64,000 nucleotides of DNA, taken from NCBI GenBank assembly GCA_014075275.1, contig CP046179.1, positions 1,931,932 to 1,995,931 on the forward strand, in the 5' to 3' direction. The stretch is from Boseongicola sp. (GTDB lineage Bacteria > Pseudomonadota > Alphaproteobacteria > Rhodobacterales > Rhodobacteraceae). Shown piece by piece: positions 1 through 64,000 of this stretch; within the stretch, counting starts at the first letter, position 1, and every line of letters begins with the position of its first letter. Position numbers and translations under genes: made by a program. Below the pieces are notes generated by a model. The model saw only the letters and a program-made list of their open reading frames with translations, searched no databases and was not told where the DNA came from.

Positions 1-32
1 CCGAACAGGCCGGCCGTCACCGAACCGATCAT

Positions 33-158
33 CTATATGCACAGCGCCGGCACGGGCAAAATTGCCGCAAGCAGCCATAGACCTGTGAAGCTAAAAATTG
101 TCGCGGCCTGAAGCAAAACATAGATCAGTGCGACGGATGCCAAAACCATAGGCTCCAT
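33..158 (-). CDS. Small hydrophobic protein at window edge, possibly interrupted by an in-frame TAG
   Basis: A 41-residue reading frame starts at ATG 158 (a second in-frame ATG lies three codons on) and is almost wholly hydrophobic, with a likely membrane segment around residues 5-40 (MVLASVALIYVLLQAAT and LWLLAAILPVPALC). It ends at TAG 35-33. The same frame stays open beyond the stop to the window edge and reads MIGSVTAGLF, again hydrophobic, so the stop may interrupt a longer membrane protein. Only 32 bases lie beyond it, so a genuine stop followed by another gene is just as possible. I do not recognise the family. It diverges from the ASKHA gene at 319. Confidence 0.35.
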   Translation of the reverse strand: MEPMVLASVALIYVLLQAATIFSFTGLWLLAAILPVPALCI

Positions 159-318
159 GGGGATTACCTTTCCCAAAACTTGTTACAATCTTCAGGGTAT
201 CACCAGATTGCCTAAATTCAAGAAATCCATGCCGTTTCGGGCATATTTTCTGGCGTGACTGGCCCTTTCAACGGCTGTAAAGAGGGCTATCTTATGCCCA
301 AGAACAGGCGGAAAATCC

Positions 319-2367
319 ATGACTGACAAAGCGTTGGTGATCTTCACCCCTTCGGGCAAACGCGGCCATTTCGAGCTCGGCACACCAGTGTTGACGGCTG
401 CGCGACAATTGGGCGTAGATTTAGACTCTGTTTGCGGAGGGCGAGGAATTTGCTCGAAGTGCCAGGTCACACCGGGATTCGGAAATTTCCCAAAGCACGG
501 TGTGACTGTGGCAGAAGACGCGGTTTCTCAATGGAATGCGGTCGAGGAACGCTACAAGCAAAAACGTGGATTGATCGACGGTCGTCGCCTTGGGTGTCAG
601 GCGCAAATTCAGGGCGATCTGGTTATCGATGTGCCGCCGGAAAGCCAGGTACACAAGCAGGTTGTACGCAAGCGAGCGGAAGCGCGCGATATTACCATGA
701 ATCCGGCTGTTCGGCTGGTTTATGTTGAGGTCGAAGAACCTGACATGCACGACCCCACTGGTGACCTTGAGCGTCTGTCAAAGGCTCTGGAAGAGCAATG
801 GCAGATCAAGGGGGTCCATGCGGATCTGGGCGTCATCCAAAAGATGCAGCCGCTGTTGCGCAAGGGTGCCTGGAAAGTCACTTGCGCCATTCACATGGGC
901 GACGACTTTTACGCCCCGCGTGTGATGCAAATTTGGCCGGGTTTCTACGAAGGATCGGTCTATGGCCTTGCGATCGATTTGGGGTCGACCACGATAGCTG
1001 GTCATCTATGTGATCTGCGCACCGGTGAAGTTGTTGGCTCGGCGGGACTTATGAATCCGCAAATTCGCTTTGGCGAGGACCTGATGAGCCGCGTCAGCTA
1101 TTCGATGATGAACGACAGCGGTGCCGATGAAATGACTGCGGCCGTGCGCGAGGGCATCAATAGCCTGACACAAGACATTGTTGCGGATGCGAATATTACG
1201 GCCGATTTGATCATGGAAGGTGTTATCGTCTGCAATCCGGTCATGCACCACTTACTATTGGGTATTGATCCGTTTGAATTGGGACAGGCCCCGTTTGCAT
1301 TGGCCACATCTGACGCTATGCATCTTTGGGCGCGCGAGCTTGACTTTGAATGGCATAACGCTGCCCGTCTCTATTTGCTGCCGTGCATCGCCGGCCATGT
1401 TGGGGCTGACGCAGCAGCAGTTGCGTTGTCAGAAGCGCCGGACAAATCCGAAGATCTCGTTCTGGTCGTCGATGTCGGCACTAACGCCGAAATTCAGCTT
1501 GGCGATAAGAATGGCGTTCTCGCCTGTTCATCTCCTACCGGTCCTGCCTTCGAAGGCGCGCAAATCAGCTCGGGACAGCGCGCCGCGCCCGGCGCAATTG
1601 AGCGCGTCGAAATTGATCCGATTACCAAACAGCCCCGATTCAAAGTCATTGGCAGCGACTTGTGGTCAACTGAAGAAGGTTTTTCCGATGCCATAGCGAC
1701 GACTGGAGTCACCGGTATTTGCGGCTCGGGGATCATCGAAATGGTCGCAGAGATGCGGATTGCCGGATTAGTCGACGCAAGCGGCCTAATCGGAAGCCCA
1801 ACGCAAACTGGATCGGAACTGTGTGTCGCGGACGGCCGCACCTGGTCCTATTTGGTGTGGGATGGTTCGGCCAATGATGGTCCGGTCATCACTGTCACCA
1901 ACCGCGACATCCGTGAAATTCAGATGGCCAAGGCAGCGCTTTATTCAGGCGCACGTCTGTTGATGGACAAGCGCGAAGTGGACAACGTAGATCGCGTGGT
2001 TTTGGCAGGCGCATTCGGCGCCCACATTTCGCCCAAGCACGCCATGATTTTGGGCATGATACCTGACTGCCCACTGGAAAAAGTAACTTCGGCGGGTAAC
2101 GCGGCTGGAACAGGGGCGCGCATCGCGCTCTTGAACACCGATGCACGAGACGAGATCGAAACGGTGGTCCGCAACATCCAGAAGATTGAAACTGCCATCG
2201 AACCGCGCTTTCAGGAACATTTCGTCAATGCCTCGGCTATCCCCAACGCGGTCGAGCCATTCACTATTCTGAATACGCTGGTCGATTTACCTAATGTAAA
2301 CTTTAACCAAGGTGGAGACGGCGGGGAAGCAGGTGGTGGACATCGCCGGCGCCGGGCGCGATCTTGA
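319..2367 (+). CDS. ASKHA-domain 2Fe-2S protein, corrinoid-reactivation type (DUF4445/RACo-like)
   Basis: This 682-residue protein has an N-terminal plant-type ferredoxin domain with cysteines C39, C45 and C48 (CGGRGICSKC) and a fourth, C93 (RRLGCQA). A linker follows, then an ASKHA ATPase half from about residue 215 onward (AIDLGSTTIAGHLCDL, VVDVGTNAEI, GICGSGIIEMVAEM, VVLAGAFGAH). This layout is that of RACo/RamA-like proteins, which use ATP and an iron-sulfur cluster to reduce inactive Co(II) corrinoid in cobalamin-dependent methyltransferases. In Rhodobacterales such genes usually sit with methyltransferase and corrinoid-protein genes; none is visible here, although they could lie outside the window, and metF is 9 kb away. 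The C-terminus ends in a basic Gly/Arg tail. Its methyltransferase partner is unknown. Confidence 0.85.
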   Translation: MTDKALVIFTPSGKRGHFELGTPVLTAARQLGVDLDSVCGGRGICSKCQVTPGFGNFPKHGVTVAEDAVSQWNAVEERYKQKRGLIDGRRLGCQAQIQGDLVIDVPPESQVHKQVVRKRAEARDITMNPAVRLVYVEVEEPDMHDPTGDLERLSKALEEQWQIKGVHADLGVIQKMQPLLRKGAWKVTCAIHMGDDFYAPRVMQIWPGFYEGSVYGLAIDLGSTTIAGHLCDLRTGEVVGSAGLMNPQIRFGEDLMSRVSYSMMNDSGADEMTAAVREGINSLTQDIVADANITADLIMEGVIVCNPVMHHLLLGIDPFELGQAPFALATSDAMHLWARELDFEWHNAARLYLLPCIAGHVGADAAAVALSEAPDKSEDLVLVVDVGTNAEIQLGDKNGVLACSSPTGPAFEGAQISSGQRAAPGAIERVEIDPITKQPRFKVIGSDLWSTEEGFSDAIATTGVTGICGSGIIEMVAEMRIAGLVDASGLIGSPTQTGSELCVADGRTWSYLVWDGSANDGPVITVTNRDIREIQMAKAALYSGARLLMDKREVDNVDRVVLAGAFGAHISPKHAMILGMIPDCPLEKVTSAGNAAGTGARIALLNTDARDEIETVVRNIQKIETAIEPRFQEHFVNASAIPNAVEPFTILNTLVDLPNVNFNQGGDGGEAGGGHRRRRARS

Positions 2368-2404
2368 CCGCCCAGAAACTGTAAAGCACCACTTATCTCT
2401 GCGC

Positions 2405-2478
2405 GCGGGTGTAGCTCAATGGTAGAGCAGCAGCTTCCCAAGCTGAATACGAGGGTTCGATTCCCTTCACCCGCTCCA
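2405..2478 (+). tRNA. tRNA-Gly (anticodon CCC)
   Basis: The 74-base sequence folds as a tRNA: acceptor arm GCGGGTG pairing with CACCCGC, D arm GCTC/GAGC, anticodon loop TTCCCAA giving anticodon CCC, a GGTTCGATTCC T arm and an encoded CCA end. The outermost anticodon-stem pair is a G-A mismatch. It strongly resembles enterobacterial tRNA-Gly(CCC). It is the first of two glycine tRNAs in the window. The thioesterase start codon follows 17 bases downstream. Confidence 0.97.
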
Positions 2479-2494
2479 AAATTTGGATCTCACT

Positions 2495-2971
2495 ATGACC
2501 CGCTTCCTGGCCCCTCTCGATCATCATAACTTAAGCGATGTGGGCCTTGACGGATGGACCTATGGGTATCGTGATCGCGTCCGTTTTTACGAACTGGACG
2601 CATTGAACCACGTCAATAATGTCGTCTTTCTGAAGTGGTTCGAAACCATCAGAGTCACCTACGTCCAAGACTATGGATTTTCCTCTTATGGCGAAGACGA
2701 TCCACAGTTGGTTGTGCGCCGGGTTACCGCGGACTTTCTGGCACCAATGCACCAAAACCAAGATTACATTGTCGCGGCCCGTACAACAGTGGTGAAACCG
2801 TCCAGTTTCTTTATGGAGTATGCAGTCGTCGCGGACGACAATATTTGCGCAACCGGCGAAGCCGTTGGCATCAGCCTGGAACAAGACGGAAAGACCCGAC
2901 GCGAGCATAATTTGATCGCTATAAATAACGTCATCCAGCGTGACGGCGCCAAAAAATCCGGATTTGTTTAG
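2495..2971 (+). CDS. Acyl-CoA thioesterase, hotdog fold (4HBT/YbgC-like)
   Basis: The 158-residue protein is of normal size for a single hotdog domain. The 4HBT active-site pattern is clear: FYELDALNHVNNVVFLKWFE with D35 and H39, followed by the long helix. Such enzymes hydrolyse acyl- or aroyl-CoA thioesters in the cytosol; the substrate cannot be read from the sequence. I chose ATG 2495 over an upstream in-frame TTG at 2483 because the TTG lies only five bases from the tRNA end. The stop codon overlaps the stop of the convergent ChaC gene by four bases. Confidence 0.85.
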   Translation: MTRFLAPLDHHNLSDVGLDGWTYGYRDRVRFYELDALNHVNNVVFLKWFETIRVTYVQDYGFSSYGEDDPQLVVRRVTADFLAPMHQNQDYIVAARTTVVKPSSFFMEYAVVADDNICATGEAVGISLEQDGKTRREHNLIAINNVIQRDGAKKSGFV

Positions 2972-3696
2972 CTGCCTTTTGCGGCCACCCTGGCTTGGGC
3001 TTCTTGGAGCAGTGATGTCACGTCGGGATCGTCAATGCCAAGAATCTCGAAGTGCTCTGCAATGCCTTCGATGTAGTCCATGCTGCTTCCGAAGGCACCT
3101 GTTCCGGTGACGAGATACTCCAACTGTTGATCGCGGGTCATATCAGGCTCGATCGCTTCTGCCGCATAGTCAGCGACAAATGTCAGAGCATCGACTGTCT
3201 GATCCGACAACTGCGCCTTTACGAAACGTGCATGATAAGCTGGCCCAACACTTTCACGACGCCAGAGGATTTCTGTCTCTTTTTCAACGTCGTCCGCTTG
3301 AATACGGAAGGTCAGACCATGGCAACCAGCACCAAGGTCGAGTGCGGCCATCAGGCCAGGAACCTCGACGGTGCCCCTGCCCCCGTAGATATCTTTCAGA
3401 ATGAAACGCCGGGCGTGGTCTGGCACATGGGCGCGGCGAACTTCCTGAAATCGCAGAGCCGGGTTCCACATTAGTGACCCGTATCCGAACACCCACAAAT
3501 CCGAATTGTGCCGATCTTTCAGCACATCGCGGCGCAATGCTTCGCGTTTTTCATCGGTATAAAACCAGTCTGTCCGAATGCCCTCGGCCTGCAGATTTTC
3601 AACCAAGTCACCTTGAGTCATTTTGCGAAACAGAGAGGACTCTGGATCAACGATCTTGCCGCGTAATCCTGGGTGATGGGCATATGGATCGTCCAT
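2968..3696 (-). CDS. chaC: Gamma-glutamylcyclotransferase, ChaC family
   Basis: The 242-residue protein carries the glycine-rich substrate loop LWVFGYGSLMWNPALRF (YGSL at residues 72-75) typical of gamma-glutamylcyclotransferases. Its likely catalytic glutamate is in the WRRESVG stretch (about E148). ChaC enzymes cleave glutathione in the cytosol to 5-oxoproline and Cys-Gly. An extra N-terminal segment of about 60 residues precedes the core. It lies nine bases downstream of the threonine aldolase gene on the same strand, so the two are probably cotranscribed with the cysteine-cluster gene upstream. Confidence 0.88.
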   Translation of the reverse strand: MDDPYAHHPGLRGKIVDPESSLFRKMTQGDLVENLQAEGIRTDWFYTDEKREALRRDVLKDRHNSDLWVFGYGSLMWNPALRFQEVRRAHVPDHARRFILKDIYGGRGTVEVPGLMAALDLGAGCHGLTFRIQADDVEKETEILWRRESVGPAYHARFVKAQLSDQTVDALTFVADYAAEAIEPDMTRDQQLEYLVTGTGAFGSSMDYIEGIAEHFEILGIDDPDVTSLLQEAQARVAAKGS

Positions 3697-3705
3697 TCTG
3701 TCCGC

Positions 3706-4758
3706 CTAATTGTTTAGGACATCGAGAAATTGATCGACGTCTTCGATGCTTGTGGTGCAGCCGCACACAAACCGCGCCAACAACAACTCTTCCGGATCTT
3801 CGCCCTGAAGTTGCCCTCGTTCAATATAATACTGAACGCCGGCATCGATCATCCCACGATGAACACGCCGTGGCATCCATGCAAAGACTAAATTCGCCTG
3901 GCAAGGGAAAGCAATTGTGGCGTCAGAAAACGCCGCGATGCCTTGGCATAGTCTCGCGGCTGACGAATTTGCCTTTGTCGCAAGTTCCAGCCAGAGATCG
4001 TTTTCCAGATAAGTACTAACCTGTGCTGCCAAATACCTTGATTTCGAAAGCAAGTGAGCAGCGCGCTTACGACGTCTTTGAAACTCCCAGGACTTTTCGG
4101 GATCGAAGAAAACAGCAGTTTCCACGCCCATCAGGCCATTTTTAGTGCCGCCAAAAGTCACGGCATCGACGCCGGCCCTCCAACTCATTTCCGCGGCTGA
4201 AACCCCAAGTGCGACCACAGCATTCGCAAACCTTGCGCCGTCCATATGAAGTTTCTGACCGTGCCCGTGGGTGACATCTGCGATCGCACGAATTTCATCG
4301 AGCGTGTAAATAGTCCCCCACTCTGCCACCTGGGTTATGGACACTGGCCCCGGCTCGGCATTGTTCAGATGACCCGGATCCCATGCCGACATTGAAGTGT
4401 CCAACTCGGCCGCTGTGAACTTGTCCTCGGCAGCGCCAACCAATGTCAGCTTTGCGCCGTCAGAAAAAGCTTCAGGACTGTTGCCCTCGCCATCATGTAT
4501 ATGAGCGTAGCGGCCGCAAAAAATCGCACTCCAGGGGTTTGCCCAACTGGCAAGGATCAAGCTGTTTGCAGCTGCACCAGTGGTGACAAAGAACACTTCG
4601 GCCTCGGGCGCGTCAAAGACTTCGCGCACGTTGTCCCGCGCGGTTTGAGTTATGGGATCATTACCATAAGGCAAGGTGTATCCCTTATTGGCTGCGGCAA
4701 TGGCCTCCAAAACTTTCGGGTGTACTGGTCCTGTATTGTCAGATGCAAAAAACATCAC
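3706..4758 (-). CDS. ltaE: Low-specificity L-threonine aldolase (PLP, fold type I)
   Basis: The 350-residue protein has the threonine aldolase layout: N-terminal FFASDNTGPVHPKVLEAI, a central HMDGARFANA motif and the PLP lysine in TFGGTKNGLMG (K206). It would cleave L-threonine or L-allo-threonine to glycine and acetaldehyde, feeding glycine and one-carbon metabolism. The start ATG overlaps the stop of the upstream cysteine-cluster gene (ATGA at 4755-4758), which indicates translational coupling. Confidence 0.9.
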   Translation of the reverse strand: MMFFASDNTGPVHPKVLEAIAAANKGYTLPYGNDPITQTARDNVREVFDAPEAEVFFVTTGAAANSLILASWANPWSAIFCGRYAHIHDGEGNSPEAFSDGAKLTLVGAAEDKFTAAELDTSMSAWDPGHLNNAEPGPVSITQVAEWGTIYTLDEIRAIADVTHGHGQKLHMDGARFANAVVALGVSAAEMSWRAGVDAVTFGGTKNGLMGVETAVFFDPEKSWEFQRRRKRAAHLLSKSRYLAAQVSTYLENDLWLELATKANSSAARLCQGIAAFSDATIAFPCQANLVFAWMPRRVHRGMIDAGVQYYIERGQLQGEDPEELLLARFVCGCTTSIEDVDQFLDVLNN

Positions 4759-5231
4759 AAATCCTCAACGATGTGATCTTCCCAATCTTCCTCGGGCACT
4801 TCGAACTCTGGCACAGTCCAACCTTTGACGGATATGCCCGCGTCATGAACCGATTCTGGATTGCCCGAAACCAGGGGATGCCAGTCATTCAAAGGTTTGC
4901 CTTCGAAGACTAAGCGATAGGCGCATGTCGAGGGCATCCAATATGCGATCTTTGAGATATTTTGAGGCGTAAGCACAACGCAATCAGGCACAAATTGCTT
5001 GCGAATATCGTATTGCGCACAGCGACATGAATCGCCATCCAGCAACCTGCAGGCAACGCGTGTGAACGCGATTTCATTGGTTTCCGGATCTTCAAGTTTG
5101 TTTAGGCAGCACTTTCCACAACCATCGCATAGTGCCTCCCATTCTTTCGACGTCAGGTTCTTGAGCGGAACTCTTTCCCAGAAATCCTCGCGGAGGCCCA
5201 CACGGTCAATCGGATCTTTCACTGTCGGCAT
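4755..5231 (-). CDS. YcgN/UPF0260-family cysteine-cluster protein
   Basis: This 158-residue protein contains the CDGCGKCCLNKLED cysteine cluster followed by CRLLDGDSCRCAQYD, which together form the CxxCxxCC plus CxC pattern of the UPF0260/YkgJ superfamily, presumed to bind zinc or an iron-sulfur cluster. The C-terminal SVHDAGISVKGWTVPE motif is typical of the family. No biochemical role is established. It is translationally coupled to the threonine aldolase gene and follows ribF on the same strand with a 28-base gap. Confidence 0.85.
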   Translation of the reverse strand: MPTVKDPIDRVGLREDFWERVPLKNLTSKEWEALCDGCGKCCLNKLEDPETNEIAFTRVACRLLDGDSCRCAQYDIRKQFVPDCVVLTPQNISKIAYWMPSTCAYRLVFEGKPLNDWHPLVSGNPESVHDAGISVKGWTVPEFEVPEEDWEDHIVEDL

Positions 5232-5259
5232 CAGACAGCCATGCTTGCGTAGGCGCCGA

Positions 5260-6201
5260 TCATGCGCGCTGCTCGCTTTTTGCCAGTATCAGGCGAGCGC
5301 TTTCCGAGTCTGCGTCCATTTGAGTGATCAGCGCTTCCAGACTTTCGAATGTTGCTTCAGGTCTCAAATATTCAACCAGCGCGACTGACAAATCCGCTCC
5401 GTAAAGATCGCCGCGAAAATCGAAAACATGTGTTTCTAGGTTTGCGATGTTTTCTCCAAACATTGGCCCAACACCCAAAGAAGCAACTCCGTCGTAGGAG
5501 CCCGCGTTTGCACCCGTGAGAACATTCACTGCAACGGCATAAACCCCGAACTTCGGCGGATGCAGCCCATCGATCGACATATTGGCCGTTGGGTACCCAA
5601 GGTCGCGACCGCGCTGTTCACCGCGAATTACCTGGCCTTCTATTCGATGAAGATGGCCAAGCATTTCTGCAGCATCCTGAGGTCGTCCGTCGCTAAGTGC
5701 GTCGCGAATCCGGGTCGACGAAATGTCCATCCCGCCGGTTTCGACAAGTTCGGCAATTGTAACGCTAAATCCCTTACTTACGCCAAGTTCCTGAAGTATC
5801 TGGGTGTCCCCAGTGCGCCCCTTTCCGAAACAAAAATCACGCCCGACAGTGACATGCTTCAGGCCCAATCGATCAACAATGATCTTTGACGCGAATTCCT
5901 CTGGCGTCAGTTCAGAAATCGATGCCCCAAAGCCGAGTTCATACAAATGCGCGACGCCGAGTTTCTCCAGTCGGTTGGCCTTGGCTTCGGCGCTCATTAA
6001 GCGAAAGGGCGGGCCTTCCGGTTGGAAGTATTCGCGAGGATGCGGCTCGAATGTGACTACGCCCAAGGGTGCGTCGGCGGCTTGGGCAGTCTGCTCCAGA
6101 ATTGCTTGATGTCCCAAGTGTACACCATCGAAATTGCCAATCGCGGCAGTTGCGCCGCGATCGTCTGGATCGAGATAGGTCGTGTCGCGATGAATACGCA
6201 T
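5260..6201 (-). CDS. ribF: Bifunctional riboflavin kinase / FAD synthetase
   Basis: The protein begins with the nucleotidyltransferase domain (IGNFDGVHLGHQAILEQ, an HxGH-type motif; later ISSTRIRDAL) and ends with the riboflavin kinase domain (GYPTANMSIDG, KFGVYAV, THVFDFRGDLYG). It converts riboflavin to FMN and then FAD. I chose ATG 6201 (313 residues) rather than an upstream in-frame TTG at 6237, because the family starts close to the MRIHRD segment and the TTG would abut the MaoC stop. The ribosome binding site is weak. MaoC lies immediately upstream on the same strand. Confidence 0.92.
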   Translation of the reverse strand: MRIHRDTTYLDPDDRGATAAIGNFDGVHLGHQAILEQTAQAADAPLGVVTFEPHPREYFQPEGPPFRLMSAEAKANRLEKLGVAHLYELGFGASISELTPEEFASKIIVDRLGLKHVTVGRDFCFGKGRTGDTQILQELGVSKGFSVTIAELVETGGMDISSTRIRDALSDGRPQDAAEMLGHLHRIEGQVIRGEQRGRDLGYPTANMSIDGLHPPKFGVYAVAVNVLTGANAGSYDGVASLGVGPMFGENIANLETHVFDFRGDLYGADLSVALVEYLRPEATFESLEALITQMDADSESARLILAKSEQRA

Positions 6202-6240
6202 GAGACTTGCCGTAGCGCTCAAGCGCGCGGCCCGCAACCC

Positions 6241-6684
6241 TCAGTCGAATTTTGCCGATGGAGCAAGGACCGTGGCCTCGCCCTTCAACACTGGCTTTCC
6301 TTTGACCAAACACCGCGTGTCCAGCTTTACGCGCCGTTTCCCGTAGTCAATTTCCAGCACTTCAACTTCGGCAGTCACGATATCTCCCGGGCGAACCGGT
6401 GCCATAAATTTAAGGCTTTGACCAAGATAGACAGTGCCGTGACCGGGCAGTTGCTCTCCTATGACTGCTGACACCAGACCGGCCGTCAGCATACCATGAG
6501 CGATGCGGCCTTCGAATATTGTATCGCGGGCGTAGTCATCGTCCAAATGCACGGGATTACGATCGGTGGAGACCTGTGCAAACATCTCGATATCCAGATC
6601 CGTAATCTCCTTGGTCAGCGTGCGTATCATGCCCACTTCCAAATCTTCAATAACGATTGTTCCACGGGGTTGGTTATCCAACAT
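6241..6684 (-). CDS. MaoC-like hydratase, (R)-specific enoyl-CoA hydratase type
   Basis: The 147-residue protein is a single hotdog domain with the MaoC/PhaJ hydratase motif: a catalytic aspartate-histidine region reading DRNPVHLDDDYA followed by IAHGMLTAGLVSAVIG. The family hydrates trans-2-enoyl-CoA to (R)-3-hydroxyacyl-CoA. It is the first gene of a short minus-strand run that continues into ribF. A promoter probably lies in the 6685-6790 interval, but I see no certain -35/-10 pair. Confidence 0.85.
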   Translation of the reverse strand: MLDNQPRGTIVIEDLEVGMIRTLTKEITDLDIEMFAQVSTDRNPVHLDDDYARDTIFEGRIAHGMLTAGLVSAVIGEQLPGHGTVYLGQSLKFMAPVRPGDIVTAEVEVLEIDYGKRRVKLDTRCLVKGKPVLKGEATVLAPSAKFD

Positions 6685-6793
6685 CCCAATCCCTTCCGCA
6701 ATTTAATGACATAAAGTCGCGCCTTCGAGTAATTTTATTACCCTGCCGATGCGAAATAGCAAGCAAAAAATGCCGCACAGCAGCATTATCTTG

Positions 6794-6961
6794 TCAGATA
6801 GGCAGACTTTGGGTGGCAACTACAGGGCCAAGGCCATCTTCCAACGTCGTATGTTGAATGTCGCGGGGTCGGAACATCATGACCGATAGGACAAAGACAA
6901 TCAGGACAGCAATTGTCCAGATTGGAAGCCCCCCAGCTTCGTCTTCAGGGTTTGGCAGCAT
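6794..6961 (-). CDS. Candidate 55-residue single-span membrane protein
   Basis: Within the 320-base gap between suhB and the MaoC gene lies an open frame of 55 codons from ATG 6961. It has an acidic N-terminus (MLPNPEDEAGG), one clear hydrophobic span (IWTIAVLIVFVLSVMMF), a basic RPRD flank that would face the cytosol, and a polar tail. That ordered architecture argues for a real small membrane protein. No convincing ribosome binding site is seen, and I do not recognise a family. The rest of the gap (6685-6793 and 6962-7006) shows nothing definite. Confidence 0.4.
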   Translation of the reverse strand: MLPNPEDEAGGLPIWTIAVLIVFVLSVMMFRPRDIQHTTLEDGLGPVVATQSLPI

Positions 6962-7006
6962 TCTTCACTATTCGAGAAGAATTGCGGCCAAAAAATGGCA
7001 CAAATG

Positions 7007-7795
7007 TTAAGCGCCACGAATTACTTTCGAAAAACTGTCAAAAATCGGCTCGGCGGCGCAGATGAGGCTTCCTGTTTCGAGAGGATCGCTGCCTCTGTCC
7101 ATTCCATCGACCAATCCGCCTGCCTCTCGCACGATCAGCAGTCCAGCGGCAATATCCCAAGCGTGCAGGCCCCGCTCCCAATAACCATCGTACCGCCCAG
7201 CTGCCACATAGGCCAAATCAAGCGATGCCGCACCAAACCGCCTCACACCTGCAGACACTGGCAATATACGCGCCAAATCCTGTAAGGATTCCGGCAGCTC
7301 TTTCCGCCCTGCAAACGGCAATCCGGTAGAAAAGATGCTTTCGATCATTTTAGTGCGACCGGATACACGAAGACGGCTTTCATTCAGCCACGCGCCCTGT
7401 CCCTTTTCGGCAAAGAACAATTCGTCCTTTGACGGATCATAGATGACTGCGGATACGACTTCGCCCTTGTGTTCAAGCGCGATGGATACGGCGAAATGTG
7501 GCAAGCCGTGAAGGTAATTGGTCGTTCCGTCCAGCGGATCAACGATCCAGCGACGTGTCGGATCTTTACCTTCTTGCGGGCTGCTTTCCTCGCCCAGCCA
7601 GCCATAATTCGGTCGGGCATGCATCAAATCTTCTCGGATGATGGTTTCAGCTGCAACATCCGCGCGACTGACAAAATCGCCGGGCCCTTTGCTGGAGACC
7701 TGAAGATTCTCAATCTCGCGAAAATCTTTCAAAAGACTACGTCCGGCCTTGCGCGCGGCGGCGGTCATGACGGTAAGATTTGCGCTGCCTTGCAT
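7007..7795 (-). CDS. suhB: Inositol-1-monophosphatase family protein
   Basis: The 262-residue protein shows the lithium-sensitive phosphatase signatures: metal-binding GEES, WIVDPLDGTTNYLHG and, near the C-terminus, LHAWDIAAGLLIVREAGG. It dephosphorylates myo-inositol-1-phosphate or similar sugar phosphates with magnesium; in many proteobacteria SuhB also joins rRNA antitermination complexes, which cannot be judged here. A purine/G-rich stretch precedes ATG 7795. The gene is alone between two gaps. Confidence 0.88.
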   Translation of the reverse strand: MQGSANLTVMTAAARKAGRSLLKDFREIENLQVSSKGPGDFVSRADVAAETIIREDLMHARPNYGWLGEESSPQEGKDPTRRWIVDPLDGTTNYLHGLPHFAVSIALEHKGEVVSAVIYDPSKDELFFAEKGQGAWLNESRLRVSGRTKMIESIFSTGLPFAGRKELPESLQDLARILPVSAGVRRFGAASLDLAYVAAGRYDGYWERGLHAWDIAAGLLIVREAGGLVDGMDRGSDPLETGSLICAAEPIFDSFSKVIRGA

Positions 7796-8061
7796 ACTCG
7801 GGCCCCTTTAGTGACAGGGTCGTTTACGGAAGAAACCATTTCCCGGCAAGCTGAAAGTCGGCACAAAGTTGGGGCACAGTTTGCGCGTTCTTTTTCAAGA
7901 AAACCAAGAGACTATCGCCGTAATTTCCCGTTATCTGCCGTGGCTCACGCACACCACCGCGCGCAAAATGACGCGTGTGCCGGGATTTTCCCCTGCCGTA
8001 GCTCTGCATCCTTTTTTATGAATCCTGCATCAATGCCAGGGAAAACGAAGGGAAAATCATT

Positions 8062-8343
8062 ATGGAACAGATAATAGCACAACTTATCGGCGGTACCGCA
8101 GGCAGTATTGGCGGCGGCAAAGTCGCCAAAGGCAGCGATATGGGCAACATCGGCAATCTCATTGCAGGTGCTGTCGGCGGTGTAGGCGGCGGCCAATTGC
8201 TGGGCGGCCTCATGGGGTCCGGTGCAGCAGCGGCCGGCGGCATGGACATTGGCGCCATGGCTGGAAGCCTAGTCGGTGGCGGTGTGGCTGGCCTTGTGGT
8301 TCAGGTGGTCGTCGGCATGGTCGTAAAACGCATGCGTGGTTAA
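8062..8343 (+). CDS. Glycine-rich small hydrophobic protein of unknown function
   Basis: The 93-residue protein is about one third glycine, with repeated GGxxG and GxxxG spacing (GGTAGSIGGGKVAKG, GAVGGVGGGQLLGG) and a hydrophobic C-terminal segment (VAGLVVQVVVGMVVKRM). Glycine-zipper patterns like this pack against membranes or form oligomers. An AAGGGA ribosome binding site lies just upstream. The gene converges on gnd with a 21-base gap. I cannot assign a function; a structural role in the cell envelope is only a guess. Confidence 0.65.
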   Translation: MEQIIAQLIGGTAGSIGGGKVAKGSDMGNIGNLIAGAVGGVGGGQLLGGLMGSGAAAAGGMDIGAMAGSLVGGGVAGLVVQVVVGMVVKRMRG

Positions 8344-8364
8344 ACAACCAAATGGGTCATGGGC

Positions 8365-9759
8365 CTAGTCTGCCCATGGCCCGTGGTGCCCGTCGCCTTC
8401 GCGATCCAATCGCTTGAATCCGTGACGTCCAAAGTAGTCCCGTTGCCCCTGGATCAGATCGGTGGTGCCGCGCGCGCGCCTGATGGAATCGAAGTAGGAT
8501 AAGGCCGCCGCCATGGCAGGAACCGGCTGCTCGGCAGCAATTGCCGCCCCGACGACTTTGCGCAATGCCGGAATTGTCGCCCGAACGACTTCAGCAAAAG
8601 CGGGTGCCAAAATGATCTGACCGTGTGGCAGACCCGCGCGCACTGAAGCTGAAATGTCGTCCAGCATGGCAGAACGAATAATGCAGCCTGCCCTCCAGAT
8701 TTCGGCCACACGCGCCAGGTCCAAGGACCATTCGAAGGCTTCCGATGCTTCGGACAACAGGGCTATGCCCTGCCCATAAGTTATGATCCGCGCAGCTAAT
8801 AGCGCAGCCTCTAGTTCATCATCAGAGATTCCCGAAGAGGCATCATTGGGTGGAAAGGTCGTTTCAGCAGCTTTGCGCGTATCCCGAAGAGCTGACCAAG
8901 ATCGTGCGCCGACTGCAGCCTCAATGGTCGACGCCGACTGACCCAGCTTTAAAGCTTCGATGACAGTCCATCGGCCCGTGCCTTTTTGGCCCGCCTGATC
9001 GACGATGACATCCACCAAGGGTTTCCCGGAATCAACGTCAATAGCTCCCAGAACTTCTGCGGTGATTTCAATAAGGTAGGATTGCAAGCGGCCGGCATTC
9101 CATTGTGCAAAAAGCGCTGACATGTCCTGAACACTGCGACCAGAGGCGCGCAGCAAACCATAGCTTTCGGCAATCAATTGCATGTCGGCATACTCAATGC
9201 CGTTATGAACCGTTTTTACGAAATGACCGGCTCCGTCAGGCCCCAACCAATCGGCACAGGCATCGCCCTGAAACTTGGCCGAAATCGCAGCAACGATATC
9301 TGCCACAAGCGCATAGGAATCCTTTGAACCACCGACCATGATCGATGGTCCATGACGCGCACCTTCTTCGCCCCCGGAAACCCCTATGCCGAGGAAATTA
9401 AACCCATTGCGTTCGAGGTCGGCAGTACGGCGGCGAGTTTCGTTGAAGTCCGCGTTTCCGGCGTCGATAATAAGGTCACCAGGATCAAGAAGTGGCTCCA
9501 ACGCTGCGATGACGCCATCCACGGCCGCGCCAGCAGGAACCATTATTAGCACTGTCCTCGGAGCATCTAGTGCGGCAACAAATTCTTCAAGATCATCAGC
9601 TGGGGTAAGTCTTTCGGCAAGAGGACCCGCACTGGCGACGACACCATGCATGACCGACGCTGTTCGGTTGTGAACCGCAACATCAAACCCTTTTTCGGCC
9701 ATGTTTAGCGCAATCGCCGCGCCCATGGTTCCCATTCCGGTCACGCCGATTCTTGCCAT
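8365..9759 (-). CDS. gnd: 6-phosphogluconate dehydrogenase (NADP-dependent, decarboxylating)
   Basis: The 464-residue protein has the NADP-binding start MARIGVTGMGTMGAAIALNM, the catalytic helix FVKTVHNGIEYADMQ and the C-terminal QRDYFGRHGF signature. It catalyses the oxidative step of the pentose phosphate pathway from 6-phosphogluconate to ribulose-5-phosphate. I chose ATG 9759 because a strong GGAGGG site precedes it; an in-frame upstream start at 9816 would add a 19-residue tail not seen in the family. A TetR-type gene lies 57 bases upstream on the same strand, so cotranscription is likely. A 7-bp hairpin (8358-8378) spans the stop codon. Confidence 0.93.
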   Translation of the reverse strand: MARIGVTGMGTMGAAIALNMAEKGFDVAVHNRTASVMHGVVASAGPLAERLTPADDLEEFVAALDAPRTVLIMVPAGAAVDGVIAALEPLLDPGDLIIDAGNADFNETRRRTADLERNGFNFLGIGVSGGEEGARHGPSIMVGGSKDSYALVADIVAAISAKFQGDACADWLGPDGAGHFVKTVHNGIEYADMQLIAESYGLLRASGRSVQDMSALFAQWNAGRLQSYLIEITAEVLGAIDVDSGKPLVDVIVDQAGQKGTGRWTVIEALKLGQSASTIEAAVGARSWSALRDTRKAAETTFPPNDASSGISDDELEAALLAARIITYGQGIALLSEASEAFEWSLDLARVAEIWRAGCIIRSAMLDDISASVRAGLPHGQIILAPAFAEVVRATIPALRKVVGAAIAAEQPVPAMAAALSYFDSIRRARGTTDLIQGQRDYFGRHGFKRLDREGDGHHGPWAD

Positions 9760-9816
9760 TTTTCCCTCCAGACCTTTCCGCCAAGCTACGGGTTGGTCAT
9801 CTGGGTGCAAGAGCAA

Positions 9817-10428
9817 TCAGGCTGCTTGGGGTGCAATGACTTCCAGGAGGGCTTCGATCAAAGCATCATCACGATGACGCAATGGAGCGTTCAACGTGTC
9901 CGCCATCGCCATCCGCAACAATAAGCCCAGCAACGAAGTGTGCACAGCAGCCGCAGCGCGTCGAGCATCCATAACCCGATTGTAGCGCCCACCGGCGACC
10001 AGTTTTTCTGCCAGCGCGTCATACATTTCTGTTGTCGCCGGGTGAATTCGGCCAAGTGTGCTCAACATCGCTCCGCGACGGCTGACACGCTGACCGATCT
10101 GCGGAGTAACATACATCAATCGAAATCGATCCAAGTCAGAGGTGTGAAATACGGCCAAGGCTTCAATCAAACGGCGAATTGCTGTGTCAGCGCCAATATT
10201 GCGCGTCAGCGCTGCTTTTCCGGCCGCAGCTTCGGCTTCCAGTGCCGGTCGGACCAATGCCTCGACCAACCGTGCCTTGTTCGGAAACCAGTAGATGACG
10301 GCCTGTTTGGAAATTCCGACACTCTCGGCCACGGCGTCAAATGTCAGCCGGTCGGGTCCATCTTTTCGAACAATCGCCCGCGCAGCATCCAGTATTTCAT
10401 TGGATTTATCCGATGTCTTCTGAACCAT
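9817..10428 (-). CDS. TetR-family transcriptional regulator
   Basis: The protein opens with a TetR helix-turn-helix: EILDAARAIVRKDG, LTFDAVAESVGISKQAVIYWFPNKARLVEALV, where the YWFPNK segment matches the family's recognition-helix consensus. The remaining 140 residues would be the ligand and dimer domain. I chose ATG 10428 (203 residues); an upstream in-frame start at 10500 adds 24 residues atypical of the family. Its position just upstream of gnd suggests it controls that operon and itself. Ligand unknown. Confidence 0.8.
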   Translation of the reverse strand: MVQKTSDKSNEILDAARAIVRKDGPDRLTFDAVAESVGISKQAVIYWFPNKARLVEALVRPALEAEAAAGKAALTRNIGADTAIRRLIEALAVFHTSDLDRFRLMYVTPQIGQRVSRRGAMLSTLGRIHPATTEMYDALAEKLVAGGRYNRVMDARRAAAAVHTSLLGLLLRMAMADTLNAPLRHRDDALIEALLEVIAPQAA

Positions 10429-10540
10429 AGACCGCACCCACCCCGAAACTATGGACCAAAGGTAAGCGGATGCCTCTTTCGCGTAAAGGTAGCAAGCCAT
10501 TGGAAACAGACGGTTTCCTGATTGGAAACCAAGTTAAATC

Positions 10541-11449
10541 CTATTTATCGCGCTGCATCTGAACCGGGATTTTGCGAGCAAGTTTCAGCAGATGAGCCAT
10601 AAACGCTTTGGTCGTGTCATCGTCACGCGTTGCCGCAAACAGTCTTTTTGTGACCCCATCGCGCCCGACTTTTCGCGTGACATAGTCCGAATGGTACCGC
10701 ACCTCGCGGACAACCCAATCAGGCAGAACTGCGACGCCTCGATTGGACGCAACCAGCAATAAAATTACCGCTGTCAATTCAACTTGCCGAACTGCTCGCG
10801 GCTCGACCTTGGCCGGAGTCAGTAATTCAGTAAAGACGTCCAATCTAGAGCGATCAACAGGGTAAGTGATTAACAGTTCGTCGCGAAAATCTTCAGCGAC
10901 AACAAACTCATTCTGCGCCAAAGGATGCTGGGCTGATGCGACAAATACCGGTTCGTAATCGAACAACGGTTTGAAATTGACCCCCACAAGGTCTTCCGGG
11001 TCCGACGAAACCACGAGGTCAACTTCTTCACGCAAAAGTGCCGGTAGCGCATCAAAGGCCAGACCGGGACGGATATCGACATCGACTTCGGGCCAGGCCT
11101 TTCGAAACTCTTCCAGCACCGGAAACAGCCATTCGAAACAGGCATGACATTCGATTGCGATATGCAGGCGACCAGATTTTCCAGACCTGAGATTACGGAA
11201 ATCTTCTTCCAGTAGCTCGATCTCGGGCAGTACCTTTTCAGCCAGTCTCAACAAGCGCTGCCCGGCGGATGATAGCTTCAGCGGTTTTGAGCGGCGTAAG
11301 AACAGTTCGACACCCGCCTGATCCTCCAGACCCTTTACCTGATGGCTTAGTGCTGACTGCGTAATGTTCAGGACATCGGCAGCTCGTGCCAAGCCACCAG
11401 CCTTGTGAATTGCCCGAATGGTTCGCAGATGGCGGAATTCGATATGCAT
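10541..11449 (-). CDS. metR: LysR-family regulator, probable MetR
   Basis: The 302-residue protein has an N-terminal LysR helix-turn-helix (FRHLRTIRAIHKAGGLARAA, followed by ITQSALSHQVKGLEDQ) and a full effector domain (LHIAIECHACFEWLFPVL, GVAVLPDWVV). The CHACFEWLFP segment and the divergent position next to metF support MetR, the homocysteine-responsive regulator of methionine biosynthesis. The start codon is two bases from a 52-bp two-fold symmetric operator, so autoregulation is expected. Confidence 0.82.
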   Translation of the reverse strand: MHIEFRHLRTIRAIHKAGGLARAADVLNITQSALSHQVKGLEDQAGVELFLRRSKPLKLSSAGQRLLRLAEKVLPEIELLEEDFRNLRSGKSGRLHIAIECHACFEWLFPVLEEFRKAWPEVDVDIRPGLAFDALPALLREEVDLVVSSDPEDLVGVNFKPLFDYEPVFVASAQHPLAQNEFVVAEDFRDELLITYPVDRSRLDVFTELLTPAKVEPRAVRQVELTAVILLLVASNRGVAVLPDWVVREVRYHSDYVTRKVGRDGVTKRLFAATRDDDTTKAFMAHLLKLARKIPVQMQRDK

Positions 11450-11450
11450 A

Positions 11451-11502
11451 ATTGTGAGCGCAACTCATAATGTAAGTGAATATTATGAATTTGTCTCACA
11501 AT
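11451..11502. promoter_or_regulatory. Nested two-fold symmetric operator between metR and metF
   Basis: Two perfect inverted repeats share one centre (11476.5). The outer arms are ATTGTGAG (11451-11458) and CTCACAAT (11495-11502); the inner arms are TCATAAT (11465-11471) and ATTATGA (11482-11488). Additional symmetric A/T bases lie between them. The site begins two bases upstream of the metR start and ends 43 bases before the metF start, ideal for a LysR-type tetramer that controls both genes. Assignment to MetR is inferred from position. Confidence 0.75.
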
Positions 11503-11545
11503 CGGCGATGTGACACAAGCAGCGAAACAACGGAGACCATCGCAC

Positions 11546-12412
11546 ATGTCCGCGCCAAGCATTTCTTTCGAGTTCTTTCCGCCACAATCATTGGAGGCGT
11601 CGTTTCGGCTTTGGGACACTGTCCAGGCGTTGTCGTATCTGGATCCATCATTTGTATCCGTCACCTACGGTGCTGGTGGAACTACGCGAAAACTAACCCA
11701 TGAAGCAGTATGTGCGTTGCACCAACAAGCAGGACTGGACGTTGCGGCACATTTGACATGCGTTGACGCATCGAAAAAGGAAACTTTGGAAATTGCGGAA
11801 AGCTACGCAGCGGTTGGCGTCAAACGTATTGTTGCATTACGGGGCGACCCACCAAAGGGACAAGGACAATTCCGGCCACATCCAGACGGATTTAGCGACA
11901 CGACAGAACTGGTGTCCGCTTTGACAGATAGCGGCAACTTCGACATCATCGTCGGTGCTTATCCCGACCGCCATCCAGAAGCACAGGACGACAATGCCGA
12001 CGTAGAATGGCTGAAACGCAAAATCGATGCGGGCGCGTCCGGAGCAATTACCCAGTTCTTTTTCGACATTGAAACTTATCAACGGTTCCGAGATCGCTGT
12101 GCAGATGCTGGAATTTTTGCGCCGATTATCCCTGGTATTCTGCCGATTGAAAATTGGCAGGGTGTGCAAAAATTCGCCAAGCGCTGTGGCGCAAAAATAC
12201 CGACTGAAACAGTTCAAATGTTCGAAACAGCAGAACGCGACGGTCGCACCGACTTGCTGGCGACAGCGGTTTGCACCGAGCTTTGCACCGATCTTTTGGA
12301 CGATGGCGTAAACCATCTTCACTTTTACACTTTGAATAAACCGACCCTTACACGGGACGTGGTTCACGCATTAGGGTTGGCACCGAAAATTGCGCTGGAG
12401 AAAGTCGCCTGA
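11546..12412 (+). CDS. metF: Methylenetetrahydrofolate reductase
   Basis: The 288-residue protein has the MTHFR barrel signatures: ISFEFFPPQSLEASFRLW at the N-terminus (with the catalytic Glu of FEFFPP), FVSVTYGAGG, VKRIVALRGDPP and IPGILPI. It reduces 5,10-methylene-THF to 5-methyl-THF using FAD, supplying the methyl group for methionine. I chose ATG 11546, with GGAG upstream, over a GTG at 11510 that lies within eight bases of the operator and adds a non-conserved leader. It is divergent from metR. Confidence 0.93.
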   Translation: MSAPSISFEFFPPQSLEASFRLWDTVQALSYLDPSFVSVTYGAGGTTRKLTHEAVCALHQQAGLDVAAHLTCVDASKKETLEIAESYAAVGVKRIVALRGDPPKGQGQFRPHPDGFSDTTELVSALTDSGNFDIIVGAYPDRHPEAQDDNADVEWLKRKIDAGASGAITQFFFDIETYQRFRDRCADAGIFAPIIPGILPIENWQGVQKFAKRCGAKIPTETVQMFETAERDGRTDLLATAVCTELCTDLLDDGVNHLHFYTLNKPTLTRDVVHALGLAPKIALEKVA

Positions 12413-12441
12413 ACGGCAAGAAATGCTTGGGCGGCAAATAA

Positions 12442-13509
12442 TCAGTTGTCTGCGATGATTTCTGTATCCAACTCATTCGCGCGCGGTGTTCGACCAACCG
12501 CCGTGGCATGAATGCGTTCGCTGGGATCGAGCAAAATGCTCCTGGGTTTTCGTGCCAAAAAGTATTTCGACCATCCACGCCAAGTCCCTACAGCCTTTGC
12601 ATCGGGGTCAGTTTGGATTTCTGAGCGCCAATTATCTGGAAGCGGCAACCCACAGGTTTCAAGCTGGTCCAGCATCCAGACCAAAGGAATATTTGAGAGA
12701 TGGCGCGCTGGATGGTAGCCACCCAACTGCCCACCAATATCTCCGTGCCCGCCTCGAAACCAAACTTGGTGAACTTCGCCTTCGGACCTGTCGGTCGTGT
12801 TCCAGAGCACCGGCTTAAACGCCGCGCGAGTCTCATCCAAAGCCAGCGCATGATACCCATTCAAGATGGAAGGGCCCAGACGATGATTGTGGAAGGCATG
12901 TTTTACATCTTCCCATTTCCAAACAAACGGGGCACGAAAGCCTAGCGCTTTCACCGTGTCAAAGACGGCCACAGCTTCGATTGGCGTTTTGTCATGGCAA
13001 TGTGCCTGCCTGAACGCAGCACATGTCGCGGGGTCGGTATCGTATTGATAGTGCCGGTAAACCTCGCGGATCATGCGCTCACTGGCCTGTTCGCGTTTCA
13101 AAAGCCCGATGCGGTCTATCACCCCGCCCAAGGATCGCACGGCATAGGCGCCCCGCGAATAGCCGATTAAGAAAATTTGGTCGCCAGGACGATAGTGGCT
13201 TGCAAGCCATCCGTAGGCCCTTCTGATTTGTCGGTTAATGCCCCGTCCCTCAATCACATCCAGTGTGGCGCTCCAGTCTGTCCACTGAACGCCCGCTTCG
13301 TAATAGATTGATGTGTCCCGCTCTTCTGCGACTGAATCCAACGCTTTGTAAATCAACCCAACATTGGTTTCGAAACCCGTCTCGAGCTCTGACATCATAC
13401 CATCGAGCAAGATCACATGATTGACTTGCCCGCGAGATCGACGAACGGTTTCTCGTTCGGTTCGCCGAAACAGCCCCCAAAGACCACGTATTCGGTCACG
13501 CAGAGCCAT
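12442..13509 (-). CDS. DUF2235 alpha/beta hydrolase (Tle1-like catalytic domain)
   Basis: The 355-residue protein is one DUF2235 domain. It has the start VILLDGMMSE, the nucleophile elbow FLIGYSRGAYAVRSLGG (GxSxG, serine in GYSRG), an acid in VAVFDTVKALG and the histidine region WFRGGHGDIGG. DUF2235 proteins are esterases or phospholipases; the Tle1 group includes type VI secretion effectors, but no VgrG, PAAR or immunity gene is adjacent, so a toxin role has no support here. There is no signal peptide. It converges on metF. Confidence 0.8.
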   Translation of the reverse strand: MALRDRIRGLWGLFRRTERETVRRSRGQVNHVILLDGMMSELETGFETNVGLIYKALDSVAEERDTSIYYEAGVQWTDWSATLDVIEGRGINRQIRRAYGWLASHYRPGDQIFLIGYSRGAYAVRSLGGVIDRIGLLKREQASERMIREVYRHYQYDTDPATCAAFRQAHCHDKTPIEAVAVFDTVKALGFRAPFVWKWEDVKHAFHNHRLGPSILNGYHALALDETRAAFKPVLWNTTDRSEGEVHQVWFRGGHGDIGGQLGGYHPARHLSNIPLVWMLDQLETCGLPLPDNWRSEIQTDPDAKAVGTWRGWSKYFLARKPRSILLDPSERIHATAVGRTPRANELDTEIIADN

Positions 13510-13622
13510 TGAAGTCCCGCGTATTCATGCCAGATTGCTTCATACCCAAGAGGTAAGGCCGACAGCAGAGTCTTTCCATGAAATTCGGCGTGATTTTTGT
13601 TGCGAGAAAGGGCTGTGGTCTT

Positions 13623-14756
13623 TTACGCCAGCCGGTCTACCGTGACGACTTCGATGGCACCATACCCATTAAACCGAGTGACGGTTGCCGTCGAATAGGC
13701 GCCCAAACCGTGAAACAAAACCCAATCGCCTTCTTCCAGATCATCCGGCAAGGACAGTGTGTCGGGAAGCCGGTCCAGACTATCACAGGTTGGACCGTAT
13801 ACCATACGCGCGGTGCACGCGCCAATTCGTGGCATTGTCGAGACAATTTCGAAGCGATCCACATTGCCCAAAACCGGAGCCTCAGCCAGGCCACCGTAGA
13901 TCCCGTCATTCAAGAATGTGTCACCATCGTCACGAATACCTTTTACTCGCGCAGCCAGACTGAAGGCATCGGCCACCATTGCCCGCCCAGGTTCGCAAAC
14001 AAGCGCAGGCATTTCCTGACCGAATGCTTGAACAACTGCTGCCTGGATGCCTTTGAATATGGCACCAAGATCTGGGGCTGGTCCGGTTCGGTGTGCTGCA
14101 AATCCACCTCCAACATTCAGTCGTCGCAGGGTAACACCAGCTTTTTGTGCGATATCAGCACACATCTTGATGTAAGCCCGCCAGGCTGAAGGATCAGCAC
14201 ATTGGGTGCCAGGATGAAACGTCATCGATGGCGCATAACCGATGGCAACCACCGACTTCAGCAGGGCAACGGCCGTGTCTGGGTCAGCGCCGAACTTTGC
14301 GCCAAAATCATAAGCCGCCCCGGAGATCGGCAAGCGGATTCGAACGGAAATTTCAGTCCCCAATGGAATTCCACCAGCTTCCAGTTTTTTCAATTCAAAC
14401 AGCGAGTCGATCGAAAAAGACGCGACGCCCAGTTCTACTGCCGTGGATATTTCGGCGGCAGATCTAATTGGATTATTGTAGTGCAAGTTCGCGCTCGGCA
14501 TCAGCCGGCGCACCAGTTTCATCTCGAACGGCGAAGCCACATCAAAACTGTCGAGCCCGGCCGCCATCAGGTTCTCGAGCACCTCTTCTGCATCATTTGC
14601 CTTAACAGCGTAAGTTACCAGACCGGGAAACTCTTTTTGAAATCTCCGGGCTGTGGCCTGCAAAATTGAGGGCGCAAAATAGAGAACCGGGTGATCCGGT
14701 GATTGCGTTAACAAGTGGGTTTTCGGGGCACGATAGAGCGCTGAGACCAATGACAT
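13623..14756 (-). CDS. Ornithine/lysine decarboxylase, PLP fold type III
   Basis: The 377-residue protein shows eukaryotic-type ornithine decarboxylase motifs: PLP lysine in TYAVKANDAEEVL (K52), glycine loop LNVGGGF, EPGRAMVADAF and the catalytic cysteine segment YGPTCDSLDRLP. It would make putrescine or cadaverine by decarboxylation in the cytosol. ATG 14756 has an AGGA site at good spacing; an earlier in-frame start at 14783 is less likely. It is divergent from an Lrp/AsnC regulator, with a TTGCAC (14776-14781) and GTGCAA (14833-14838) inverted pair between them. Confidence 0.88.
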   Translation of the reverse strand: MSLVSALYRAPKTHLLTQSPDHPVLYFAPSILQATARRFQKEFPGLVTYAVKANDAEEVLENLMAAGLDSFDVASPFEMKLVRRLMPSANLHYNNPIRSAAEISTAVELGVASFSIDSLFELKKLEAGGIPLGTEISVRIRLPISGAAYDFGAKFGADPDTAVALLKSVVAIGYAPSMTFHPGTQCADPSAWRAYIKMCADIAQKAGVTLRRLNVGGGFAAHRTGPAPDLGAIFKGIQAAVVQAFGQEMPALVCEPGRAMVADAFSLAARVKGIRDDGDTFLNDGIYGGLAEAPVLGNVDRFEIVSTMPRIGACTARMVYGPTCDSLDRLPDTLSLPDDLEEGDWVLFHGLGAYSTATVTRFNGYGAIEVVTVDRLA

Positions 14757-14775
14757 GAACGTTTTCCTATTTCGC

Positions 14776-14838
14776 TTGCACAAAAATCTCCCCTCTTGCC
14801 GCCGAAATCGAGTATCAATTCGTCTATTATTGGTGCAA
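14776..14838. promoter_or_regulatory. Inverted TTGCAC/GTGCAA pair in decarboxylase-Lrp intergenic region
   Basis: The hexamer TTGCAC at 14776-14781 and its inverse GTGCAA at 14833-14838 flank an AT-rich stretch between two divergent starts. Six bases are little, but Lrp-type regulators often bind paired sites around bent AT-rich DNA next to their own gene. I regard it as a candidate control region for both genes. Confidence 0.3.
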
Positions 14839-14869
14839 TTTCATACAAATCGCCGAGGAAACGCCACAA

Positions 14870-15304
14870 ATGGACGAAATTGACGAAGAAATCCTGAAAC
14901 TTCTCGGCGAAGATGCACGAACGCCGGTTGCCACTTTGGCAAGTAAGCTGAGCCTTGCACGCTCGACAGTTCAGACACGCCTTGATCGCCTGGAACGGCA
15001 GAAATTCATTGCCGGCTATACAGTGCGACTTGGCGAAGCCGCCCGCGCCGGACGCATTCGTGCCACAGCCCTGTTGCAGATTGAGCCTATGACCCTACCA
15101 GCGGTATTATCCAAACTGAAAAGGTTGCCCGAAGTTCGATCAGCCCATACGGCGAGCGGCCGGTTTGATCTGGTGGTTTCGCTATCAGCATCCACGACAG
15201 ATGCACTGGACAAGGCCCTTGATGCGATTGGCGAAGTGGCCGGTGTTAGATCTTCTGAATCGTTAATCCATCTGTCAACGAGAATAGATCGGCGAGTACG
15301 CTGA
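14870..15304 (+). CDS. Lrp/AsnC-family transcriptional regulator
   Basis: The 144-residue protein has the family layout: a winged helix-turn-helix (DEIDEEILKLLGEDARTP, then KLSLARSTVQTRLDRLERQKFIAGYTV) and a RAM/ACT-like ligand domain (IRATALLQIEP, VRSAHTASGRFDLVVSLSA). These proteins sense amino acids. Because it is divergent from a basic-amino-acid decarboxylase, it probably senses ornithine, lysine or a polyamine and controls that gene; this is inference from position. Confidence 0.87.
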   Translation: MDEIDEEILKLLGEDARTPVATLASKLSLARSTVQTRLDRLERQKFIAGYTVRLGEAARAGRIRATALLQIEPMTLPAVLSKLKRLPEVRSAHTASGRFDLVVSLSASTTDALDKALDAIGEVAGVRSSESLIHLSTRIDRRVR

Positions 15305-15340
15305 TACTCAGTTTCGCTGCTCCTTTGGCGCAGCGACCCG

Positions 15341-15393
15341 CTGGAGGGGCCAGCCCCTCCAGACCTCCCCGGAGTATTTTCCCCAGAAAGAAC
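15341..15393. repeat. Dispersed hairpin-GAGTATTTT element, copy A
   Basis: A perfect 10-bp stem (CTGGAGGGGC at 15341-15350 with GCCCCTCCAG at 15353-15362) is followed by CTCCCCGGAGTATTTTCCCC and an AGAAAGAA tail. The same architecture recurs near 18650 (inverted), 28330 and 28510 and, for the tail, at 31460. It sits between lrp and valS, where it may end lrp transcription. Confidence 0.75.
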
Positions 15394-15432
15394 AGCAAAC
15401 CGGCGCTTTTCCTTTGCGGCGAAGGCAGCTAA

Positions 15433-18400
15433 ATGGGACGCGACCCGAAAAGGCATGGATTGATGGACAAGACTTTCAACGCAAGTGACGCAGAAGCGCG
15501 GATTTACGAGGCCTGGGAAAAGGCCGGGGCTTTCAAGGCAGGTGCCAATGCCGCCGAGGGGGCCGAGACCTTTTCGATCATGATCCCACCGCCGAACGTG
15601 ACCGGTGTTCTGCACATGGGCCATGCCTTCAATAACACGCTACAGGACATCCTGATCCGTTGGCACCGGATGCGCGGCCACGACACGCTGTGGCAGCCGG
15701 GGCAAGACCACGCAGGGATCGCGACCCAGATGGTTGTGGAGCGCAATCTGGCCGAGGCCCAACAACCCTCCCGCCGCGAAATGGGGCGTGAAGCCTTCAC
15801 CGCGAAAGTTTGGGAATGGAAGCAGCAATCCGGCGGCACGATTATTGAACAATTAAAGCGGCTTGGGTCGTCCTGCGATTGGTCCCGCAACGCTTTTACC
15901 ATGTCTGGTGCGCCTGATGCGCCCGAAGGCGAAGAGGGGAATTTCCACGACGCCGTCATCAAAGTCTTTGTTAAGATGTATGAGGACGGGTTGATCTATC
16001 GCGGCAAACGATTGGTCAATTGGGATCCGCATTTTGAAACCGCCATATCGGATCTCGAGGTCGAAAACATTGATGTCGACGGCCACATGTGGCACTTCAA
16101 ATACCCGCTGGCGGGCGGTGCGACTTACGAATATGTCGAGAAGGACGAGGACGGAAACGTCACCCTAAGCGAGACCCGCGATTACATTTCTATCGCCACC
16201 ACGCGCCCCGAGACCATGCTGGGCGATGGCGCGGTCGCGGTGCATCCGTCGGATGAGCGTTATGCCTCAATCGTTGGAAAGCTGTGTGAAATTCCGGTTG
16301 GCCCGAAGGAACATCGGCGTCTAGTTCCGATCGTAACGGATGAGTATCCGGACCCCGATTTCGGCTCGGGCGCGGTGAAGATCACCGGCGCGCATGACTT
16401 CAATGACTATCAGGTCGCCAAGCGGGGCGGCATCCCAATGTATCGGTTGATGGATACCAAAGGGTCCATGCGCGACAATGGCGCGCCTTATGCCGAGATG
16501 GCCGCGACGGCGATGAGTGTTGCCAAGGGCGAGAAAACGTTGACCGAGGCTGAGGCCGACACCGTTAACCTAGTTCCCGACGAATTGCGCGGGCTGGACC
16601 GGTTCGAAGCGCGCGAGAAGGTGATTGAACAGATCACCTCTGAGGGCCTTGCTGTCATGACCCGCGCCGACAACTCCGTGCTTGGGAAGACTGCGTTGAA
16701 AGCCGATGCTGAAGGTGCCGACGCTCTTGTCCCGATGGTTGAAAGCAAGAAGATCATGCAGCCGTTCGGCGACCGCTCGAAAGTTGTGATCGAGCCGATG
16801 CTGACTGACCAATGGTTTGTAGATACAGCGAAAATCGTCGGCCCCGCGCTGGAAGCGGTTCGCAACGGCACAACCGAGATCCTGCCCGAGCAGCACAAGA
16901 AGGTCTACTTCAACTGGCTGGAAAACATCGAACCCTGGTGCATCTCGCGCCAACTCTGGTGGGGACATCAGATCCCGGTTTGGTATGGGCCGAACCTGGA
17001 CAATCCAGAAACACTTAAGGCGTTTGCTAACCCTTACGCCGCTGACACGCTAAATTTCGATAAGGCATTCTGTCCACAGTCCGTTACAGACTTCGACACT
17101 TTCGGATCAAAGATTATTGGTGAGCGCTTCAGACCCAATGATGCCGTTCTTAGGTATATCGTAGATCTCGTGCTCGAAAAAAGCATCGCGCACAAAGAAG
17201 TTTTGGCGGGTATGGAGTACGTCCTCGTCGCAGACAAGGAGGCTGCGATCGAAGCAATAGCCGATAGAGCGGACGCGGTCGCCAAGGGAAAAGAAACCAC
17301 ACACATTTACCCGATCTACCGAGATCCCGATGTCCTCGACACATGGTTCTCCTCCGGCCTCTGGCCCATCGGCACCCTCGGCTGGCCCGAAGACACCGAG
17401 GAACTCCAAAAGTACTTCCCCACCTCCGTCCTCATCACCGGCTTTGACATCATCTTTTTCTGGGTCGCCCGCATGATGATGATGCAATACGCCACCGTAA
17501 ACGACCGCCCCTTTGACACAGTCTATGTCCACGCCCTAGTCCGCGACGAGAAGGGCAAGAAGATGTCAAAGTCCCTCGGCAATGTATTGGATCCGCTGGA
17601 GCTGATTGACGAGTTCGGCGCTGATGCCGTGCGCTTCACTCTGACGTCGATGGCCGCTATGGGGCGGGATCTGAAGCTGTCGACCCAACGCATCCAGGGT
17701 TATCGCAATTTTGGTACAAAGCTTTGGAATGCCTCACGTTTTGCCGAAATGAATGGTGTCTTTGGCCATGCCCGATGGCAGCCCGGTCAGCCGTTGAATG
17801 CCACCGCCAACAAGTGGATCGTCGGCGAAGTTGCCAAGACCCGCGAGGCGGTTGACGAGGCGCTGAATGCGTTCCGCTTTAACGACGCCGCCAACACGCT
17901 TTATGCGTTCACCTACACCTATTGCGACTGGTATCTTGAGTTCTCGAAACCGCTGTTCGATACCGAAGCCGCCGAGGAAACTCGGGGGGTCATGGCCTGG
18001 GCACTGGATCAGTTGCTGATCCTTTTGCACCCCATCATGCCATTTGTGACCGAAGAACTTTGGGGCCTGTCCGCGACCCGCGACAAGATGCTGATCCATG
18101 CCGATTGGCCCACATATGATGCCGAGTTGGTTGACGATGCCGCCGTGACTGAAATGCGCTGGGTCCGCGATCTGATCGAAAAGGTGCGCCGCATCCGGGG
18201 CGAAATGAACGTGCCGAAATCGCTGAAGGCGCCTCTTTTGCAACTGGCGTGTGACGACGCTGGAAAGGCTGCATGGGCACGAAATGAAGTCATCATTCTG
18301 CGCGACCGCGAAGCCGGAATCGAGGGGCTGACGGCCGCAGAAACTACCCCGAAGGGTGCAGCAACTATCGCAGTCGATGGCGGCACATTCGCCCTGCCAC

Positions 18401-18624
18401 TGGCTGGCCTCATCGACGTCACGGCGGAAAAAGCGCGCCTCGACAAAAGCTTACAGAAACTCGCCAAAGAACTCGGCGGTCTGCGCGGCCGGTTGAACAA
18501 TCCGAATTTCGTGGCAAGCGCGCCGGAAGACGTCATCACCGAAACCCGCGAAAATCTCGCCGCCCGGGTACAAGAAGAAGCCCGACTTAAGACCGCGCTC
18601 GACCGACTTGCAGAAGTGGACTGA
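15433..18624 (+). CDS. valS: Valyl-tRNA synthetase
   Basis: The protein (1063 residues from ATG 15433) is a class I synthetase with the HIGH-type motif in [20 protein letters not shown] (HMGH at 61-64), the editing domain, the KMSKS loop ([11 protein letters not shown], about residue 709), an anticodon-binding domain and a C-terminal coiled coil ([16 protein letters not shown]). It charges tRNA-Val. ATG 15463 ([11 protein letters not shown]) is an equally plausible start, since most homologues begin near there. The protein is about 100 residues longer than the E. coli enzyme, because of an insertion between IPVWYG and [15 protein letters not shown] (about 17000-17320). Confidence 0.95.
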
Positions 18625-18639
18625 TCCTCTTCTTCTGAT

Positions 18640-18676
18640 CAAAAATACTCCGGGGGTCCGGGGGCAGCGCCCCCGG
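18640..18676. repeat. Dispersed hairpin-GAGTATTTT element, copy B (inverted)
   Basis: On the minus strand this reads an 8-bp stem (CCGGGGGC/GCCCCCGG, plus-strand 18658-18676, loop AGC) followed by ACCCCCGGAGTATTTTTGAT and a CAGAAGAAGA tail. This is the same order as copy A but reversed. It lies between valS and the hisC-like gene and may terminate transcription. Confidence 0.75.
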
Positions 18677-18705
18677 CGGATCGCCTCCGTAGGAGGGGAA
18701 ACAAG

Positions 18706-19815
18706 ATGACAAAGCCACGCCTGACACCTCTGGCTGAAGGCTTGCCCGCAACAGTGCCCTTCGTGGGCCCCGAGGCGGCAGAACGTCAGATGAACAAGGC
18801 TTTTCGCGCACGCATTGGTGCGAATGAAAACGTGTTTGGACCTTCACCAAATGCAATCGCCGCAATGAAAACGTCCGCCGCGGATATCTGGAAGTATGCC
18901 GATCCTGAAAGTTATGATCTTCGCCAAGCCCTTGCCGCCCATTGTGGCATCAAACCCGATGAAGTCGTTGTCGGCGAAGGCGTCGATACGCTACTGGGCT
19001 ACGCGGTTCGCCTGTTTGTCGATCAGGGCGACGCCGTTGTCACATCCGATGGCGCCTATCCGACGTTCAACTACCACGTTGTAGGCTATGGCGGAAAAAT
19101 TCACGCTGTTCCCTTTGTCGACGACAAGGAAGACCCCGCATTGCTTTTGAATAAGGCGCGCGAAGTCGACGCCAAGATGATCTACATCGCAAACCCCGAC
19201 AACCCGATGGGAAGTCACCACGACGCAGCGACCATAAATACCATGATCGCCGACCTGCCCGGTAACACTTTGTTAATACTCGACGAAGCCTACATCGAGT
19301 TTGCGCCCGAGGGGACCGCGCCGACAATCGATACGTCGAACCCAAAGGTCATTCGCATGCGTACATTTTCCAAGGCCTATGGAATGGCCGGCGCCCGTGT
19401 CGGCTATGCTATTGGGCATCGCGATGTGATCCGCGCGTTTGAGAAAGTGCGCAACCACTTTGGAATGAACCGTTCCGCCCAAGTTGGTGCCTTGGCGGCT
19501 TTGGAGGATCAGACATATCTCGCTGAGGTCAAAGAAATGGTTAACCGGGCGCGCTCACGGATTGCGGACATCGCGCGCGACAATGGTCTGATGACCCTGC
19601 CCTCGGCAACGAATTTTGTCACCATTGATTGTGGACGGGACGCCGCTTTTGCAAAGGCGGCGTTGGCCGCCTTGGTAGATGATGGAATTTTTGTACGCAT
19701 GCCCTTCGCTCATCCGGGCAATCGCTGTATTCGCATTAGCTGTGGCAAGGACGCTGATCTTGACCTGTTCGAAGCGGCCCTTCCAAAAGCTCTTAAATCG
19801 GTGCGAGACGGCTAA
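18706..19815 (+). CDS. HisC-like PLP aminotransferase (fold type I)
   Basis: The 369-residue protein matches the histidinol-phosphate aminotransferase subfamily: ANENVFGPSPNAIAA, NPDNPMGSHH (163-172), LILDEAYIEF, the PLP lysine in TFSKAYGMAGARVGYA (K223) and CIRISCG near the C-terminus. It may act in histidine synthesis, but such HisC-like enzymes also transaminate aromatic or other amino acids and no other his gene is nearby, so I do not give it the hisC symbol. An AGGAGGGG site precedes the start. Confidence 0.82.
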   Translation: MTKPRLTPLAEGLPATVPFVGPEAAERQMNKAFRARIGANENVFGPSPNAIAAMKTSAADIWKYADPESYDLRQALAAHCGIKPDEVVVGEGVDTLLGYAVRLFVDQGDAVVTSDGAYPTFNYHVVGYGGKIHAVPFVDDKEDPALLLNKAREVDAKMIYIANPDNPMGSHHDAATINTMIADLPGNTLLILDEAYIEFAPEGTAPTIDTSNPKVIRMRTFSKAYGMAGARVGYAIGHRDVIRAFEKVRNHFGMNRSAQVGALAALEDQTYLAEVKEMVNRARSRIADIARDNGLMTLPSATNFVTIDCGRDAAFAKAALAALVDDGIFVRMPFAHPGNRCIRISCGKDADLDLFEAALPKALKSVRDG

Positions 19816-19885
19816 GAATTGCCGGTCTCAGCAAGTTGATGCCAAAGCGGCTCCAAAAATTCGATTTCTAGGTTAAACTGGCGCT

Positions 19886-20083
19886 ATGAACTCAGATCGC
19901 CAACAACATTCTGGAACCGTCGAAAATTATACGACGCCTTTTTTGGTCTCGTTCGGAGTCGTGATCTTCATGGTGCTTTGTATCATCTGGGCAATCTGGG
20001 GCTTTATTGTTGCTAGTATCATTAGCGCAATTGCAAATCGACTGATCCCCAAGCGCCAAAGCCAAAACCCAGACGTAAACTAG
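19886..20083 (+). CDS. Small single-span membrane protein
   Basis: The 65-residue protein has a polar N-terminus, one strong hydrophobic segment (LVSFGVVIFMVLCIIWAIWGFIVASIISAI) and a basic tail (NRLIPKRQ). The family is not recognised. An AGG lies upstream. Its TAG stop shares the four bases CTAG with the stop codon of the convergent aminotransferase gene. Confidence 0.6.
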   Translation: MNSDRQQHSGTVENYTTPFLVSFGVVIFMVLCIIWAIWGFIVASIISAIANRLIPKRQSQNPDVN

Positions 20084-21279
20084 GCATTTTCAGCAATCGA
20101 CTTTGCTGCGGCTTCTATACCGCCGGAAGCATGTTCAATACCAACAGCCTTCATTCCCGATTCGATGGTCGCGAGTGCACCCAGGATCATTTGTGCGTTC
20201 ACGTGCCCCATGTGACCCAGGCGGAAAAAATGGTGCCATTCTCGCGAATTTGGCGGTGCCATTCCAAGTCCGATGCCCAACGTTAAACCTGCCTTTGTCT
20301 GGCACCATTGCCGAAGCCCTGTGGCTTTGTTGGAGCCCGCCCGAATGCTGGTGACCGCATGTGATCGCAAGCTGGCATTTGCGACATTCAGCTCCAAAGA
20401 ACCACCTTGTCCCCAGTGTTCAAACGCCGCCCAGATTGCCTGTGCCAACGTGTGGTGGCGCGCCCATACGTTTTCCAGGCCTTCCTGCGCGATCATGTCC
20501 AGCGCGACCCTCAACCCAAAAAGATGCACCGTTGGCGCAGTTCCACAGAAATATTGATAGAAAATGTCAGGCGCTGTGCGCGGTCGCCAGTCCCAATAAG
20601 GTGTCACGCAATCCGCGATGTCACGGGCCTTGTCGGCCTTTTCATTGAAGAAGACAAAACCGACACCGGGCGGCGTCATCAACCCCTTTTGGGACGCCGT
20701 TATCATTACATCAACGCCCCAAGCATCCATTTCGAACACATCGCATCCCAGCGATGCAACACAGTCGGCTACCAACAATGCGGGATGTCCGGTTTTAGAC
20801 ATGGCGTCGCTCAGGGCTTTGATATCGCTTCGAATACTGGTTGCAGTGTCCACGTGCACTGCCAGAACTGCTTTGATCAGGCCGTCTTGATCCTGCGCCA
20901 AACTTTCGCCGACAGCTTCGGGATCAATCGCGGCGCGCTTGCCAAAGTCCATGAGTTCTACATTCAAGCCCAATCCGCGGCAGATCTCTGCCCACTCAAG
21001 AGCGAAATTTCCGGTCGCGGGAATCAAGACTTTATCGCCCCTTGAGACTATATTTGTCAGTGCTGCTTCCCAGGTGCCGTGACCATTGGTGATATAAATC
21101 GCGACATTGTTCCGGGTGCGCGCCACAGACTTCAGGTCGCGCAGGATGCCCGGCACCATTTCCACCAGCTCACCCTCGTAAATATTGGGAGACCCTCGAT
21201 GCATCGCCCGCAAAACACGGTCGGGGATCACAGAAGGTCCCGGAATCGCTAAATATTCCCGTCCATTCGAAAGCGTCAA
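20080..21279 (-). CDS. Class V aminotransferase (serine/alanine-glyoxylate type)
   Basis: The 399-residue protein has the class V signatures: IPGPSVIPDRVLRAM, YITNGHGTWEAAL, LLVADCVASLGCD and the PLP lysine in ITASQKGLMTPPG (K198). Family members transfer amino groups to glyoxylate or pyruvate (serine-glyoxylate, alanine-glyoxylate, or phosphonate aminotransferases). The ending HFFRLGHMGHVN favours the glyoxylate group. Substrate cannot be fixed from sequence. It is divergent from the ABC exporter. Confidence 0.82.
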   Translation of the reverse strand: MTLSNGREYLAIPGPSVIPDRVLRAMHRGSPNIYEGELVEMVPGILRDLKSVARTRNNVAIYITNGHGTWEAALTNIVSRGDKVLIPATGNFALEWAEICRGLGLNVELMDFGKRAAIDPEAVGESLAQDQDGLIKAVLAVHVDTATSIRSDIKALSDAMSKTGHPALLVADCVASLGCDVFEMDAWGVDVMITASQKGLMTPPGVGFVFFNEKADKARDIADCVTPYWDWRPRTAPDIFYQYFCGTAPTVHLFGLRVALDMIAQEGLENVWARHHTLAQAIWAAFEHWGQGGSLELNVANASLRSHAVTSIRAGSNKATGLRQWCQTKAGLTLGIGLGMAPPNSREWHHFFRLGHMGHVNAQMILGALATIESGMKAVGIEHASGGIEAAAKSIAENA

Positions 21280-21398
21280 ATTTTCACTCCTGAAGCTGTC
21301 ATGCAGAAGGGGTATGAGTCATGTCCGGCAAGGTCAATCACTGCATCGCTTGTCTGCACCGGCTGTGGGCGCTAGGGAAAGACAACGATGAGAAAATA

Positions 21399-23180
21399 AT
21401 GTCCGTGATCGAGCCAAGACCCACGCCCCCATTACCTCCAAGAGACGGCGCGCAAGCGCCTGTTCCCCGTTGGCTTTGGCAGAATTATCTGAGATCTGAA
21501 CGACTTTGGATTTTTATTGCGTTTATTTTCATGGCCATAGAAGGGTCTATGTTGGGTGCGCTGAGCTATATGGTTCAGCCGATGTTCGATCAGGTCTTTA
21601 TTGCCGGTGACCGCGGGGCAGTTTGGTTTGTAGCTGGGGCAATTGGTGGCATCTTTGTAATCCGGGCCTTTGCGGCATTTGCCCATCGCACCATCATGCA
21701 AGGCGCCGGATTGCGGATCGTGACGGCGATGCAAGCCGATCTTGTCGCGCATCTGATGAAACTGGACAGCCAGTTCTTTCAGGGCAATCCACCGGGTACT
21801 TTGATTGAGAGGGTGCGCGGGGATACCACGGCGGCGCAAGCCATCTGGGCAACTGTTTTATCCGCTTTTGGGCGCGATTTGATAAGTTTGATCGCGTTGT
21901 TTTCCGTCGCAATTTCAGTGGATTGGCTTTGGACTTTAATCGCTGTCGCAGCCGCGCCGGTTTTATTGGTTCCAGTGGTTGCTCTTCAGCGATTTGTGCG
22001 CAAACGAAGCCATGCCGCCAGGGCCGCAGCTGCACGAATGTCAACGCGGTTGGATGAGATTTTTCATGGTGTGAACACCATTAAGCTGAACACCAGCGAG
22101 CCCCGTGAAGACACACGATTTCGTGCGACGGCAAATGGTTTACTGAAACAGGAAATGCGGGTCAGATTTGGCATGGCAGGGATACCGGTCATGACCGACC
22201 TGGTCGCTGCTATTGGGTTTTTTGGGGTCATTGTCTACGGCGGCAACCAGATCATTGATGGCGACAAGACTGTTGGTGAATTCATGTCGTTCTTCACAGC
22301 AATGGGTCTGATTTTTGAACCCCTTAGACGGATTGCCAACGTTTCGGGGGCTTGGCAGACGGCACGGGCAAGCCTTGAGCGTGTGTATGAGTTGTTCGAG
22401 CATCAGGCGACGATTAATTCACCTGCTGAGGCAGCAACTGTGACCGCCGAGAATGCCGATATTACGTTTGACAATGTTGCCGTCAGCTTTGGGTCTGAAG
22501 TGGCGCTGAATGGCGCGACGTTCACGGCAAAGGTTGGCGAAACAACGGCATTGGTGGGCGCGTCAGGTGCCGGCAAATCGACCATCTTCAATGTGCTGAC
22601 ACGGCTTGTCGACCCTTCATCAGGGGCTGTCAAGATCGGGGAGACGGCAATTGATCTGGCCGATCTAAGGGAGTTGCGCAGCCTGTTTTCCGTGGTCACA
22701 CAAGACGCGCCGATGTTTGATGAAAGTCTGAGGGACAATATTGTTCTGAACACGCCGGATGTAACGGAAGACCAGTTGGATGCGGCAGTAGAAGCTGCAT
22801 ATTTAACGAATGTTGTCAGTCAGTTGGAGCGCGGACTTGAGAGCGAAGCGGGGCCGCGTGGGTCAGCCCTGTCTGGCGGACAACGTCAAAGGGTGGCGAT
22901 TGCACGCGCATTGCTCAGGAATGCGCCTATCTTGCTTTTGGACGAGGCCACGTCGGCACTGGACACCGAGTCTGAGACCAAAGTGCAAGCGGCATTGAAT
23001 CATCTGGCAAAGGATCGAACGACGCTTGTCATCGCGCATCGGCTGTCAACGATCCGCAATGCAGACAAGATCATCGTGATGGACAAAGGCCAGGTTGTGG
23101 ACGAAGGCCGCCACGAAGAATTGCTGGCGCGCGGTGGGCTATATGCCCGGCTTCACGATCTGCAGTTCAAAGAAAGTTAA
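21399..23180 (+). CDS. ABC exporter, fused permease and ATPase (MsbA/ABCB type)
   Basis: The 593-residue protein joins a six-span exporter membrane domain (about residues 25-330; for example GSMLGALSYMVQPMFDQVF) to an ATPase domain with Walker A GASGAGKST, Q-loop VTQDAPMFDES, signature LSGGQRQRVAIARALL, Walker B ILLLDEATSALD and H-loop VIAHRLSTI. Homodimers of this kind move lipids, lipid A precursors or drugs across the inner membrane. I chose ATG 21399; a longer frame from 21321 lacks a recognisable extension. Confidence 0.88.
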   Translation: MSVIEPRPTPPLPPRDGAQAPVPRWLWQNYLRSERLWIFIAFIFMAIEGSMLGALSYMVQPMFDQVFIAGDRGAVWFVAGAIGGIFVIRAFAAFAHRTIMQGAGLRIVTAMQADLVAHLMKLDSQFFQGNPPGTLIERVRGDTTAAQAIWATVLSAFGRDLISLIALFSVAISVDWLWTLIAVAAAPVLLVPVVALQRFVRKRSHAARAAAARMSTRLDEIFHGVNTIKLNTSEPREDTRFRATANGLLKQEMRVRFGMAGIPVMTDLVAAIGFFGVIVYGGNQIIDGDKTVGEFMSFFTAMGLIFEPLRRIANVSGAWQTARASLERVYELFEHQATINSPAEAATVTAENADITFDNVAVSFGSEVALNGATFTAKVGETTALVGASGAGKSTIFNVLTRLVDPSSGAVKIGETAIDLADLRELRSLFSVVTQDAPMFDESLRDNIVLNTPDVTEDQLDAAVEAAYLTNVVSQLERGLESEAGPRGSALSGGQRQRVAIARALLRNAPILLLDEATSALDTESETKVQAALNHLAKDRTTLVIAHRLSTIRNADKIIVMDKGQVVDEGRHEELLARGGLYARLHDLQFKES

Positions 23181-23323
23181 CGCGGCGCACGCCCAAAAAC
23201 GTTGCGCGCGACGTCTGCAAGGGTAAACGCCTTATTTTCATGGAAAAGCGGCTGTCTGTATCGCGTCGGTATTACGTCGGTATTTTCCAAAGCACGCTGC
23301 GTTAACGACGACCGTTCGGTCAT
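23177..23323 (-). CDS. Doubtful 48-residue ORF containing the 11-bp triple repeat
   Basis: A frame of 48 codons from ATG 23323 runs downstream of the glycosyltransferase gene and ends by overlapping the stop of the ABC exporter. Part of it is made by the 11-bp triple repeat (encoding NTDVIPTRYR), and the rest reads HENKAFTLADVARNVFGRAPR. The compact fit between two stop codons suggests a gene or a remnant, but no family or ribosome binding site is evident. Confidence 0.25.
   Translation of the reverse strand: MTERSSLTQRALENTDVIPTRYRQPLFHENKAFTLADVARNVFGRAPR
23252..23284. repeat. Three 11-bp units (CGTCGGTAT core), copy 1
   Basis: Units at 23252-23262, 23263-23273 and 23274-23284 follow NCGTCGGTATN with small changes (first unit TGTCTGTAT). 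A 24-base stretch (23258-23281) is identical to one at 38602-38625, which also has three units in the same phase. Period 11 is not a codon multiple, so this looks like a DNA-level element such as a protein-binding array. Confidence 0.65.
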
Positions 23324-23339
23324 AAAGATTACCACGGCG

Positions 23340-24035
23340 CTAAGACTTTGAATTGTTGTCGTATCCCGCCGCCAGTTGCTCTGGGTCGCGGCCGCGCGCG
23401 TATTTAGCCAGCGTGCAAAGATTTCGCGCGACGCGCCTAATCCAACCTTCGGAAAAATATTTTTCGGCTGAGGTATCTGCGTATGCCTCTAACCGGCGAA
23501 GACGGCCCTTGAGGCGGCAAGCCAGTTCGACGTCCTCCATCAAAGGCAACTCCGGAACACTGCCAACACGCTCCAAGACAGCGCGCGCGACCAAAAGACC
23601 CTGATCGCCATATGGCAGGCCAAGCCGCTTTGAACGAATGTTTGCCCCGCCGGCCACCAGTTTCGCCATGATACCTTCGGCGCGAAATCTGAGACGGAAC
23701 CAACCGGCGTCTTGGCCGTGATGGGTCATATGCACCTGCGCAGCGCCCATCCAGTCAGGAGACAAATGTGTGTCAGCATGGAGGATCAGGAGCCAGTCAC
23801 CTTTTGCAGCAGCGACGCCGCGGGCGATCTGCCCGCCCCTGCTCTTTTTGCCGGATATGAATATAGCCCCAAGCTCTTTGGCGATCATTTCAGTTTCGTC
23901 AGAAGAACCACCGTCAGAGATGATCAGTTCTTTTATCAAGCCCGTCGAAATACCTTCCAGCAACGCATTTGCCGTTTCGGGCAATTGAGTTGCGGCGTTT
24001 AGCGTAGGAATAATGATAGAAAGCTGTGCGGCCAT
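23340..24035 (-). CDS. Family 2 glycosyltransferase (TIGR04283-like)
   Basis: The 231-residue protein begins MAAQLSIIIPTLNAATQLPE, with the GT-A nucleotide-binding region, IISDGGSSDETEMIA, the DxD-like LILHADTHLSPDW and LPYGDQGLLVARAVLERVG. This pattern is that of the TIGR04283 group, sometimes linked to arsenosugar synthesis. I chose ATG 24035 because the 77 residues in the longer open frame are not protein-like and overlap the divergent YgfZ gene. Donor and acceptor are unknown. Confidence 0.82.
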   Translation of the reverse strand: MAAQLSIIIPTLNAATQLPETANALLEGISTGLIKELIISDGGSSDETEMIAKELGAIFISGKKSRGGQIARGVAAAKGDWLLILHADTHLSPDWMGAAQVHMTHHGQDAGWFRLRFRAEGIMAKLVAGGANIRSKRLGLPYGDQGLLVARAVLERVGSVPELPLMEDVELACRLKGRLRRLEAYADTSAEKYFSEGWIRRVARNLCTLAKYARGRDPEQLAAGYDNNSKS

Positions 24036-24093
24036 GGGATGCAGTTTGCCAATGTTCGCCCTATATAGGCGCGAGACGCGGCAGGAGGCCAGC

Positions 24094-24831
24094 ATGGGCG
24101 AGCGGAAAGTCTTAAAGATCAGCGGCGGGGATGTGCGGGACTTCTTGCAAAACCTTGTGACCAATGATGTGGCGCGGGTGGATCGGGGTCTGGTCTGGAC
24201 GGCGCTACTGACGCCGCAAGGGAAGTATCTGGCCGATTTCTTTCTTTTGGCTGAAGGCGACAGCATTTTGCTGGATGTGGGCGCCGCGCTGGCCCCGGCG
24301 CTGGTTCAGCGGTTGTCGATGTATAAGCTGCGGGCTGATGTGACCATTGAAGAGACCGACATTGTACCTTCGCGCGGGTTGGGAGATGGCGCGGAAGGCG
24401 CGTTTGCAGACCCTCGGCATGCGTCGTTGGGATGGCGGGCCTATGATGGGCGTTCAGGTGACGATGGCAATTGGACCGCATTGCGCGTTGCGGCTTTGGT
24501 GCCGGAAACCGGCATTGAGTTGCTACCGAACGAGAGCTACCCGCTGGAAGTCGGTTTCGAACGTCTGAATGGCGTTGATTTCAAGAAGGGGTGCTATGTA
24601 GGTCAGGAAGTGACCGCCCGCATGAAGCATAAAACGGAACTGAAAAAGGGTTTGATGTCTGTCGCAGTTGACGGAGTGGCACCCGTAGGCACCGAAATAG
24701 TCAACGAAGCCGGGAAAGTTGCGGGCACGTTATTCAGTCAGGCTGACGGGCGCGGCATCGCATATTTGCGCAAAGATCGCGCCACCGGAACACTAAGAGC
24801 CGGTGACGCCGTTGTTGAGGTGCGTGATTAA
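24094..24831 (+). CDS. ygfZ: YgfZ/GcvT-like folate-binding protein
   Basis: The 245-residue protein has the YgfZ signature KGCYVGQEVTARMKHK with its conserved cysteine, preceded by a GcvT-like fold (ISGGDVRDFLQNLVTNDV, LLTPQGKYLADFFL). YgfZ binds tetrahydrofolate and helps assemble or repair iron-sulfur clusters in the cytosol. An AGGAGG site lies eight bases before ATG 24094, so longer starts are rejected. It converges on efp with only three bases between stop codons. Confidence 0.9.
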   Translation: MGERKVLKISGGDVRDFLQNLVTNDVARVDRGLVWTALLTPQGKYLADFFLLAEGDSILLDVGAALAPALVQRLSMYKLRADVTIEETDIVPSRGLGDGAEGAFADPRHASLGWRAYDGRSGDDGNWTALRVAALVPETGIELLPNESYPLEVGFERLNGVDFKKGCYVGQEVTARMKHKTELKKGLMSVAVDGVAPVGTEIVNEAGKVAGTLFSQADGRGIAYLRKDRATGTLRAGDAVVEVRD

Positions 24832-24834
24832 GCG

Positions 24835-25398
24835 CTAGGCCCGTTCGGCGTATTCCATCGTTTCGGTGTTCACGATGATCGCTTCGTCCTGACCGACGAA
24901 GGGCGGGACCATGACTTTGACGCCGTTATCCAGAATCGCAGGTTTGAAGCTGTTGGCGGCGGTTTGGCCTTTGACGACCGGCTCGGTCTCGACAACCATG
25001 CATGTGACCTTCTGCGGCAGGGAAGCGCTTAGGGCCTCGGCTTCGTGATATTCGATTTTGATGGACATGCCGTCTTGCAGGAACGGGCGGCGGTCGCCGA
25101 GGATGTCAGAGGGCAATTCGATCTGCTCGAAGGTTTCGTTGTCCATGAAGACCAGCATACCGTCGGATTCGTAGAGGAACTGCTGATCTTTTTGTTCGAG
25201 ACGGACGCGTTCCACTTTGTCAGCCGAACGAAAACGCTCGTTCAGTTTCGAACCATTGCGGAGGTTTTTCATCTCGACCTAGGCAAAAGCGCCGCCCTTG
25301 CCGGGCTTTACGTGGTCGGTTTTCACCGCAACCCACAATCCGCCGTTATGTTCAAGGACATTTCCGACTCGAATCTCGTTTCCATTGATTTTTGGCAT
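24835..25398 (-). pseudogene. efp: Translation elongation factor P, interrupted by an in-frame TAG at codon 40
   Basis: Read from ATG 25398, the frame encodes a full 187-residue [23 protein letters not shown], the tip loop [11 protein letters not shown] with K34 at the modification site, then [20 protein letters not shown] and the rest through [17 protein letters not shown]. Codon 40 (25281-25279) is TAG where homologues have CAG (GAFAQVEMKNL). Everything else looks intact. Two codons after the stop is an ATG (25272) with AGGTCGAG just upstream, so reinitiation could give domains II-III without the loop. EF-P relieves ribosome stalling at polyprolines, so loss would be costly; sequencing error or readthrough are alternatives. 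Confidence 0.85.
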
Positions 25399-25614
25399 CG
25401 CGGTCAACCACATCATTTTGTTGATAAAACGTTTCAAAACCCTATATTCTAGGCACAAGCTGCTGACAAGGCTGCGAAATCAGGGATTGGAAATTTGCTG
25501 GCTATGCTTACCACGCATAGGAGCCATTCCAAAAAAGAATGACAAAAGTGGTGTCGAACCCGTCATAAGGGACGTCACGCTTAAAGGCGCAAGAGCAAGA
25601 ATAAAGGAATAAGA

Positions 25615-25935
25615 ATGGCTGACTTTGTGGACGGCACGGCATTTAACCACGAGCAAGGCAATCGCGCGAAGAAACTTTTCGCTGCAGTTGTGCTGGCGGC
25701 GCTCGATGATGCCATTGCTGATGACAAGAAATATGGGAACGGTCCTGAGCAGATTGCGCGTTGGGCGCGGTCGCGCGATGGTCGTGAGGTTCTGACCTGT
25801 GCGGGTATCGACCCGAACGAACGGGTTGTGAAGGGCCTGATGGAATTCGTCGGCAAAGGTGTGCGGACATCCGTCGCGCTCAGCCGTGAAGAAAGCGAGC
25901 GGCGTCACGCCGCCGAGCAAGCGCAAGCGGCATAA
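25615..25935 (+). CDS. DUF6280-like small protein
   Basis: The 106-residue soluble protein (MADFVDGTAFNHEQGNRAKK, YGNGPEQIARWARSRDGREVL, GIDPNERVVKGLMEFV) is of a type I associate with Rhodobacterales and label DUF6280 from memory. Helices predominate and there is no membrane span. An AAGGAATAAGA site precedes the start. No function is known. A strong bidirectional terminator follows 22 bases after the stop. Confidence 0.7.
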   Translation: MADFVDGTAFNHEQGNRAKKLFAAVVLAALDDAIADDKKYGNGPEQIARWARSRDGREVLTCAGIDPNERVVKGLMEFVGKGVRTSVALSREESERRHAAEQAQAA

Positions 25936-25957
25936 AGCCCACCCGCCTGACTGGTTT

Positions 25958-25991
25958 AAAAAACGCGCCCCGGAAACGGAGCGCGTTTTTT
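25958..25991. terminator. Bidirectional intrinsic terminator
   Basis: AAAAAACGCGC (25958-25968) pairs perfectly with GCGCGTTTTTT (25981-25991), so there is a GC stem with a T tract on both strands. It lies between the convergent DUF6280 and DMT genes and overlaps the DMT stop codon. Confidence 0.88.
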
Positions 25992-26901
25992 AGTTTCTAA
26001 GGCTCAGCATTCCACCGCCAACGATCATCAGGATGCCGACGAACGAGATGGTGTCTGGCAGGTCCCCGAACATCAGGGCACCCCAGAGAACGGCAAAGCC
26101 GACATACGAAAAATCAAAGGTCGAGACGATCTGTGGCCGGCCATTCTGATAGGCGATGATGACGAAAAAGCCTGTGATCAGGATGACGGCAACCAGGATC
26201 AGCATCGTCACCCATTCCGCCCCACCCATGTCAGGCCATAGTCCCAGAAAGAACCCCTCGCGCTTGTCGGTCAGGAACGGGACGATCGCTGTTCCAATTG
26301 CCCCAACCACAAGAAAAGCTGCGTTCAACGCGATGGACAGCGTAACGGGATGCTCGTTCCGGCATTTGCTGCGCGTCAGGATGACGGCAAAACCATAGAA
26401 CATCGCCGCGATGATTGGCAAAAACGCGTAGAAATTGATGTCTCCCGCGCGCGGGCGCAAGATCACCAGAACACCGACAAAACCGATCGTGGCAGCGATC
26501 CAGCCGACGGGACGAATACGCTCGCCCAGAAATACTGCCGAGAAAAGCGTAATGAAAAGCGGCGCGACATACATTGCCGCAGCCGCCAGTGACAGTTGAA
26601 CATTGGGCAGCGCCAGATAGTAGAAAATCCACATGATCACCATCAGTAGGCTGCGCAAGGACGTCCAGCCGATGTGGCCGGGGCGCTTTCGGTCACGGGG
26701 CACCCAAAGCCACCAGGCGACCATCAAAACCGCGACGGCGATAACCGAGCGCAGGATGAATATTTGCCAGATGACGAAATCCGCGCTGTAGAGTTTCACC
26801 AGCGCGTCCCCGAAGGACAGCGACAGCATTGCAATAATTATCGCGGCGATGGCCAGCAGGGTGCTGTCAGGCTGTTTCTCTTGAATGTGAGAGGTGACCA
26901 T
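25990..26901 (-). CDS. DMT-superfamily transporter (EamA domain)
   Basis: The 303-residue protein has about ten hydrophobic segments in two repeated halves, for example LLAIAAIIIAMLSLSFGDALV, the end of half one at LAAAAMYVAPLFITLFSAVFLGERI, and the equivalent FSYVGFAVLWGALMFGD in half two. The LGERI motif closes an EamA repeat. Such inner-membrane carriers export amino acids or metabolites; the substrate is not readable. A GGAG site precedes ATG 26901. It is divergent from the aminopeptidase gene. Confidence 0.85.
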   Translation of the reverse strand: MVTSHIQEKQPDSTLLAIAAIIIAMLSLSFGDALVKLYSADFVIWQIFILRSVIAVAVLMVAWWLWVPRDRKRPGHIGWTSLRSLLMVIMWIFYYLALPNVQLSLAAAAMYVAPLFITLFSAVFLGERIRPVGWIAATIGFVGVLVILRPRAGDINFYAFLPIIAAMFYGFAVILTRSKCRNEHPVTLSIALNAAFLVVGAIGTAIVPFLTDKREGFFLGLWPDMGGAEWVTMLILVAVILITGFFVIIAYQNGRPQIVSTFDFSYVGFAVLWGALMFGDLPDTISFVGILMIVGGGMLSLRN

Positions 26902-27047
26902 TGGGGGCTCCGATGAAATAGCGCCGGTTCATCAAAGACCCGTTTGTCCCGGACTTTCCACAGGAAACACGACAAAATATTTGCGCAAAGCGGCTTTACG
27001 GCAATGGGAACGCAGCTTACGTCGAGGGTAACCCAAGGAGACCTATC

Positions 27048-28295
27048 ATGACCGACGCCACCCTGCCCTTTGACGTCTCAAAACTGGATCGTCTGGCCGA
27101 CGTCGCGGTCAGCACCGGTTTGAACCTGCAACCGCGGCAGCAGTTGGTTTTGACTGGATCGGTAGAAGCGCTGCCTTTGGTGCGCCGGATAGCGGTCGCC
27201 GCCTATAAAGCGGGCGCATCGGTCGTCACGCCTATTTTGAGTGACGAAGCGATCATGCGGGCGCGGTATCTGCATGGCGCAGACGACAGTTTCGACGACG
27301 CCCCTGACTGGTTGTTCAAAGGCATGGGCGAGGCATATGGAGCGAACGCTGCACGCTTGCATGTATCATCGGACAATCCCATGGCGCTGTCGGATATGGA
27401 CCCTGAAAAGGTCGGGCGTGCGTCTAAGGCGCAATCCATCGCCTATAAACCCGCATTGGAAAAGATCGCGAGCTTCGCCATCAACTGGTCCATCGTCTCT
27501 TATCCGGGACGTGCCTGGGCACAATTGATGTTCCCTGATCTGGACGGTGACGCGGCGCAGGCGCGGCTGGCCGAGGCGATTTTCGCCGCCTCGCGCGTAG
27601 ATCGCGATGATCCGGTTGCGGCCTGGGATGCGCACAACAGCGAGTTGGCGCGGCGGCGGGATTGGCTGAACGACCAGCGATTTGCAGCCTTGCACTTCCA
27701 GGGGTCGGGCACCGATCTGACCGTCGGGCTGGCTGATGGTCATCTATGGCAGGGCGGCGCAAGTGAGGCCAAGAACGGCATTATCTGCAACCCGAACATG
27801 CCCACCGAAGAGGTCTTTACGACGCCGCATTTGGCCAATGTGAACGGGGTGGCGCGGGCTTCGAAACCCCTTAGCCATCAAGGCACCTTGATCGAAGACA
27901 TTGAGGTGCGCTTCGAAGGCGGCAAGATCGTGGAAGCAAGTGCATCGCGCGGCGAGGATGTGTTCAAGAAGCTGCTGGAAACGGATGAGGGCGCGTCCCG
28001 GATCGGCGAGGTTGCTTTGGTGCCTCATGCATCGCCAATCTCCGAAAGCGGGCTTCTTTTTTACAACACGCTTTATGACGAAAACGCCGCCTGCCATATC
28101 GCTTTGGGCCAGTGTTATAAGGATTGCCTGCTGGAGTCTGATGACATTTCGGATACTGATCTGGCGGCGCGTGGTGGAAATTCAAGCCTGATCCATGTGG
28201 ATTGGATGATCGGCAGCGCCGAGACCGAAATTGATGGCGTTACGACCAATGGCGAGCGTGTGCCTGTGTTCCGGGGTGGCAACTGGGCGAACTGA
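27048..28295 (+). CDS. M29-family aminopeptidase
   Basis: The 415-residue protein matches the M29 (AmpS/aminopeptidase T) family: LADVAVSTGLNLQPRQQLVL at the N-terminus, NIPTEE-type metal site as CNPNMPTEEVFTTPH, and C-terminal HIALGQCY and SLIHVDWMIGS. These cytosolic enzymes use zinc or cobalt to remove N-terminal residues. A clear AAGGAG site precedes ATG 27048. Confidence 0.9.
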   Translation: MTDATLPFDVSKLDRLADVAVSTGLNLQPRQQLVLTGSVEALPLVRRIAVAAYKAGASVVTPILSDEAIMRARYLHGADDSFDDAPDWLFKGMGEAYGANAARLHVSSDNPMALSDMDPEKVGRASKAQSIAYKPALEKIASFAINWSIVSYPGRAWAQLMFPDLDGDAAQARLAEAIFAASRVDRDDPVAAWDAHNSELARRRDWLNDQRFAALHFQGSGTDLTVGLADGHLWQGGASEAKNGIICNPNMPTEEVFTTPHLANVNGVARASKPLSHQGTLIEDIEVRFEGGKIVEASASRGEDVFKKLLETDEGASRIGEVALVPHASPISESGLLFYNTLYDENAACHIALGQCYKDCLLESDDISDTDLAARGGNSSLIHVDWMIGSAETEIDGVTTNGERVPVFRGGNWAN

Positions 28296-28322
28296 GGGTT
28301 TCGCCGACTGACGTCGTCGACA

Positions 28323-28379
28323 GACTGGGGGATTTCATCCCCCAGTCCCCCTGAGGATATTTATGGGCCAATAATAGAC
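28323..28379. repeat. Dispersed hairpin element, copy C (GATATTT variant)
   Basis: GACTGGGGGA (28323-28332) pairs with TCCCCCAGTC (28338-28347), a 10-bp stem with loop TTTCA. CCCCTGAGGATATTTATGGG then CCAATAATAG follow. The order stem, CCCC-GAGG, ATATTT, purine tail parallels copies A and B. It probably terminates the aminopeptidase gene. Confidence 0.7.
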
Positions 28380-28380
28380 A

Positions 28381-28421
28381 CGGCCCGCCTCTTAAGAAAC
28401 GGGCCGCCCGGTAATTACCGG
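28381..28421. repeat. Adjacent hairpin and 14-bp palindrome
   Basis: CGGCCCG (28381-28387) pairs with CGGGCCG (28400-28406), and CCGGTAATTACCGG (28408-28421) is a perfect palindrome. Both lie between copies C and D of the dispersed element. The stretch holds no gene. A terminator is possible, but there is no T tract. Confidence 0.5.
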
Positions 28422-28486
28422 CCGCGGCCATCGGCGTCCCCGCCTGTGCCGCGCCCTCAGCCTCACCGAACAGAGTAAACAAAGCG

Positions 28487-28546
28487 CTATTATTGGCCCG
28501 AAAATATCCTGGGGTGAGACCCGAAGGGTTGAGGGGCAAAGCCCCT
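28487..28546. repeat. Dispersed hairpin element, copy D (inverted relative to C)
   Basis: On the minus strand AGGGGC/GCCCCT (28532-28546) and ACCC/GGGT (28519-28529) hairpins precede CCCCAGGATATTTTCGGG and CCAATAATAG, nearly the same tail as copy C. It faces copy C head to head across about 100 bases. A further hairpin, CGCGGGC/GCCCGCG (28581-28597), lies just past the uvrD stop. The whole 28296-28607 gap therefore consists of such elements. Confidence 0.68.
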
Positions 28547-28607
28547 GTCCAGCCCCGAGCGTCAGCGAGAGGCGGATCGACGCGGGCGCAGCCCGCGGCG
28601 ACACCTG

Positions 28608-31301
28608 TTAGAACGGAACGTCGTCCCCGGCGGTGGCCGCCGCTGTGACGAACTTCGCAACGACCTTTTTATCACCGGCTTTGTTGAATGCGATATCCAG
28701 CTTATCGCCTTCGATCCCGGTGATGTGGCCGTATCCGAATTTTTGGTGAAACACCCGGTCGCCGATGGTGTGAGACGAGGTTGCGTTCAGATCGATGACC
28801 ATGTTCTTGGCTTCAGACGGCTGCGACATGCCGCGATGCTGGCTGCGGTTTTGAAGGCGTTTCCATCCAGGCGAGTTGTACCCATCGGCCTGAGCGGCTT
28901 GATCGTGCAAGTCGCTTTTGGGAGCACCGGCCATGTCAGGGGCTGCGGCGGCACCGAAGGCTCCACCATAAAGGCCGGGCGGGGTCAGGACCTCGACGTG
29001 ATCTGCGGGCAGTTCATCAATGAAGCGCGAGGGCATCTGGCTTTGCCACTGGCCGTATACCCGACGGTTGCCGGCAAAGCTGATCGTTGCAATTTCTTCG
29101 GCGCGGGTGATGCCGACGTAGGCCAGCCTTCGTTCTTCTTCCAAGCCCTTCAGGCCGCTTTCGTCCATGCTGCGTTGGGACGGAAACAACCCATCTTCCC
29201 AGCCGGGCAGGAAGACGGCGGGGAATTCCAGACCTTTGGCCGCATGCAGTGTCATGATCGAGACTTTGGCTTCGCCGTCTTCGCTTTCGTTGTCCATGAT
29301 CAGCGAAACGTGTTCCAGGAAGCCTTGCAGGTTCTCGAAACTTTCCAGCGCTTTGACGAGTTCCTTCAGGTTTTCCAAACGTCCGGGGCCTTCGGGGGTT
29401 TTGTCGTTTTGCCACATCTCGGTGTAGCCGCTTTCGTCCAGAATTTGTTCGGCCAGTTCGAGGTGGTTCTGGCCTGCGCGCACAATCGAGTGCCAGCGGC
29501 TAAGACCTTCGACAAGTTTGGCGAGTTCCTTGGCACCCTTGCCACCGAGACCTTTGGCCGCGAGGAGAAGGCGTGCGCCTTCGACCAGGGACACTCCATT
29601 GGTGCGGGCGGCGGTCTGGATTTTCTTCTGGGCGACGTCGCCTAGGCCTCGCTTGGGAGTATTTACGATGCGTTCAAACGCGAGGTCATCGTCAGGGCTG
29701 ACCGACAGGCGGAAATAGGCCATGGCATCGCGGATTTCCATACGCTCATAGAAACGAGGGCCGCCGATCACGCGGTAGGGAAGGCCAATAGTCAGGAAAC
29801 GGTCTTCGAACGCGCGCATTTGGTGGCTGGCGCGCACGAGGATGGCGATTTCATCTAACTCGAATTTTCGCGGCACAGGATTGTTCCCTACACCGTTAGG
29901 AGAAAGGCTATTCGCACGGCTCAGATTTACTTGATGAATGTCACCATCAGAGTTTTGGGAAACTATCCCACCCTTCGACAACCGCTCGGCTTCCTGTGAA
30001 TTAGTTTTTGAGCGTGGATTTTGCCGGTAAATGGCTTCACTCGCACTTCCATCGGCAAGACTCTCGATCTTCTCGCCGATCCAACGGGCCTCTTCGTCTC
30101 CGTCCCAGTGGCCGATCAATTTAACTTTCCAACCCTCCTCAGCTTCAGTGAACAAAGTCTTTCCTAACCGGCCCTGGTTGGCGGTTATGACACCGGACGC
30201 GGCGGCAAGGATGTGGGGAGTGGAGCGGTAGTTTTGTTCCAGCCGGATGACTTTGGCGCCGGGGAAATCTTTCTCGAACTTCAGAATGTTGCCTACTTCG
30301 GCACCGCGCCAGCCGTAGATGGACTGGTCGTCGTCGCCGACGCAGCAGATGTTCTTGTGGCTTTGGGCCAGAAGTCGCAGCCAGAGGTATTGGGCGACGT
30401 TGGTGTCCTGGTATTCGTCGACGAGGATGTATTTGAACCAGCGTTGGTATTGCTCCAGCACGTCATTGTGGTTCTGGAAGATCCAGACAACGTGGAGCAG
30501 CAGGTCACCGAAATCGACTGCGTTTAGGGTGAGCAGCCGTTGTTGATATGCGGCGTATAGTTCAACACCGCGGTGATTGAAGGCTCCGTGGTCGGCTGCG
30601 GGAACTTTGTCGGGGGTCAAAGCTCTGTTCTTCCAACCATCGATGATGTGGGCCAGTTGGCGGGCGGGCCAGCGTTTCTCATCGATGCCTTCCGCGACGA
30701 TCAGTTGCTTCATCAAGCGGACCTGATCGTCGGTGTCCAGTATTGTGAAATTGGATTTCAGATGGGAGCGGTCGTTGGCTTGAGTTGTGGCTTGAACGCC
30801 TGGCCGAGGCGTTGGGCCCAAATCATATGCGCCTTGCCCGCCTTCGCTTTCGTCCAGCAAGACAGCATCATTCTCGACCCCGCCGTCTGGTTTCAATCCG
30901 CTAATAGTTTCTGTGCCAATGAGTTCGGCGTGGCGTCTGAGAAGTTTGACACAGATGGCGTGGAAGGTGCCGAGCCAGGGCATGCGTTCTATGGTCTGAC
31001 CCAAATGCCCTGCTACGCGGTTTTTCATCTCGCGTGCGGCTTTATTGGTGAATGTCACGGCAAGGATTTCGTTGGGCCGGGCTTTGCCGGTGACCAGAAG
31101 ATGCGCGATGCGGGTGGTCAGGGCCTTGGTTTTGCCGGTTCCAGCGCCAGCGAGCATCAGGACGGGGCCGTCCAATGCCTCGACGGCTTCGCGTTGGGCG
31201 GGGTTCAATTCGTCCAGATAGGGGGCGGGACGGGCGGCGACGGCTTGCGCCGAAAGGGGCATGCGGTCGGGGAAATCACTGTCGTCGGCGAAGCTGCTCA
31301 T
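28608..31301 (-). CDS. uvrD: UvrD/PcrA-type SF1 DNA helicase with two insertions
   Basis: The 897-residue protein carries all UvrD motifs: Walker A LAGAGTGKTKAL (K57), LVDEYQDTN, VGDDDQSIYGWRG, RLEQNYRSTPHILAAA, IMTLHAAKGLEFPAVF and YVGITRAEE. It unwinds DNA in nucleotide excision and mismatch repair. Homologues are usually 720-800 residues; the excess comes from two polar, low-complexity segments at about residues 130-180 and 416-480, placed in loops and leaving all motifs intact. The C-terminus has the usual Tudor-like RVFHQKFGYGHITGIEGDK. Confidence 0.93.
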   Translation of the reverse strand: MSSFADDSDFPDRMPLSAQAVAARPAPYLDELNPAQREAVEALDGPVLMLAGAGTGKTKALTTRIAHLLVTGKARPNEILAVTFTNKAAREMKNRVAGHLGQTIERMPWLGTFHAICVKLLRRHAELIGTETISGLKPDGGVENDAVLLDESEGGQGAYDLGPTPRPGVQATTQANDRSHLKSNFTILDTDDQVRLMKQLIVAEGIDEKRWPARQLAHIIDGWKNRALTPDKVPAADHGAFNHRGVELYAAYQQRLLTLNAVDFGDLLLHVVWIFQNHNDVLEQYQRWFKYILVDEYQDTNVAQYLWLRLLAQSHKNICCVGDDDQSIYGWRGAEVGNILKFEKDFPGAKVIRLEQNYRSTPHILAAASGVITANQGRLGKTLFTEAEEGWKVKLIGHWDGDEEARWIGEKIESLADGSASEAIYRQNPRSKTNSQEAERLSKGGIVSQNSDGDIHQVNLSRANSLSPNGVGNNPVPRKFELDEIAILVRASHQMRAFEDRFLTIGLPYRVIGGPRFYERMEIRDAMAYFRLSVSPDDDLAFERIVNTPKRGLGDVAQKKIQTAARTNGVSLVEGARLLLAAKGLGGKGAKELAKLVEGLSRWHSIVRAGQNHLELAEQILDESGYTEMWQNDKTPEGPGRLENLKELVKALESFENLQGFLEHVSLIMDNESEDGEAKVSIMTLHAAKGLEFPAVFLPGWEDGLFPSQRSMDESGLKGLEEERRLAYVGITRAEEIATISFAGNRRVYGQWQSQMPSRFIDELPADHVEVLTPPGLYGGAFGAAAAPDMAGAPKSDLHDQAAQADGYNSPGWKRLQNRSQHRGMSQPSEAKNMVIDLNATSSHTIGDRVFHQKFGYGHITGIEGDKLDIAFNKAGDKKVVAKFVTAAATAGDDVPF

Positions 31302-31459
31302 GGGGCGAGAGCTTACCGGGTTAATGAAGTAAGGGAAAGAGGGTGTTCGCGCTCTGTTCTGTCCGATAATCCTTGGCCATCGAGGTTGGAATTGATGAGT
31401 TGAGCCGCGAACTTTGTTCGCGGCGTGGTGGGCGCATCCTGACGGAAGCGCCTTAAAGA

Positions 31460-31483
31460 ATGAGTATTTTTGCCAGAAAGAAG
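31460..31483. repeat. GAGTATTTTTGCCAGAAAGAAG core, copy E
   Basis: TGAGTATTTTTGCCAGAAAG and the following AAG match the tail of copies A and B. A weak GGCGC/GCGCC hairpin (31431-31452) precedes it. It lies in the uvrD-lldD gap and, preceded by A, creates an ATG that would encode MSIFARKK in frame with lldD. Confidence 0.6.
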
Positions 31484-31528
31484 ACTGGGGAGGTTTTCCT
31501 TCGCTTTGACTTGGGCTTATGTGACGTC

Positions 31529-32671
31529 ATGGAGCTTGAGAACAAATACCCGGCGATTTCGGATTTAAGGGAACTGTCACGGCGACGGGTGCCGCATTTT
31601 ATTTTCGAGTATCTGGATTCGGCAACCGGCGTTGAAGACCAGCATCACCGCAACATGGCGGCTCTGCGGGACATCGAGTTTATGCCCTCGATCCTTGAAG
31701 GGCCGTTTGTGCCGGATGTCACGACTGAATTTCTGGGCCGATCCTATCCCCTGCCCTTTGGATGCGCGCCGGTCGGCATGTCAGGCGTGATGTGGCCCAG
31801 GGCTGAGAAGATCATTTCCGCGGCCTGTGCCGAAGCTGGATTGCCCTATGGGATGAGTTCAGTGGCAACGGTCGTGCCGGAAGATCTGGTGCCGTTTATC
31901 GGCGATCAGGGCTGGTTTCAGATGTATATGCCCACCGACAAGGACATCCGCAGTGATCAGCTGCGTAGGGCGCGCGAGGCTGGATTTCATACGTTAATCC
32001 TGACAGTTGATGTGCCGGTGGACAGCCGCCGGGAGCGACAGCGGCGTGCGAACCTGACGTTGCCGCCACAGATCGATGCCAAGATGCTTTGGTCAATGAT
32101 CTGCCATCCGGCATGGACCATTGGCACATTGCGTGAAGGCATCCCGAGCCTGAAGTTTCTGGAAAGCTATGTGAGCGAACGCGGCGGGTTTAACTCGGTC
32201 TCGCACGCCGGGCATATATTGAGGGGTCAGCCGGGGTGGTCTGATATTGATGAGCTGCGCACCGAGTGGGACGGACCATTCATCGTCAAGGGTGTTCAGA
32301 AAGTGAAGGATGCCGAGCGGTTGATGGCGGCAGGCGTGGATGCGCTTTGGATTTCGAACCACACGGGGCGTCAGTTTGATGGCGGTCCAGCCTCAGTCCA
32401 CGCCCTGCTCCCTATCCGGGCCGCCTTGCCAGATGCGCCGATCATCTTTGATTCAGGAGTGACCGGAGGTCTGGACATCCTGCGCGCTCTGGCATTGGGA
32501 GCCGACTTTGTCATGTTAGGACGTGCTTTTCATTATGCAGTTGGTGCATTGGCCGACAAGGGACCGGCCCATTTGATCGACATGTTGCGCGATGACTTAG
32601 TATTGGCGATGGGCAATATGGGGGCGCATTCGCTGGCTGAATTGCCCGGAAAGCTGGTCAAGACCCCCTGA
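31529..32671 (+). CDS. lldD: FMN-dependent alpha-hydroxy-acid dehydrogenase (L-lactate dehydrogenase type)
   Basis: The 380-residue protein has the family signatures: ISDLRELSRRRVPHFIFEYLDSATG, FGCAPVGMSGVMWP, the active-site SNHTGRQFDGGPAS with His and Arg, and IIFDSGVTGGLDILRALALGA. It oxidises L-lactate or a related 2-hydroxy acid at the inner membrane. I chose ATG 31529 (MELENKYPAISDL); the open frame extends to ATG 31460, but those 23 residues come from a repeated intergenic element. No strong ribosome binding site distinguishes the two. Confidence 0.85.
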   Translation: MELENKYPAISDLRELSRRRVPHFIFEYLDSATGVEDQHHRNMAALRDIEFMPSILEGPFVPDVTTEFLGRSYPLPFGCAPVGMSGVMWPRAEKIISAACAEAGLPYGMSSVATVVPEDLVPFIGDQGWFQMYMPTDKDIRSDQLRRAREAGFHTLILTVDVPVDSRRERQRRANLTLPPQIDAKMLWSMICHPAWTIGTLREGIPSLKFLESYVSERGGFNSVSHAGHILRGQPGWSDIDELRTEWDGPFIVKGVQKVKDAERLMAAGVDALWISNHTGRQFDGGPASVHALLPIRAALPDAPIIFDSGVTGGLDILRALALGADFVMLGRAFHYAVGALADKGPAHLIDMLRDDLVLAMGNMGAHSLAELPGKLVKTP

Positions 32672-32839
32672 GATGTCGCGTCACCGCGAGAAATTGTCGT
32701 GCGCATGAATTTTGCATGATCGCCACTTGTAATAGGTGGGACAAATTGCCGTAAATCGCGCGAAAGCCTGTGTGAAACTTGCCCGATGGCTCTTCGCTGG
32801 TTAAAGAATGCTGCAACTGCAAAATAAGGAATGCTGCTA

Positions 32840-35800
32840 ATGGCCGATTTCAAGAAAATCCTGATCGCAAACAGGGGAGAAATCGCTATTCGCGTCATGC
32901 GCGCGGCCAACGAGTTGGGCAAGCGCACGGTGGCCGTTTACGCCGAAGAAGACAAACTTAACCTTCACCGTTTCAAAGCAGATGAGGCTTATCAGATCGG
33001 CAAAGGCCTGGGGCCTGTTGCAGCCTATTTGTCGATCGAAGAAGTCATCCGCGTTGCCAAAGCCTGCGGGGCCGACGCCATCCATCCTGGTTATGGTTTG
33101 TTGTCTGAGAACCCCGATTTCGTCGACGCCTGTGCCGCCAATGGCATTACCTTTATCGGCCCGAAAGCCGACACAATGCGCGCCCTTGGCGACAAGGCCA
33201 GCGCACGGCAGGTAGCCATCAAAGCAGGTGTGCCGGTTATTCCGGCGTCGGACGTTTTGGGCGACGACATGGAGTTGACTCGCAAGCAGGCTGACGACGT
33301 TGGCTATCCAATCATGCTGAAGGCCTCGTGGGGCGGTGGCGGGCGTGGGATGCGCCCGATCTATTCGGCGGACGAGCTGGAAGAGAAAGTTCTGGAAGGT
33401 CGGCGCGAAGCCGAGGCCGCTTTCGGTAATGGCGAAGGCTATCTGGAAAAGATGATTATGCGTGCCCGTCACGTCGAGGTTCAGATCCTCGGCGACAGTC
33501 AGGGCAACATCTATCATCTGTGGGAGCGGGATTGTTCAGTTCAGCGCCGGAATCAGAAGGTAGTCGAACGTGCCCCTGCCCCGTATCTGTCCAGCGCCCA
33601 GCGCGAGCGGATTTGCGGTCTTGGCAAGAAGATTGCCGAGCAAGTGGATTATGAATGCGCAGGCACCATAGAGTTTCTGATGGATATGGAGTCTGGTGAA
33701 TTCTACTTTATCGAGGTGAACCCGCGGGTCCAGGTCGAGCATACTGTGACGGAAGAAGTCACCGGCATCGACATTGTGCAGGCACAGATCAAGATTGCCG
33801 AAGGGAAGTCACTGATCGAGGCGACGGGCACGGCCAGCCAGTATGACGTCGCCCTGAATGGCCATGCGATCCAATGCCGGGTGACGACCGAAGACCCGAC
33901 CAACAACTTCATCCCGGACTATGGTCGCATCACCGCATATCGCGGGGCGACAGGCATGGGTATCCGCCTGGATGGAGGAACGGCCTATTCCGGGGCTGTA
34001 ATCACCCGGTATTATGACTCGCTGTTGGAGAAAGTGACGGCATGGGCACCGACACCGGAAGCTGCGATTGCGCGAATTGACCGGGCACTCAGAGAGTTTC
34101 GTATTCGCGGGGTTTCAACCAATATCGCCTTTGTTGAGAACCTGTTGAAACACGAGACCTTTCTGAACAACCAATACCACACGAAGTTTATCGACGAGAC
34201 GCCCGGATTGTTTGACTTCAAACCGCGCCGCGACCGGGCAACAAAAATCCTGACCTATCTTGGCGATATCACCATCAATGGACATCCCGAGACAGCAGGT
34301 CGTCCGATGCCAGCCGCAGATGCGCGCGAACCCGTCCCGCCCGCTTTGCGCGCTGATGCACCAACCCCGGGCACGAAAAACATTCTGGATGAGTTTGGCC
34401 CCGAGGCGCTGGCGGACTGGATGCGTGATCAAAAGCAGCTGTTGATCACAGACACGACCATGCGTGACGGGCATCAGTCGCTTTTGGCGACCCGAATGCG
34501 GTCAATTGATATGGTCAATGCGGCTCCTGTTTACGCCGCCAATCTGCCACAGCTTTTCAGCGTTGAATGCTGGGGAGGCGCGACGTTCGATGTGGCTTAC
34601 CGGTTCTTGCAGGAATGCCCATGGCAGCGGTTGCGTGATCTGCGCGCCAAGATGCCAAACCTGATGACGCAGATGCTTTTGCGTGGCGCGAATGGAGTCG
34701 GATACACCAATTATCCCGACAATGTGGTGCAGTTCTTTGTGAAGCAAGCCGCTGAGACCGGGGTAGATGTTTTCCGCGTGTTTGACTCGCTGAACTGGGT
34801 TGAAAACATGCGCGTTGCGATGGACGCCGTGGTTGAGAACAACAAGGTTTGCGAAGGCACCATTTGTTACACAGGCGACATCCAGAACCCGGATCGCGCG
34901 AAATACGATCTGCAGTATTACGTTGATATGGGTAAGGAGCTGAAAGGCGCTGGCGCCCATGTTCTGGGCCTGAAAGATATGGCCGGTCTGCTAAAACCTG
35001 CTGCCGCGCGCATTCTGGTTAAGGCACTGAAGGAAGAAGTTGGATTGCCGATCCACTTCCACACTCACGACACTGCCGGGATTGCTAGTGCCACCATTTT
35101 GGCGGCCGCTGAGGCTGGTGTAGATGCTGTTGACTGCGCAATGGACGCGCTTTCGGGTAACACCTCTCAGGCGACGCTGGGCACGATTGTCGAAGCGCTA
35201 AAGGGTGCGGACCGGGATACTGGGCTGGACATCGAAGCGGTCCGCGAGATCTCGAACTATTGGGAGGCAGTTCGCGGGCAATATGCGGCGTTCGAAAGCG
35301 GACTTCAGGCCCCTGCATCTGAAGTTTATCTGCACGAAATGCCCGGCGGTCAGTTCACGAACCTTAAAGCACAGGCCCGTTCGCTGGGTCTTGAAGAACG
35401 CTGGCACGAAGTGGCCGAGATGTATTCGGACGTGAACCAGATGTTTGGCGACATCGTGAAGGTGACGCCATCGTCCAAGGTCGTTGGCGACATGGCGTTG
35501 ATGATGGTCAGCCAGAACATGACGCGCGCTGAAGTCGAGGATCCGAAGAAAGACGTGGCTTTCCCGGACAGCGTAATCGACATGATGCGCGGCAATCTGG
35601 GTCAGCCTCCTGGCGGGTGGCCAAAGGCCATTCAGAAGAAGATCTTGAAGGGCGAAAAGGCCTCTGTTGATCGTCCGGGCAAAAACGTGGCTGCGGTCAA
35701 TCTGGAAGAAACGCGCGCCAAGTTGTCCAAAGATCTGGATGGGTTTGAAGTAGATGACGAGGATCTGAACGGCTATCTGATGTATCCGAAGGTCTACATG

Positions 35801-36283
35801 GACTACATGGGCCGTCACGAAAAATACGGGCCGGTTCGGACCTTGCCGACAAAGAACTTCTTTTACGGCATGAAGCCCGGCGACGAAATTTCAGTTGAGA
35901 TCGATCCCGGCAAAACGCTGGAAATCCGCTGTCAGGCAATTGCCGAAACGAACGCCGAAGGTGAGGCTAAAGTCTTTTTCGAGCTGAACGGTCAGCCGCG
36001 CACGATCCGCGTTACTGATTATTCGTCTAAGGGCGCACAGGCAGTACGACCGAAGGCAGATGCCGGAAATGCCGGTCACGTCGGTGCACCAATGCCTGGG
36101 GTTGTGGCCTCGGTTGCAGTGCAGGCCGGCGGCGAGGTCAAGGAGGGCGATCTGATGCTGACCATCGAAGCCATGAAGATGGAGACCGGTATTCACGCTG
36201 AGCGCGACGCGGTTGTGAAGGCCGTGCACGTCACGCCAGGCAGTCAGATTGACGCTAAAGATTTGCTGGTGGAGTTGGAATAG
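32840..36283 (+). CDS. pyc: Pyruvate carboxylase
   Basis: The 1147-residue protein is complete. It has a biotin carboxylase domain (FKKILIANRGEIAIRVMRA, ATP-grasp KASWGGGGRGM, EVNPRVQVEHTVTEEVTG), a carboxyltransferase barrel (ITDTTMRDGHQSLLATRMR, FHTHDTAG, VDAVDCAMDALSGNTSQ) and a C-terminal biotinyl domain (IEAMKMETG, lysine about 1113). It makes oxaloacetate from pyruvate for anaplerosis. An AAGGA site fits ATG 32840 better than ATG 32831. The single-chain form is typical of alphaproteobacteria. Confidence 0.96.
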   Translation: MADFKKILIANRGEIAIRVMRAANELGKRTVAVYAEEDKLNLHRFKADEAYQIGKGLGPVAAYLSIEEVIRVAKACGADAIHPGYGLLSENPDFVDACAANGITFIGPKADTMRALGDKASARQVAIKAGVPVIPASDVLGDDMELTRKQADDVGYPIMLKASWGGGGRGMRPIYSADELEEKVLEGRREAEAAFGNGEGYLEKMIMRARHVEVQILGDSQGNIYHLWERDCSVQRRNQKVVERAPAPYLSSAQRERICGLGKKIAEQVDYECAGTIEFLMDMESGEFYFIEVNPRVQVEHTVTEEVTGIDIVQAQIKIAEGKSLIEATGTASQYDVALNGHAIQCRVTTEDPTNNFIPDYGRITAYRGATGMGIRLDGGTAYSGAVITRYYDSLLEKVTAWAPTPEAAIARIDRALREFRIRGVSTNIAFVENLLKHETFLNNQYHTKFIDETPGLFDFKPRRDRATKILTYLGDITINGHPETAGRPMPAADAREPVPPALRADAPTPGTKNILDEFGPEALADWMRDQKQLLITDTTMRDGHQSLLATRMRSIDMVNAAPVYAANLPQLFSVECWGGATFDVAYRFLQECPWQRLRDLRAKMPNLMTQMLLRGANGVGYTNYPDNVVQFFVKQAAETGVDVFRVFDSLNWVENMRVAMDAVVENNKVCEGTICYTGDIQNPDRAKYDLQYYVDMGKELKGAGAHVLGLKDMAGLLKPAAARILVKALKEEVGLPIHFHTHDTAGIASATILAAAEAGVDAVDCAMDALSGNTSQATLGTIVEALKGADRDTGLDIEAVREISNYWEAVRGQYAAFESGLQAPASEVYLHEMPGGQFTNLKAQARSLGLEERWHEVAEMYSDVNQMFGDIVKVTPSSKVVGDMALMMVSQNMTRAEVEDPKKDVAFPDSVIDMMRGNLGQPPGGWPKAIQKKILKGEKASVDRPGKNVAAVNLEETRAKLSKDLDGFEVDDEDLNGYLMYPKVYMDYMGRHEKYGPVRTLPTKNFFYGMKPGDEISVEIDPGKTLEIRCQAIAETNAEGEAKVFFELNGQPRTIRVTDYSSKGAQAVRPKADAGNAGHVGAPMPGVVASVAVQAGGEVKEGDLMLTIEAMKMETGIHAERDAVVKAVHVTPGSQIDAKDLLVELE

Positions 36284-36620
36284 ATTTGGGAAATGGGATT
36301 TGAATTGCCGGTCGCGTCGACTGGCGTTTCGAACGGACCATCCGGGTGGCCGTAGCTTAATCTCGTAAATCTCCAGATCAGCGCATACAGGCACGACTAG
36401 TGTGAAATGCCGATCAATCCGATTCGAAACGGAAATTGCCGAACTTGTTGCAAGCGTTTGCATCCTGTTCGTACGGAAAAAGTTTGCCTTTTCAGCCATT
36501 AAATTCGCTGGATACTGCCCAATCGGCAGCGCCGCGCTATGGACAATCGCGCGAAAAAAATATAGAATGAAGCATATTAAACATTGAATTTAAAAGATAA
36601 TTTTCGGAAGGACGACTGAG
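36284..36620. other. Gene-free stretch after pyc
   Basis: I see no open frame that looks protein-coding here. The last 100 bases are AT-rich (for example TATTAAACATTGAATTTAAAAG around 36570-36600, shown here only in part), which would suit a promoter for the short unit that follows. No confident -35/-10 pair was identified. Confidence 0.4.
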
Positions 36621-36750
36621 ATGGCACTGATTGCGATCGCTCATTCGTTCGGAAATGTCCCAGCATGACCCCCCGCAGGGGTTTAGAAACCGGAAGAAGA
36701 AACACACCGGAAATCCAACGATTAGAAGGCATACCCTGCAACCGCCTGCG

Positions 36751-36879
36751 ATGGGGACACGACGCAGAGATCATTTATTGAGTGCCGCATTATTTTTGAT
36801 GGTACTTCCAATGCTGATATACTTGATCTGTCGTGATTTTATCTACGCCTTAGTGTTTGGGCATCGGACGAAAAAATGA
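36751..36879 (+). CDS. Candidate 42-residue membrane protein in a short transcription unit
   Basis: The frame MGTRRRDHLL continues as one hydrophobic span (SAALFLMVLPMLIYLICRDFIYALVF) and a basic tail (GHRTKK). The same frame is open from ATG 36655. Upstream, AAGGACGA (36608-36615) sits six bases before ATG 36621, which opens a 15-codon leader-like ORF (MALIAIAHSFGNVPA) whose stop overlaps an ATG at 36665 (38 codons). The unit ends in a strong terminator. Which of these frames is translated is unclear, and a small RNA is possible. Confidence 0.3.
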   Translation: MGTRRRDHLLSAALFLMVLPMLIYLICRDFIYALVFGHRTKK

Positions 36880-36892
36880 AATGAAAAAAATC

Positions 36893-36930
36893 TCAGCGGC
36901 AGATGATAGCATCTGCCGCTGAATTGTTTT
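36893..36930. terminator. Strong intrinsic terminator, probably bidirectional
   Basis: A perfect 13-bp stem (36893-36905 with 36910-36922, loop ATAG, arm CAGCGGCAGATG) is followed by AATTGTTTTT on the plus strand and by a run of seven T on the minus strand. It would end the short plus-strand unit and the minus-strand methyltransferase gene. Confidence 0.85.
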
Positions 36931-37011
36931 TGGGGGGCGTTGTGAATTGCAGAATGTTTGGAGCGTGGGACAAACCAGTCGTTCATACTGACCTTGCAAC
37001 CGCGATATCCC

Positions 37012-37893
37012 TCACTTGCAGCGACCGATGGTAACGGCGATCGGCGCGCCTGGCGGCATCGACACGCTGCGCACATCATGTAGACCGGCTTTGTTAAGAT
37101 GTTCCTCGGCATCTTCGCATGACAAAGGTCCGCCGCCCCATAATACAGTCCGAAAGTGCGCGGTGGCACGTGCCAATGGCTCACTGTCATGGTGCGGTCT
37201 CGCAAGTAATAACCATCCGCCAGCTTTTAGCGCATTGCTGACTCTTTCGAGGACGCTGGGTAACGAGTGACTTGGAATGAATGCGCTCGGCACCCAAGCT
37301 AGGTCGAAGGCGTCAAACTCTGTAAGCGCTTCCGCACGGGACTTTCTGAGTTCGATCTTCTCCTCGAGACCTGCTTCGGTTACGTTCCGAAAACCAATAG
37401 CGAGTGAAGGCTCCCACGGTTCGATTCCAAGAACCTCCAGGCTGGGCCACTGCCTGACCATTGCAATCGATAACTCAGCGACACCTGTCCCAATATCAAG
37501 AAACCGCGCACCAGGCTTCTCTAAACGCTCCAGAAGCCCATACAGCTCAGGCCCGATCTTAGATTTCAGAACTTTTGGGAATCCCGCCGAAACTTCTCCG
37601 AATGTTTGCAAAAGCTCGGCTTGATCATGTTCCCATTCCGAGGTCGTCTTGTCATCACAGAGAACCCGCACACCGAGAAGAAGATCGCCTCGAATATTCG
37701 CCAGCATCGTCGCGGCCTGCGGTTTGGTTAGAGCTTCCATCGACTTGGTCAGGCCAAGTGCATCAACGACTTGCGCCACTTGATCCATCAATGCTGGGTC
37801 GTCTGGCTCGGCTTGCAGCTTTACTTTCAACGCAAGTCCGATGGCTATCAGCGCATTTGCGGATGTAGCGAGTTCCATAAACTTACTTTGCAT
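37012..37893 (-). CDS. Class I SAM-dependent methyltransferase
   Basis: The 293-residue protein has a class I SAM fold: motif I FLDIGTGVAELSIAMV, acidic EVLGIEPWEPSLAIG, FDLAWVPSAFIPS and ALKAGGWLLLARPHHD. The N-terminal 100 residues are helical and resemble the dimerisation part of small-molecule methyltransferases. The substrate is unknown. A TAGGAGAT site precedes ATG 37893. It stands alone between the terminator and a VOC gene. Confidence 0.78.
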   Translation of the reverse strand: MQSKFMELATSANALIAIGLALKVKLQAEPDDPALMDQVAQVVDALGLTKSMEALTKPQAATMLANIRGDLLLGVRVLCDDKTTSEWEHDQAELLQTFGEVSAGFPKVLKSKIGPELYGLLERLEKPGARFLDIGTGVAELSIAMVRQWPSLEVLGIEPWEPSLAIGFRNVTEAGLEEKIELRKSRAEALTEFDAFDLAWVPSAFIPSHSLPSVLERVSNALKAGGWLLLARPHHDSEPLARATAHFRTVLWGGGPLSCEDAEEHLNKAGLHDVRSVSMPPGAPIAVTIGRCK

Positions 37894-38080
37894 AACTGAT
37901 CTCCTATGAAATCAAGGACACAAACGCGGACGGATGCCGCCCCATTGATCCAGTTCAAGGTATGCTCTTTCGTGCAGTCCGACGACAATCTTCATACCGT
38001 AACACGCCAAATGGATAATGTCCGCAATGAGCTGAAAACCGATATTTCTTCCTCGGCAGTTCGCCGCTACACCTGATGTC

Positions 38081-38497
38081 ATGCCCAATCGTATCGCTCT
38101 CTTTTCACTCCTGGTTCCCGACTATGACCCTGCCATTGCGTTCTTTACCGCGATCGGGTTCGAGCTTCGCGAGGATACGGATCTTGGCAATGGTAAGCGG
38201 TGGGTTCGGATTGCGCCGCCGGGGGCCGAGACGGAAATGTTGCTGGCTCGGGCGGTGGGTGAAGCGCAGGAAGTAACCGTTGGTTCTCAAGGCGGTGGTC
38301 GGGTTTGGCTGTTTCTCGAGACTTTGGAATTTGAAGAAGACCACGCCAAGATAACGGCTGCGGGCGGGCAGTTCGAGGGTGCTGTGCGAGATGAACCTTA
38401 TGGCCGCGTTGCGGTTTGGGTTGATCCCTGGGGCAATCGTTGGGACTTGATCCAGTTCGCCAAAAGCGATCGTTCGGGCACTGATCAGACGGCGTGA
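38081..38497 (+). CDS. VOC/glyoxalase-family protein
   Basis: The 138-residue protein is a single VOC fold: VPDYDPAIAFFTAIGFELREDT at the start, VWLFLETLEFEEDHAKITAAGG in the middle and VDPWGNRWDLIQF at the end. Such proteins bind a metal and act on vicinal oxygen chelates or give antibiotic resistance; the substrate is not readable. No operon partner is evident. Confidence 0.82.
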   Translation: MPNRIALFSLLVPDYDPAIAFFTAIGFELREDTDLGNGKRWVRIAPPGAETEMLLARAVGEAQEVTVGSQGGGRVWLFLETLEFEEDHAKITAAGGQFEGAVRDEPYGRVAVWVDPWGNRWDLIQFAKSDRSGTDQTA

Positions 38498-38952
38498 GCC
38501 TGTAATCGTTAAGGCACCGTTCGATGGTTGGGCGTTGCGTGCAGCAGCAATTGCCCGTTAACCCATAAAAACAAGCGGTATCGGCCAAATCGGCCACGTC
38601 GGTATCGCGTCGGTATTACGTCGGTGTCGGGATCGATATTGCGGATTGGGCGCAGAGATCAGGCGACGTACGGTAACTAAGATGAACGGCACTTTAACCA
38701 TTGAACTAACGCCGGTTCGTTCAGTGGTCGAAAAGTTGATATAGGCGGTCCAAGCGGTCATGCCGGGACCAAATTCACCCTGCCCGGCCCCGCATTAACC
38801 ATTTCCTAAACTGAGTCTGAAACAACACGGCCAGCCGCAGGATTTGCGGATCGGTCGAATGAAGCGTGCTTTACCTCGTTTTCGCCTTAGTCTCGTAACC
38901 ATGCTGCCAAATTCGCGCCGGAAGGTGAAAGCCTGACGTGATGGAGGCGGGC
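38498..38952. other. Gene-poor stretch with the 11-bp repeat and a CtrA-like box
   Basis: No convincing gene is seen. It holds the second copy of the 11-bp triple repeat (38596-38628). It also holds TTAA-N7-CTAA at 38795-38809, one base from the CtrA consensus TTAA-N7-TTAA, 144 bases before the DUF2314 start. A few further TTAAC pentamers occur. CtrA control is a weak inference. Confidence 0.35.
38596..38628. repeat. Three 11-bp units (CGTCGGTAT core), copy 2
   Basis: Units lie at 38596-38606, 38607-38617 and 38618-38628 (ACGTCGGTATC, GCGTCGGTATT, ACGTCGGTGTC). They share the phase and a 24-base identical stretch with the copy near 23252. Confidence 0.7.
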
Positions 38953-39483
38953 ATGAATTGGAAAACACGCGGTCGGCTGGCAGGGCTGACGTTGTTAACA
39001 GTTTCATTTGTTTCAGCGAATATAGGCTATAGCGCAGGACCAGCGCGAGCTGGCTCTGGTGAACCGGTAATACATGCAGCCTCTATTGATGCCGCACCCG
39101 GAGACCTTGCCCGGATACATCTCACCCAATTTCTGGACTATTCGCTGAACGACAATCAGGCATTGCGGTCCGGTGTCGGTATGAAAGTTGCATTGGAAGC
39201 AGGTGACGGCGGCACTGTCTCTATTTGGGTTACGCCAATCGATACCGCCGAAGGTCGGGTCATGGGACGCGTCGCGGACGCACCCGAGGGCCTTTCAGTA
39301 GTCGGCGAAGGCGACGTTGTGGCCTTTGAACAAGATCAGGTTCAGGATTGGTATTTCATCGGGCGCAATGGCCGGATGTACGGAAATTATACGACACGCG
39401 CTTTGCTGGCTGGAATGAGCTCGGGGGCAGCCGCACAGTTGCGTGCGACGCTTTCGCTGACACCAACGCCGGCCACCTGGTAA
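38953..39483 (+). CDS. Secreted DUF2314-domain protein
   Basis: The 176-residue protein begins with a Sec signal peptide (basic MNWKTRGR, then LAGLTLLTVSFVSANIGYSA and a possible AxA-type cleavage near PARAGS). The C-terminal half reads IWVTPIDTAEGRVMGRVADAP and QDWYFIGRNGRMYGNYTTRALL, the DUF2314 pattern. The domain has no known activity. GGAGG precedes ATG 38953, which is preferred over ATG 38941. It converges on panE with a ten-base gap. Confidence 0.75.
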   Translation: MNWKTRGRLAGLTLLTVSFVSANIGYSAGPARAGSGEPVIHAASIDAAPGDLARIHLTQFLDYSLNDNQALRSGVGMKVALEAGDGGTVSIWVTPIDTAEGRVMGRVADAPEGLSVVGEGDVVAFEQDQVQDWYFIGRNGRMYGNYTTRALLAGMSSGAAAQLRATLSLTPTPATW

Positions 39484-39492
39484 CGCGCAAGG

Positions 39493-40419
39493 CTAGGACG
39501 GCGTTCCGTCGACAAATGGCTGGAGCGCGGCAGTAGCGAAGCTGTGGAACGGTGTTGGTACGTTGTGACGCGCCCCGAAGCGCACGATCTCGCCGGACAG
39601 GTCATTGAGTTCCAGTCTTTTTCCGCGCATCAGATCATCCTGCATTGACGCATGGGTATCGCGACCCAATTCTTCCAAAAGTATTGCGCGCGCTTTTGCG
39701 CCGGCCTGTGCTGAGACAGTTGGGCATACTGCGCGCGCGACCGCATGAGCTTCATCGATTGCGTCCAGTAGCAGGCGCCGGGTTGAGGGTGTGTCCCGTA
39801 CTGGGCCGATATCGAGCCGGGTGAGGCATGTTATGGCCGACAAGCTGGCCAGCGGGATCAACTTTTCCCAAAAAGTTGCGCGAATGTCCGCGCTGATGGT
39901 GCAATCGGGGCCAGATGCATTTACGGCGTCGGCGAACGCCCTGATGCGTTTGCTTTCACTTCCGTCCAGTTCGCCAACGCCGATACGGTGAAATTCAGCA
40001 GGGTGGAATATGACGCCGGGTTCCTTGATCGACGCGGGCATATAAACGACGCAAGGCGTGACGCGACCTGCCCCGACCACACTTGCGATACGGTCAGGAG
40101 CGCTAACGCCGTTCTGGCAAGAAACGATCAAGGTTTCAGGACCAAGAACAGGCTTAAGTTGGATGGCTGCGGCTTCTACATCGTATGTCTTGACCATCAG
40201 CATGACGACATCGGGCGTTTCGACTTTGGAAACATCCTCGACCGCTTTCACCTTAGACAATCGGATATCGCCACAACGGCTCTCGATGCGCAGGCCCTGT
40301 TTCTGCATTGCCTCAAGATGTGCGCCACGGGCTACGAATGTGACGTCATGACCGGCAAACGCCAACCGAGCCCCAAAATAGCCGCCCAGCGCGCCTGCGC
40401 CCATTACGAGAATTTTCAT
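39493..40419 (-). CDS. panE: 2-dehydropantoate 2-reductase (ketopantoate reductase family)
   Basis: The 308-residue protein has the Rossmann start MKILVMGAGALGGYFGARLAFAG, VMLMVKTYDVEAAA, SCQNGVSAPDRIA and the catalytic region FWEKLIPLASLSAITCLTRLD. It reduces ketopantoate with NADPH for coenzyme A synthesis, though paralogues act on other 2-oxo acids. An AGGAG site fits ATG 40419; the upstream start at 40467 is rejected. A tRNA-Gly gene lies beyond, on the other strand. Confidence 0.85.
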   Translation of the reverse strand: MKILVMGAGALGGYFGARLAFAGHDVTFVARGAHLEAMQKQGLRIESRCGDIRLSKVKAVEDVSKVETPDVVMLMVKTYDVEAAAIQLKPVLGPETLIVSCQNGVSAPDRIASVVGAGRVTPCVVYMPASIKEPGVIFHPAEFHRIGVGELDGSESKRIRAFADAVNASGPDCTISADIRATFWEKLIPLASLSAITCLTRLDIGPVRDTPSTRRLLLDAIDEAHAVARAVCPTVSAQAGAKARAILLEELGRDTHASMQDDLMRGKRLELNDLSGEIVRFGARHNVPTPFHSFATAALQPFVDGTPS

Positions 40420-40527
40420 GTCGCGTCTCCTTTGCCTGACCATGACGAGCAGGATTTTTGCCGACAAGGGTATTTTTCGCTTGCAGGACGGGGGCGGAGT
40501 TTATAATTGACGCCTCATCCATAGGAT

Positions 40528-40602
40528 GCGGGCGTAGCTCAGGGGTAGAGCATAACCTTGCCAAGGTTAGGGTCGTGAGTTCGAATCTCATCGCCCGCTC
40601 CA
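40528..40602 (+). tRNA. tRNA-Gly (anticodon GCC)
   Basis: The 75-base sequence folds as a tRNA: acceptor GCGGGCG/CGCCCGC, D arm GCTC/GAGC, anticodon stem TAACC/GGTTA with loop TTGCCAA (anticodon GCC), T arm GTGAGTTCGAATCTCAT and encoded CCA. It decodes the common glycine codons and complements the CCC tRNA at 2405. Confidence 0.97.
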
Positions 40603-41083
40603 AATGGGTCCTCACCGATAGCGTGAATATTCGCAGACGCGCGGGCATTTGCCTGCAAGTCTGACTGTGGTTTTGTGCGCATGGACGCTTTGAGAGGCTC
40701 ATGGCACTGGTGAATTCTGCCTAGATTTGCGGCAGTGTCTTGCGAAAGTCCCGTATGTCAGCACAAACCGGGACCAAAATGCCAAATAATGAATTGAATA
40801 TGAACAACAAATGAGACGTCGGTTAAGAATCGGCGGCGTCCATCGGACCTTTGCGACACTGACATCGGGAATCGAAGGTGAAAATAATTCGGCGTGGGAC
40901 ACGTGGCGACGCGTGCGTGAGACAAAAAGATCAATCTCAATTGTACCGGTGAGCGGGAAGGTTGCTAATTGTGCATCGCGCAATTGCCGAGACCGATTGC
41001 AATTGGAAATCCATCTTTTGTCAAAGTTGCTGATAGAAAACACTCTGAACGACTGACCGTGGGATCGGAAATGGACAATATGC
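40603..41083. other. Gene-free stretch upstream of the histidine kinase, with CAATTG clusters
   Basis: No open frame here looks like a protein. The palindrome CAATTG occurs three times between 40937 and 41003, and AATTGTGC/GCGCAATT (40967-40985) forms a near-perfect dyad. These lie 80-150 bases before the kinase start and are the best candidates for an operator of the operon, perhaps bound by its own response regulator. Confidence 0.35.
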
Positions 41084-42667
41084 ATGTTGATTAGAACCCA
41101 GCTGACCGTGGCATTCATAGCGGTTGGGGCCATGGCTTTGGTCTGTTCTGCGATGTTGGTTTTGGCCAATCAAAGACACAGCGACAATCAAGAGCGCGCG
41201 ATGTTGGCCAATCAAACTTTGTCAGGATACCTGCAACTTTCAGGTCGGTTGTTTCGAACGTTCAAACAGGCGCGACGGGACTTGCTGTCCGGCACTGACG
41301 GCTTTGCCTTTGACATACTGGAAGCTGAAAAGGACATTCGGGATACGCTGAAAGAAATCGAGATTTCAAGCAGCCGTGAACATAGTCTTAGCCCGAGCGG
41401 GGATTTGCCGCTGGCGTCAGACCTGGCCACATTGAGCAACGAGATACTGACGGCATTCGACGAGATCCGGCTGGCTGAATTGTCCATACAAGGCGGGCAG
41501 ATCGAGCGCGGTCGGGTTCTGGCAACCGAGACTCTTGAAACGCGGATTGACGGCGCGGTATCCGATTTGATCGAGAATGCCATTTTGCTGGAGCGCAATC
41601 AGTTGGAGGACGTCCGCCAGAACATATCCCAATTTGGTGCCCAACTGAGTGCATTGGCCTGGGGCATGGGAGCGTCATCGGTCTTATTGGTGCTGCTTGT
41701 GGCCTTTACTGTGTTGCGACGTATGAACAATGGCCTGCTGAAACTGGAGCATGGTGCCAACGAATTTGCCGAGGATAATCTGGCCTTTCGTTTCCAATTG
41801 GACGGGGGAGACGAGTTTTCCCAACTGGCGGGACGATTCAATGTGATGGCCGGGCAACTTCTGCGCAAACGACATGATCTGCAGGAATCCAAGGATGAAC
41901 TGGAGAGCCGGGTCAAATTGCGCACGCTTGAACTTTCTGAGTTGAACGAAGAATTGAAATCTCGCGAAAATCTGCGGCGTCGTTTTTTCGCTGACATCGG
42001 GCACGAGTTGCGCACACCGGTGACAGCCATCCGGGGCGAGGCCGAAGTGGCGTTGCGTGCAAAGACCCAGGTGACCGACACTCAACACTTGGCCTTGGAG
42101 AAGATTGTTGAGCTTTCAGAGCAGCTTACCACTGTGGTCAATGATCTATTTCTGATAGCGCGAGAACAGGCCGGCGTGCTTGATTTGCGCACAGAAGAGA
42201 TTGAACTTAACGCGCAAATCGCGGCGAACGTCGAACAAATGCAGGGAATTGCCAAAAAAGCGAAGGCGAAGTTGCGCATGTCGCTGCATGGTGGTGATAT
42301 CTTTATCGAAGGCGACCGCAACCGGATTTCGCAGCTTGTTCGGGTTTTGGTGACCAATGCAATTCACCATTCACAGGAAGGCGTGGAGATTTTGATCTGG
42401 ACTTGCATCGCATCGGATCGGGCGGTTGTTTCAATCGAAGACAATGGTCCCGGCATTGCTCTGAATGACAGAAATGCGGTTTTCGAAAGGTTCGTTCGCG
42501 CGCCCCAAAGTGCGACAGAAAACGTTCCTGGAACAGGATTGGGATTGCCTATCGCCAAATCGCTTGCCCTGGCGCATGGTGGCGACATCGAAATTCGCGA
42601 CAGCCGGTGGGGAGGCACAGCGATATTGGTCAGTTTTCCGATTGCGGACGACCAGGAGTTTGAATGA
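41084..42667 (+). CDS. Sensor histidine kinase
   Basis: The 527-residue protein has a membrane segment near residues 7-28, a periplasmic helical domain to about 188, a second span near 192-212, a HAMP-like linker, then a HisKA domain with phosphoaccepting H307 (FADIGHELRTPVTAIRGE) and an ATPase with N box LVTNAIHHS, G1 DNGPGI and G2 GTGLGLPIA. It is a membrane kinase for the overlapping OmpR-type regulator. The signal is unknown. The stop overlaps the regulator's ATG (ATGA). Confidence 0.9.
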   Translation: MLIRTQLTVAFIAVGAMALVCSAMLVLANQRHSDNQERAMLANQTLSGYLQLSGRLFRTFKQARRDLLSGTDGFAFDILEAEKDIRDTLKEIEISSSREHSLSPSGDLPLASDLATLSNEILTAFDEIRLAELSIQGGQIERGRVLATETLETRIDGAVSDLIENAILLERNQLEDVRQNISQFGAQLSALAWGMGASSVLLVLLVAFTVLRRMNNGLLKLEHGANEFAEDNLAFRFQLDGGDEFSQLAGRFNVMAGQLLRKRHDLQESKDELESRVKLRTLELSELNEELKSRENLRRRFFADIGHELRTPVTAIRGEAEVALRAKTQVTDTQHLALEKIVELSEQLTTVVNDLFLIAREQAGVLDLRTEEIELNAQIAANVEQMQGIAKKAKAKLRMSLHGGDIFIEGDRNRISQLVRVLVTNAIHHSQEGVEILIWTCIASDRAVVSIEDNGPGIALNDRNAVFERFVRAPQSATENVPGTGLGLPIAKSLALAHGGDIEIRDSRWGGTAILVSFPIADDQEFE

Positions 42668-43335
42668 AGCTTCTGCTGGTCGAAGATGACGAGCGCATCG
42701 TCGAATTTCTGGTGCGCGGCTTAACGGCCGAAGGCTGCCTGCTGGACGTCGCACGGGATGGTAGCACGGGTTATAGAAAAGCCACGGATGGCGATTACGA
42801 CGCCATTGTTCTGGACCTGATGATGCCCGGGATGGACGGTCGGGAAGTCTGTCAGAAACTTCGGTATGACGGAATAAAAACGAAAATCCTGATGCTGACG
42901 GCCTTGGAAACAACCGCGGACGTGGTTCAGGGATTGCGGATGGGGGCTGACGATTACCTGACCAAACCGTTCGCATTTGACGAACTTGTAGCCCGATTGA
43001 CAGTCATGGGCCGTGAGTCGGGCGGCTCATCGTCCTTACCGGGATACCGGTTGCGTGTCGGCGAGTTGGAGTTCGACACAGATGCCTTAGACGTTACTTA
43101 TTACGGGCAATCAATTGAACTGACTTCGCTGGAGTATGCTTTGTTGGAATTTCTGATGACAGAAAGCGGCAAAGTCGTCAGCCGGGCACGGATATTACAG
43201 AACGTCTGGGGTGCGCACGAAGATCCACTGACAAATGTGGTCGATGTCTATATCAGACGACTGCGCAGCAAATTGTCTGCAATTGATGATGGTGAAGTGA
43301 TAAAAACGATCCGCGGGCGCGGGTATCGGCTTTGA
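42664..43335 (+). CDS. OmpR-family response regulator
   Basis: The 223-residue protein has a receiver domain (MKLLLVEDDERIVEFLVRGL, phosphoacceptor D51 in IVLDLMMPGMDG, KPFAF) and a winged-helix output domain (ELTSLEYALLEFLMTESGKVVSRARILQ, VYIRRLRSKL, IRGRGYRL). It is translationally coupled to the kinase. A weak hairpin GCTTCG/CGAAGC (43342-43359) follows. Because the rhamnose genes begin 119 bases downstream, control of the polysaccharide locus is possible but unproven. Confidence 0.92.
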   Translation: MKLLLVEDDERIVEFLVRGLTAEGCLLDVARDGSTGYRKATDGDYDAIVLDLMMPGMDGREVCQKLRYDGIKTKILMLTALETTADVVQGLRMGADDYLTKPFAFDELVARLTVMGRESGGSSSLPGYRLRVGELEFDTDALDVTYYGQSIELTSLEYALLEFLMTESGKVVSRARILQNVWGAHEDPLTNVVDVYIRRLRSKLSAIDDGEVIKTIRGRGYRL

Positions 43336-43454
43336 AAACCAGCTTCGTTCGAGCGAAGCCCTTTGGACACAAGATTGCATTTTATTTCAATCTTAGGTGA
43401 CGGTTAAGACCTGTCCTGATAATCGGTTATTCGACCTAGAATGGGTGATGACCA

Positions 43455-44012
43455 GTGAACATTATTGAGACGTCGCTGCCGGGGGTTTTGATCCTTGAGC
43501 CAAGGCGATTTCAGGACGCTCGCGGTTTCTTTTGTGAAACCTGGAACGCCAAAAGAATGGCAGATGCGGGGCTGAATGTTGATTTTGTGCAAGACAACCA
43601 CTCGATGTCCGAGGATGTCGGAACCCTTCGTGGCCTTCACTTTCAGGCACCACCCCACGCGCAGGCCAAACTTGTGCGGTGCGGTCGCGGGCGGCTGCTG
43701 GATGTTGCCGTGGATATCCGTAAGGGCTCGCCGACTTATGGGCGTTGGGTCGCTGAAGAGCTGAGTTTTGACAATGGCCGGCAGCTTTGGATACCCGCAG
43801 GGTTTTTGCACGGATTTGTCACGCGCGAACCGATGACCGAGATCGTTTACAAATGCAGCGACTTCTATTCGCCGGAAGCCGACGGAGCGGTACGGTGGAA
43901 CAGTTGCGGAATTGACTGGCAATTGGACGTAGAACCCCTGTTGTCTGAAAAGGACTCTGCTGCGCCCACGCTAGAAGACTTTGACAGCCCATTTGAATGG
44001 GTGGCGACATGA
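43455..44012 (+). CDS. rfbC: dTDP-4-dehydrorhamnose 3,5-epimerase
   Basis: The 185-residue protein shows the RmlC features: [36 protein letters not shown] with the catalytic His, [16 protein letters not shown] and [11 protein letters not shown]. It epimerises dTDP-4-keto-6-deoxyglucose. The start is GTG 43455; no closer ATG is in frame. It is the first gene of a tightly overlapping rhamnose operon, rfbCBDA. Confidence 0.95.
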
Positions 44013-45049
44013 AAATTCTGATAACCGGGGGCGCAGGATTTATTGGCTCTGCTGTTGTGCGGAAAGCAATTCGCGACGGGCATGAAGTCGTCAATGTCGA
44101 TTGCCTGACGTATGCCGCCAATCTGCAAAACGTCGCCTCGGTGACCAATGCCCCGGGATACGCCTTTGAACAGGTCAGCATTGCCGACCGCCCTGCCCTG
44201 GCCGCTGTATTTGACCGCCATAAACCCGATGCGGTGATGCATCTGGCAGCCGAAAGTCATGTGGATCGATCCATTGATGGCCCGGCAGCCTTTATCGAAA
44301 CGAATATCGTCGGCACCTATGCATTACTGGAGGCCACCCGCAGTTATTGGGACCAAATGAACCGTCCCGAATTCTTTCGGTTTCACCATGTTTCGACGGA
44401 CGAGGTGTTTGGGTCGTTGGGGGCCGGTGGACAGTTCACGGAAACCACCCCTTATGATCCGCGCAGCCCCTATTCTGCGTCAAAGGCGGCTTCGGACCAT
44501 TTGGTGCGCGCCTGGCACGAGACATATGGATTGCCAATTGTTCTGTCGAATTGCTCAAACAATTACGGACCGTTTCATTTCCCTGAAAAACTGGTTCCGG
44601 TGGTTATTCTGAACGCGTTGGCGGGCAAGGATATTCCAGTTTACGGCGATGGTGGTAATGTGCGCGACTGGCTTTTCGTCGAAGATCATGCCGACGCTTT
44701 GCTGACGGTGCTGACCAAGGGGGCGGTTGGCCGCAGCTATAACATTGGTGGCGAAGCTGAAGCACGCAACATTGATATGGTCGAGCTGATATGTGCGCTG
44801 CTGGACAAGACTCGCCCAAAGGAGACACTTTATCGCGAATTAATCACGTTTGTTGACGACCGTCCCGGTCATGACCGACGCTATGCGATTGATCCAACAC
44901 GTATTCGCGATGAGCTTGGCTGGCGGCCTTCGGTAACGCTGGAAGAAGGATTGGCGCGGACGGTTGATTGGTATCTTCAAAACGAAGATTGGTGGCGGCC
45001 ATTGTTGGAAGACCATGATGTTAGCGGACGGTTGGGAACTTCGCCGTGA
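44009..45049 (+). CDS. rfbB: dTDP-glucose 4,6-dehydratase
   Basis: The 346-residue protein is an extended SDR with [43 protein letters not shown] and the YxxxK pair in [18 protein letters not shown]. It forms dTDP-4-keto-6-deoxyglucose. ATG 44009 overlaps the rfbC stop (ATGA); an in-frame upstream start at 43997 is not needed. Confidence 0.95.
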
Positions 45050-45903
45050 AGGTTGCGGTATTTGGGACGACCGGCCAGCTGGGTATTGAGATGCGCCGAC
45101 GAAAGCCCCAGGGCGTTCAGGCCGCACATATCGGGCGTGATGTGGCGGACTTTACCCAGGGCGGTCAGCTTAAGAAGCTGGTCGGGGATATGGACGCCGA
45201 TGTTGTGGTCAACGCCGTTGCCTATACGGCGGTTGACAAGGCAGAAGACGAAAAGGCCGTTGCCAACCGGGTTAATGGCCATGCCGTCGGGGCCTTGGCT
45301 GAAGCCTGTCGTTCCAAGGGCATACCGTTAATTCATGTTTCGTCTGATTACGTGTTTGACGGGTCAGGAAATGAGCCCCGCAAACCAGATGATCAGACCG
45401 GGCCGATCGGGGCTTATGGGAAGAGCAAATTGTTGGGCGAAGAGGCTGTAAGGTCGGCCAAGGTAAAGCATGTGATCCTTCGAACGTCCTGGGTATTCAG
45501 TGCGCATGGGGCCAATTTCGTGAAGACGATGCTGCGATTGGCAAAGAAGCGGGACAGCCTGTCGATCGTCAGTGACCAAATTGGTGGACCTACTCCGGCT
45601 TTTGCCATCGCGGACGCCATCTATGCGTGCGCCGGGGGTCTTCATTCGGGTTCCAATGGCGGCACATATCACTTTGCCGGCGCGCCCGATGTTAGTTGGG
45701 CCGATTTCGCCCGCGAGATTATCGCAAAGTCGGGAACTGCTACAACGGTGCAGGACATCGCGACGGCCGATTACCCGACCCCTGCCCGTCGGCCCTTGAA
45801 TTCGCGGCTGGACTGCGAAAGCCTGCGGCAGGATTTTGGAATTGAACGGCCAGACTGGCGTGAGGGGTTGGGAAAAGTCTTGAAGGAGCTTCAGGCGACA
45901 TGA
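45046..45903 (+). CDS. rfbD: dTDP-4-dehydrorhamnose reductase
   Basis: The 285-residue protein has [30 protein letters not shown], the SDR tyrosine-lysine pair in [12 protein letters not shown] and [18 protein letters not shown]. It carries out the last step to dTDP-L-rhamnose. It starts at GTG 45046, overlapping the rfbB stop, and ends in an overlap with rfbA. Confidence 0.94.
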
Positions 45904-46778
45904 CACAGCGTAAAGGCATCATACTGGCAGGCGGCTCGGGCACGCGGTTGTATCCGATCACGATGGGTGTATCGAAGCAGCTTTTGCCGACCTACGACAA
46001 GCCAATGGTTTACTACCCTTTGAGCGTCTTGATGCTGGCAGGTATTCGCGAGATCGCGGTGATAACGACTCCTGAAGATCAATCACAGTTTCAAAGACTT
46101 ATGGGAGACGGCTCGCGCTGGGGTTTGTCGCTGACCTGGATTGAGCAACCTTCGCCGGACGGGTTGGCGCAGGCTTATTTGCTGGCAGAGGATTTTCTGG
46201 ATGGCGCGCCATCGGCGATGGTGCTGGGCGACAACATCTTCTTTGGTCATGCCCTGCCCGACATACTTGCGCGCGCCGATGCGCGCGACGCAGGCGGAAC
46301 GGCGTTTGGATATCGCGTCGCTGACCCCGAACGATATGGTGTTCTGGATTTTGACGGGGATACTGTGCGCGGGATCATCGAGAAACCTGAACGGCCGCCT
46401 TCGAACTATGCTGTGACCGGGCTTTACTTTCTGGACGGCAGTGCACCCAAGCGGGCGGCAGAGGTTCAGCCTTCGGAACGTGGCGAGTTGGAAATTGCAT
46501 CGGTTTTAGAGACCTATCTGGATGATGGGACTTTGACAGTCGAAAAAATGGGCCGTGGCTTTGCCTGGTTGGATACCGTTACTCATGCATCTTTGTTAGA
46601 TGCCGGGAATTTTGTGCGCACTTTGGAGGAACGCCAAGGGTTGCAAACCGGGTCGCCAGAGGAGATCGCCTTTGAGCAAGGGTGGATTACCCGCGACGAC
46701 CTGATGGCGGCGGCTGAACCTTTGGGCAAAAACGAATATGGCCGGTATTTGAAGCAATTGGCGGAGTCTGAAACTTGA
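45900..46778 (+). CDS. rfbA: Glucose-1-phosphate thymidylyltransferase
   Basis: The 292-residue protein has the signature KGIILAGGSGTRLYPITMGVSKQLLP, VLGDNIFFG and FAWLDTVTHASL. It makes dTDP-glucose, the entry point of the rhamnose pathway. Its ATG overlaps the rfbD stop, and its stop overlaps the TTG start of the next gene, so the operon continues. Confidence 0.95.
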   Translation: MTQRKGIILAGGSGTRLYPITMGVSKQLLPTYDKPMVYYPLSVLMLAGIREIAVITTPEDQSQFQRLMGDGSRWGLSLTWIEQPSPDGLAQAYLLAEDFLDGAPSAMVLGDNIFFGHALPDILARADARDAGGTAFGYRVADPERYGVLDFDGDTVRGIIEKPERPPSNYAVTGLYFLDGSAPKRAAEVQPSERGELEIASVLETYLDDGTLTVEKMGRGFAWLDTVTHASLLDAGNFVRTLEERQGLQTGSPEEIAFEQGWITRDDLMAAAEPLGKNEYGRYLKQLAESET

Positions 46779-47779
46779 AAGTTGTTCTGATTACTGGTGC
46801 TGCCGGTTTTATCGGTTTTCATGCAGCGCGACGTTGGCTGGATGAGGGGTGGCGGGTTGTCGGCGTTGATGCGGTGACTGACTATTATGACACCCAATTG
46901 AAGCGCGACCGATTGGCCATTCTGGAAAAATCGCCGAATTTCATCTTTGTCGAAGACCGGATCGAAAGGCCCGGACTTTTGGAAGGGTTGTTTGCGGAAC
47001 ATAGGCCCGATGTGGTGGTGCATCTAGCAGCACAGGCCGGGGTTCGGTATTCGATTGACGCTCCGCGCAGCTATGTTGAGGCAAATCTGCAAGGCACTTT
47101 CGAATTGTTGGAAGCGTCGCGGGCGCATCCAGGTGCCCGGCTTTTGCTGGCCTCGACGTCATCTGTTTATGGGGCAAACACCGAGATGCCCTATCGCGAG
47201 ACTGACAAGGCTGACATGCAGATGTCATTCTATGCGGCAACTAAGAAAGCAACCGAGGCGATGGCGCATTCTTATGCCCATCTGTATGGGTTGCCGACGA
47301 TCATGTTCCGATTTTTTACGGTCTATGGTCCCTGGGGGCGCCCGGATATGGCGGCATTCAAATTCGTTAAAGCCATGCTGAATGGTGACGCCATCGACGT
47401 TTACAACCACGGCGAAATGAAGCGCGATTTCACCTTTATTGATGACCTTGTCGAAGCGATCTGGCGTTTGTCGTATTGCGATTTGCAGGTTGGCAATTCG
47501 GTTGGGGCGGCGGACAGTCTTAGCAGTGTCGCGCCCTATCGGGTTTTGAATATTGGCCGTGCTGCGCCTGAACCTTTGATGAAATATATCCACGAAATCG
47601 AAGCGGCGTTGGGTGTGACTGCCAAATTGAACATGATGGACATGCAGGCTGGCGATGTGCCCGCGACCTGGGCGGACACGTCGCTGTTGAAAGCGTTGAC
47701 CGATTATGTGCCCGAAACGTCTATATCAGACGGAATTCCCCAATTTGTGTCTTGGTATCGTCAATATTTCGGGGTCTAA
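46775..47779 (+). CDS. NAD-dependent epimerase, UDP-glucuronate 4-epimerase type
   Basis: The 334-residue extended SDR starts at TTG 46775 (KVVLITGAAGFIGFHAARRWL) and has HLAAQAGVRYSIDAP, STSSVYGANTEMPYRE, the YxxxK motif in FYAATKKATEAMAHSY, and FRFFTVYGPWGRPDMA, all typical of UDP-glucuronate to UDP-galacturonate epimerases. Its presumed substrate is the product of ugd, which follows but is broken. It closes the gap between the rhamnose operon and ugd. Confidence 0.85.
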   Translation: MKVVLITGAAGFIGFHAARRWLDEGWRVVGVDAVTDYYDTQLKRDRLAILEKSPNFIFVEDRIERPGLLEGLFAEHRPDVVVHLAAQAGVRYSIDAPRSYVEANLQGTFELLEASRAHPGARLLLASTSSVYGANTEMPYRETDKADMQMSFYAATKKATEAMAHSYAHLYGLPTIMFRFFTVYGPWGRPDMAAFKFVKAMLNGDAIDVYNHGEMKRDFTFIDDLVEAIWRLSYCDLQVGNSVGAADSLSSVAPYRVLNIGRAAPEPLMKYIHEIEAALGVTAKLNMMDMQAGDVPATWADTSLLKALTDYVPETSISDGIPQFVSWYRQYFGV

Positions 47780-47815
47780 GACCCTCGTAAAGGGACGTGG
47801 GTTCAGAGGTTTAAG

Positions 47816-48598
47816 ATGCGTATTGCGATGATCGGCACAGGATATGTCGGCCTGGTTTCGGGAGTTTGTTTCTCGGATTTTGGTCACGATGTGATTTGCG
47901 TGGACAAAGATCCGTCAAAGATCGAGCGCCTGGAAGCTGGTGAAATTCCGATCTACGAGCCGGGGCTGGATGTTCTTTTGGAAAAGAATGTTGCCGCCGG
48001 TCGGTTGAATTTCACAATGGATCTAACTGCTGCCTTGGATGGCGCCGACGCGGTTTTCATTGCCGTGGGAACTCCGGCCCGGCGTGGCGATGGCCATGCC
48101 GATCTGAGCTATGTCTTTGCAGCTGCGGAAGAAATCGCCAAAACGGCGAAAGACTATATGGTTGTCGTCACAAAATCGACCGTACCGGTCGGAACGAACC
48201 GTAAAGTCGCCGAAGTTCTGGCCCGGACGAACCCTGATATGACGTTTGACGTGGCCTCAAACCCTGAGTTTTTGCGCGAAGGTGCAGCAATCGACGATTT
48301 CATGCGTCCTGACCGGGTTGTTGTCGGGGTGGAAAATGACAGGGCGGCGACAATGATGGCCGAGATTTATCGCCCACTGTTTCTGCGTGATTTCCCTATT
48401 GTCACGACTGACCTTGAGAGCGCGGAGATGATCAAATACGCCGCGAACGCGTTTCTGGCGACCAAGATCACCTTTATCAACGAGGTTGCGGCCTTGTGCG
48501 AAAAAACTGGCGCAGACGTGCGTGAGGTCTCAAAAGGCATGGGCCTGGACGGGCGGATCGGTAACAAATTCCTGCATGCCGGCCCCGGTTATGGCGGT
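47816..48598 (+). pseudogene. ugd: UDP-glucose 6-dehydrogenase, truncated by IS insertion before the catalytic cysteine
   Basis: The N-terminal 261 residues are intact and typical: MRIAMIGTGYVGLVSGVCFSDFG, VFIAVGTPA, KSTVPVGTN, SNPEFLREGAAIDDF and GLDGRIGNKFLHAGPGYGG. The family motif GYGGSCFPKD, with the catalytic cysteine, should come next, but the IS element starts at 48599; the frame runs into it and stops at 48637. The C-terminal 160-170 residues (UDP-binding domain) are not found on the far side. The product, if made, cannot be active. The gene otherwise would supply UDP-glucuronate to the epimerase upstream. Confidence 0.9.
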
Positions 48599-48672
48599 TG
48601 TCCGTCGTCAGGGTTTTGGGAACCAAGAGTTGCTTAAACAAGTAAAGAGTTTGGCTCGTCTGGTTGATGTTA

Positions 48673-49653
48673 TTATGCGGCGCGCTGTCTGTGATGCAAG
48701 CGCCGCGCTTCGAGCGTCTTTCGTTTGATCCTTTCCCGTTGTCTTAGAATGGCTTTGTCACGCCCGAAGTAGACGTCGGCGGGTGTGACGTTGTTCAGGC
48801 TCTCGTGGTAGCGCTTGTGATTGTAGTGATCGACGAAGGCTTCGATCTGGGTTTCGAGGTCTCCCGGAAGGAAGTAGTTCTCCAATAGGATGCGGTTCTT
48901 CAGGGTTTGATGCCACCTCTCGATCTTGCCCTGTGTCTGGGGATGATATGGTGCGCCCCGAGAATGCTTCATGCCTTTGTCCTGCAGCCATTCAGCCAGA
49001 TCGCCAGAGACGTAACTGGACCCGTTGTCGCTGAGGAGGCGGGGTTTGTGGATGACGTGAACCTGATCGCACCCTGATGCTTGTAGCGCCAAATCCAGGG
49101 TGTCCGTCACGTCCTCTGCCCGCATGTTCGTGCAGAGTTTCCACGAGATGATGTAGCGGCTGTAGTCGTCCAGGATTGTGCTGAGATAGAACCAGCCCCA
49201 GCCAAGCACTTTGAGATAGGTGAAGTCGGTTTGCCAAAGCTGGTTGATCGCAGTGGTCTTGTCTTTGAACTCGTTTGCCGCCTTGAGCACGATAAAGGCC
49301 GGGCTGGTGATCAGATCGTGGGCCTTCAGGGCCCGATAGACTGAAGATTCCGAGACGAAGTAGCGCTCCCGATCCGTGAACGTCACTGCCAGTTCGCGCG
49401 GCGACAGCTCCGTCTCCTGCAGCGCCAGCTTGACGACCTTGCGCCGGACTTCGTCGGGGATGCGGTTCCAGACATGTCTGGGCTTAGGCGCTTGATCCAC
49501 AAGGCCAGCGTCGCCGCGCTGCCGATACCGATCATACCAACGGTAAAATGTGGTGCGGGGGATGCCCAGCTTTGCCAATGTTCGACGAGCAGACAAATGC
49601 GACCCCTCAACAAGCCGGATGATCTCCAACTTCTCAGATGCAGCATACCTCAT
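48673..49653 (-). CDS. IS3-family transposase OrfB (DDE integrase core)
   Basis: The 326-residue frame from ATG 49653 has an HTH region (SARRTLAKLGIPRTTFYRWYDRY) and the DDE core: WQTDFTYLKVLGWGWFYL, LLSDNGSSYVSGDLAEWL and HPQTQGKIERWHQTLKNR. Its ATG overlaps the OrfA stop (ATGA). The frame also stays open upstream, so a -1 frameshift fusion with OrfA is expected. Confidence 0.92.
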   Translation of the reverse strand: MRYAASEKLEIIRLVEGSHLSARRTLAKLGIPRTTFYRWYDRYRQRGDAGLVDQAPKPRHVWNRIPDEVRRKVVKLALQETELSPRELAVTFTDRERYFVSESSVYRALKAHDLITSPAFIVLKAANEFKDKTTAINQLWQTDFTYLKVLGWGWFYLSTILDDYSRYIISWKLCTNMRAEDVTDTLDLALQASGCDQVHVIHKPRLLSDNGSSYVSGDLAEWLQDKGMKHSRGAPYHPQTQGKIERWHQTLKNRILLENYFLPGDLETQIEAFVDHYNHKRYHESLNNVTPADVYFGRDKAILRQRERIKRKTLEARRLHHRQRAA

Positions 49654-50024
49654 TCTTGGTCGCCCCCACCGCCGGTCATGCTTTTTTTGAGAAGACGCAG
49701 TTCCAGTGTTTGCTCGGCAACGACCTCCTTCAGGTCTCGGGCTTCGCGGCGCAGGTCCTTGACTTCGTCGGTCGTAGCCGCACGCGCCGTATCTCCAGCA
49801 AGCCGCCGTTTGCCAGCTTCCATGAAGTCCTTGGACCATTTGTAGTAGATACCTTGAGATATTCCCTCACGACGGCACAACTCAGCAATGCTGTCTTCGC
49901 CACGCAAGCCATCCAGCACGATCCGGATCTTCTCTTCTGACGAATACTGTTTGCGCGTCGCGCGCTTGATCTCTTTGACGATCTGCTCGCCGGGGCTCCT
50001 GCGAGTTCCAGTTGTCTGTCTCAT
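49650..50024 (-). CDS. IS3-family transposase OrfA
   Basis: The 124-residue protein has a homeodomain-like helix-turn-helix (YSSEEKIRIVLDGLRGEDSIAEL, REGISQGIYYKWSKDFME) and a C-terminal leucine-rich coil (LRREARDLKEVVAEQTLELRLL). AGGAG precedes ATG 50024. A run of seven A followed by G in the LKKS codons (about 49679-49686) is a classical slippery site for OrfAB. Confidence 0.9.
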   Translation of the reverse strand: MRQTTGTRRSPGEQIVKEIKRATRKQYSSEEKIRIVLDGLRGEDSIAELCRREGISQGIYYKWSKDFMEAGKRRLAGDTARAATTDEVKDLRREARDLKEVVAEQTLELRLLKKSMTGGGGDQE

Positions 50025-50110
50025 GTCCCACTCCTCAGTGGTTACGATGAGCCAACAAAACTCTCTTATCAAATTAACCTAATTGGACCCATAGGCGCTG
50101 ACTTCAGACA

Positions 50111-50607
50111 GTTCCGTTGTTTCCGTCCGATGTTCAATGCGATGGAATCGCCGTTATCGTAAAGCCCGACTTAACGGCCACAAAATGTCTGATATAGGGC
50201 ATTTCTGTAATCTTGCGCCAAGGTGCAAGGGGCATCCCGAATCACAACTCAATTTGTCTCCATCTGAGTTAATTGATCGTCAATCATTTGTGGACAGTTT
50301 GTGCAGAATTGGAGCAATCGTTCACGAACTGGAAATTCATAGGTTTGGTCTCTTCCGCATGGTTACCATACGAAATACAGCAACATCGTGGCGAATTAGT
50401 GCAGAAATTCAGACATGCGCAGCTTCAATGTCAGAAATGTTACCGAAGTACTTCACGTAATGTCGCTGATAATGCACGAAAAACTTTCATTGATGTGTGG
50501 CAAATGTTAATAATCCTCCAAGCCCGATCATTTGGCTGCTGCAGCTCAAATATGGTTTTTTCGGGGTTGGTGTGTTCTAGGGGGCCGAACGTGCTTCGGT
50601 AAAAAGT
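50111..50607. other. AT-rich gene-free leader before exoY
   Basis: About 500 bases of comparatively AT-rich sequence separate the IS from the sugar transferase gene. Short open frames here do not look like proteins, and I find no recognisable ugd continuation. It probably holds the promoter of the exoY-TPR-wza operon and perhaps a long untranslated leader. No clear regulator site was identified. Confidence 0.4.
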
Positions 50608-51297
50608 ATGACTGTTCATGTAACGAATGTTGTCGATCCGACTGCTGCTAACGTCGATTCGATCCCGGTAAGATCGCACGTAAAGCGCTTCGGTTTGTAT
50701 CGAATGGGCTTTAAACGCGTTCTCGATATTAGCCTTATTTTAATTACGGCGCCATTTGTGGTGCCGTTTATGCTGTTGGTGTCGTTGCTTATCGCCACAG
50801 ATGGCCATTCGCCGCTATTTCGTCAGGAGCGAGTTGGCAAAGATAGTCGCCGTTTCACAATGTGGAAGTTTCGTACCATGGTTCCAGATGCAGAGATGCT
50901 TTTGGAAGACCACCTGGAACAAAATCCAACAGATCGCGCCGAGTGGGACTCGAAGCAAAAGCTTGCATCCGATCCGCGATGCACGCGCATGGGGCGGATC
51001 ATTCGCCGCATCTCGCTCGATGAACTTCCGCAATTGCTGAATGTGTTGACGGGCGACATGTCTTTGGTTGGCCCTCGTCCGATGATGCCCTCGCAACAGT
51101 CGCTGTACCCCGGCAGGTCCTATTACAACCTGCGTCCGGGGCTTACGGGCAGCTGGCAAGTTTCGAAACGAAACGAGTCGGAGTTTTCGGAGCGGGCTGA
51201 ATACGATGACCGTTACGACATGACTCTGTCAATTTGGACGGACATCAAGATCCTGTTCCAAACGGTCGCGGTCGTCGTGCGCGGAACTGGCTACTAG
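50608..51297 (+). CDS. exoY: Undecaprenyl-phosphate sugar transferase (ExoY/WcaJ type)
   Basis: The 229-residue protein has one N-terminal hydrophobic segment (VLDISLILITAPFVVPFMLLVSLLIA) and the conserved bacterial sugar transferase domain (GHSPLFRQERVGKDSRRFTMWKFRTMV, MGRIIRRISLDELPQLLNVLTGDMSLVGPRP, RPGLTGSWQV). It loads the first sugar on undecaprenyl phosphate at the inner membrane to start repeat-unit synthesis. It stands 89 bases before the TPR lipoprotein gene. Confidence 0.9.
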   Translation: MTVHVTNVVDPTAANVDSIPVRSHVKRFGLYRMGFKRVLDISLILITAPFVVPFMLLVSLLIATDGHSPLFRQERVGKDSRRFTMWKFRTMVPDAEMLLEDHLEQNPTDRAEWDSKQKLASDPRCTRMGRIIRRISLDELPQLLNVLTGDMSLVGPRPMMPSQQSLYPGRSYYNLRPGLTGSWQVSKRNESEFSERAEYDDRYDMTLSIWTDIKILFQTVAVVVRGTGY

Positions 51298-51386
51298 AAA
51301 GATCACACAGGTCTGATGTTGTTATGGCTGGCCGCAAGGCCGCTCGTTTGCTAGTGTTTCTCCGAAAGATTTCCAGGAGTTTGAGT

Positions 51387-53822
51387 ATGGTGTTTAGTCC
51401 TGTTTTCAAGGCAACGATTTTTTCAACTGCCCTATTTGCGCTGGCTGCATGTGACAGTGCCGAAGAGCGGGCGGAAACGCATTATGCCAGTGCAATCGAG
51501 CTGATTAGCCAGGGCGATACAGATCGTGCTCTAGTCGAACTTCGCAATGTTCTGTCGTTGAACGAATTTCATCGCGAGGCGCGGACCACTTACGCACGTG
51601 TCGCACGAGAACGCGGAAACCTGGCGGAAGCCTATGCTCAGTATTTGCGGATCGCAGAAGAAGACCCGGCAGATATGGAGTCGCGTCTGGCATTGAGCGA
51701 AATGGCGATTGCGGCGCAGAACTGGTCCGAAGCCGTGCGGCATTCGGATGCGCTTAAGCAGGCGAACGTCGAGCTTGAAGGCACAGAGATTGTCGATTTC
51801 GTCATGCGTTTCCGCGAGGCGATTGTAGAAGACCGAGAAGGTCAGCTGCCCGCACTGACGGCCGAGGCCGAAAAGTTGGCATTGGAAAATCCATCCAGCG
51901 TTACGCTTTTGAGGGTGCTTATCGAATCTTACACCCGGCAAAACGAGAACTCACTTGCTTTGGAAACAATCGAAAAGGCGATTACTCTCGAGCCTGAAAA
52001 CCGGTCCTATTATACCATGAAGGGGTCGCTTCTTGCCCGCATACAGGACGTTGCAGGGCTGGAAGATCACTTAAGAGCCATGAATGCCCGCTTCCCTGGC
52101 GACAGCGAAATCAAGGCCATGTTGGTGAGAATTCTGGCCGGTACAGGTCAAATCGAAAGAGCCGAAGAGTTTTTGCGGGCAGAGGCGGAGAGTTCGCCAG
52201 ATGATCTTGGACCTCGCGTAAGCCTTATCGGGTTTATTCGCGAGTTGCGCGGCGACGAAGCGGCTTTGGCCGAGATTGACATAGCAATTGAGAAGCATGA
52301 GAGCCCAAGCACATTGCGTGCCTTGAGGGCTGGCATTCTGTTCGACACTGGCAATCGCAAGCAGGCCATAGCTGAAATGCAGGCGATTGTGGATACGGAC
52401 GCTGAGTCGGATCAAACCAGCCGTTTCAAAATCGTCTTGGCTAAAATGTTGAATCGTGACGACAACGAGATTGGGGCTCGCCAACTGGTCGGGGAAGTCT
52501 TGACCAGTGACCCCACACAAATTGATGCGCTTAAAATGTCTGCTAAATGGAAAACCGACGCAGACGATACAGATGGCGCAATCGCCGATCTGCGTTCGGT
52601 GCTGGATCAGGCACCGCAGGATGTCGAGGCTATGACCATGCTTGCGCGAGCGCATGAGCGCGCTGGTGAAGGCGAACTTGCGCAAGACCTTTTGGCGCTT
52701 GCAGTTGAGGCATCTAATTATTCACCAGAAGAAAGTCTGAGATTTGCGCGTTTATTAGTTTCTGAAGATAGCTTTCGCCCGGCGGAAGATGTGTTGGTGA
52801 ACGCATTACGCGAGTCGCCAAATGATCTTCGGGTGTTGATTGCACTGGGCAAAATTTATTTACAAACCGAAGATTGGCCACGCGCAGCGCAAGTTGAAGC
52901 GACGATGCGCCGAAATTCTGATCTGGAGGCTGAACAGGCTGCGACGAACTTGCGCCTTCAGATTCTAGCCCGCCGCGAAGGAAGCAAGCAGGCAGTTGAA
53001 CTGCTTGAGCAAATCGCGCGGGAAAATCAGGAAGACGCCGGACCTCAGGTTTTGCTTATTCGTGCGAAAGTCGCGGAAGGCGACGCCGAAGCTGCCCTGG
53101 AAATTGCAAACACACTGGTTACGAACAACCCTGATGCAGATTGGCCCTTGTCAGTTCTTGGCACAACACAGTTTGCACTTCGGGACTATGACAGCGCTGT
53201 TGCCACTATGCAGGAGTATTTGGCGCGGGAACCTCAGGCTGATCGTGCCTGGCTTCAATTGACGCAGGCGTTGAATGCGAATGAGCAACCAGAGGAAGCG
53301 CGGGCTGCGATTGATCGGGGCTTGGAAGCAAACCCTGATTCGGTGAGGCTGCTGTGGGCAAAGGCCAGTTATCTGGAGCGATCGAACGATATCGACAGTG
53401 CCATTGACATTTATGAGCAACTTTACGCCCGTAACTCTGGAAACCTGGTCGTCGCAAACAATTTGGCCAGCCTTCTCGCAACCTATCGCGATGACGAGGA
53501 GAGTATTGAGCGGGCCTTTGCCATAGGACGTCGTCTGCGCGGCACCGAAGTTCCTCCATTTCAGGATACTTATGGATGGCTTCAGTATCGTCGTGGTGAA
53601 TACCAGGATGCTTTGACTTATCTGGAGCCAGCGGCGCAAGCGCTGTCAGGCGATGCCATTGTTCAGTACCATTTGGCGGCGGTTTATGTGGCGCTGGGTC
53701 GGAATGAGGATGCGAAAGCCCAATTCCAAAGGGTGATTGAAATGTCGGAAGACACTGATACGCGACCACAAATAGAAACAGCACGATCCGAATTGGAGAG
53801 ATTGTCTTCGTCTGAGCAATAG
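51387..53822 (+). CDS. Large TPR-repeat lipoprotein (PrsT-like)
   Basis: The 811-residue protein begins with a lipoprotein signal peptide (MVFSPVFKATIFSTALFALAAC, lipobox LAAC) and continues as tandem TPR helices throughout (for example SQGDTDRALVELRNVLSLN, AEAYAQYLRIAEEDPAD). Long TPR lipoproteins of this sort occur in exopolysaccharide and exosortase (PEP-CTERM, PrsT) loci, perhaps organising the export machinery. No exosortase is seen here, so PrsT is only a likeness. AGGAG fits ATG 51387; the longer frame from 51234 overlaps exoY and adds a basic non-signal leader. Confidence 0.8.
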   Translation: MVFSPVFKATIFSTALFALAACDSAEERAETHYASAIELISQGDTDRALVELRNVLSLNEFHREARTTYARVARERGNLAEAYAQYLRIAEEDPADMESRLALSEMAIAAQNWSEAVRHSDALKQANVELEGTEIVDFVMRFREAIVEDREGQLPALTAEAEKLALENPSSVTLLRVLIESYTRQNENSLALETIEKAITLEPENRSYYTMKGSLLARIQDVAGLEDHLRAMNARFPGDSEIKAMLVRILAGTGQIERAEEFLRAEAESSPDDLGPRVSLIGFIRELRGDEAALAEIDIAIEKHESPSTLRALRAGILFDTGNRKQAIAEMQAIVDTDAESDQTSRFKIVLAKMLNRDDNEIGARQLVGEVLTSDPTQIDALKMSAKWKTDADDTDGAIADLRSVLDQAPQDVEAMTMLARAHERAGEGELAQDLLALAVEASNYSPEESLRFARLLVSEDSFRPAEDVLVNALRESPNDLRVLIALGKIYLQTEDWPRAAQVEATMRRNSDLEAEQAATNLRLQILARREGSKQAVELLEQIARENQEDAGPQVLLIRAKVAEGDAEAALEIANTLVTNNPDADWPLSVLGTTQFALRDYDSAVATMQEYLAREPQADRAWLQLTQALNANEQPEEARAAIDRGLEANPDSVRLLWAKASYLERSNDIDSAIDIYEQLYARNSGNLVVANNLASLLATYRDDEESIERAFAIGRRLRGTEVPPFQDTYGWLQYRRGEYQDALTYLEPAAQALSGDAIVQYHLAAVYVALGRNEDAKAQFQRVIEMSEDTDTRPQIETARSELERLSSSEQ

Positions 53823-53830
53823 GGCATGAA

Positions 53831-53868
53831 TTTTCTGTCTCTCGGCGACCACATTGGGTTACAGAAAA
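53831..53868. repeat. Inverted repeat TTTTCTGT/ACAGAAAA
   Basis: TTTTCTGT (53831-53838) and ACAGAAAA (53861-53868) form an 8-bp dyad just after the TPR gene stop and 78 bases before the wza start. It could be a regulator site or a weak hairpin in the operon. Confidence 0.35.
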
Positions 53869-53946
53869 TGATCATGGCAGATTGCTACTTTCCTTGCGGA
53901 AATTGTGCGATCATAGTTAATGAATATAAGTTTTGGGGGTAATACA

Positions 53947-54552
53947 ATGAAAACTCTGGTTTTTGCTGTCGTCGCGATGCTGACTGCGACACTTGCTTTT
54001 GCACAAAGCCAATATCAAATCCGGTCCGGCGACACGTTACAGGTCGAAGTTCTGGAAGATCCGTCATTGAACCGTTCAGTTCTGGTTTTGCCAGACGGTT
54101 CAATCAACTTCCCATTCGCCGGAAGCCTTCAGGCCGGTGGCCAGACAGCAACGGGAGTTCAATCTTCGATTGCGTCTGCAATTTCGTCGAACTTTGCTTC
54201 GCAACCAACCGTCTTTGTGACAGTTCAGTCGCTGCGCCGTCAGGCCACAGGTGGCGCGACCGGCGGTGGACGCTCCATCGATGTCTATATCTTGGGTGAA
54301 ATTAGATCGCCTGGAGAGAAATCGCTGGGCCGCGGCACCACGGTGCTGCAAGCCTTGGCGACTACAGGTGGATTTACCAAATTTGCGGCAACCAACAAGC
54401 GTATTTTGTTGCGCCGCACCAACTCGCGCACCGGGGAACAATCCGTATCGCGCATCAACTATAAAGCAATCGCGGCAGGGTCTGTTGGACAAGATGTGGT
54501 CTTAGCTGACGGAGATGTTATAATCGTACCCGAACGCCGCCTCTTCGAGTAG
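53947..54552 (+). CDS. Wza-like polysaccharide export protein
   Basis: The 201-residue protein has a signal peptide (MKTLVFAVVAMLTATLAFAQS) and a poly-export plus SLBB arrangement (YQIRSGDTLQVEVLEDPSLN, LPDGSINFPFAGSLQAGG, IDVYILGEIRSPGEKSLGRGTTVLQALATTGG). Such proteins form periplasmic or outer-membrane channels for polysaccharide. There is no lipobox cysteine and it is shorter than Wza, so it may need the barrel protein next door. I chose ATG 53947 over ATG 53920. Confidence 0.86.
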   Translation: MKTLVFAVVAMLTATLAFAQSQYQIRSGDTLQVEVLEDPSLNRSVLVLPDGSINFPFAGSLQAGGQTATGVQSSIASAISSNFASQPTVFVTVQSLRRQATGGATGGGRSIDVYILGEIRSPGEKSLGRGTTVLQALATTGGFTKFAATNKRILLRRTNSRTGEQSVSRINYKAIAAGSVGQDVVLADGDVIIVPERRLFE

Positions 54553-54557
54553 TAAAT

Positions 54558-55940
54558 ATGAAAAAATCGCGACCGGGACGTCTAGCAGTAACGACCCTTT
54601 CGCTTGCCACGTTAAGCGTTTCGCCCGTCTTTTCTCAGGATCAGACGGGCATTCGCGCGACGTTGTCATTCGATCAAAGTCTGGAAATCAGCGACAACCC
54701 TGGACTGACATCGCCAGCAAGCGACACCGAATATACCAGCCGTACATCACTTGGATTTGGGCTGAGCAGTGAAACACGCAGCGAACAGTTCAGGTTCAAT
54801 GTTGGCGCAGACTTAAGGGGGGCGTTCGGATCGTCGACCACGTCTGACGATGATTTCGATATTCGAAACCACGATATTGGCGTCAATTATGCGCGACAGG
54901 GTGCAAATTCCGAATTGACCCTGAGTGGCCGGTATCGTAATTTCGACTTTGACGATGAAGTTTTCGGCTTTTTTATAGACGGTCAATTTGATCCGGACGC
55001 GCTTGTCATAGATGGCGGCCGCCGCAAGATCACAAATTACAGCTTTGGGTATGAGTTCGGAATGGAGGGGCCGTTTGGTGCCGAGTTCACCGCGCGCAGT
55101 ACCAAAGATGAATTTGAAAATACGACAGATCCGGATCTGGTGAGCAGTGACAGAACATCCTTTGATGCGGCTGCCAATTTCCGCATTGATCCGGCTATGA
55201 CCGTTCGTGCAACCGCCGGCACGAACCGCCGTGACGAAGAGGACGCGACAGAAACTTCTCGCCGAAACCAGTATTTTGGTCTGGGCGTGAGAGGCGAAAT
55301 GGCCAATGGGTTGGCGTATTCCGGCCAGATTACAATCGACGACAGTGAGACATATGAACTGGGCGCGCTTACCTCTAGCGAGGACGGTGTTGGCGTGGAA
55401 CTTGATGTGACGCAAGGACGCCCGGATGGCTCTATCGGTGTTGGGATGTCTAGTCGGGTTGATGAAAGCGGACGGCGTACCACCGCAGATGTTACCCGAA
55501 AATATGACCTGACTGACGGTCAACTTTCGTTGTCGTTAGGTGTCGTCGAACAAGAGAGCGAAGACCTCGATTTCACTGCCGAGATTGGCTATGTGCGCCA
55601 GTTGAGTGATAGCCGGCTGAGTGCGAACTTTACGCAGAAAGCCAGTACGAGAGACGGCGCGGGTCTGTTGAACACTTCCCTGCAACTGAACTATCGCAAG
55701 GAAATCAATGCGATTTCTTCGTGGGATGCCGGATTATCCTATGGAAGTTCAGCTGTATTCGGTGATTCCAGTGGCGATGCACTTACCAGTGCTTCGCTTG
55801 GGTATACGCGTCAGTTAAATGATGACTGGGACTTCCGCACAGGATTAGAAACCATTCGGGTTGATCAATCCGGCTCGCCTGACAGGTCCGAAAATTCGGT
55901 ATTCTTCAGCGTTGGCCGGGACTTCTCATTTGGGTTCTAA
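54558..55940 (+). CDS. Outer-membrane beta-barrel protein of polysaccharide locus
   Basis: The 460-residue protein has a signal peptide ending near VFSQDQ, alternating beta-strand-like sequence throughout (VGADLRGAF, FGYEFGMEG, AANFRIDPAMTVRATAG) and a terminal phenylalanine in FSVGRDFSFGF, as barrels require for insertion. It starts five bases after the wza stop, so it is cotranscribed. It may serve as the outer-membrane pore for the polymer. No closer family was recognised. Confidence 0.8.
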   Translation: MKKSRPGRLAVTTLSLATLSVSPVFSQDQTGIRATLSFDQSLEISDNPGLTSPASDTEYTSRTSLGFGLSSETRSEQFRFNVGADLRGAFGSSTTSDDDFDIRNHDIGVNYARQGANSELTLSGRYRNFDFDDEVFGFFIDGQFDPDALVIDGGRRKITNYSFGYEFGMEGPFGAEFTARSTKDEFENTTDPDLVSSDRTSFDAAANFRIDPAMTVRATAGTNRRDEEDATETSRRNQYFGLGVRGEMANGLAYSGQITIDDSETYELGALTSSEDGVGVELDVTQGRPDGSIGVGMSSRVDESGRRTTADVTRKYDLTDGQLSLSLGVVEQESEDLDFTAEIGYVRQLSDSRLSANFTQKASTRDGAGLLNTSLQLNYRKEINAISSWDAGLSYGSSAVFGDSSGDALTSASLGYTRQLNDDWDFRTGLETIRVDQSGSPDRSENSVFFSVGRDFSFGF

Positions 55941-55981
55941 AACAGTGATCTTTGCGAAGAGGTCGCGGACGGCGGATAACT

Positions 55982-56632
55982 GTGAATAGTCTCAGGTCCT
56001 ATTTTTCGGCAATACATAATAGCCCGGTCATCCTTTGGTTGATCGGGCTTTATGCAACTATTGAATTGCTGCTTGTACTTGGTGGATTTGGCGTTTTCGG
56101 TGTGGCGCGATTTCGATCGCTGGCCTACGAATTTGGCGGTTTCTGGCCCGGAATCCTGGGTGAGTGGAAGGCTAACTACCCCTTTCAGTCATGGATGATG
56201 TTCCTGACCTATGGCTTTCTTCATAGTGGAATTGCGCATTTGGTCGTGAACATGATCACTTTGGGGTCACTTGGCCCTTATGTCATCGAACGCGTGGGAT
56301 CGTGGAAGTTCTTGATTGTTTACATCGTTTCGATCTTCGGAGGTGCGATTGGCTTTGCGTTGTTGAGTGACACTTTCCGACCCATGGTTGGCGCGTCCGG
56401 CGCGCTTTTTGGTTTGGCTGGGGCAATCCTGGCGTGGGAATATATCGACCGGTTTACCTTGCGTGAAAAGCTGACGCCCGTTCTGCGGACTGTCGTGATG
56501 TTGGTCGCGTTGAACATTGTTCTGTATTTCGCAATGAACCGCTTGTTGGCCTGGGAGGCGCATCTGGGCGGCTTTTTGGCCGGGTGGATTGCAGCAGTCC
56601 TGGTCGACCCCCGTGGCATGGAGACGGCATAA
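55982..56632 (+). CDS. Rhomboid-family intramembrane serine protease
   Basis: The protein (216 residues from GTG 55982) has about six membrane spans and the rhomboid catalytic residues: the serine motif in VGASGALFGLAG (S139), H194 in WEAHLGGFLAGW and the conserved HSGIAHLVVNM. It cleaves membrane proteins. A TTG-based start at 55952 is possible. Following the barrel gene by 41 bases, it may belong to the polysaccharide operon, for instance by processing a surface protein. Confidence 0.85.
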   Translation: MNSLRSYFSAIHNSPVILWLIGLYATIELLLVLGGFGVFGVARFRSLAYEFGGFWPGILGEWKANYPFQSWMMFLTYGFLHSGIAHLVVNMITLGSLGPYVIERVGSWKFLIVYIVSIFGGAIGFALLSDTFRPMVGASGALFGLAGAILAWEYIDRFTLREKLTPVLRTVVMLVALNIVLYFAMNRLLAWEAHLGGFLAGWIAAVLVDPRGMETA

Positions 56633-56641
56633 CAGAAGGCC

Positions 56642-57748
56642 TCAAGACGAGTTTGATATTCTTTGGCTGAGGTGCTTGATGGCGTGACGGACGTTTTCGC
56701 GTATCGGCCCCGGTCTTGCGGGATCGCGCAGGGTGGTAAACCAATGATCTGGCGGATTGCGCCCCGCTCGACGCCCCGGCCAATTGAGATTGCGTAGCAC
56801 CTCTTCAGCCTCTGGCGGAAGGCGTTCTGGAATTTCATAGTTGTTGAGAGTGGCCCAGACACCGGTCCAAAGGCGGCCGACGCTCCACGGGTTATAGCCA
56901 CCGCCACCAAGTACGAGCATGCGTGGCGCTGCATCCCGCAAGGCTTTTACTACTGACCAATGCGCATTATTTGACAGTTCCAGTCGCGACAGTGGGTCTT
57001 CCGTGACGGCATCGGCCCCGCATTGCAGGATGATCGCTTCGGGGCGGAAGTGCTGTAGGCAGGGTAAAATCAAAAGGTCGCGGATCAACGCGAATTCACT
57101 GTCATTGAACCTGCGAGACACTGGAATATTGAAAAGCTGCCCTGCCCCCTGATCATTGAGTGCCCCGGTAAATGGCCACCGATTTTCCTCGTGGATGGAA
57201 AATTGGAGAACATCCGGGTCATCGCGAAAAGCAAACTCTACGCCATCACAGTGGTGGGCGTCGATATCGATGTAAGCAATCCGTTGAATACCGTTTGCGC
57301 GCATTGAGAGGATTGCAAGCACAGGGTCGTTAAAATAGCAGAATCCATTGGCATGGTCCGGCATTCCGTGATGCGTGCCACCGGCGGGCGAAAAGATAAC
57401 TCCGCTGGCTTTGAGCATCTCACCCGCCAATATCGAAGCGCCGGCGGCCGTTGCCGGACGCCGATACATTTCAGGAAACACTGGGTTGGCGTGACTGCCA
57501 ATATTGTGTCGTTCACGGATTTCAGAACTGACTTTGCCTTCTTCTTCGGCGCGGATGACGGCGGCAATGTAATCGGGATCATGCTAGGCAGCCAATGCCT
57601 TTGGACGTGCGCGCGGGCTGCGGATCCATTCATCCGGGGCCAGCCACCCCATTGCTATCGAGAGATCCATAACGGTCGACACCCTGGGGATTGCCCGTGG
57701 GTGCGTGCTGCTATAGCTCGATGCGCGATAGATCTCGGAAGAGATCAT
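56642..57748 (-). pseudogene. Histone-deacetylase-family protein, interrupted by an in-frame TAG at codon 55
   Basis: From ATG 57748 the frame encodes 368 residues typical of acetoin-utilisation/HDAC proteins: YSSTHPRAIPRVSTVMDL, a stop at codon 55 (57586-57584), then HDPDYIAAVIRAEEEG, GGTHHGMPDHANGFCYFND, IDIDAHHCDGVEFAF and GGGGYNPW. The histidine and aspartate zinc ligands are all present. The sole defect is TAG after KALAA, where homologues tend to have an aromatic residue before HDP, possibly tryptophan (TGG). Truncated translation could restart at 57481, but that product lacks the first 89 residues. Such enzymes deacetylate small molecules or polyamines in bacteria. Confidence 0.82.
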
Positions 57749-57893
57749 CTGGGGTCTAGGGGCTTGGAACTTCAACAATTTATCAACATATTGTGGTGTA
57801 TTCGATTAAGATCACTTTGACACAAATACTTAAAGTGTTAGCGTGACTGCAAAAGAAGACAATTAATTGAGGACGGCAGGCCTCGTGGCTCCG

Positions 57894-58364
57894 ATGAGTT
57901 TGGCGAAGATCAAACAACAAGCGCTTAGACTTTCCGAACATGAAAAGCGGGACGTCAGAACGCAATTTGGTGCGCTGTGTTGGCGAAAGCATCGCAGTGA
58001 AGTACAGGTATTGCTTGTAACGTCGCGGCGATCGAAGCGTTGGATTGTGCCGAAAGGCTGGCCGGTGGACGGTGCTACCCCTGCTGAAGCGGCGATGACC
58101 GAGGCTTGGGAAGAGGCCGGGGTTAAGGGCAAAGTTAAGCCAATTTGCCTTGGGATATTTAGCTATACCAAAGACTTGAATGACGATGCTAATCTACCGT
58201 GCATTGTGGCGTTGTTCCCTGTTAAAGTGAAATCACTTGCCAGCAAATGGCCCGAGATGGATCAGCGCAAGCGCAAATGGTTTTCGCTGAAAGTAGCTTC
58301 GGGATTAGTGCAGGAACCTGAACTGTCAGCCATTCTGAAGTATTTCAATCCGAAGCTTTTCTAG
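57894..58364 (+). CDS. NUDIX hydrolase
   Basis: The 156-residue protein (ATG 57894) has a NUDIX box, GWPVDGATPAEAAMTEAWEEAGV, that keeps the catalytic EExG glutamates but has T where the canonical box has arginine. Its layout (QFGALCWRKHRSEVQVLLVTSR at the start) resembles the DIPP group acting on diphosphoinositol or dinucleotide polyphosphates. GTG 57885 and TTG 57867 are alternative starts in frame. Substrate unknown. Confidence 0.83.
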   Translation: MSLAKIKQQALRLSEHEKRDVRTQFGALCWRKHRSEVQVLLVTSRRSKRWIVPKGWPVDGATPAEAAMTEAWEEAGVKGKVKPICLGIFSYTKDLNDDANLPCIVALFPVKVKSLASKWPEMDQRKRKWFSLKVASGLVQEPELSAILKYFNPKLF

Positions 58365-58429
58365 GTCGTGAGCCTGTGACCTTTGCTTGGTCTTGACGCT
58401 TCTGACCAGAGACGGCCTTATCGCTGCCT

Positions 58430-60154
58430 ATGGAAAGCGTTGCCCCTTCTCTATCGCGCACGCGGCTTTGGCTGTTTTTGCCGATCTCGATTTTGGTCGG
58501 GGTTTTGGTCTATCTGACGCTTTCCAGCGTGTTTTTCCGCCAGGCGCAGGAGACAACCCCGGATCGGGCCGCGTTTTTGGCGCGCACAATAGATGATGCT
58601 TTGACGCGGCTGGACCACCTGCCATTCATTCTGGCAGGCGATACGCGGGCGATCGCAGCCATCGAAAGCGGTGACGGGGCGGTTATTAACGGGCATCTTG
58701 AAGAGGTGGCGGCGCGGTCGAATGCGGAAGTTGTCTATCTGATGGACGAAACCGGTTTAACGGTGGCGGCATCGAACCATGCGACGCCGGATACCTTTGT
58801 TGGGCAATCCTATACATTTCGACCCTATTTTCGCGACGCGATGGCGGGGCAGACAGGACGCTTCTTTGCGGTTGGCGTGACCACGGGGCGACCGGGGTAT
58901 TTCGTGTCGCATCCGGTGAGGACTGCGGGCGATCAGATTGTCGGTGTGGCTGTAGTGAAAATCGGGGTCGCCGCGCTGACAGAGGGTTGGGCCGACAGCG
59001 GCGGCCAGGTTTTGGTGTCCAACGCCGAAGGAATTGTGCTGGCGGCGACGACGCGGGATCATTTGTTTCGCACAATAGCGCCGCTGACGGTCGAACAGCG
59101 GTCAGTTTTGTCGGAGGATCGGCAGTTCGATGGTGCCCCGCTGTTGCCGTTGGATTGGCGAAATGGCGGAGACGGTAGGATAACGCTTGATGGTGTCAGC
59201 TATTTGCGGACGACCGCGATCATTCCCAGCGAAAGCTGGACAGTGCATTTGCTGTCGTCGGTGGCGGAACTGCGGATAAGGGCCGCGTTGTACTTGGCGT
59301 TGGTTGTCGGTTTGGTGTTGGTTGTCGCGGTTGTGGCGACCGTATTTCGCTCGATCCGGCTGGACAGGGCTTTGGCCGCGTCGAATGCTGATCGGGCGCG
59401 ATTGAGCGAGGAAGTCGATGAACGCTTGCGGGTGGAAGAGACGTTGCAGAAGGCGCAGGCCGAGTTGCAGCGGTCGTCGCGATTGGCAGCGTTGGGGCAA
59501 TTGTCGGCGTCGATCACGCACGAGCTTGGGCAACCGATCTCGGCGATGAAAAACTATCTTGCGGCTGAGGAAATTGCCAAGGGGGCGGAACCGGGTGGAT
59601 TGAACAGTGATTTGGGTAGTCTGGTGGCGCGGATGCAGAACATCACCAATCAATTGCGGTTCTTTGCAACGCCGACGCGCCAGCCCTTGCAACCGGTGGA
59701 TCTGGCGCAGGTGGTTGCGGGTGCAAACCGGCTGCTGGCGCATGATTTCGAAAGTGCGGAGTGCGAGGTGCGAGTGGATGTTTCGGAGTGTCTTGGCATC
59801 GTCTCGGGCGTTCAGCATCGTCTTGAACAGGTGGTGGTGAACCTGTTGCGCAATGCGCTTCATGCCACATCGGGGCAAGCGGATGCTGCTATTGAGATTA
59901 CGTTGAATGTGACCGGTGGGGACGTGTTTTTGACGGTGCAGGACAATGGGTCGGGCCTTGGCGGGCAAGACATTGGTGACATGACCGAACCCTTCGTGAC
60001 GACGAAGTCATCAGGGGAAGGCATGGGGCTGGGTCTGGCGATATCGGCGCAGATTGTGAAGGATCATGGCGGACATTTGCGGGCGAAGGACCGGACCGAA
60101 GGTGGCGCGGTGTTCACTCTGGTGTTGCCAGCGTTTCGGGCGGTGAGCGCATGA
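58430..60154 (+). CDS. dctB: DctB-type sensor histidine kinase
   Basis: The 574-residue protein has a membrane span near residues 12-32, a periplasmic double-CACHE-like domain to about 285 (EVVYLMDETGLTVAASNH, VGVAVVKIGVAALTEGW), a second span (286-305), a coiled coil, H364 in LGQLSASITHELGQPISAMK and an ATPase with DNGSGLGG and GEGMGLGLAIS. The layout is DctB, the C4-dicarboxylate sensor kinase. The stop overlaps the regulator's ATG. By position it senses the ligand of the downstream TRAP system. Confidence 0.86.
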   Translation: MESVAPSLSRTRLWLFLPISILVGVLVYLTLSSVFFRQAQETTPDRAAFLARTIDDALTRLDHLPFILAGDTRAIAAIESGDGAVINGHLEEVAARSNAEVVYLMDETGLTVAASNHATPDTFVGQSYTFRPYFRDAMAGQTGRFFAVGVTTGRPGYFVSHPVRTAGDQIVGVAVVKIGVAALTEGWADSGGQVLVSNAEGIVLAATTRDHLFRTIAPLTVEQRSVLSEDRQFDGAPLLPLDWRNGGDGRITLDGVSYLRTTAIIPSESWTVHLLSSVAELRIRAALYLALVVGLVLVVAVVATVFRSIRLDRALAASNADRARLSEEVDERLRVEETLQKAQAELQRSSRLAALGQLSASITHELGQPISAMKNYLAAEEIAKGAEPGGLNSDLGSLVARMQNITNQLRFFATPTRQPLQPVDLAQVVAGANRLLAHDFESAECEVRVDVSECLGIVSGVQHRLEQVVVNLLRNALHATSGQADAAIEITLNVTGGDVFLTVQDNGSGLGGQDIGDMTEPFVTTKSSGEGMGLGLAISAQIVKDHGGHLRAKDRTEGGAVFTLVLPAFRAVSA

Positions 60155-61491
60155 CGAGCAACCCGTTCCTTGTTTTTGTGATCGACGATGACCGGGAGAT
60201 GCGGCAATCGTTGGTGCATTTGTTGCAGCAGTCCGGGTTCCGGGTGCGGCCCTATTCGGATGCGACCCTGGCGTTGCGCGAATTGGATCATGGCCCAGAC
60301 GTGGTGTTGTCGGATGTGCGGATGCCGCGAATGACGGGTTTGGAGTTGTTGGGTGAGTTGGGCGAGTTGGATCACGCGCCGCCTTTGGTGTTGATTTCCG
60401 CCCATGGCGACATTCCGACGGCTGTGAAGGCAATGCAGGACGGAGCGTATTCGTTTCTTGAAAAGCCGTATGATCCCAGACGCTTAATCTCAATCCTGAC
60501 CCATGCGGCGGAAAACCAGCGGTTATTGGCGGCGACGCAAAGGATGGCGCGCGACTTGACGGCGCTTTCTGGGTTGGACCGGGTGTTAGTTGGCGATGCG
60601 CCTGCGATTACAGGCTTGCGCCAAGAGATACTGGATATTGCGGCGGCGGACGGCAGTGTTTTGATCAGTGGTGAGACGGGCACCGGGAAAGAGGTCGTGG
60701 CGCGGGCGTTGCATAATCTGGGTCCTGCGCGGGATCATCCGTTTGTTGCGGTGAATTGCGCGACGATTGCGCCGGAGCGGTTTGATGCGATGATCTTTGG
60801 CGCGGTCGATGGCGGACGTGGGTTGATCCGGTCCGCGCAGAGCGGGACGCTGTTTCTGGACGAGGTTTCGGCCTGCCCGGATGATGTTCAGGCGAAGCTG
60901 CTGCGGGTGATCGAGACCGGGGAGGTTCTGCCCATCGGGGCGGATCAAGTTGAGACGGTGGATGTGCGGGTCATTGCGGCCAGCAATGAAAACCTGGAAG
61001 ACCTGGTCGCGGCGGGGCGGTTTCGAAGCGACCTGTTTTACCGTCTGAGCGCGTTTATTCTTGCCCTGCCCCGTCTGGCGGATCGGGGCGAGGATGTGTT
61101 GCTGCTGTATGAGCATTTTCTGCGCCAGATGGCCGAGACCTATGAGATATCGCCGCCTGCCATGACGGCGGACGATACCGCTGCGCTGATGGCCCATGGT
61201 TGGCCCGGAAACGTGCGCGAGTTGCGCCATATTGCTGAACGCCGGGCTTTGGCACATCGGCGCGGGGTTGGGTCGGTGGCCGAGGCTTTGCGACCCTCCG
61301 AGAGTGCTGACGCTGTGCCCGCGACCTTGCGCGAGGCGGTGGCGACGTTCGAGAGATCACTCATCGGTAATGCCATCCGGGCCAATCAGGGGCGGATGGA
61401 TGCGGTGGCCGAGGCTTTGGGGATCGGGCGGCGGACGCTGAACGAGAAGATCGCGAAACTGGGTCTGGATAAGTCAGAATTCCTCGACTGA
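60151..61491 (+). CDS. dctD: DctD-type response regulator of the AAA+ class, without GAFTGA
   Basis: The 446-residue protein has a receiver (FVIDDDREMRQSLVHLL, D55 in VVLSDVRMPRMTG), an AAA+ domain with Walker A GETGTGKE (174-181), Walker B GTLFLDEV and arginine finger SDLFYRLS, and a C-terminal Fis-type HTH (MDAVAEALGIGRRTLNEKI). Between Walker A and B, where sigma-54 activators have GAFTGA, it reads FGAVDGGRG (216-224), so the sigma-54 contact loop is missing or shortened. It may act like Rhodobacter NtrC, which lacks GAFTGA and works without sigma-54. It overlaps dctB. Confidence 0.85.
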   Translation: MTSNPFLVFVIDDDREMRQSLVHLLQQSGFRVRPYSDATLALRELDHGPDVVLSDVRMPRMTGLELLGELGELDHAPPLVLISAHGDIPTAVKAMQDGAYSFLEKPYDPRRLISILTHAAENQRLLAATQRMARDLTALSGLDRVLVGDAPAITGLRQEILDIAAADGSVLISGETGTGKEVVARALHNLGPARDHPFVAVNCATIAPERFDAMIFGAVDGGRGLIRSAQSGTLFLDEVSACPDDVQAKLLRVIETGEVLPIGADQVETVDVRVIAASNENLEDLVAAGRFRSDLFYRLSAFILALPRLADRGEDVLLLYEHFLRQMAETYEISPPAMTADDTAALMAHGWPGNVRELRHIAERRALAHRRGVGSVAEALRPSESADAVPATLREAVATFERSLIGNAIRANQGRMDAVAEALGIGRRTLNEKIAKLGLDKSEFLD

Positions 61492-61499
61492 GACAGCTT

Positions 61500-61561
61500 T
61501 GCGGATATCCGCAGACCTTTGCAGGGACATTGGCGGATTTGCTCATGGCCCGTCCTGCGCT
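61500..61561. promoter_or_regulatory. 14-bp palindrome and weak -24/-12-like sequence before TAXI gene
   Basis: TGCGGATATCCGCA (61500-61513) is a perfect palindrome, and its half GCGGAT recurs at about 61532. TGGCCCG-N4-GCGCT (61546-61561) keeps the GG-N10-GC spacing of sigma-54 promoters but lacks the TT, 55 bases before the start codon. Binding of DctD to the palindrome is a guess. Confidence 0.45.
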
Positions 61562-61615
61562 ATCTTTGAATTATTCACACATTCGGCCGTAAAGGCCAGA
61601 TTCTGGGAGGATCAC

Positions 61616-62623
61616 ATGATCAACGTAAAGACGGTTGCATTCGCAGCCGCTGCATCTGTTTCGCTTGGTACCGCTTCATACGGCGAAGAGGCCAAGTATA
61701 TTCTGGCAACCGCTTCAACCGGTGGCACGTATTATCCGGTTGGCGTCGCGCTTTCGACGCTGGTGAAAGTGAAGCTGGAGCCAAAGCAAAAAATTGGCAT
61801 GTCAGCCATCAGCTCGGCCGGTTCGGGCGAGAACGTGCGCTTGTTGCGCGAAAACGAAGCTCAGTTCGCGATTATGCAAGGCCTATTCGGCAGCTATGCC
61901 GCGACCGGCACTGGCCCGATCAGCGAAAGTGGGCCGCAAGAGAACCTGCGTTCGGTGACCATGCTGTGGCAGAACGTCGAGCAGTTTGTCATCTCGAAGG
62001 ATGCAGCTTCAAGCGGCACGGCCATGGATATGGTTGCGCTGAAGGGTGAGGGCATGGCGCTGGGTCGTCAGAACTCGGGCACCATTGGATCTAACCGCAC
62101 GCTTCTGAGCGGTCTCGGCATCGACATGGACAACGACTATGAGCTGGTGTTCGCAGGCTATGGTCCATCAGCCGAGGCGCTGCAGAACGGGCAGGTCAAG
62201 GGCATCGGCACGCCTGCTGGTGTGCCAACTGGTGCTGTGTCGCAATTGATGGCCGCCGCTGGCGACAGCGTTATGCCGTTGGACATTACCGACGACGAAA
62301 TGATGAAGATGGATGGCGGGCGCAACCTTTGGACGCGCTTTGTTATTCCGGCAGGCACCTATCCAAATCAGGCCAATGACTGGAACACGATTGCCCAGCC
62401 AAACTTCCTGGCAACCAGTGCCGATCTGCCGGAAGAGAATGTTTATATGATCACCAAGACGATCTATGAAAACCTTCCTTTCCTTCAGGCGATCCACCCG
62501 GCCACCAAGGCCATGGCGTTGGAAAAGGCCATTGCTGGTCTGCCTGTGCCGCTGCACGCGGGGGCTGCCAAGTTCTACATGGAACAAGGTATCGAAATCC
62601 CTGACCGCCTGATGGCGAAGTAA
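61616..62623 (+). CDS. TAXI-family TRAP transporter solute-binding protein
   Basis: The 335-residue protein has a signal peptide (MINVKTVAFAAAASVSLGTASYGEE) and the TAXI signature (YILATASTGGTYYPVGVALSTL, ENVRLLRENEAQFAIMQG, LFAGYGP-like EALQNGQVKGIGTPAGVPTGAV). It captures an organic acid in the periplasm, commonly glutamate or 2-oxoglutarate in the family. GGGAGG precedes ATG 61616. A GATCCGGCC/GGCCGGATC hairpin (62645-62672) lies between it and the permease. Confidence 0.92.
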   Translation: MINVKTVAFAAAASVSLGTASYGEEAKYILATASTGGTYYPVGVALSTLVKVKLEPKQKIGMSAISSAGSGENVRLLRENEAQFAIMQGLFGSYAATGTGPISESGPQENLRSVTMLWQNVEQFVISKDAASSGTAMDMVALKGEGMALGRQNSGTIGSNRTLLSGLGIDMDNDYELVFAGYGPSAEALQNGQVKGIGTPAGVPTGAVSQLMAAAGDSVMPLDITDDEMMKMDGGRNLWTRFVIPAGTYPNQANDWNTIAQPNFLATSADLPEENVYMITKTIYENLPFLQAIHPATKAMALEKAIAGLPVPLHAGAAKFYMEQGIEIPDRLMAK

Positions 62624-62644
62624 GCGAAAACGCTAAAAAAGACT

Positions 62645-62672
62645 GATCCGGCCGGGAAACCCTGGCCGGATC
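62645..62672 (+). terminator. Intercistronic hairpin between TAXI binding protein and permease
   Basis: GATCCGGCC (62645-62653) pairs with GGCCGGATC (62664-62672); GGGAAACCC in the loop can pair further. There is no T tract. Such hairpins often stabilise or partly terminate the message after an abundant binding-protein gene. Confidence 0.6.
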
Positions 62673-62693
62673 GCATTGGGGGGAGCCAATCAC

Positions 62694-64000
62694 ATGTCTG
62701 ACGAAGAAGTCGTCTCGGCACCATCGTTGCGCGAGTTCGAAGGATTGCCCCAATTCGCCCTGCATGGGCTTTGTTTTCTGATTGCGGTCGGACACATCTA
62801 TCTGGCCTTTGATCCGCTGATCTCGGAATTTCATCGCAACGCCTATCACTTTGCGGGTTTTGCGTTTCTAGCGGCGGTTTATAACCCGATTATCAAAGGC
62901 AAAACGCGTAGCCGGGGGATGCTGATTGGCGATTTGATTTTCGGTTCGGCTGTTGCGGCGGCGGCGATTTATATCCCATCGGCCGAGAATGGTATCTACG
63001 ACCGGGGCGTTAAGCTGGTCACGCTGGATTGGATCGCGATCGGGCTTTGTATTCTTGGCGGGATCGAGTTGACGCGGCGGTTGACGGGGGTGGTTATTCC
63101 CATCCTGATCATTACTGCGCTGACCTATGTCGGGTTCTGGGGCAATCATATTACTGGCGTGTTTTCCTTCGCCGGTCTGAGCTGGGAGACCATTGCGTTT
63201 CGGTCCATGTTTGGCGACGACACGATGTTCGGCACGATTGCCCGGATATCTTCAACCTTCGTGTTTCTTTTCATCATCTTCGGGGCGTTTTTGTTGCGGT
63301 CTGGGGCGGGTGAGTTTGTGATCAACTTGGCGCGGGCTGCGGCGGGTCGTTTGACTGGCGGACCCGGCATTGTGGCCGTTATTGCCAGTGGATTAACCGG
63401 GACGATTTCGGGGTCTGCTGTTGCCAACACAGCTTCGACAGGTGTGATCACCATCCCGATGATGAAGCGTGCCGGGTTTCAGGCGAAGTTCGCCGGTGGG
63501 GTTGAGGCTGCGGCCTCAACCGGTGGGCAATTGATGCCGCCGATTATGGGGGCTGGGGCCTTTGTGATGGCGAGTTTTACGCAGATTTCATACGAAAAGA
63601 TCGTGGCCGTGGCCGCCCTGCCCGCCTTGCTGTATTTCCTGTCGGTTGCGTTTTTCGTGCGCATTGAGGCGAAGCGTCTGAACCTGAAGCCGATAGATAA
63701 TGACGGCGAGACTTTGGGGTCGGCGTTCCGCAAGGGCGGCGCGAGTTTCGTCATTCCTATTGGCAGTTTGATCACGTTGCTGGTGATGGGGTTCACGCCC
63801 GCCTATGCGGCGGTGTTCGGAATTATTGCGGTTGTCGCTTCAAGCTGGCTGACCGAGAACCGCATGGGTCCGAAGGCGGTGTTTGAAGCCCTGGTGATGG
63901 GCACCAAGGGCATGATCATGACGGCTGTGTTGCTGTGCTCGGTTGGCTTGGTGGTGAATGTGATTTCGACAGCCGGGATCGGGAATACCTTCAGTTTGAT
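62694..64000 (+). CDS. TRAP transporter permease, fused small and large subunits (partial)
   Basis: The frame opens at ATG 62694 after GGGGGGAG and runs 435 codons to the window end without a stop. Early spans (FALHGLCFLIAVGHIYLAF, YHFAGFAFLAAVYNPII, LDWIAIGLCILGGIELT) resemble the small 4-span subunit, followed by DctM-like sequence (FVFLFIIFGAFLLRSGAGEFV, GGPGIVAVIASGLTGTISGSAVANTASTG, GVEAAASTGGQLMPPIMGAGAF). Fused permeases are the rule for TAXI systems. It uses a sodium or proton gradient. The C-terminus lies outside the window. Confidence 0.9.
   Translation, partial: MSDEEVVSAPSLREFEGLPQFALHGLCFLIAVGHIYLAFDPLISEFHRNAYHFAGFAFLAAVYNPIIKGKTRSRGMLIGDLIFGSAVAAAAIYIPSAENGIYDRGVKLVTLDWIAIGLCILGGIELTRRLTGVVIPILIITALTYVGFWGNHITGVFSFAGLSWETIAFRSMFGDDTMFGTIARISSTFVFLFIIFGAFLLRSGAGEFVINLARAAAGRLTGGPGIVAVIASGLTGTISGSAVANTASTGVITIPMMKRAGFQAKFAGGVEAAASTGGQLMPPIMGAGAFVMASFTQISYEKIVAVAALPALLYFLSVAFFVRIEAKRLNLKPIDNDGETLGSAFRKGGASFVIPIGSLITLLVMGFTPAYAAVFGIIAVVASSWLTENRMGPKAVFEALVMGTKGMIMTAVLLCSVGLVVNVISTAGIGNTFSL

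Follow-up and report, generated by a model that had tools for sequence, protein, structure and literature searches.

Among proteins of known structure the best match to the gene described here is the HDLP of Aquifex aeolicus (PDB 1c3p/1c3r/1c3s), a deacetylase of the class I type, which was matched with an E value of 8.5e-64 by the part of the gene that follows its premature stop alone. The alignment spans nearly all of that part, zinc and catalytic residues included. Closer still are the orthologs of Boseongicola aestuarii (locus L035) and Kangsaoukella pontilimi (locus L034), both Rhodobacteraceae, which have 70-72% identity and the same length, and which likewise lie next to a NUDIX gene and a TAXI-TRAP transporter. 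The gene differs from HDLP in that its frame is broken by a TAG, Arg stands in place of the Leu in the conserved HPL motif (L18R) and G13 is a Ser. It differs from the L034 and L035 orthologs in that these are uninterrupted and are directly followed by thpR. Bacterial pseudogenes interrupted by a nonsense codon are of the same general kind, in which an accessory gene has likewise suffered a single nonsense change and is otherwise intact in sequence; from these the present HDAC gene does not differ in kind, being at an early stage. The following features of the window (the whole analysed stretch of 64,000 nucleotides) are referred to below.

56642..57748, minus strand: HDLP-like class I Hist_deacetyl (PF00850) gene with one in-frame TAG
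57584..57586, minus strand: premature TAG, codon 55 counted from ATG 57748
57653..57712, minus strand: codons 13-32, stretch with the private changes G13S, L18R and R31I in near-invariant columns
56642..57481, minus strand: ORF of 279 codons downstream of the stop, starting at a GTG; a gene caller would report its truncated product
55952..56632, plus strand: rhomboid-like membrane protein (named by eye), convergent neighbour
57867..58364, plus strand: NUDIX-like gene (named by eye), divergent neighbour
56630..56644: junction of the HDAC stop and the convergent rhomboid stop, the thpR site in the five nearest relatives

The sequence-only reading had described an HDAC-family gene intact but for one TAG, both sides of which belong to a single homologous protein with every zinc ligand kept. 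This description is borne out. The minus-strand frame from 57748 to 56642 consists of 367 sense codons, the internal TAG and a terminal TGA, without a second lesion. Read across the stop, it matched model positions 1-298 of PF00850 with an E value of 6e-68 (229.8 bits against a curated cut-off of 27.9), and without the part before the stop it still matched positions 41-298 (E 8.8e-64). Such a Hist_deacetyl match is far beyond chance, and the whole domain is present. Alignment with relatives at 65-72% identity was unbroken over the TAG. The zinc ligands (D163, H165 and D246) and the catalytic residues (H126, H127, D161, D168 and Y285) are all kept (8/8), at positions that are invariant across 115 orthologs. 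The gene, which is chromosomal and belongs to a Rhodobacteraceae-type bacterium, is thus predicted to specify a Zn-dependent deacetylase of the HDLP-like class I type. The assignment of ATG 57748 as its start is uncertain because the relatives begin upstream and in-frame TTGs are present at 57778 and 57775, one of which may be the start instead.

The residue at codon 55 was examined, as the sequence-only reading had proposed, in an alignment of orthologs that comprised 80 loci from genome contigs and about 35 from other genomes within the family or class. In the set of orthologs that was read first, at the DNA level, the codons were TGG, TTY, TAT or CAT and never a stop, the Trp codons being TGG. 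The corresponding residues were W in 79, F in 31, Y in 4 and H in 1 of the 115 orthologs. The in-frame stop therefore stands where the orthologs have a sense codon, as in a nonsense pseudogene, and intact full-length orthologs are found throughout the family. The nearest relatives (B. aestuarii at 72% identity, K. pontilimi and locus L040) have TGG at this position. This implies that a single G-to-A change, whether a mutation or a base error, suffices to give the TAG, which dates from after the split from relatives at about 72% identity. Ten family matches that had been flagged with an internal stop were inspected. Most of these had no stop in the matched frame or had it at the normal C-terminal end. 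The one true internal TAG was that of locus L176 (G412:C17:451967-453452), at codon 305 in window numbering, where another genome of the family has had this gene interrupted independently. A stop that is conserved among relatives was in this way ruled out.

Conservation was compared before and after the stop. After the stop, the gene matched 77 of the 77 columns with a conservation of 95% or more, a set in which the average for the other orthologs is about one mismatch. In the part before the stop, 4 of 19 such columns differed (G3S, G13S, L18R and R31I). The first change is common to L035 and L040, while the other three occur in no other ortholog (n=115); at position 18, in the HPL motif, 115/115 have Leu. 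These private changes hint at a relaxed constraint on this part of the gene, and they may be older than the stop. That this part decays faster was nevertheless not supported by branch lengths, despite the three private changes: on a fixed tree the terminal branch had an ordinary length before as well as after the stop (N/C ratio 0.93, rank 42 of 92). An open frame alone is weak evidence of youth because about 32 random substitutions are expected before a second stop arises; the 77 conserved positions are the stronger evidence. Together with the 8 retained catalytic and zinc positions they indicate that the stop event is young.

The divergent NUDIX-like gene and the TAXI-TRAP transporter are common to the window and to the loci L034, L035, L036 and L040, and both are also present in L039, which lies on a short contig. 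The same NUDIX arrangement in the nearest relatives shows that the HDAC gene has kept its ancestral position. Downstream, thpR (RNA 2',3'-cyclic phosphodiesterase, TIGR02258) directly follows the HDAC gene in L034, L035, L036, L039 and L040, overlapping or abutting its end; the overlap in L036 is TGATG, which holds both the stop of the HDAC gene and the start of thpR. In that locus the convergent rhomboid-like gene comes next after thpR, and in L034, L035 and L040 a NeuB/KdtA/NeuA-like block lies between the two. In the window the HDAC stop lies 9 bases from the rhomboid stop. No thpR was found anywhere in the genome, by a search that as a control found thpR in 11 of 14 genomes. We infer that thpR was lost in the source lineage. 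Its absence is not proof of a lost HDAC function because most other orthologs also have no adjoining thpR, but it does point to relaxed constraint.

Some further observations were made on the surroundings. The block that separates thpR from the rhomboid gene (NeuB-like, KdtA-like and CMP-sugar cytidylyltransferase-like) occupies 5744-8830 in L034 and 5636-8767 in L035. It is absent from the rhomboid site of the window, and the genome has one NeuB-family gene (G000:C1:2043050-2043766). On the other side, a sensor kinase paired with a response regulator (by eye DctB/DctD-like) separates the NUDIX gene from the TAXI-TRAP transporter at 58430-61491; in L034, L035 and L040 NUDIX gene and transporter are adjacent. 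Elsewhere in the window, two gaps at 36284-37011 (728 bases) and 24267-24834 (568 bases) contain no ORF of 90 aa and no Rfam match; short genes, regulatory DNA or further decayed genes may lie in them.

An HDAC ortholog was found in 182 of 394 family genomes (E 1e-60) and not found in the other 212, and the same genome contains two more HDAC-family genes, both intact, at 30-37% identity. In combination with the independent TAG of L176 this makes loss of the HDAC gene unremarkable. We consider it probable that a recent nonsense mutation has turned the gene into an incipient pseudogene. A single nonsense change at codon 55, from TGG to TAG, would have occurred recently relative to the divergence from known relatives. 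Translation would then end after about 54-64 residues and an active enzyme would presumably not be made. Such a loss would be tolerated, the gene being dispensable and the locus being also without thpR.

A less likely explanation, though the best of the others, is an error of base calling or assembly, in which case the real gene would have a sense codon at 57584-57586 and would specify an ordinary full-length deacetylase. It would account for a single-base difference that was seen in one assembly of one strain, and for an active site and 77 near-invariant positions after the stop that are fully conserved. The whole-genome copy (G000:C1) has the same TAG; it comes from the same assembly and is therefore not independent. 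Against an error speaks that the genome is in one contig with a completeness of 99.71 and a contamination of 0, and the private changes that precede the stop at conserved positions are a hint that the relaxation is real. A methylation-linked error or hotspot at CCWGG was also considered, but no C5-methyltransferase (PF00145) was found in the genome; a Dcm-type hotspot (CCTGG to CCTAG) as the cause of the TAG was rejected for this reason. We infer that the DNA at the TAG is correct.

It is improbable that the UAG is tolerated in the sense that near-cognate readthrough (e.g. by Tyr) or internal initiation yields enough deacetylase to keep the gene under selection, with the stop acting as a low-output valve. 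Slightly more doubtful is its narrower form, in which low-level near-cognate readthrough with Tyr, Gln or Lys gives some full-length enzyme, enough for selection to keep. In Escherichia coli reporters these are the residues inserted at UAG on readthrough (PMC11126739), and Tyr occurs naturally at codon 55 in 4 of the 115 orthologs. A leaky, working protein is therefore conceivable, though unsupported, and both halves of the gene are conserved. However, in the same reporters UAG was less leaky than UGA (PMC11126739), none of the 115 orthologs has a stop at codon 55, release factor RF1 is intact (prfA above cut-off, a 365-aa frame without a stop) and a suppressor tRNA was not found in the genome. 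None of the 38 tRNAs found by a search that was not exhaustive had a CTA anticodon, and the 8 pattern matches for such a tRNA in the genome were none of them a tRNA; as a positive control, the same kind of pattern found a tRNA-Tyr that the Rfam search had missed. A separate locus, L186 (G000:C1:1372739-1372784), resembles the 3' half of tRNA-Thr(CGT), where ARAGORN calls no tRNA, and is possibly the remnant of an integration site. The literature on readthrough of bacterial pseudogenes yielded no direct match. The suggestion that the stop is either recent or read through hence stands in its first part, given intact orthologs with a sense codon in every case and both sides about as conserved as in relatives, while readthrough found no support.

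About as doubtful is that initiation at GTG 57481 or ATG 57469, the first in-frame start and the first ATG after the TAG, gives a functional N-terminally shortened deacetylase, the upstream part being a decaying leader. The contrast between 0/77 departures after and 4/19 before the stop, three of them private, would fit such a leader. Yet the overall N-terminal branch length is ordinary, a Shine-Dalgarno-like site is missing at both starts, and either product would be without the first quarter of the domain, about 90 residues that are present in all relatives and in HDLP. Amber suppression or reassignment was rejected and programmed readthrough is unsupported, there being no ortholog with a stop at this codon (0/115), no dedicated CTA-anticodon tRNA found by the non-exhaustive search and an RF1 that is neither absent nor altered.

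The sequence-only reading had also foreseen a shortened annotation from an ATG at 57481. A 279-aa ORF does begin there, but its start is GTG and no ribosome-binding site is recognisable. A gene caller would thus report a deacetylase of 279 aa that misses the first quarter of the domain and would probably not fold. The locus is also one at which, in a single lineage, two neighbouring genes are affected, thpR being missing and the HDAC gene interrupted.
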